DNA from: a virus
Virus record (IMG/VR): IMGVR_UViG_3300047370_000100
Span: 1 to 20,411 of that record
Strand: one strand, 5' to 3'
Length of the DNA stretch: 20,411 bases
Both the position numbers and the translations under genes were made by a program. The notes below the pieces were generated by a model. That model was not told the origin of the DNA and did no database searches. It saw only the letters and a program-made list of their open reading frames with translations. Positions 1 through 20,411 of this stretch are shown here, in pieces (the stretch's first letter is position 1; each line of letters starts with the position of its first letter).

Positions 1-87
1 CAACTTGAACATATCGAAATCGCAGACATGTGTTGGGACATTATCGGTGTCCACTTCCCTGATATCATAGAAGCACTCAATGACTGA
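1..87 (+). CDS. 3' end of an unidentified gene (partial)
   Basis: The first 28 codons of the window are open in frame 1 and end at TGA 85-87, so this is the C-terminal tail of a gene that starts upstream. The visible tail is mixed acidic and hydrophobic (it contains CWDIIGVHF and ends EALND). No domain can be named from so little. The next gene starts at ATG 80 and overlaps this stop by 8 bases, which is the usual spacing in this genome and supports this being a real coding end. Confidence 0.6.
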   Translation, partial: QLEHIEIADMCWDIIGVHFPDIIEALND

Positions 88-742
88 GATTGTAATCCGT
101 AATAAAGAGTTTCTCAAAACTCTGGATGACACACTTGATAGATTTCTACCACACACCGACAAGATGATAGAACTTAGTTCGCATCTCGGCCCTGCTCCAA
201 TCGGAGAGGGTGAACAGTATTGTAAACCTGACCATCTGTGGGAAGTTATGGAACGAGACCACATTGGATTTCCTGAAGAGGGATATGGGTTTCAGGTGTC
301 GCATGGTGCATCTGTTCTTCCCGAAATATTTGAACCACTCAAACTATGGACAAAGAATGAACTGGTTCGTATCTTCGGTGCGAACAATAACTCTTTAACA
401 TCATACTATCCGCCCAAAGGGTTTGTCGGTTGGCACACAAACTGGAATGCCTTTGGATATCAACTCATTCTCACATGGAGTGAGGGTGGTGATGGATACT
501 TTACTTATTATGATAAGAAGAATGATGAGTTTGTCAAACACGAAGATGTCAAAGGATGGCAGGCTCGGTGGTATCGATTTGGTCGCTGGGACGAAGAAGA
601 ACACCACTGTTGGCACGCTGCATGGACTGAATGTCCCCGTTTCACTCTTGCGTTTAAGTTTCCTTATGGAAACCTCACAGAGAAACACGACCAAGCATAT
701 GACGCAATCCAAGACTTAATATATGATATAGAAAATGGTTGA
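80..742 (+). CDS. Putative 2OG/Fe(II) oxygenase-fold protein with HxN in place of HxD
   Basis: This is a 220-residue cytoplasmic protein with no signal peptide. The middle has the look of a double-stranded beta-helix oxygenase: SYYPPKGFVGWHTNWN around residues 108-123, then H179 in CWHAAW and R187 in PRFTLAFKF. The spacing H119-x-N121, H179, R187 is that of 2-oxoglutarate/Fe(II) oxygenases, where the usual motif is HxD, then a distal His and an Arg that binds 2OG. Here Asn121 replaces the metal-binding Asp, so the iron site may be weakened or reworked. Such oxygenases are common in T4-like marine phages and their substrates are mostly unknown. The start at ATG 80 overlaps the upstream gene by 8 bases, and the TGA stop lies inside the -35 box of the next promoter. 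The fold call is inference from motif spacing. Confidence 0.55.
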   Translation: MTEIVIRNKEFLKTLDDTLDRFLPHTDKMIELSSHLGPAPIGEGEQYCKPDHLWEVMERDHIGFPEEGYGFQVSHGASVLPEIFEPLKLWTKNELVRIFGANNNSLTSYYPPKGFVGWHTNWNAFGYQLILTWSEGGDGYFTYYDKKNDEFVKHEDVKGWQARWYRFGRWDEEEHHCWHAAWTECPRFTLAFKFPYGNLTEKHDQAYDAIQDLIYDIENG

Positions 743-767
743 CAAACCTGTCTGGTTTTGATATAAT
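739..767 (+). promoter_or_regulatory. Consensus sigma70 promoter
   Basis: TTGACA at 739-744 and TATAAT at 762-767 are separated by exactly 17 bases, a perfect match to the bacterial housekeeping promoter. The stop codon of the upstream gene (740-742) lies inside the -35 box. The -10 box abuts ATG 768, and the expected transcription start, 7 bases past the -10, falls on A774, the first base of a second in-frame ATG. Being a host-type promoter, it is probably used early in infection. Confidence 0.85.
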
Positions 768-1370
768 ATGAAAATGAAAAATGAAACTATTACAAGGATT
801 GCCCTAGTAGGTCTACTAGCGTTTTCTGTATTCAGTGTTATAAACATTGCAGTTAATATATTTTTAACTGAGAAAGAAGTTTTGGTTCAACATGTTATGA
901 GTGAACCTAAAACTCTAATCATTGAAGAACTGCCTCACACACAAGATGATTTGGAATGTCTTGCACTTAATCTTTATCATGAAGCTCGAAACGAATTAGA
1001 TGCGGGACTATATGCAGTTGCGGATGTAACACAAAATCGTGTTGCAGACCCTAGATGGCCTAATACAATATGTGATGTTGTGTATGAGGCACAAATGTAT
1101 ACTGGGGTCAGTGGTAAAGAGTTTCCTAAACGTAATCAGTGTCAATTCTCTTGGTATTGTGATGGTCGTGATGACGAACCCCGTCAAGGTAGGTCATGGG
1201 AAAAATCCAAATACATTGCAAGAATGTTCTTGACACACGATGAGTTTCGTGGTATAACAGAAGGTGCGACACACTATCATGCAACCTATGTGAGTCCTCG
1301 TTGGGCAACTGCAAAGGGTATGCATATGGTGGGTCAGATTGGTGAACATATATTTTATAGGTGGAAGTAA
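768..1370 (+). CDS. SleB-like cell wall hydrolase with an N-terminal membrane anchor (likely endolysin)
   Basis: This 200-residue protein has a hydrophobic segment at about residues 9-33, which is either a signal anchor or a signal-arrest-release type segment, and a Hydrolase_2/SleB-type domain at about 60-200. Family landmarks are visible: LNLYHEARNE (68-76) with the likely catalytic Glu72, NRV (90-92), CQFSWYCDG (125-133), ATHYHATYVSPRWA (167-180) and IGEHIFYR (191-198). SleB-type enzymes cleave the glycan strands of peptidoglycan, so a role in host lysis is likely. There is no Shine-Dalgarno before ATG 768, and the promoter at 739-767 would start RNA near 774, so Met3 at ATG 774 could be used on a leaderless transcript. 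TAA 1368-1370 touches the next start. The family call is firm; the lysis role is inferred. Confidence 0.85.
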   Translation: MKMKNETITRIALVGLLAFSVFSVINIAVNIFLTEKEVLVQHVMSEPKTLIIEELPHTQDDLECLALNLYHEARNELDAGLYAVADVTQNRVADPRWPNTICDVVYEAQMYTGVSGKEFPKRNQCQFSWYCDGRDDEPRQGRSWEKSKYIARMFLTHDEFRGITEGATHYHATYVSPRWATAKGMHMVGQIGEHIFYRWK

Positions 1371-1657
1371 TGATGATTCAATACAAATACGATGAAGACA
1401 TGTATCTTGACGAGTTGACTGCATATGTCGATGCAACATATGGCGAACACTACTCACAGAACAAATATCAAGCAACCGAATTTATTATTGACGGTGGTCA
1501 TGGTGACGGTTTCTGTATCGGTAATATTCTAAAGTATGCACAACGATATGGTAACAAAGATGGTTACAATCGTAAAGACCTGTTGAAAGTGTTGCACTAT
1601 GCACTCATTCAACTTCACGTTCATGATGCTTATGGGAGAGACGACAATGAATCGTAA
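1370..1657 (+). CDS. DUF3310 family protein
   Basis: A 95-residue protein. The block from HYSQNKYQATEF through GNILKYAQRYG to DLLKVLHYALIQL follows the DUF3310 pattern seen in many phages: HY at the front, a GN-x-hKY-x-x-R helix, then a DL-x-K-hhhYL-like helix. The role of DUF3310 proteins is not established; some are annotated as nucleotide-metabolism-like, which I do not adopt. ATG 1370 and ATG 1373 are both possible starts; a GTG at 1361 would overlap the SleB gene further and seems less likely. The following gene begins at 1647, inside the last codons of this one, so the two are probably translationally coupled and transcribed from the 739-767 promoter. Confidence 0.75.
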   Translation: MMIQYKYDEDMYLDELTAYVDATYGEHYSQNKYQATEFIIDGGHGDGFCIGNILKYAQRYGNKDGYNRKDLLKVLHYALIQLHVHDAYGRDDNES

Positions 1658-1877
1658 ATTAAAACGCACAACAGATGTTGCAATTAAGGGCGTCAAGTAT
1701 ATTGACGCAGAAATGAATATGTGGGCAGACAAGTATTCTGGTGGTGGTGCAATACCTAAATCGGTTAAAAGAAGAGTCGCTCGTCTGGTTGAGGCTCGAA
1801 AAGTTGCTGTTGAAAAAGAAAACACTACACCCGAACCTTTGAATGAAATCGAACAAAAAATTCAAGAAATGGCTTGA
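1647..1877 (+). CDS. Small basic helical protein, unknown function
   Basis: A 76-residue protein that I do not recognise. The N-terminal half is rich in Lys and Arg (MNRKLKRTTDVAIKG), followed by a Gly-rich turn (YSGGGAIP) and a long predicted helix (SVKRRVARLVEARKVAVEKE) with an acidic end. ATG 1647 follows a purine-rich GGGAGAG at about 1634-1640 and overlaps the end of the DUF3310 gene by 11 bases. It is the last gene of the small operon led by the SleB gene. Its TGA stop at 1875-1877 lies within the -35 box of the next promoter. The composition would fit nucleic-acid binding, but nothing specific supports that. Confidence 0.65.
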   Translation: MNRKLKRTTDVAIKGVKYIDAEMNMWADKYSGGGAIPKSVKRRVARLVEARKVAVEKENTTPEPLNEIEQKIQEMA

Positions 1878-1902
1878 CAATTTCTTTTTGTTATGATATT
1901 AT
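1874..1902 (+). promoter_or_regulatory. Sigma70 promoter
   Basis: TTGACA at 1874-1879 and TATTAT at 1897-1902 are 17 bases apart. As at 739 and 11373, the upstream gene's stop codon TGA lies inside the -35 box. The start of transcription is expected near 1908-1910, about 118 bases upstream of the first gene, leaving room for the structured leader described next. Confidence 0.75.
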
Positions 1903-1907
1903 AAGTT

Positions 1908-1980
1908 ATCATCGGAATTAAGGATGGTTGGCTACAGTAAAGTTCCTCGATTGAGGTGTAGGGTGCGTGTTTCCAATGAT
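1908..1980 (+). promoter_or_regulatory. Structured 5' leader RNA, candidate cis-regulatory element
   Basis: The leader can fold into a closed structure that begins at the predicted transcription start. CATCGGAA (1910-1917) pairs with TTCCAATG (1971-1978) with one mismatch. Inside it CTACA (1932-1936) pairs with TGTAG (1957-1961), and CCTC (1945-1948) pairs with GAGG (1953-1956) around the loop GATT, leaving the bulge GTAAAGTT (1937-1944). TTTCC at 1970-1974 could instead pair with GGAAA at 2018-2022, at the ribosome binding site of the next gene. That would make two exclusive folds, as in a translational switch. I do not recognise a named riboswitch class here. The pairing is seen in the sequence; regulation is inference. 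Confidence 0.45.
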
Positions 1981-2026
1981 ATTTTATAATGTTGTTTTGA
2001 ATATGAAATTCACGAAAGGAAAAGTT

Positions 2027-2305
2027 ATGAATTTTGTTACTGGTAATTTTGATATTGTAGGAACACATCTACAAGGAACAATCAACACATCATACAATCG
2101 TTTGGTTGATGTGTTTGGTAAACCCACAGAGTTTGCATCTGATGATGGTAAAGTCCAAGCAGAATGGGCAATCAAGTTCAATGATGGAACTCTCGCCACA
2201 GTCTATGACTGGAAAGAAGATAAGTCAATGTATGAGGTTCGTGAATGGCACATTGGTGGTTATTCAGATGCCGCTGTTATGAATGTTGTGGATGAAGTGA
2301 TATGA
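2027..2305 (+). CDS. Small conserved-looking phage protein, unknown function
   Basis: A 92-residue protein. It looks like a compact single domain: NRLVDVFGKPTEF (a short helix), then AEWAIKFNDGTLATVYDWKE (alternating strands) and YEVREWHIGGYSDAA. The alternation of strands and aromatic residues suggests a small beta-rich fold; I cannot name a family. The start at ATG 2027 is preferred because AAGGA at 2016-2020 lies six bases upstream. An in-frame start upstream at 1967 would lie inside the structured leader and lacks such a site. The gene is first in a three-gene unit from the 1874 promoter, and its expression may depend on the leader. Its stop overlaps the next start as ATGA. Confidence 0.7.
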   Translation: MNFVTGNFDIVGTHLQGTINTSYNRLVDVFGKPTEFASDDGKVQAEWAIKFNDGTLATVYDWKEDKSMYEVREWHIGGYSDAAVMNVVDEVI

Positions 2306-2508
2306 AGTTTCTTCTGATTGTCGCTTCAATGAATATGGAAATATTGTATCCGTCAGAAGAGATGTGTGATTTGGCGGCAATAAAGTTCCGTGAACTCTAC
2401 AAGGAGGCAATCTGTGTTCCTGCTGGGATACAAGAAGAAGACCAGATGGTCAAGATGTTTAGATTGATGAAGGAGTTTGTTGAAAATGTCGAACCAAAGA
2501 GCCGCTAA
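2302..2508 (+). CDS. Small hypothetical protein
   Basis: A 68-residue protein with a short hydrophobic start (MKFLLIVASMNMEILYPS), too weak for a clear signal peptide. It continues as an amphipathic helical stretch with two Cys (SEEMCDLAAIKFRELYKEAICVP) and an acidic end. The pattern of a short strand followed by a helix with Cys resembles many small T4-like phage proteins annotated only as hypothetical. It overlaps the previous stop by 4 bases (ATGA at 2302-2305), so it is probably translationally coupled. No function is proposed. Confidence 0.6.
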   Translation: MKFLLIVASMNMEILYPSEEMCDLAAIKFRELYKEAICVPAGIQEEDQMVKMFRLMKEFVENVEPKSR

Positions 2509-2692
2509 AAAATCCAAACCTATGGGTGACGGAAACCTGATGAAGACTATGTTGTTCTTCAAGGCATGTAAAGAAGTTCTTGAAGAGTATGGTCATGATG
2601 ATGCTGCATTCTACTTTGAACAGTTAGAAACGCACATGCGAGATGGTGGCACTCTTGACCAGAACAAAGCGGGAAATATTCTTGGAGTATAA
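2486..2692 (+). CDS. Small hypothetical protein, basic N-terminus
   Basis: A 68-residue protein starting MSNQRAAKKSKPMGDG, followed by a helix (LMKTMLFFKACKEVLEEYG) and a second one (DDAAFYFEQLETHMRDGG). I chose ATG 2486 because AAGGAG at 2470-2475 lies ten bases upstream; an earlier TTG at 2477 gives three more residues and is less likely. It overlaps the preceding gene by 23 bases in another frame. Its stop codon (2690-2692) lies within the late promoter TATAAATA that precedes the tmRNA gene. I do not recognise a family. Confidence 0.6.
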   Translation: MSNQRAAKKSKPMGDGNLMKTMLFFKACKEVLEEYGHDDAAFYFEQLETHMRDGGTLDQNKAGNILGV

Positions 2693-2695
2693 ATA
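2688..2695 (+). promoter_or_regulatory. T4-type late promoter
   Basis: TATAAATA matches exactly the late promoter element read by T4-like phages through the gp55-type sigma factor. The start of transcription would fall near 2700-2702, about 30 bases before the tmRNA acceptor piece. The element overlaps the stop codon of the upstream gene. It would place the tmRNA, pseudoazurin, tRNA and oxygenase genes in one late unit ending at the terminator at 5456-5486. Confidence 0.75.
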
Positions 2696-2730
2696 ATGGT
2701 GTTAATTCATAGATTTTTATCGTATTCGTT

Positions 2731-2993
2731 GAAGCAAACTGAAAGATAGACTGGACGGGGGTGCGATACCCCCCGCCTCCACCAAACCCCCTCTGAGGGG
2801 GCGAAATAGGTTCGACAGGTATCAAGTAGGAATGTGGAGAATAGGTGCGGAAGCCACCTGTGAGTCGGACGGGCAATCCCATCCGCAAGAGCGCAACAAA
2901 CTCGTAAGTGCAAACGATAATTACGCACATGAGGATTACGCCCTCGCGGCATAATCTTCGGGGTCAGGGGACGCCTAGCAACAGAAGTCCCCA
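2731..2993 (+). ncRNA. ssrA: Circularly permuted (two-piece) tmRNA
   Basis: The 3' tRNA-like half comes first. It has a T arm with stem GGGGG 2757-2761 / CCCCC 2769-2773 and loop TGCGATA, then acceptor strand CGCCTCC 2774-2780, A2781 and an encoded CCA 2782-2784. After only 12 bases comes the 5' half, starting GGGGGCG at 2797-2803. It pairs with CGCCTCC over all seven positions, including a G-U third pair, the alanyl-tRNA synthetase identity element. GGTTCGACAGG then matches the tmRNA D-loop region. CAG-TATC-AGT (2816-2827) pairs with ACT-GATA-CTG (2738-2753), joining the pieces as helix P2. The tag frame lies at 2910-2954, and the coding piece ends with hairpin GGGGAC 2967-2972 / GTCCCC 2987-2992 enclosing CCTAGCAACAGAA, typical of alphaproteobacterial permuted tmRNA. 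It acts in ribosome rescue. The 5' end of the acceptor piece is approximate. Confidence 0.93.
2910..2954 (+). other. tmRNA tag-peptide reading frame
   Basis: Reading from the resume codon GCA 2910-2912 gives ANDNYAHEDYALAA and then TAA 2952-2954. The start AND, the acidic middle and the end ALAA are the standard layout of tmRNA proteolysis tags; the ALAA end is what ClpXP-type proteases recognise. At 14 residues it is longer than the E. coli tag (AANDENYALAA), as is common in Alphaproteobacteria. The tag is what establishes this RNA as tmRNA rather than a tRNA remnant. Confidence 0.92.
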
Positions 2994-3013
2994 CTTTTAT
3001 ATTAGGAGATATC

Positions 3014-3451
3014 ATGATTAGATTTATTACATTATTTGTGGCGTTAGTATTCACTACGCCAGCATATGCAGAAGAAACAATTGTTGAAATGTTGAATAAA
3101 CGAGACGATGGCGCTCGTATGGTATATTCAGAAGATGTTACATACATCAATGCAGGCGACACAATCAAATGGTTGCCGACTGATAAAGGTCATAATGTTG
3201 AGTTTATTGCAGGGCCAGAAGGTTATGAATTACCCAAACGTTCTAAGTTCAACAAAGAAGTCTCATTGACATTCGATGTGCCGGGCGTATATTTGTATCA
3301 ATGCACACCTCATAAGGGTATGGGTATGATTGCACTTGTTGTTGTTGGTAATGATACATCGAATTTGGCACAAGTTGCGGCGACTAAAGTATTTGGTGGT
3401 AGTAAGAAGAAGTTACAAACTCTTGCTGCTGGAGTATCTTTAGGTAAATAA
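3014..3451 (+). CDS. Pseudoazurin-like type I copper protein with signal peptide
   Basis: A 145-residue secreted cupredoxin. Residues 1-19 form a signal peptide with a clear AYA cleavage site, so the protein should act in the periplasm. The copper ligands fit pseudoazurin: His60 (KGHNVEF), Cys97 and His100 in YQCTPHKGMGM, and Met105, eight residues after the Cys as in pseudoazurins. Pseudoazurins shuttle electrons, for example to nitrite reductase or other periplasmic acceptors. AGGAG at 3004-3008 is correctly spaced for ATG 3014. The gene follows the tmRNA by 20 bases and must be co-transcribed with it. An extra tail of about 30 residues rich in Lys and Ala follows the last strand. The family call is strong; its use to the phage, perhaps keeping electron flow going during infection, is inference. 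Confidence 0.88.
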   Translation: MIRFITLFVALVFTTPAYAEETIVEMLNKRDDGARMVYSEDVTYINAGDTIKWLPTDKGHNVEFIAGPEGYELPKRSKFNKEVSLTFDVPGVYLYQCTPHKGMGMIALVVVGNDTSNLAQVAATKVFGGSKKKLQTLAAGVSLGK

Positions 3452-3452
3452 A

Positions 3453-3548
3453 ATGGATAAGTTTGGATTTATTATTGATAAAGTAAGCGTTAAAGTTATT
3501 TTACTATTACTTGCCTATGTTGGTATTTTATTTTGGAGTGTAAAATGA
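3453..3548 (+). CDS. 31-residue single-pass membrane peptide
   Basis: A short frame from ATG 3453 to TGA 3546-3548 encodes 31 residues: a charged start (MDKFGFIIDKVSVK) and then a hydrophobic helix (VILLLLAYVGILFW). It starts one base after the pseudoazurin stop and overlaps the next start as ATGA, which is the genuine junction pattern of this genome. It would be a one-pass inner-membrane peptide. Function unknown; sitting between an electron-transfer protein and another membrane protein, it could be part of an envelope function. Confidence 0.5.
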   Translation: MDKFGFIIDKVSVKVILLLLAYVGILFWSVK

Positions 3549-3862
3549 GAAAATTTATTTATGATAGTTGGAATACAATCTTCGACCACAATATGAGCCC
3601 CTTGAAAAATATTCCTGATGTCCATGTAAGACATATGGTTTTACAAGTGCTCGCTTATATGTGGGTTATTGCATTTAGTGTTGCAATCGGTAGTTGGTCT
3701 GGATTTCTTTGGTCGATGTTGGGTCACATTGCACTGCTTACCGCAATCACAGTAACAGTAGCAACATATAAGGTTGCAGAAATAAGACCAAATACGTTTT
3801 TGGAATGGGGTTACAATCCTTCACCAAATCCAGGCAGAAGAGTTGATGGAGAACACGAATAA
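3545..3862 (+). CDS. Small two-pass membrane protein, unknown function
   Basis: A 105-residue protein. The N-terminal 28 residues are soluble (MRKFIYDSWNTIFDHNMSP), followed by two hydrophobic helices at roughly 30-52 and 54-74 and a polar tail with a PNPGRR turn. The start at ATG 3545 overlaps the stop of the 31-residue peptide by 3 bases, with GGAG at 3535-3538 as the ribosome binding site; a TTG at 3533 gives four more residues. It ends seven bases before tRNA-Pro. I do not recognise a family. Two short transmembrane helices and a basic end are compatible with a holin-like or membrane-anchor role, but nothing specific points to either. Confidence 0.65.
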   Translation: MRKFIYDSWNTIFDHNMSPLKNIPDVHVRHMVLQVLAYMWVIAFSVAIGSWSGFLWSMLGHIALLTAITVTVATYKVAEIRPNTFLEWGYNPSPNPGRRVDGEHE

Positions 3863-3868
3863 TCCTAA

Positions 3869-3945
3869 CGGGGTTTAGCACAGTCTGGTAGTGCGCTCGC
3901 TTTGGGAGCGAGAGGTCGGAAGTTCGAATCTTCCAACCCCGACCA
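3869..3945 (+). tRNA. tRNA-Pro (anticodon UGG), CCA encoded
   Basis: A full cloverleaf is present. The acceptor stem is CGGGGTT 3869-3875 / AACCCCG 3935-3941, followed by A3942 and an encoded CCA at 3943-3945. The anticodon stem CTCGC 3896-3900 / GCGAG 3908-3912 carries the loop TTTGGGA with anticodon TGG at 3903-3905, and the T arm has the loop TTCGAAT. The anticodon UGG reads proline codons CCA and CCG and, by wobble, others. The C1-G72 first pair is typical of bacterial tRNA-Pro. It sits inside the late operon after the tmRNA. Confidence 0.95.
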
Positions 3946-3966
3946 ACAAATAGGATATATAGTTGT

Positions 3967-4995
3967 ATGAAAGTAAGAACTCTAAAAAACAACGCAGTCG
4001 AAGCTTATGACTTTGATATCTACTCTGACGAGAATATCGCAGACTTGGGTAGACTTGTCGCGAATGAGTCTGTCGTTCTGGTAGACCAGAAACTAGACCA
4101 GAAGAGAACCTATGATGTTCAGATGCAGTGGGGTAGTCCCGCACACTCAATCGTTCACCTTGCCACATCGGTAGGGACAATGAAGGGTGTTCATTGGAAT
4201 AGTCTTCGACTGAATATTCTTAACGGTTCATCAGAGATTGAACCAGACTATCGCAACACCATGTCGGTTGTTACCTATCAGAGAAATAAGAAAGGTAGAC
4301 CGAAGGGTGTTTTTGCGAATGGCATATTGGGTTGGCACAGTGACCAAGTTGCCCTCAATGATGGAGACCGTATCATTGGTTTGGTTTCGGTTGAACATAC
4401 CGAAGGGTCACAGACTGCATTTCTTTGCACCAAAGAAGCATATAACAAACTGAATCACGAAGACAGAACGATGGTTGATGAACTCCAGAGTGTGTATCGT
4501 TGGAACAGAGAAAACTTTACGGGTAATCTGATTGACGAACAGAAACAGATGGTCAGATATAATCAAGTCCCTGTCGATGGTATGATGTGTAAACTACAAC
4601 AGTCAACACCGTCTGGTGTGAAGGGTATTCACTTCCCTGGCACTCTCTTCCATAAGTTCGATGGTATGACCGAAGAAGAAAGTCTGAAGTTCAAGGAATA
4701 TCTCTGGGAGAAAATCAATCGGCCTGAATACATCTACACTCACGACTGGAAGGACGGTCAGGTTGTCTACATGGAACAGAACATCACTCTACACGCCCGT
4801 CCAACCGATATCATAGATGGTAATATGCGTAAGTTGTGGCGTAATATTTCATATATGGACAAACTATATTCAGGCGAGGGCCACAAAGATGAGTATACGG
4901 TGGACGGTAAAGTAATGGACGGTTCTGAATTCTTAACTTTGGTTGATGATATTCGAAGAGAAGAGTATGAGTCTGGAAGAAAAATTGCTGTCTAA
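3967..4995 (+). CDS. TauD/TfdA-family 2OG-dependent dioxygenase
   Basis: A 342-residue cytoplasmic enzyme. It carries the TauD-type iron site: His124-x-Asp126 in [10 protein letters not shown], a Thr150 region ([10 protein letters not shown]) and the distal His276 in [11 protein letters not shown], followed by R288 and R292 at the spacing of the 2OG-carboxylate and substrate arginines of TauD. Enzymes of this family use 2-oxoglutarate and O2 to hydroxylate small molecules; TauD releases sulfite from taurine. The substrate cannot be read from the sequence. The length is somewhat above the usual 280-300, through an added C-terminal part. The ribosome binding site is weak (AGGA at 3952-3955). 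It ends overlapping the next gene, and follows tRNA-Pro by 21 bases in the late operon. Family call strong, substrate unknown. Confidence 0.85.
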
Positions 4996-5428
4996 CATCG
5001 ATACTCTTCTAACAGACTATCGTGTAGTAAAAGACAAATCAAAGAGAATACCAAATAAAGAACAGAACTCGTTTGGTAAGGGATGGGATACTGTCATACT
5101 AAAATACGGTAGACCTTCTAAAATCAGTTATCTGATACCAAATACTTTTGAACTATTATTAGATGAGAGAATACGAGCCGCGCACTTTATAACTCTCTAT
5201 CCTAAATCGTTTGTTCCCGCCAACACAAAAATCAAATACTATGATGATGCAGTGGTTCATCATATACCTTTGATTATTCCAGAAGGTGAAACTGGAATGA
5301 TATTTTCAGATAATTATGAACTCAAGAAGTGGAAGATGGGTGAAACACTCACCTATGATGGAAGTAGAACATATGCGGGGTATAACTTTACTGACGAGGA
5401 ACGAGTTATACTTCATATAGTTCAATAG
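4967..5428 (+). CDS. Aspartyl/asparaginyl beta-hydroxylase-like protein lacking the distal iron ligand
   Basis: A 153-residue protein. The region from HFITLYPKSF (73-82) through VVHHIPLIIPEGETG (97-110), YELKKWKMGETLTYDGS (117-133) and YNFTDEERVILHI (139-151) matches the order of the Asp/Asn beta-hydroxylase domain: His plus PL-x-IP, then W-x-x-Ge, then D-S, then N-x-t-dE-R-hhL. The first metal-site His is kept (H98 or H99). The position expected for the second His, just after D-S, reads RTYAGYN, so the iron site looks incomplete and the protein may not be an active oxygenase. I prefer ATG 4967, which overlaps the TauD-like gene by 29 bases; ATG 4946 is possible. It is the last gene before the terminator. 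The fold assignment is inferred. Confidence 0.6.
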   Translation: MSLEEKLLSNIDTLLTDYRVVKDKSKRIPNKEQNSFGKGWDTVILKYGRPSKISYLIPNTFELLLDERIRAAHFITLYPKSFVPANTKIKYYDDAVVHHIPLIIPEGETGMIFSDNYELKKWKMGETLTYDGSRTYAGYNFTDEERVILHIVQ

Positions 5429-5455
5429 ATACGGTTGGTCGCGAAATAGACCCGC

Positions 5456-5486
5456 GAGACGCCCACGGTTAGCGTCTCATTTTTTT
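5456..5486 (+). terminator. Rho-independent terminator
   Basis: GAGACGC (5456-5462) pairs with GCGTCTC (5472-5478) around a 9-base loop and is followed by seven T (5480-5486). It lies 28 bases after the last gene of the tmRNA-to-oxygenase operon and just before the next late promoter, so it separates the two late units. Confidence 0.9.
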
Positions 5487-5507
5487 GTCCATTAAGACCT
5501 CTTTGCG

Positions 5508-5515
5508 TATAAATA
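5508..5515 (+). promoter_or_regulatory. T4-type late promoter
   Basis: TATAAATA is an exact late promoter element. The transcript would start near 5521, at the ribosome binding site GAGGTAAG (5521-5528), giving a leader of only about 11 bases before ATG 5532. It lies just past the terminator and drives the curli-like and cyclase genes. Confidence 0.85.
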
Positions 5516-5531
5516 GGCATGAGGTAAGTAA

Positions 5532-5813
5532 ATGGAACAAGTGTTCACAATCATTGCTGAACTGGGTTTCCCTATTGCTGCCGCCTTAATTGGTGGTTTT
5601 TTTATGTTTCTGACCCTACGATATATCATGGATGGTGTTATCGGTCAGGTGAAGGGAATACACGGTATCGTATCAGCACTCGATAATCGAGTAAAGACGA
5701 TGAATCATGACCTGATTCGTCTCGATACAACTATGTGTGTCGTTTTAGGAATAAGACCAGACCTGAATCGTATCTCCCGCGCAGACGGTAAAAACGATGC
5801 GAGGAGAGACTGA
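5532..5813 (+). CDS. Small one-pass membrane protein, YvrJ/holin-like (paralogue 1)
   Basis: A 93-residue protein with an N-terminal hydrophobic helix (LGFPIAAALIGGFFMFLTL, about 11-29), then an amphipathic, partly coiled-coil segment (VIGQVKGIHGIVSALDNRV) and a basic tail ending DARRD. The GFPI motif followed by a membrane helix and a short heptad-like helix recalls YvrJ/BhlA-type small phage membrane proteins. The next gene has the same plan, so they are probably paralogues. It is first in the late operon, directly under TATAAATA, with a good ribosome binding site at 5521. It may be a holin-type pore or a membrane partner of the curli-like secretion genes; neither is proven. Confidence 0.6.
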   Translation: MEQVFTIIAELGFPIAAALIGGFFMFLTLRYIMDGVIGQVKGIHGIVSALDNRVKTMNHDLIRLDTTMCVVLGIRPDLNRISRADGKNDARRD

Positions 5814-6061
5814 TGGATGTTATAACCGCAATTAAAGATTTCGGTTTTCCTATTGTAGCGGCGGTTGGTATGTTGTATATGATTTATTTCGTCTGGAAAA
5901 CAATTACAGAGAAGATTGAAGTCTTTCTATCTGAAACTCAAACTACACTGGTTGGTTTGATTGACCGTGTTCGTATGTTGGACAATGATATCATTCGTCT
6001 ACAACAAAAACTTGATACAGCGATTGAAGTAAAGAGAAGAGAAGATGAATCAAAAGAATAG
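5813..6061 (+). CDS. Small one-pass membrane protein, YvrJ/holin-like (paralogue 2)
   Basis: An 82-residue protein built like its upstream neighbour: FGFPIVAAVGMLYMIYFVW (about 10-28) as the membrane helix, then a helical stretch with heptad-like hydrophobic residues (LVGLIDRVRMLDNDIIRLQQKL) and a charged tail. The shared GFPI start and the L-D-N-D/R-L pattern in the soluble helix suggest the two are paralogues that could form a hetero-oligomer. Its ATG 5813 overlaps the previous TGA by one base (TGATG), and its end overlaps the CsgF-like gene by 17 bases. Same alternatives as for its neighbour: holin-like, or an inner-membrane part of the secretion module. Confidence 0.6.
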   Translation: MDVITAIKDFGFPIVAAVGMLYMIYFVWKTITEKIEVFLSETQTTLVGLIDRVRMLDNDIIRLQQKLDTAIEVKRREDESKE

Positions 6062-6572
6062 AGATATGTTTCGTAAATCTATTGGGCCAAATATCTGGTC
6101 AGGAGCAGATTTATGGAAAGCATTTATCGTTGGCGTAGTGGTTGGTATAATAGTGTTCTGGACAACAGATGCGATAGGCGCACCAATCGAATACAGTTTC
6201 AAGTCGCCATCATTCAATGGTGTCAATCAGTCATCACACTATCTGACGATTGAGAATCAAGAAACATCACGCAAAGAAGCAATAAAACAAGAATTAGAAG
6301 ACTTACAAAAACAATTAGAACGAGACGCAAAGAATACGACACTTGCTAAGTTTATACGAAATGTAGAAAGTCGAATTTACTCTACACTGTCCAGACAACT
6401 TGTGGAAGAGATGTTCGGTGAGAACCCATCAGATTCAGGTGAATTTGAGATTGAAGGCGCGGGTATCTCATATGTAAAAGATGATTTAGAAAACGAAGTG
6501 GAGTTAACGGTAACTGATGAAGATGGTAGCCAGACTGTCATTGTTATTCCTATCGGCGATTTTGGTTTCTAG
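6045..6572 (+). CDS. csgF: CsgF-like curli assembly factor
   Basis: A 175-residue exported protein. Residues 1-22 are polar, 23-41 form a hydrophobic helix, and a signal-peptidase-like site follows (DAIGAPIEY). The mature start APIEYSFKSPSFNG resembles the start of mature CsgF (G-T-M-T-F-Q-F-R-N-P-N-F-G-G), the part that inserts into the CsgG pore. A helical middle (IKQELEDLQKQLERD through FIRNVESRIYSTLSRQLVEEMF) and a C-terminal beta part (ELTVTDEDGSQTVIVIPIGDF) match the CsgF order. In E. coli CsgF caps CsgG at the outer membrane and couples secretion to fibre nucleation. The long N-terminal extension is unusual. It overlaps csgG by 56 bases. The pairing with csgG supports the call. Confidence 0.78.
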   Translation: MNQKNRDMFRKSIGPNIWSGADLWKAFIVGVVVGIIVFWTTDAIGAPIEYSFKSPSFNGVNQSSHYLTIENQETSRKEAIKQELEDLQKQLERDAKNTTLAKFIRNVESRIYSTLSRQLVEEMFGENPSDSGEFEIEGAGISYVKDDLENEVELTVTDEDGSQTVIVIPIGDFGF

Positions 6573-7173
6573 TTGCACGACCCACAAATGGGATGTCCCC
6601 TCGCAACCAGAATCAGCAAAAGTTCAAGTGGCTCTTCTGACAGAAGAATTACAGAATATTGAACCTCCGATACGAAGACCAACGGTGGCGTTATATGCGT
6701 TCACCGACCAAACAGGACAGAAGAAACAAAACGCAAACGGCGGAACATCATTTAGTTCTGCGGTTACCCAAGCACCAGAAGTTTATCTGATTCGTGCTTT
6801 GACTCGTGCGGCTAACGGTCAGTTCTTTAAGGTGGTTGATAGGTCTGCACTAGATTGGTTAACGAGAGAGAGACAACTCATAAGACAGACACGAAGTTCT
6901 TATGAAGGTGATGGTGCAAAAAAATTACCGGCATTGACCTTTGCTGGTATGATAATTGCAGGCGGTATAGTAGGATATGACCACTCTACCGAAAGCGGAG
7001 GTGCGGGTGCGAGATATCTCGGCATCGGCTCTTCCAGAGAGTTTAGTCGTGACACAGTGACAATCAACATGAGGTTGATAAGTGTTGCGACTGGCGAGGT
7101 TTTACTTGATGTCATAACAAGTAAGACCATACTATCTGTCTCGTTATGTGGAACAGGGCACTCGACTCGTTGA
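6517..7173 (+). CDS. csgG: CsgG-like outer-membrane secretion lipoprotein (frame broken before the C-terminus)
   Basis: A 218-residue frame with a lipoprotein signal (LFLSAILVSSC, lipid-modified Cys20). The body follows E. coli CsgG closely: FTDQTGQKK, TSFSSAVTQAPEVYL (constriction-loop region, its Phe conserved), RSALDWLTRERQLIR, AGGIVGYDHSTESGGAGARYLGIG and the strand ending ATGEVLLDVITSKTILS. CsgG forms the nonameric outer-membrane pore that exports curli subunits. After TSKTILS the frame runs into unrelated residues and stops at 7171-7173, while the expected C-terminal part continues in the +1 frame (7145-7300). The constriction-loop Tyr of CsgG is replaced (QNANGG region). The start overlaps csgF by 56 bases. 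Family call strong; intactness uncertain because of the frame break. Confidence 0.85.
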   Translation: MKMVARLSLLFLSAILVSSCTTHKWDVPSQPESAKVQVALLTEELQNIEPPIRRPTVALYAFTDQTGQKKQNANGGTSFSSAVTQAPEVYLIRALTRAANGQFFKVVDRSALDWLTRERQLIRQTRSSYEGDGAKKLPALTFAGMIIAGGIVGYDHSTESGGAGARYLGIGSSREFSRDTVTINMRLISVATGEVLLDVITSKTILSVSLCGTGHSTR

Positions 7174-7300
7174 GATTGAGTCTGGGACTGCCCGAAACGA
7201 AAGCGTTTCGATTGCCACTCAACGAGCGATTGAAACAGGTGTCTTAGAACTTATAAAACTCGGAAATAGAAAAAAGTTCTGGACATTCAAAGGAGAGTAA
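7145..7300 (+). pseudogene. csgG: C-terminal part of CsgG in the +1 frame
   Basis: The +1 frame reads YVEQGTRLVEIESG, then NES and ATQRAIETGVLELI, ending in FWTFKGE and TAA 7298-7300. This is the expected C-terminal part of CsgG; E. coli has RLLEGEVG, NEP and SAIETGVIFLI in the same order. Compared with E. coli, about six residues after KTILS seem missing where the frames meet (near 7135-7145), which fits a small deletion of 3n+2 bases. It may be a true lesion, an assembly error or, less likely, recoding. The ribosome binding site of the next gene (AAGGAG) lies in its last codons. Confidence 0.7.
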
Positions 7301-7301
7301 G

Positions 7302-8039
7302 ATGAACACTTTACAAAGAATTTTTGTGATGTTGTTCCTAGTAAACGCAGGGACATCGCCCGTATGGGCTGATAATGCGGTCTACATTGACCAAGTAGGG
7401 TCAGGTGTAGATATCGATGTTACTCAAGACGGTAGTGGAAACACAATTAGTAACAATGCTAATGACACAACCAAAATGAAGGTTGATGGCGATGACATCA
7501 ATTTGAGTATCGATACCGTTGGTGATACCAACAAAGTTCTTGGTGCTATTATAGGTGACAACAGTGATGTTGATTTAGACATCGATGGCGACACCAATAC
7601 AGTCACAATCGACATTGATGGAACTGACACCTATGGTGCTGGTAACGGCAATGTGGTAATCGATTTGGACGGCGGTAATAACACACTGGACTTGAGCATT
7701 GGTAACAACGACCAAGCAACGGGCGCAGATGTTGACTGGATTGTTGACGGTGACTATAACAGTGTAACTGCTGATATTGACATCAACAACGCAACAAATA
7801 GCATTGACTTCGCTGGAGACAATGTAACAATCGATTATGATGGTGACGGATATGATGGTCACTCTGTAACAATCGATGGCGTTGGAACAACAAACTACTG
7901 GGATATTCAAATAGACCAACAGTCAACGTTACAGTCTGATACATTGAGCATTGAAATCGAGGGTTCAGGTGACACGACTACAGATAATACCTTATGTGTT
8001 TCTCAGTCTGATTCTGGCACCGCTACCGGCTGTCAGTAA
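7302..8039 (+). CDS. Asp-rich curlin-like secreted protein
   Basis: A 245-residue protein with a signal peptide (about 1-23, cut after VWA). The mature start, VYIDQVGSGVDIDVTQDGSG, has the curlin-repeat look (hhhxQxGxxNxhxhxQ). The rest is a run of roughly 20-25-residue units with alternating hydrophobic and Asp or Asn residues (VDLDIDGDTNTVTIDIDG, GNVVIDLDGGNNTLDLSIG), which would stack as a beta-solenoid or amyloid-like fibre. It ends with two Cys (LCVSQSDSGTATGCQ). It is much more acidic than CsgA, with many DxD groups that could bind calcium. AAGGAGAG at 7290-7297 is a strong ribosome binding site. Directly after csgF and csgG, it is the natural secreted substrate of that pore. It is secreted and curlin-like with fair certainty; fibre formation is inferred. 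Confidence 0.75.
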   Translation: MNTLQRIFVMLFLVNAGTSPVWADNAVYIDQVGSGVDIDVTQDGSGNTISNNANDTTKMKVDGDDINLSIDTVGDTNKVLGAIIGDNSDVDLDIDGDTNTVTIDIDGTDTYGAGNGNVVIDLDGGNNTLDLSIGNNDQATGADVDWIVDGDYNSVTADIDINNATNSIDFAGDNVTIDYDGDGYDGHSVTIDGVGTTNYWDIQIDQQSTLQSDTLSIEIEGSGDTTTDNTLCVSQSDSGTATGCQ

Positions 8040-9075
8040 GGATGTCGGTCTCATAGACCGTGCAGTCGGCTGGAGACAAGTAGTTAGAGACACAAATGAA
8101 ATCGAACCTGAAAAGGGGTTTGATATAATAGCAAAAGACGACCTTCGCACAGGCGAGGGGCGTATGCAAGTGAAGTTCGTTGATGATTCGAAACTTCGCA
8201 TGACCGAACACACACGCATTGTGATTGACAATGTGGTGTTTGATGATGACCCAAGTAAGTCTGACCTTGCAATGACATTCGCGCAGGGAACTGCTCGTTT
8301 CATTACGGGTAAACTTGGGACGATTGAGAAAGAGAATATTAGATTGAGAACACCGACTGCCTCAATCGGTATTCGCGGCACAGACTTTACTGTGACCGTA
8401 GACGAGTTTGGTCGCACACTTGTAGTATTATTACCTGATGTGAATGGTATATCATCGGGTGAGATTATTGTTTCGACAATGACTGGTGAGGTAGTGTTGA
8501 ACAAACCGTTTCAATCCACCACAACCTCTGTGACTGAGGCGCCTCCCAGCAATCCTGCCATTCTAGACTTGACTCTAGATATGTTGGATAATATCTTGAT
8601 TATCAATCCACCCAAAGAGAGAATGACAGAACAAGAGTTCTATACGTCTGTGGACAGTCGTAAGAATATCAATCCTCTTGATATTGACTTTCTCGATGAA
8701 CAACTATTAGATAACGAGGAGTTTGAACGTGACTATCTGGAATTTACTGAACTTGATATCAATTTCCTTGATGTGGAACTCCTCGAAAACCTATTAGATA
8801 GTTACTCTGACCTAGATGCAGAATTGTTGAAAGAGAAAGAGGATAAGAGTGATACTGTCGTAGAAGGGACGAGTGAGGGCTTTGACACGGTGACTCAAAT
8901 CAGCACCGTTGTTGAGGGCGATAAGATTACGATGATTCGTAATGTTCAATCTATCGTGGAGATATCTGTTTCGAACAGCGAAGAGACATCTATAAATCTA
9001 GATGTTGATGGAAAGGAACTTGACCCCATTACGGTCAATGGTGGCGGTAATACCACTATAAGTATTAAACAATGA
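7969..9075 (+). CDS. Secreted FecR-domain protein
   Basis: About 368 residues from GTG 7969; a TTG at 7951 would add six. The start encodes a signal peptide (RLQIIPYVFLSLILAPLPAVS) overprinted on the 3' end of the curlin-like gene. A FecR domain follows at about 55-185, with GEGRMQVKFVDDSKLRM and the hallmark TPTASIGIRGTDFTV. FecR domains are periplasmic sensing modules. The second half carries a repeated acidic motif, LDIDFLDEQLLDN and LDINFLDVELLEN, about 25 residues apart, and a beta-rich end (ISVSNSEETSINLDVDG). In bacteria such FecR proteins are often encoded beside CHASE2 cyclases, exactly as here, with a 4-base ATGA overlap, so it is probably the periplasmic partner of the cyclase. GAGGG at 7959-7963 favours the GTG start. 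Confidence 0.82.
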   Translation: MTRLQIIPYVFLSLILAPLPAVSKDVGLIDRAVGWRQVVRDTNEIEPEKGFDIIAKDDLRTGEGRMQVKFVDDSKLRMTEHTRIVIDNVVFDDDPSKSDLAMTFAQGTARFITGKLGTIEKENIRLRTPTASIGIRGTDFTVTVDEFGRTLVVLLPDVNGISSGEIIVSTMTGEVVLNKPFQSTTTSVTEAPPSNPAILDLTLDMLDNILIINPPKERMTEQEFYTSVDSRKNINPLDIDFLDEQLLDNEEFERDYLEFTELDINFLDVELLENLLDSYSDLDAELLKEKEDKSDTVVEGTSEGFDTVTQISTVVEGDKITMIRNVQSIVEISVSNSEETSINLDVDGKELDPITVNGGGNTTISIKQ

Positions 9076-10904
9076 AAACATGGCATGTCCTTATTACACT
9101 GGGGTTGATGATAACCCTGAGACTGCTCGACCCCTTTCTCCTTGAAAGTGCGAGACTGTCTTTCTTTGACTCGATGCAAAGAGGACAGGAATCAAAACAA
9201 TCTGAACAGATTGTCCTTATTGATATTGACGAATCGACCCTAGAGAAGTTCGGTCAGTATCCAATCCCCCGCGAAACAATGGCAGACGAGTTGGCAAAAC
9301 TTGGCAATCAGTCAGTGTTAGGTATCAATATCTTATTATCAGAACCAGACAGGTTCGGAGGGGATGACGCATTTTCAAATATGTTGTTTGAAATGGAAGC
9401 GGTAATTGCTATTGCACCAAGCGATAAGACAAACACAGACTCCCGACCAACACCTGTAGGTGTGGCAACATTCGGTGACCGCGATGCGGTAGAGTTTCGA
9501 CCTGAACTAGATGGGATGTTATTTGCACTACCTGACTTCATGACAACTGCAATGGGTCATGGAACAATCTCTGCAACACAGGATATCGATGGTATCACAC
9601 GGAGAGTTCCTCTGATTGAGAACTTCGAGGGTCGCATGTATCCTGCCTTTGCACTGGATATCCTTCGCGTGGCTGCGGGTGACATATCATATCAAATCAA
9701 GACAGACGATTACGGAATACGATTTGTTCGCATACCGAAGTTTGATGTAGTGCAGACAGACGATAATAGTAATGTGCGTATCGCATTCTGGAATGAGTTC
9801 AAGAGATATTCTTTCACAGAGATAGACCAGATACCAAGCGGAAGTATTGCGATACTGGGTGCGACCTTTAAGGGGACATCTGTCGTATCAACTCCTGTCG
9901 GTGCGATGTATCCGCATGACATTCAGGCGAACCTGTTGAAGACGATGATTGATGGTGTGACTATCATACGGATGCCAGAGTTCAAGTTTTATGAACTTTT
10001 CGCAACGATTTTAGTGTCAATAATGATACTATTCATGTTATCTAAACTCTCTATCGTCATTTCGGGGGTATTTTTCCTGATTATCAGTTCAAGTTTCGTG
10101 AATGGTGCATCACTGATATTCGACAATACCTTTATGCTTCTTGACCCCATTTTCCCTGTTATAACATTTGTTATAATCTTTGCACATGGTTCGTTTGTCC
10201 AGTTCTATACACAATTCAAAGCGAAACAAATGATTAAGGGTCAGTTCGGAACGTATCTAAGTCCTGACATGGTTGACATGCTTGCTAACGACCCGTCACT
10301 GATGAAACTGGGCGGTGAACGCAAAGAGATGACATTCTTGTTCATGGACATCTGTGGATTCACCCCGATATCAGAACACTACAAAAACAACGATGACCCC
10401 GAAGGATTAGTTAATCTAATCAACGAATACCTGAACGAGATGACCAACATCATTCTACACAACGGTGGAACTATAGATAAGTATATGGGCGATTGTATTA
10501 TGGCGTTTTGGAACGCCCCTCTACCATGTGAGAATCATGCAGAGATGGCAGTGAAGTCTGCTATCGAGATAGAGGAGAAGACAAATGAACTTAAAAAGAA
10601 ATATGAGTCTCGCGGTCTCCCGCCTATTAATGTGGGGACTGGCATTAATACTGGCGATTGTATTGTTGGAAACATGGGCTCTGAAAGCAGATTCGACTAT
10701 TCGGTCATTGGAGATGCCGTCAACCTTGCCGCAAGACTCGAAGCGACTGCCGCAAGAGAAGACTATGTTGATTTCAAAACAATCTATTCCAGTCACACAA
10801 TGGAACAACTCACCGATATCAAGTCAAGACCTATAGGTAAAATCAAGGTCAAGGGTAAAGATGAATTGATTGAGATATACACACATGATACAGATAATCG
10901 ATAA
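9072..10904 (+). CDS. CHASE2-domain class III adenylate/guanylate cyclase
   Basis: A 610-residue membrane receptor cyclase. An N-terminal helix (about 5-20) is followed by a periplasmic CHASE2 domain (26-300; VLIDIDESTLEKFGQYPIPR is typical), three membrane helices (about 305-325, 328-348, 355-378) and a class III cyclase domain (415-600). The two metal aspartates are present: D426 in FMDICGFT and D474 in KYMGDCIMAF. K470 is the adenine-contacting Lys, S544 stands where AC-type enzymes have Asp or Thr, and N551 and R555 (VNLAARLE) are the transition-state residues. It should therefore be active and probably makes cAMP, though cGMP is not excluded. Its start overlaps the FecR gene (ATGA). A full-length, apparently intact receptor cyclase in a phage late operon is unusual. 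Confidence 0.9.
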   Translation: MKTWHVLITLGLMITLRLLDPFLLESARLSFFDSMQRGQESKQSEQIVLIDIDESTLEKFGQYPIPRETMADELAKLGNQSVLGINILLSEPDRFGGDDAFSNMLFEMEAVIAIAPSDKTNTDSRPTPVGVATFGDRDAVEFRPELDGMLFALPDFMTTAMGHGTISATQDIDGITRRVPLIENFEGRMYPAFALDILRVAAGDISYQIKTDDYGIRFVRIPKFDVVQTDDNSNVRIAFWNEFKRYSFTEIDQIPSGSIAILGATFKGTSVVSTPVGAMYPHDIQANLLKTMIDGVTIIRMPEFKFYELFATILVSIMILFMLSKLSIVISGVFFLIISSSFVNGASLIFDNTFMLLDPIFPVITFVIIFAHGSFVQFYTQFKAKQMIKGQFGTYLSPDMVDMLANDPSLMKLGGERKEMTFLFMDICGFTPISEHYKNNDDPEGLVNLINEYLNEMTNIILHNGGTIDKYMGDCIMAFWNAPLPCENHAEMAVKSAIEIEEKTNELKKKYESRGLPPINVGTGINTGDCIVGNMGSESRFDYSVIGDAVNLAARLEATAAREDYVDFKTIYSSHTMEQLTDIKSRPIGKIKVKGKDELIEIYTHDTDNR

Positions 10905-11376
10905 TTTCCTAGATGAAGAACTCTGGGATGAACTGATTGAAGACTATCATCGATGTCGTATGTATAGTGCATATGAATATGGTGAGAGACTAGGCAGTGA
11001 GTATTATAGAGTTCAGTCTTGGGTGGGGTGTTATCGTAGTGATAATCTGACAGACATTTATTCAGAAGTGACAGAGAAAATAAAAGGCGAACTGGGTATT
11101 GAAGTTCAAAAGATGACCTTCTTCAAACATCCTAAAGAGAGTTTTCCCGAACCGATGACATACGGCATGAATATTCCTCAACACATCGATGCGAATTTCG
11201 AAAGGTCGGGGGTTCTCTACATGGTAGGAAAAGAAGGTATGGGGACAACTATCAAGGATGAATATGTAGAGTGGCAACCAAATCGTGCAATTGCATTTGA
11301 CGCACAGACTTATCATAATCCAAACTTTGGTGGAAAAGATAGGATTTCTTTAACTTTTTTTGGAAAAAAGACTTGA
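10885..11376 (+). CDS. 2OG/Fe(II) oxygenase superfamily protein
   Basis: A 163-residue protein that opens MIQIIDNFLDEELWDEL, the usual first strand and helix of small phage 2OG oxygenases. The iron site is complete: His100-x-Asp102 in PQHIDANF, His144 in QTYHNPNF, and Arg153 in KDRISLTFFGK for 2OG. A GKEGMGTTI turn replaces the commoner GGxL/T motif. ATG 10885 overlaps the cyclase gene by 20 bases; a TTG at 10870 is possible but less likely. It is the last gene of the curli/cyclase operon, and its TGA stop lies in the -35 box of the next promoter. The substrate is unknown; protein or nucleotide modification are both known for this superfamily. Confidence 0.8.
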   Translation: MIQIIDNFLDEELWDELIEDYHRCRMYSAYEYGERLGSEYYRVQSWVGCYRSDNLTDIYSEVTEKIKGELGIEVQKMTFFKHPKESFPEPMTYGMNIPQHIDANFERSGVLYMVGKEGMGTTIKDEYVEWQPNRAIAFDAQTYHNPNFGGKDRISLTFFGKKT

Positions 11377-11401
11377 CATTTTATTCTTGTTGTGATAATA
11401 T
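11373..11401 (+). promoter_or_regulatory. Sigma70 promoter
   Basis: TTGACA at 11373-11378 and TAATAT at 11396-11401 are 17 bases apart. The upstream stop TGA (11374-11376) is again inside the -35 box. Transcription should start near 11408, giving a leader of about 28 bases with AAGGAG at 11423-11428 ahead of ATG 11436. Confidence 0.8.
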
Positions 11402-11435
11402 AAGAACATAATCACAAACTAGAAGGAGATTGATT

Positions 11436-12386
11436 ATGGCACATGCAGTAGAAACAATGGCGTATGCGGGAGAAGTTCCGTGGCACGGACTTGGTGTTCC
11501 TGTATCGAATGACCTGACTCCCCGTCAGATGATGGATAAGGCTGGTCTGGACTGGACGGTTGAGAAGGAAGACCTTGTAACATCGTCTGGCGCAACAGTG
11601 GAAGGCAAACAAGCACTTGTGCGTTCCTCTGACAACAAGGTTCTGGATGTCATCGGTAAAGGATGGAATCCTGTTCAGAATGAAGAAGCATTTGAGTTCT
11701 TCTCTGAGTATGTCCTTGCGGGTGACATGGAAATGCACACCGCTGGTTCACTCAAAGACGGTAACATGGTGTGGGGTCTTGCAAAGGTGAAAGATACCTT
11801 TGATATTCTTGGTGGTGACCAAGTTGACTCATATCTCTTGTTTTCCAATCCACACCAGTATGGTAAGTCAATCGACATTCGGTTCACACCGATTCGTGTA
11901 GTGTGCAATAACACATTGTCACTCTCACTTGGTCAGAAGGTTGCAAACTCGGTGTCTCTGAACCACCGCACTACATTCAATCCTGACTCAGTAAAAGAGA
12001 CTTTGGGTATTGCATCTGAAAAGTTTGCACAATACAAAGAGACCGCAGAGTTTCTTTCATCCAAACGTTTTGGTATTAGCGAATTGATTCAATACTACAA
12101 CGAAGTATTCCCTCGCACCTATCAAGGTAAGAAGGAAGTCAATGTCAAGACTGTTGGAGACCTGACTACCAATGCTCAAAAAGCATACGAGGTTCTGGAA
12201 ACTCAGCCTGGCGCAGAGTTCGGTGAAGGAACATGGTGGCAGGCACTGAACAGTGTGACCTACCTGACCGACCACCAGATGGGTCGTGAGGCAGACACAC
12301 GTTTGACTTCTGCATGGTTTGGTTCAAACCAGACACGCAAAGTCCGTGCTGTAGAAAAAGCGGTGGAGTATGCACTCGCCGCTTAA
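11436..12386 (+). CDS. DUF932 (phage/plasmid-like TIGR03299) family protein
   Basis: A 316-residue cytoplasmic protein that fits the DUF932 family throughout. Landmarks are the start MAHAVETMAYAGEVPWHGLG, KALV-type strands (GKQALVRSSDNKVLDVIGKGWNPVQNEE shows the typical V-x-x-x-Y/W-x-P-V-Q-N), IDIRFTPIRVVCNNTL with the conserved RVVCxNTL core, and a helical C-terminal half. The family is frequent in plasmids and T4-like phages; its biochemical role is not settled. The gene has its own sigma70 promoter (11373-11401), a strong AAGGAG site seven bases from ATG 11436 and a hairpin terminator just downstream (12404-12439), so it is probably expressed strongly, alone and early. Codon choice here looks more C-ending than in neighbouring genes, which fits high expression (impression, not measured). 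Confidence 0.85.
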   Translation: MAHAVETMAYAGEVPWHGLGVPVSNDLTPRQMMDKAGLDWTVEKEDLVTSSGATVEGKQALVRSSDNKVLDVIGKGWNPVQNEEAFEFFSEYVLAGDMEMHTAGSLKDGNMVWGLAKVKDTFDILGGDQVDSYLLFSNPHQYGKSIDIRFTPIRVVCNNTLSLSLGQKVANSVSLNHRTTFNPDSVKETLGIASEKFAQYKETAEFLSSKRFGISELIQYYNEVFPRTYQGKKEVNVKTVGDLTTNAQKAYEVLETQPGAEFGEGTWWQALNSVTYLTDHQMGREADTRLTSAWFGSNQTRKVRAVEKAVEYALAA

Positions 12387-13014
12387 AAATATCAAAGTCT
12401 TGGGAGAGGTTGACGTAATCACTTACGTCAATCTCTTTTCAAATATCGATGATAGAGATTGGATGGGTGAATTCAATAAATTCACTAAACATTATATTCC
12501 AGGCTTCCAAGAACTTGAAATACTCCCTATGTTATATTCTCTCAAGAAGACACATGTAACTAAATTTAGAGACGATTATACTGTTGAGGAAGCCGCAAGT
12601 AATTGGTCGATTGATAACGCAGTGGACTATAGAACAGGCGGTGGTCTTGGCGAAGATTATGTTACCTTGAAAGGTAGGTTGTATGAAAAGTTTTATGATG
12701 AAAGATTACTGACCGATATAAAAAAATTACTATCCGATAAATTCGGTGACGGAACAATCAGTATGTTTTTGTTAAACCTTATGAATCCACATTCAAATAT
12801 TGAACCACATGTTGATGATACAACAGGAAACAAAAGGCGTATACACATACCACTCGTAACACACCCTGATATTAAATTTCGTAACGGTAATGATGAGATA
12901 CATATGGAAGTTGGTAAGGTTTATTTGTTTGACCATGAAAAAGAACACTCAGTCATAAATCCAACAGATTATGAACGTATTCATCTGATAATGGATTGGA
13001 GACCAAATGATTAA
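12370..13014 (+). CDS. Aspartyl/asparaginyl beta-hydroxylase-like oxygenase (paralogue A)
   Basis: A 214-residue protein. Its C-terminal half carries an Asp/Asn beta-hydroxylase-type site: NPHSNIEPHVDD, KRRIHIPLVTHPD, then EVGKVYLFDHEKEHSV and NPTDYERIHLIMDW. The order H-x-D, R-h-H-h-P-L, G-x-h-x-x-F-D, E-H-S, N-x-x-x-x-x-R-h-H-L matches the family, in which two His bind iron and an Arg binds 2OG. The N-terminal 100 residues are helical and specific to this pair. ATG 12370 is the only suitable start and overlaps the DUF932 gene by 17 bases. A terminator-like hairpin lies within codons 12-23. Paralogue B follows with an 8-base overlap. The natural substrate is unknown. Confidence 0.78.
   Translation: MHSPLKNIKVLGEVDVITYVNLFSNIDDRDWMGEFNKFTKHYIPGFQELEILPMLYSLKKTHVTKFRDDYTVEEAASNWSIDNAVDYRTGGGLGEDYVTLKGRLYEKFYDERLLTDIKKLLSDKFGDGTISMFLLNLMNPHSNIEPHVDDTTGNKRRIHIPLVTHPDIKFRNGNDEIHMEVGKVYLFDHEKEHSVINPTDYERIHLIMDWRPND
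12404..12439 (+). terminator. Hairpin terminator embedded in the start of the next gene
   Basis: GAGAGGTTGACGTAA (12404-12418) pairs with TTACGTCAATCTCTT (12423-12437) around the loop TCAC: nine perfect pairs, then about six more including two G-U pairs, running into TTTT. It lies 18 bases after the DUF932 stop but inside the coding sequence of paralogue A. The same protein stretch in paralogue B is encoded by codons that do not form a hairpin, which suggests that the structure is maintained. Confidence 0.7.
12877..12917 (+). repeat. 41-base direct repeat, copy 1 (in paralogue A)
   Basis: These 41 bases, starting TTTCGTAACGGTAATG and ending AGTTGGTAA, recur without a mismatch at 13493-13533. 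They encode the same protein stretch, FRNGNDEIHMEVGK, in the two paralogues. Identity includes every synonymous position, although the rest of the genes has diverged far more, so recent recombination or gene conversion is likely. Confidence 0.85.
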
Positions 13015-13630
13015 AGTTCTTGGTGAAGTTGATGTAAGTTATTATATTAATCTCTTCTCTAATATTGATGATGCAGACTGGATAGATGAATTTTCAAAAT
13101 TCAGTAAAAAATATATTCCTTTCTTTCGAGAATTGGATAGACTGCCACTTTTGTTAAATATGAGAAAAGACTATGAAAATAACTATGAAAGTATTGAAGA
13201 GATTATTACTACTTCAGACGTTGGTAATAATCATGATGTTGTTGAGTTTCTAAATGAAGGCGACTTAAATGATGACATAACCATTAAAGGCAAATTCTAC
13301 GAAAAATATTACAACAAAAAGTTTTTCGATGAACTTTTCGAAGTTGTCAGAAATGAGTTCGGTGATGGACAATGTATGACATTGATTTTTAATTTAATGA
13401 ATCCTCACTCTAGGATTTATCCACACGCAGACGAGAGAACTGGTAATAAGAAACGTATACATATTCCTATCATTACACATCCTGATATTAAGTTTCGTAA
13501 CGGTAATGATGAGATACATATGGAAGTTGGTAAAGTATACAAAATAGAACATTCTATAGAACACTCTGTTGATAATCCGACAGATTGTGAACGTATTCAT
13601 TTAGTGATTGATTGGAAGATTAATGATTAA
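13007..13630 (+). CDS. Aspartyl/asparaginyl beta-hydroxylase-like oxygenase (paralogue B)
   Basis: A 207-residue protein, colinear with paralogue A over its whole length: both have KVLGEVDV near the start, NLFSNIDD, an I-P-x-F-x-E-L helix and the C-terminal oxygenase core. Its site reads NPHSRIYPHADE, KKRIHIPIITHPD, EVGKVYKIEHSIEHSV, NPTDCERIHLVIDW, so the metal and 2OG residues are kept. The middle region (residues about 65-95) differs most, which suggests different partners or substrates after duplication. Start ATG 13007 overlaps the stop of paralogue A as ATGATTAA. Why two copies are kept is unknown; a heterodimer or two targets are possible. Confidence 0.78.
   Translation: MIKVLGEVDVSYYINLFSNIDDADWIDEFSKFSKKYIPFFRELDRLPLLLNMRKDYENNYESIEEIITTSDVGNNHDVVEFLNEGDLNDDITIKGKFYEKYYNKKFFDELFEVVRNEFGDGQCMTLIFNLMNPHSRIYPHADERTGNKKRIHIPIITHPDIKFRNGNDEIHMEVGKVYKIEHSIEHSVDNPTDCERIHLVIDWKIND
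13493..13533 (+). repeat. 41-base direct repeat, copy 2 (in paralogue B)
   Basis: Exact copy of 12877-12917, 616 bases downstream. Flanks on both sides stay nearly identical for another ten to fifteen bases (CCTGATATTAA before, with single changes) and then diverge. Confidence 0.85.
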
Positions 13631-13784
13631 ATTATTAAACTGGATTGGTAGAGTTTTCTCTACTCAAGATATCGACTATGAGGAAACTCTAGGCGAGGAA
13701 GCTCGTCCTCATTGGGTGAAAAACGATGATGACGAATATATTGAAGCAATGTTAAATAGTGAAAAGGTTATAACAGATGATTAA
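13623..13784 (+). CDS. 53-residue acidic protein, unknown function
   Basis: A short frame from ATG 13623 to TAA 13782-13784 encodes 53 residues starting MIKLLNWIGRVFSTQD, a short amphipathic or membrane-touching helix, followed by a very acidic part (DYEETLGEEARPHW, KNDDDEYIEAML). Both its ends are ATGATTAA overlaps with the neighbouring genes, the same junction as elsewhere in this operon, which is the best evidence that it is real. It resembles small acidic phage proteins that mimic DNA or bind a partner, but there is no specific motif. It sits between oxygenase paralogue B and the peroxiredoxin. Confidence 0.55.
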   Translation: MIKLLNWIGRVFSTQDIDYEETLGEEARPHWVKNDDDEYIEAMLNSEKVITDD

Positions 13785-14346
13785 AGGTGTAACATTACCT
13801 CAAGTAACATTTCCAACCCGTGTTCGTAATGATGAACTGGGTGGAGACAACCCATTTGAATGGCGGAACGTGAGCAGTTCGTTTCTGTTCGGTAGTCAAG
13901 ATTTGAAAAAACGTGTGGTGGTGTTCTCACTGCCAGGCGCATTTACTCCAACATGTTCGACATATCAATTACCTGACTTTGAGAAACTCGTGGCAGAAGG
14001 TGAGTTTGGGAAGTATGGTATCGATGATATTTACTGCGTATCAGTGAATGACACATTTGTAATGAACTGTTGGGCAAAAGACCAGAACCTCGAACATGTC
14101 AAAGTCGTGCCAGATGGCACGGGTGAGTTCACTCGCAAGATGGGTATGTTGGTTGACAAGTCGAATATCGGATTTGGTATGCGGTCATGGCGTTATGCGA
14201 TGATTGTCAAAAACGGTGTGGTTGAGGAATTCTTACCAGAGCCAGGGTTTGCAGACAATCATGGTGAAGACCCATATGGCGAATCATCTCCACAGAATGT
14301 TCTAAAAGTTCTTGAAGGACTCGAAGTTTCGGGCGCCCCTGTCTAA
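13777..14346 (+). CDS. Peroxiredoxin, Prx5/AhpC-TSA type
   Basis: A 189-residue cytoplasmic peroxiredoxin of the Prx5 class. The active-site motif is FSLPGAFTPTCSTYQLPDF (50-68), with the peroxidatic Cys60, Thr57 and Pro53, and the conserved Arg lies in SWRYAMIVKNG (138-147). Other Cys at 87 and 98 could act in resolution. The enzyme reduces hydrogen peroxide and organic peroxides using thiols such as glutathione, glutaredoxin or thioredoxin. The length is slightly above the usual 160-170 because of a short N-terminal addition and the tail after EEFLPEPGF. It starts with the ATGATTAA overlap. In a phage with many oxygenases it could protect the infected cell, or the iron enzymes, from peroxide; that is inference. 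The family call is strong. Confidence 0.9.
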   Translation: MIKGVTLPQVTFPTRVRNDELGGDNPFEWRNVSSSFLFGSQDLKKRVVVFSLPGAFTPTCSTYQLPDFEKLVAEGEFGKYGIDDIYCVSVNDTFVMNCWAKDQNLEHVKVVPDGTGEFTRKMGMLVDKSNIGFGMRSWRYAMIVKNGVVEEFLPEPGFADNHGEDPYGESSPQNVLKVLEGLEVSGAPV

Positions 14347-14375
14347 GTCATTGATATTATTGTGAAACAAAGTTC

Positions 14376-14404
14376 TTGACAATTTCTGCCGAGGCCTTTA
14401 ATAT
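14376..14404 (+). promoter_or_regulatory. Sigma70 promoter
   Basis: TTGACA at 14376-14381 and TAATAT at 14399-14404 are 17 bases apart, in the 85-base gap after the peroxiredoxin gene. The start is expected near 14411, leaving about 21 bases to ATG 14432 with a GAGAGG ribosome binding site at 14421-14426. Unlike the other three sigma70 promoters it does not overlap a stop codon. Confidence 0.8.
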
Positions 14405-14431
14405 AAAGGTATAGTGAGAAGAGAGGTTGTT

Positions 14432-14878
14432 ATGGAAATTTACTTGGAAGACAATGGATATGACGTTGAGGATTACATCAACGCTGTAGCCGCTGTTCTT
14501 GTCCTTGACCAATATGAAGGTGACCTTCGCATCGAACTCAAAAGAAAATGTGATGCAGATGCTGGTGGTTACTGTTATGGTGACGAGGATGATATTGATA
14601 TCGAGATTGCTACGCACGTTCAAGGCGAAGCGCTCGATATCGATACCATCAAAGTGAATATCGCTCATGAGATGGTTCATGCTCAACAGATTGCAAGTGG
14701 TCGTTTGAAAGACCACGGTATCAAGATTATCGATGACCGTCTGGTCAAAGTTGCAGAGTGGGATGGTGAGTATCATACGAATACGAAGTATGATGACCAA
14801 CCGTGGGAAATCGATGCGTATGGTCGTGAAGCACAAGTAGCACAAGAAGCAAAGGAGATGCTGGCACAATGGATGTAA
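14432..14878 (+). CDS. Putative zinc metalloprotease (HExxH, gluzincin-like)
   Basis: A 148-residue protein with the zinc motif His79-Glu80-x-x-His83 in VNIAHEMVHAQQ. A likely third ligand is Glu126 in QPWEIDAYGREAQ, the W-E-h-[DE]-A-x pattern seen after HExxH in small phage gluzincin-like proteins. The first 60 residues are acidic and strand-rich, with two Cys (C40, C48). ATG 14432 is preferred over GTG 14414 because GAGAGG precedes it at the right distance. It is first in an operon with a second, different metalloprotease and a nuclease, overlapping the second by 10 bases. Substrate unknown; a small cytoplasmic protease could process host or phage proteins, or could be inactive and act as a zinc-binding domain. 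Confidence 0.7.
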   Translation: MEIYLEDNGYDVEDYINAVAAVLVLDQYEGDLRIELKRKCDADAGGYCYGDEDDIDIEIATHVQGEALDIDTIKVNIAHEMVHAQQIASGRLKDHGIKIIDDRLVKVAEWDGEYHTNTKYDDQPWEIDAYGREAQVAQEAKEMLAQWM

Positions 14879-15459
14879 ACTTGAAACAGGCGTATAATGA
14901 ATATCTGCGAAAGCATCGGTTCAAACAGAATCGTGGTGCTAATGGTCGTAATGATACTGAAAAGTCCAAGACCTATCAGGCAGAGTTTGCTTTCCAGAGA
15001 CGATACAAAGTCAAAGACTTCAAGACTATTGAGGAAGCACAGAAACGTGCGAAACAAATCTACAAGACCAAAAAGTGGCAGAAGGTTTGGAAACTAGAAA
15101 GTCGCACAGACCGTGACCTCATAAAACAACCCGCAGTCGTTCTCAAAGAACGTAACACAGGTAGAGGTTTTGCTGGTTGGACTGATGGTTGGGCAGTAGT
15201 CCTAGATAGTAAAGCAGGGTTGGATGAATACACTCTGTTGCATGAGTTGACACACTGTTTGGGTCACATGCATCATGGTCGTTCTTTCCGCCGTGCTTTG
15301 TTGGAACTAGTCGGTGCATTCATCGGTGCAGATGCCAAGAAGATACTCAAGGAAGAGTTTACCAAACGCAAACTCAAGTATGGTGTAGCTCGTCAACCAT
15401 TGACCTACACTCAGTGGAATGCCGCACGAAAGAAAATGGAAAAGATACGAAATGTTTAA
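14869..15459 (+). CDS. Putative SprT/metzincin-like zinc metalloprotease
   Basis: A 196-residue, strongly basic protein. It contains HELTHCLGHMHHGRSF at 125-140, which fits the metzincin-type HExxHxxGxxH (H125, E126, H129, G132, H135), while the GHxxxF end recalls SprT-like proteases. The N-terminal 80 residues are Lys and Arg rich and helical (LKQAYNEYLRKHRFKQN, AQKRAKQIYKTKKWQKVW), which suggests nucleic-acid or ribosome contact. SprT-like enzymes cut DNA-crosslinked proteins, so DNA-linked work beside the RecB-like nuclease is plausible but unproven. It overlaps the previous gene by 10 bases and the next by 8. Confidence 0.72.
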   Translation: MDVNLKQAYNEYLRKHRFKQNRGANGRNDTEKSKTYQAEFAFQRRYKVKDFKTIEEAQKRAKQIYKTKKWQKVWKLESRTDRDLIKQPAVVLKERNTGRGFAGWTDGWAVVLDSKAGLDEYTLLHELTHCLGHMHHGRSFRRALLELVGAFIGADAKKILKEEFTKRKLKYGVARQPLTYTQWNAARKKMEKIRNV

Positions 15460-16132
15460 TCATCAACCTACACAACTCAATGAAATGGAATCGGTCACCA
15501 CGGAGAAGGGTCGCAAGTATAAGACCCCCGAAGGGATTGACCTTCCGTCTATTACTACTGTCCTGTCTATTCTTTCGCGGGATAGTATCGCCGCATGGCG
15601 TAAACGGGTTGGTGAGGAAGAAGCAAATCGTATCTCCCACCGTGCATCGTCACGGGGAACAAAGGTTCATGAAATCATCGAGAAGTATGTTGACAACGAT
15701 GAAAATTACAAAGAGGGTTATACCCCCGATGTGATTGAGTCGTTTCTTATTATGAAACCAATTCTCGATGGTTTTATCGGCACAGTCTACGCACAGGAAG
15801 CACCTCTCTATTCAACTCACTTAGGCGTTGCTGGTCGCGTAGACTGTGTTGCCGAATTCGATGGACAACTATCTATCATCGACTTTAAGACCAGTCGCAA
15901 AAAGAAAAAGAAAGACTGGGTGAAGAATTATTTCATGCAAGAGGCTGCATATGCGGTCATGTGGGAAGAACGCACGGGACAACCTATCACCCAACTCGTT
16001 ACACTTATCAGTGTTGACGGTGAAGACAAACCACAAATCTTTGTCGAACATCGAGACAATTGGATTAATTCTTTGCGTGATACCATCAAAAAGTATAATG
16101 AAGAACAAGATTCGACTTCCATTTTATTATAA
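15452..16132 (+). CDS. RecB-like PD-(D/E)XK nuclease
   Basis: A 226-residue nuclease of the RecB/AddB exonuclease type. The motif set is complete: GTKVH (69-73, His73), Glu116 in YAQEAPLYS, Gly-Arg-Val-Asp131 (AGRVDCVAEF), Asp144-x-Lys146 in SIIDFKTSRKK, and Gln163 with Tyr167 in FMQEAAYAVMW. The arrangement is that of single-domain phage exonucleases and the MGME1-like group, which trim DNA ends in recombination, repair or host DNA breakdown. ATG 15452 overlaps the previous stop by 8 bases; ATG 15419 gives 11 more residues and is less likely. It is last in the sigma70 operon starting at 14376, so it is probably early. Its end coincides with the next late promoter. Confidence 0.87.
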   Translation: MFNHQPTQLNEMESVTTEKGRKYKTPEGIDLPSITTVLSILSRDSIAAWRKRVGEEEANRISHRASSRGTKVHEIIEKYVDNDENYKEGYTPDVIESFLIMKPILDGFIGTVYAQEAPLYSTHLGVAGRVDCVAEFDGQLSIIDFKTSRKKKKKDWVKNYFMQEAAYAVMWEERTGQPITQLVTLISVDGEDKPQIFVEHRDNWINSLRDTIKKYNEEQDSTSILL

Positions 16133-16145
16133 ATAGTGGTATAAT
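16128..16145 (+). promoter_or_regulatory. Combined late (TATAAATA) and extended -10 sigma70 promoter
   Basis: TATAAATA at 16128-16135 is an exact late element with an expected start near 16141. It is followed directly by TGGTATAAT (16137-16145), an extended -10 sigma70 element with an expected start near 16152; its -35 region (about 16117) is poor. Both would serve the gene at 16170 and the block behind it. The late element overlaps the stop of the nuclease gene. Confidence 0.65.
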
Positions 16146-16169
16146 ACTATTTGTGTAAATAGGAAATCG

Positions 16170-17237
16170 ATGCAAAAGTTTGACAATTTCATTACAGAAG
16201 CACTGAAGGCTGAGGACTATGAGGCAGCGATTGTCATGGGGTTCTATGAACTCACTGGCAAACCGATGACTAGTGCAGACCACGGCATCTCTGATAAAGT
16301 TTTCAAAGCAATTCAAGAAAACCCTCAAGCACAAGAGGCGGGTCGTAAGATTGCTCAATCAGTTCTAAATAAGTATCCAAAACTCAAGAAGGGAAAGGCA
16401 GAACAGTATGGTCGTGCGAAAGCATCTCTAACTTCTTTTTGGAAATCTTATGGTGCAAGTGATATTACACCCAAAACAGATGTTCTCATAGGTGATATGA
16501 GATTCTCTGTTAAAATTGGTCTGGCACAATTGATGTCGGGTGGTAAATCAGAGTCAACTGCAACATTCGAAGCCGCCATCAAAAATTCTAATCCAGACCT
16601 TGTAAAATCTCCACAATATGAAAAAACCACCGAAGTTCTTGAAGGGTTTGTAAAAAATACTCTTGCACCATCTCAACTAAGACCGATAATCAAAGCAGGA
16701 ACGAATGAAGTAGTCAATCGTGCAGAGAAGGCGCATAAGGATGCAATGTCAGAACTAGGTGCGATGTTTGATGAATCCAAATCTTTCAAAGTTGAATTTG
16801 CACGAGAGGCGATGTCTGGGTTTGAAAAGTTTGGTGAAAACTCTAATGCGGCCGCAGAGTTTATGTTGGTTGCATCGGCTGACGGCGATAAGGTTGTTAT
16901 TCATTCTGTTTATGATGATGACTATTGTCTCAAAATTGCGAATGCAATGAAATTGCAGGCGAGGTTCAAAACCTCATCTCGTAAGATAAAGGGAAAGAAA
17001 ACTGGTGAGTATAATTTCTGGTCAGTGATATCCTTAATTGTAGATTCGATGCAAGAGGGTTATGAACATGACCAAGAAGAACTTTTGATAGAAGTATCCA
17101 TTATGAGAAAAATTGGTAACTTTGTGAGAGGGACTTGGAGTAAGGTCTCATCATATTTCAAGAAAGGTGCGAGTAAACTCTATAAGTTTCTCGGCGCAAC
17201 CCCAATAATTTCAACAAAGAAAAATATTAGGTTTTAG
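16170..17237 (+). CDS. Possible PD-(D/E)XK-like protein with T4-type capsid targeting leader
   Basis: A 355-residue protein that I cannot assign with certainty. It opens MQKFDNFITEALK, closely matching the T4 internal-protein leader MKTYQEFIAEA, which directs proteins into the prohead and is cut after the Glu; this predicts packaging and injection. Glu18 in a first helix, then Asp104 in PKTDVLIGDMRFSVKIG (101-117) with S113-x-Lys115, and the AQLMSGGKSES turn resemble a restriction-endonuclease-like fold with Ser in the E position. The middle is helical, and the tail after residue 290 is basic and amphipathic (FVRGTWSKVSSYFKKGASKLYKFLG). It is the first gene behind the dual promoter at 16128, with AGGAAA as ribosome binding site. 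Nuclease activity is only a hypothesis. Confidence 0.6.
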   Translation: MQKFDNFITEALKAEDYEAAIVMGFYELTGKPMTSADHGISDKVFKAIQENPQAQEAGRKIAQSVLNKYPKLKKGKAEQYGRAKASLTSFWKSYGASDITPKTDVLIGDMRFSVKIGLAQLMSGGKSESTATFEAAIKNSNPDLVKSPQYEKTTEVLEGFVKNTLAPSQLRPIIKAGTNEVVNRAEKAHKDAMSELGAMFDESKSFKVEFAREAMSGFEKFGENSNAAAEFMLVASADGDKVVIHSVYDDDYCLKIANAMKLQARFKTSSRKIKGKKTGEYNFWSVISLIVDSMQEGYEHDQEELLIEVSIMRKIGNFVRGTWSKVSSYFKKGASKLYKFLGATPIISTKKNIRF

Positions 17238-17239
17238 TA

Positions 17240-18472
17240 ATGACAACGATACTTCATATCCCAGATTTTCTTTACGAACAAAAGAATACTCACATGACTC
17301 ATATTGAGGACAAGGTTCTCTATGGTGGTGTGAACGGGACTCGTCAGGCAATCAATGCATTGCGTGAACTTCGTGACATGCTTGCGGGTGAGACTAGTTC
17401 CAAACTGTCGGTCAAGTGGGACGGTGCGCCTGCAATCTTCTGTGGTCAAGACCCACGCGATGGTGAGTTCTTTGTTGCGAAGAAAGGTATCTTTGCCAAG
17501 AACCCGAAGGTTTACAAGACTAATGACGAGATTGACGCAGACATGTCAGGCGACCTTGCAGATAAGATGAAAGCCGCACTACGTTACCTTCCTGAACTGG
17601 GCATCAAAGGTGTCATTCAGGGAGACTTCTTGTTCTCAAAAGGAGACTTAAAGAATGAAGATATTGAGGGTCAACGCTATACAACCTTCCACCCCAACAC
17701 AATCATATACGCAATCCCATACGAACAGGCAGAAGCAGTTCGCAAAGCGCAAATCGGAATCGTCTGGCACACAACCTACAACGGAAAAGACTTTGAAAGC
17801 ATGAAGGCATCCTACGGTGTCGATGTATCGAAGTTCAAGTCTTCAAAGAACGTATACTCTGCTGATGCGATGTTACGCGAAACTGGTGGTGCGACAATGA
17901 ATGCAAAAGAGACTGCCGCTGTCACTAAACACCTATCAGATGCGGGTAAGATATTCAATAAGATTTCTGGTTCGACTTTGCGTGAGTTAGAAGGTAATCC
18001 AGACCTTGCACAACTCATCGAACAATATAACAATACATATGTGCGTGAAGGACAGATGATTCCAAACAGTCGTAGTCATGTGACGGGTCTTATTAGATGG
18101 ATTAATACAAAGTTCAAAGCAGAGATGGACAAGCGTAAATCAGAGAAGGGACGCATGGTTCAACAGGCAAAGTTGGACGAAATCATGAAGTTCTTCTCCA
18201 CAAAAAACAAAAAGTCGCTGATAAACATGTTTGAACTACAGAAAAATATTGTATTAGCAAAACTAAAACTTATAAATAAACTTAATAGTATTGCAAAGTA
18301 TGATGCATTTGTGCAAACTAAAAAAGGATACAAGGTTCGCACCGGCGCAGAAGGTTTTGTCGCTATTGATAAATTAGGTGGTGATGCGGTCAAGTTGGTT
18401 GACCGCCTTGAGTTTTCGTATAACAACTTCAGTCCAGATATACTGAAGGGATGGGAAAAACCAAAGAGGTAG
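17240..18472 (+). CDS. Ligase-like nucleotidyltransferase (DUF6267-type)
   Basis: A 410-residue protein. LSVKWDGAPAIFCG (57-69) is a covalent nucleotidyltransferase motif I (Lys59-x-Asp61-Gly62), as in DNA and RNA ligases. FFVAKKGIF (77-85) follows, then GVIQGDFLF (124-132) in the place of motif III/IIIa. Near the end EGFVAID (371-377) and KLVDRL (385-390) resemble motifs IV and V. The long helical insert between them (about 190-360) is unlike classic ligases. The start NTHMTHIEDKVLYGGVNGTR is typical of an uncharacterised family in T4-like marine phages that I associate with DUF6267. The N-terminus IPDFLYE-Q could be a degenerate prohead-protease site. It starts two bases after the previous stop. 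Possible roles are RNA or DNA end repair or protein nucleotidylation. Confidence 0.65.
   Translation: MTTILHIPDFLYEQKNTHMTHIEDKVLYGGVNGTRQAINALRELRDMLAGETSSKLSVKWDGAPAIFCGQDPRDGEFFVAKKGIFAKNPKVYKTNDEIDADMSGDLADKMKAALRYLPELGIKGVIQGDFLFSKGDLKNEDIEGQRYTTFHPNTIIYAIPYEQAEAVRKAQIGIVWHTTYNGKDFESMKASYGVDVSKFKSSKNVYSADAMLRETGGATMNAKETAAVTKHLSDAGKIFNKISGSTLRELEGNPDLAQLIEQYNNTYVREGQMIPNSRSHVTGLIRWINTKFKAEMDKRKSEKGRMVQQAKLDEIMKFFSTKNKKSLINMFELQKNIVLAKLKLINKLNSIAKYDAFVQTKKGYKVRTGAEGFVAIDKLGGDAVKLVDRLEFSYNNFSPDILKGWEKPKR
18271..18278 (+). promoter_or_regulatory. Possible internal late promoter
   Basis: An exact TATAAATA lies inside the 3' part of the ligase-like gene, in an unusually A/T-rich run of codons (Leu-Ile-Asn-Lys). 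It could raise late expression of the basic protein gene starting at 18477, about 190 bases downstream. A chance match in coding sequence cannot be excluded. Confidence 0.3.
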
Positions 18473-18476
18473 TAAG

Positions 18477-18923
18477 ATGGCTAAACCAATGAGCCTGAAA
18501 ACATTTTTGAATGTGGACTACACCCAAACGGGTGATGAGTTCCAAGCAACCAACGCGAAGAAAAGAAAACGCGATTCTGGTGAAGGCACTCACGAAGCAC
18601 TCAGTATGCAACAACGCCTAAAACTCGCGCGCTCTCTCAAGAAAAATAAAGCAAAAATTGCAATGGGTCGCAAACGTGCTGCCCGTAAAGTTGCATCTAC
18701 TGATAAATTGAAAACAAGAGCGCAGAAACAAGCACGAAATACCTTCCTCAAGAAAATGACTAAAGGTGTTGAAAAAGGTGAACTCTCAATGGCTCGTAGA
18801 CAGGGACTTGAGAAACGCCTAGATAAACTGAAACCAAAGATTGATAAACTAGCGAGAAAACTTCTTCCGAAGGTTCGTAAAGCAGAAATCGCGAAGAAAC
18901 GAGGAAATCAACAAAGTGATTAA
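18477..18923 (+). CDS. Very basic helical protein, probable head-internal or DNA-binding protein
   Basis: A 148-residue protein in which roughly a third of the residues are Lys or Arg. It starts MAKPMSLKTFLNVDYTQTG, then is almost entirely helical and basic (MQQRLKLARSLKKNKAKIAM, GRKRAARKVAS, KPKIDKLARKLLPKVRKAE), with no Cys. Such composition points to nucleic-acid binding, as for internal head proteins that neutralise packaged DNA. Proteins of this type occur in T4-like marine phages next to the nucleotidyltransferase gene, as here. GAGG at 18466-18469 is its ribosome binding site. Its stop overlaps the next start as GTGATTAA. The role is inferred from charge and neighbourhood. Confidence 0.65.
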   Translation: MAKPMSLKTFLNVDYTQTGDEFQATNAKKRKRDSGEGTHEALSMQQRLKLARSLKKNKAKIAMGRKRAARKVASTDKLKTRAQKQARNTFLKKMTKGVEKGELSMARRQGLEKRLDKLKPKIDKLARKLLPKVRKAEIAKKRGNQQSD

Positions 18924-20411
18924 GAATTTCCAACAATACTTGGTCGAAGAAGAACGTGAGGTATTTTTCACGTTTGGTCGGATGAATCCGCCAACGATTG
19001 GTCATGGCAAAGTTATTGACACTATTGTCAAGAAGTCAAAGGGGTCTGACTATAAAATCTTTTTGTCCCAATCACAGGGCGCAAAAGACCCACTGTCGTA
19101 TTCTGACAAAGTAAAACATATGCGTAAGATGTTCCCAAAACATGGTCGTAACATCATCGTAGATAAAAAAGTAAAGAATGTATTTGATGTCGCTTCTAAA
19201 CTGTATGACATGGGTTACAAGAAAATCACGATGGTGGTCGGTGAAGACCGTTTGCGTGAGTTCGATGTCCTGTTGAATAAATACAACGGTAAGAAAGCAA
19301 AACACGGTTTCTATAACTTCGAATCAATCAATATCGTATCTGCGGGTCAACGCGACCCTGACGCAGAAGGTGTAGAGGGAATGTCTGCATCTAAACAACG
19401 TGCAAACGCAAAGGAAAATGACTATCAATCATTTAGTCAAGGTGTCCCGTCAAGTATGTCAGACCGCGACACTCGCAAACTCTTCAACGATGTTCGCACG
19501 GGATTGGGACTAAAAGAAGAACGCTCCTTCAAACGACACATTGACTTGGGTAAACTGGATGACACTCGCGAGGCATATGTCGAAGGTAAACTATTTGAAT
19601 TGGGTGACACTGTTGTTATCAAAGAAAGTGATGAAGTCGGTATCATATCTGTTCTGGGTGCGAACTATGTCATCGTTGAATGTGGTAATAAGAGACTCCG
19701 TAAATGGTTGAATGCAATAGAACTGGTCGAGAAGAAATCACGCCAAGACACAGAGATTGGTAAGGATGTCAAGGGGACGCAACCCGCAAAGTATTATGCG
19801 AAGGATGCTGAAGGCGATGACATGTCAAAGTCAACCAAGAAGAAACGTGCCGCACATTTCAAGAAAGGTGCTGCAAAAGACGATGATGACCCGTCTGCAT
19901 ACAAACCAGCGCCAGGTGACAAGGATGCAAAGACGAAACCGTCTAAGTATACCAAAGCATTCAAGGACATGTATGAAGAGTCAGAACTTGACGAAAGAGT
20001 ATTTGGTAAGACTGGCCCATTTGGTGGTAAGGGTGGTTCAATAGTTTTACTCCCTGATTTGGATAAGAAACTTGACCAAATTATTAACAAAAAAGACTAC
20101 AGGGATGCGGTTCGTGCGTATCTAAACTTTAGAAGAAAAAACAAATCTGACCCTAAAAAACAGGGTAGGAGTAGAGAGAATATTGCATTTGACTTTTTCA
20201 AAAGTTATGGATTGAGTAGTCCTAGACAAATGATTAAGTATATTGATGGTCTTGTTCAGAAGGGTAAACTGCCGAAACAATTAGCGATTGCAGAAGTAAG
20301 TGAAGACGCAGTAAAACAGGCGAAAGACCGTATCAAATCAGAGAAAGAACGTGATAAACAAAAACACGATACCATGTTAGACCGTGCAAGAATCGCACGA
20401 GCACACGCAAA
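18916..20411 (+). CDS. TxGH nucleotidyltransferase (cytidylyltransferase-like) with capsid targeting leader, 3' partial
   Basis: At least 498 codons from GTG 18916, open to the end of the window. The start MIKNFQQYLVEE resembles the T4 capsid targeting leader. Next comes a nucleotidyltransferase domain: FTFGRMNPPTIGHGK with T27-x-G-H30 binding the nucleotide, VVGEDRLREFD (107-117), and SASKQR (157-162) in the place of the ISSTxxR motif. This superfamily joins NMP groups to small molecules (NMN, FMN, phosphopantetheine); the substrate is unclear. A KOW-like beta segment follows (about 227-270, GDTVVIKESDEVGIIS), then a DUF5872-like Lys/Asp linker (276-346, with YKPAPGDKDAKTKPSKY) and a helical C-terminal domain. 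GTG is chosen because it makes the GTGATTAA overlap and restores the whole leader. Confidence 0.75.
   Translation, partial: MIKNFQQYLVEEEREVFFTFGRMNPPTIGHGKVIDTIVKKSKGSDYKIFLSQSQGAKDPLSYSDKVKHMRKMFPKHGRNIIVDKKVKNVFDVASKLYDMGYKKITMVVGEDRLREFDVLLNKYNGKKAKHGFYNFESINIVSAGQRDPDAEGVEGMSASKQRANAKENDYQSFSQGVPSSMSDRDTRKLFNDVRTGLGLKEERSFKRHIDLGKLDDTREAYVEGKLFELGDTVVIKESDEVGIISVLGANYVIVECGNKRLRKWLNAIELVEKKSRQDTEIGKDVKGTQPAKYYAKDAEGDDMSKSTKKKRAAHFKKGAAKDDDDPSAYKPAPGDKDAKTKPSKYTKAFKDMYEESELDERVFGKTGPFGGKGGSIVLLPDLDKKLDQIINKKDYRDAVRAYLNFRRKNKSDPKKQGRSRENIAFDFFKSYGLSSPRQMIKYIDGLVQKGKLPKQLAIAEVSEDAVKQAKDRIKSEKERDKQKHDTMLDRARIARAHA

Follow-up and report, generated by a model that had tools for sequence, protein, structure and literature searches.

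Introduction

Lytic phages can carry tmRNA genes, and the idea published for marine myophages is that of an early role. In a virus contig of IMG/VR (IMGVR_UViG_3300047370_000100), from which a stretch of 20,411 bases (the window) was analysed, a tmRNA gene lies just behind TATAAATA, an octamer of the T4 late promoter type. In our reading, this feature is quite probably the phage's own late-transcribed ssrA, i.e. an alphaproteobacterial-type permuted tmRNA used for ribosome rescue by a marine T4-like myophage. If phage tmRNA genes as a class are wired in this way, ribosome rescue would be a programmed late function of these phages, and not the early one that was proposed for phage Melnitz.

Results

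A complete two-piece tmRNA gene

The window contains, at 2723-2995, a complete circularly permuted (two-piece) tmRNA. Using cmscan with gathering thresholds, we obtained full-length matches, both on the + strand, to RF04321 (tmRNA_permuted; 2723-2954, 110.9 bits, E=2.9e-21, model positions 1-213 of 213) and to RF01849 (alpha_tmRNA; 2651-2995, 100.8 bits, E=7.6e-27, model positions 1-355 of 355). ARAGORN called no tmRNA in the window, a result that is overruled by the two covariance models. A preliminary description of this DNA had proposed such a gene from the letters alone and had suggested a covariance model run as a check, and its anatomy is confirmed in each of its parts (Table 1): the acceptor half precedes the coding half, the acceptor stem (sequence 2774-2803, with CCA) has seven pairs with a G-U third pair, the two halves pair in a helix that covaries in the relatives, and a tag frame with its stop codon is present.

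Table 1. Positions in the window of the permuted tmRNA, its promoter and the next gene.
Feature	Positions	Strand	Basis
T4-type late promoter octamer TATAAATA, predicted +1 ~2701, no -35 element	2688..2695	+	conserved offset in relatives
Acceptor piece of permuted tmRNA	2723..2784	+	cmscan; covariation
5' strand of inter-piece helix, UAUUC	2723-2727	+	pairs with GAAUA 2839-2843; covariation
T arm, GGGGG-TGCGATA-CCCCC	2757-2773	+	read from sequence
Acceptor 3' strand, CGCCTCC	2774-2780	+	read from sequence
ACCA	2781-2784	+	read from sequence
12-nt intervening spacer AACCCCCTCTGA, predicted to be cut out	2785..2796	+	sequence
Coding (mRNA-like) piece, including GAAUA 2839-2843	2797..2995	+	cmscan; covariation
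Acceptor 5' strand, GGGGGCG	2797-2803	+	seven pairs, third pair G-U
Tag frame GCA..TAA, ANDNYAHEDYALAA + stop TAA	2910..2954	+	cmscan; codon changes relative to L154
3' terminal hairpin, GGGGAC ... GTCCCC around conserved CCTAGCAACAGAA	2967..2992	+	covarying stems in relatives
Pseudoazurin-type blue copper protein, signal peptide-like start, next gene after tmRNA	3014..3451	+	PF00127; PDB pseudoazurins

The folding of the uncut precursor as a single sequence was no better than that of shuffled sequences (z = -1.0) and was dropped as support, which comes from the covariance model scores and from covariation in the relatives. In this precursor (2785-2803), the CCCCCU of the spacer can pair with the AGGGGG of the acceptor 5' strand, in competition with the acceptor stem, which counts against a working two-piece RNA; most other short phage tmRNA spacers, compared with AACCCCCTCTGA, are A+T-rich.

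Covariation and tag conservation among relatives

Viral contigs were scanned with a tmRNA pattern that is blind to the promoter, and also with pseudoazurin, which gave at least 94 distinct permuted-tmRNA loci after filtering for acceptor and T-arm pairing (an arbitrary sample, in which many contigs are fragments). When 18 sequences of the tRNA-like part were aligned, 14 of the 27 pairs proved to be altered on both sides with pairing kept; covariation scored 0.506, compared with 0.166 for shuffled alignments and 0.094 or less for slid registers. This covariation spans the T arm and the inter-piece helix (helices 1-4 of the alignment). The G-U third acceptor pair is present in all 18 aligned sequences, an invariance that is partly selected, since the search pattern prescribed the sequence of the acceptor (the T arm and the inter-piece helix were free to vary). 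At the 3' end, the relatives keep the hairpin loop CCTRGYAACAGAA on a stem made of many different compensating sequences. Additionally, the tag ends in LAA at 81 of the 94 distinct loci (among the matches listed), and a comparison of the window tag with the tag of one relative (L154) shows six synonymous codon changes (stop codon included) and a single replacement.

Identity of the phage

Two near-identical contigs overlap the window (G004, 99.9%; G002, 99.7%), and a relative, G008, shares the block 2539-3451 at 87%. This relative encodes gp55 (45% identity to that of Melnitz), gp45, gp44, gp23, gp20 and gp18, as well as gp19, gp21, gp22, the terminase, DNA polymerase and gp41, and its sheath gene has TATAAATA 29 nt before the start. 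The window itself does not hold gp55, gp33 or gp45; gp55 and gp45 were seen in G008, in a region that the window fragment does not cover, a point that counts against the late reading. Based on these T4-type genes, and on the match of the window's CsgF, CsgG, FecR, CHASE2-cyclase, DUF932, DUF3310 and PDDEXK genes to those of Melnitz, we assign the phage to the T4-like phages of the Melnitz/HTVC008M kind. The csgG gene is frameshifted at 7140-7291 of the window, probably by a sequencing or assembly error, since the frame is continuous in the 99.9% identical G004. Two similar ORFs (12370-13014 and 13007-13630) lie in tandem, with 77% DNA identity over ~235 nt, and have been assigned to no family.

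A predicted T4-type late promoter in front of the tmRNA

The octamer lies 28-35 nt before the start of the covariance model match, at -13 to -6 of the predicted transcript, and occurs four times in the window, always on the + strand, against 0.88 copies expected. No -35 element accompanies it, the best candidate at a usable spacing having two of six matches. A point against the late reading is a weak sigma-70 match (TTGACC-N16-TATTCT, 9/12) just upstream, which lies inside coding sequence; such matches occur at a rate not above that of shuffled sequences. In close variants the octamer keeps its position despite a different upstream gene (L192, compared with the window and L154), and the leader of the window lineage has ~23 extra nt. 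We read the octamer as a T4-type late promoter because it is conserved across different upstream genes and has no -35 element, and because a close relative of the phage, G008, encodes gp55 and gp45. Such a promoter had been described earlier at 35-40 bases from the gene; the promoter holds, at a slightly shorter distance.

Promoters across phage tmRNA loci

Enough upstream sequence was available for 92 distinct phage permuted-tmRNA loci among the matches listed, and at 46 of these the exact octamer lies 51-90 nt upstream of the acceptor, against none in six other 40-nt control bins of the same loci. When the listed loci were grouped at 80% identity, the octamer was found in 19 of 27 clusters (which are still related to each other), and therefore it does not represent one repeated sequence. 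The idea that all stable phage RNAs use this promoter is ruled out, since only 1/66 distinct tRNA genes of the same set has TATAAATA within 100 nt (among the matches listed).

The octamer is frequently combined with a second element. Among the matches listed, a sigma-70 promoter is in register at 35 of the 46 octamers linked to a tmRNA, compared with 17 of 228 TATAAATA sites that are not linked to one (an odds ratio of 39, with the relatedness of the loci ignored). Two layouts occur, TTGACA-N17-TATAAATA and TTTACA-N17-TATAAT with TATAAATA 5 nt further on. Given this frequency, phage tmRNA genes usually look dual (early and late), Melnitz included, and purely late control of all relatives is ruled out by the TTGACA upstream of most of them. 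Nevertheless, no sigma-70 partner was found at nine distinct loci among the matches listed, including the window type and its closest relatives, so that the window clade, to judge from its promoter sequence, looks late-only. The late control proposed in the preliminary description thus stands for the window and does not extend to most related phage tmRNA genes. For the class as a whole, we lean towards T4-type late wiring in which most promoters are sigma-70/gp55 composites expressed throughout infection, with the window clade being late-only. Three points are regarded as new here: that control in the window clade looks late-only, that the octamer recurs in front of phage tmRNAs, and that many of these have composite promoters. 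A partial literature search found no earlier report of any of the three.

These same composite promoters speak for the view that the tmRNA is an ordinary early gene, in which a sigma-70 promoter of the host type merely uses TATAAATA as its -10 box and the product acts early, e.g. by tagging host proteins. The sigma-70 promoter is in register in Melnitz and at the 35 of 46 listed loci given above, and the Melnitz tmRNA promoter was put in the early class, using BPROM (PMC9004378). However, the window clade has no -35 element, and the choice of -10 sequence is different close to the gene: among the matches listed, sigma-70-like sites away from the tmRNA in the same contigs have TATAAT 132 times and TATAAATA 8 times, whereas those near the tmRNA have TATAAT 0 times and TATAAATA 40 times. 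We consider the early reading unlikely.

Discussion

Proposed mechanism and the question of the host

Based on what is established for two-piece tmRNA and for T4 late transcription, we infer how a late-transcribed tmRNA would be made and used, from its transcription, processing and charging to tagging and to its benefit for the phage. Host RNA polymerase, with the late sigma factor gp55 and the gp45 clamp, would start near 2701, and the precursor transcript may run on into the pseudoazurin gene. Host RNase P and 3' processing would then remove the 12-nt spacer, leaving two RNAs that are held together by pairing in the acceptor stem and in the inter-piece helix; charging with alanine would rely on the G-U pair. 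Together with host SmpB, this RNA would free ribosomes that have stalled on broken mRNA in the late phase of infection, and the partial proteins, marked ...YALAA, would be degraded by ClpXP. The phage would plausibly benefit, since in this phase, with host transcription off and broken mRNAs building up, the supply of host tmRNA may become too small. SmpB was not found in 29 phage records (four complete genomes among them), and the bacterial control was positive.

The tag and stems of the phage differ from those of the sampled alphaproteobacterial tmRNAs, and 385 alphaproteobacterial genomes gave short matches only (the nearest being ~70 nt at 83%). The clade-specific tag pattern occurs in two MAGs, an alphaproteobacterial one whose tmRNA is permuted and a Spirochaetes one whose tmRNA is standard. 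The assignment of a host by the closest tmRNA was dropped, given these short matches and two MAGs of different groups.

The unlikeness to the sampled alphaproteobacterial tmRNAs also bears on a second alternative, in which the phage brings a spare tmRNA to make up for host tRNA or tmRNA that is cut during infection by nucleases or toxins of the host's defence. The phage carries a tRNA-Pro gene as well, which points in the same direction; we nevertheless hold this supply function to be improbable as the main explanation. The remaining view, that the gene is a non-functional relic taken from a host by imprecise prophage excision, starts from the fact that mobile elements often integrate at tmRNA genes (PMC11915505), but is very improbable and largely refuted by covariation and tag conservation, the gene being complete, with covarying helices, mostly synonymous tag changes, its own conserved promoter, T4-like relatives and no close bacterial copy among the 385 genomes.

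The pseudoazurin neighbour

The product of 3014-3451 matches Pfam PF00127 (3e-15) and pseudoazurins of the PDB (1.8e-24), with the type-1 copper ligand residues within GHNVEF and YQCTPHKGMGM. The neighbour noticed earlier is therefore real, and its linkage to the tmRNA is confined to the window clade, where it directly follows the tmRNA in four distinct variants (among the matches listed); as a general rule the linkage is ruled out. In pseudoazurin-bearing virus records, many of them fragments, a tmRNA was found at E<=0.001 in 28 of 80 (27/49 and 1/31). Relatives of this pseudoazurin occur in 254 stretches of IMG/VR and in none of 50,697 phage records, and the gene is thus of an auxiliary type that isolate phages lack. 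One locus (L177, IMGVR_UViG_3300032047_001380) joins the window-type promoter and tmRNA to the pseudoazurin of another clade (the 85% type), a mosaic that suggests recombination near the 3' end of the tmRNA.

Implications

A late promoter that is often fused to an early one in the relatives makes the purpose of phage tmRNA testable. In particular, the footprint of this promoter recurs in many lineages of phages, some clades looking late-only and others dual, and from it one can predict when phages carry out ribosome rescue. The fusion of a sigma-70 element with one for gp55 is suggested as a sequence hallmark of phage genes needed throughout infection.

Comparison with known systems

Permuted tmRNAs above the Rfam cut-off, left unannotated, are present in HTVC008M (145161-145370), CcrColossus (132369-132662) and RcSimone-Hastad (32190-32477). 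In several phages (L230, L231, L228, L229, L282 and Melnitz at ~46.1 kb, L201), the spacer between CCA and coding piece seems to contain a small ORF that has a ribosome-binding site and in many cases encodes a hydrophobic stretch (e.g. MSSCCTRKRTWKDIMYLPMAIVFTLVG.. ending inside GGGGGCGAAATAG). L230 and L231 differ by synonymous changes at 12 codons and by replacements at 13, with the frame kept, and such an ORF seems, from its sequence, to be a gene nested in a tmRNA.

That the type of gene might not be new, as the preliminary description allowed, is borne out by the two-piece ssrA of the Methylophilales phage Melnitz (MZ577097), which was annotated as early and given an early role in the recycling of host proteins, in a survey that counted 53 two-piece structures (PMC9004378). 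Melnitz shares with the window the permuted tmRNA in a marine T4-like phage, csgF, csgG, FecR, CHASE2-cyclase and the octamer just upstream, but differs in its perfect TTGACA (at 17 nt), in a spacer that is longer, in a glutamine riboswitch reported for it and in gp33 as the downstream gene, whereas the window has no -35 element, a 12-nt spacer, pseudoazurin downstream and no riboswitch match by cmscan at the gathering threshold. Melnitz has 25 octamers, among which those in front of virion genes are without a -35 element and the one in front of the tmRNA has a perfect -35, and we offer the reading that its tmRNA promoter can serve both early and late.

The alphaproteobacterial two-piece tmRNAs (RF01849, RF04321) have the same gene order, G-U acceptor, inter-piece helix, ANDN..LAA tag and 3' hairpin with CCTRGYAACAGAA; the window gene differs in being phage-encoded, behind a phage-type promoter. 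T4 late promoters (TATAAATA, with gp55/gp33/gp45), which lack an upstream element (PMC2988020), have the exact octamer and no -35 element, as in the window. The window promoter differs from them in driving a stable RNA gene and, in most of its relatives, in being overlapped by a sigma-70 promoter.
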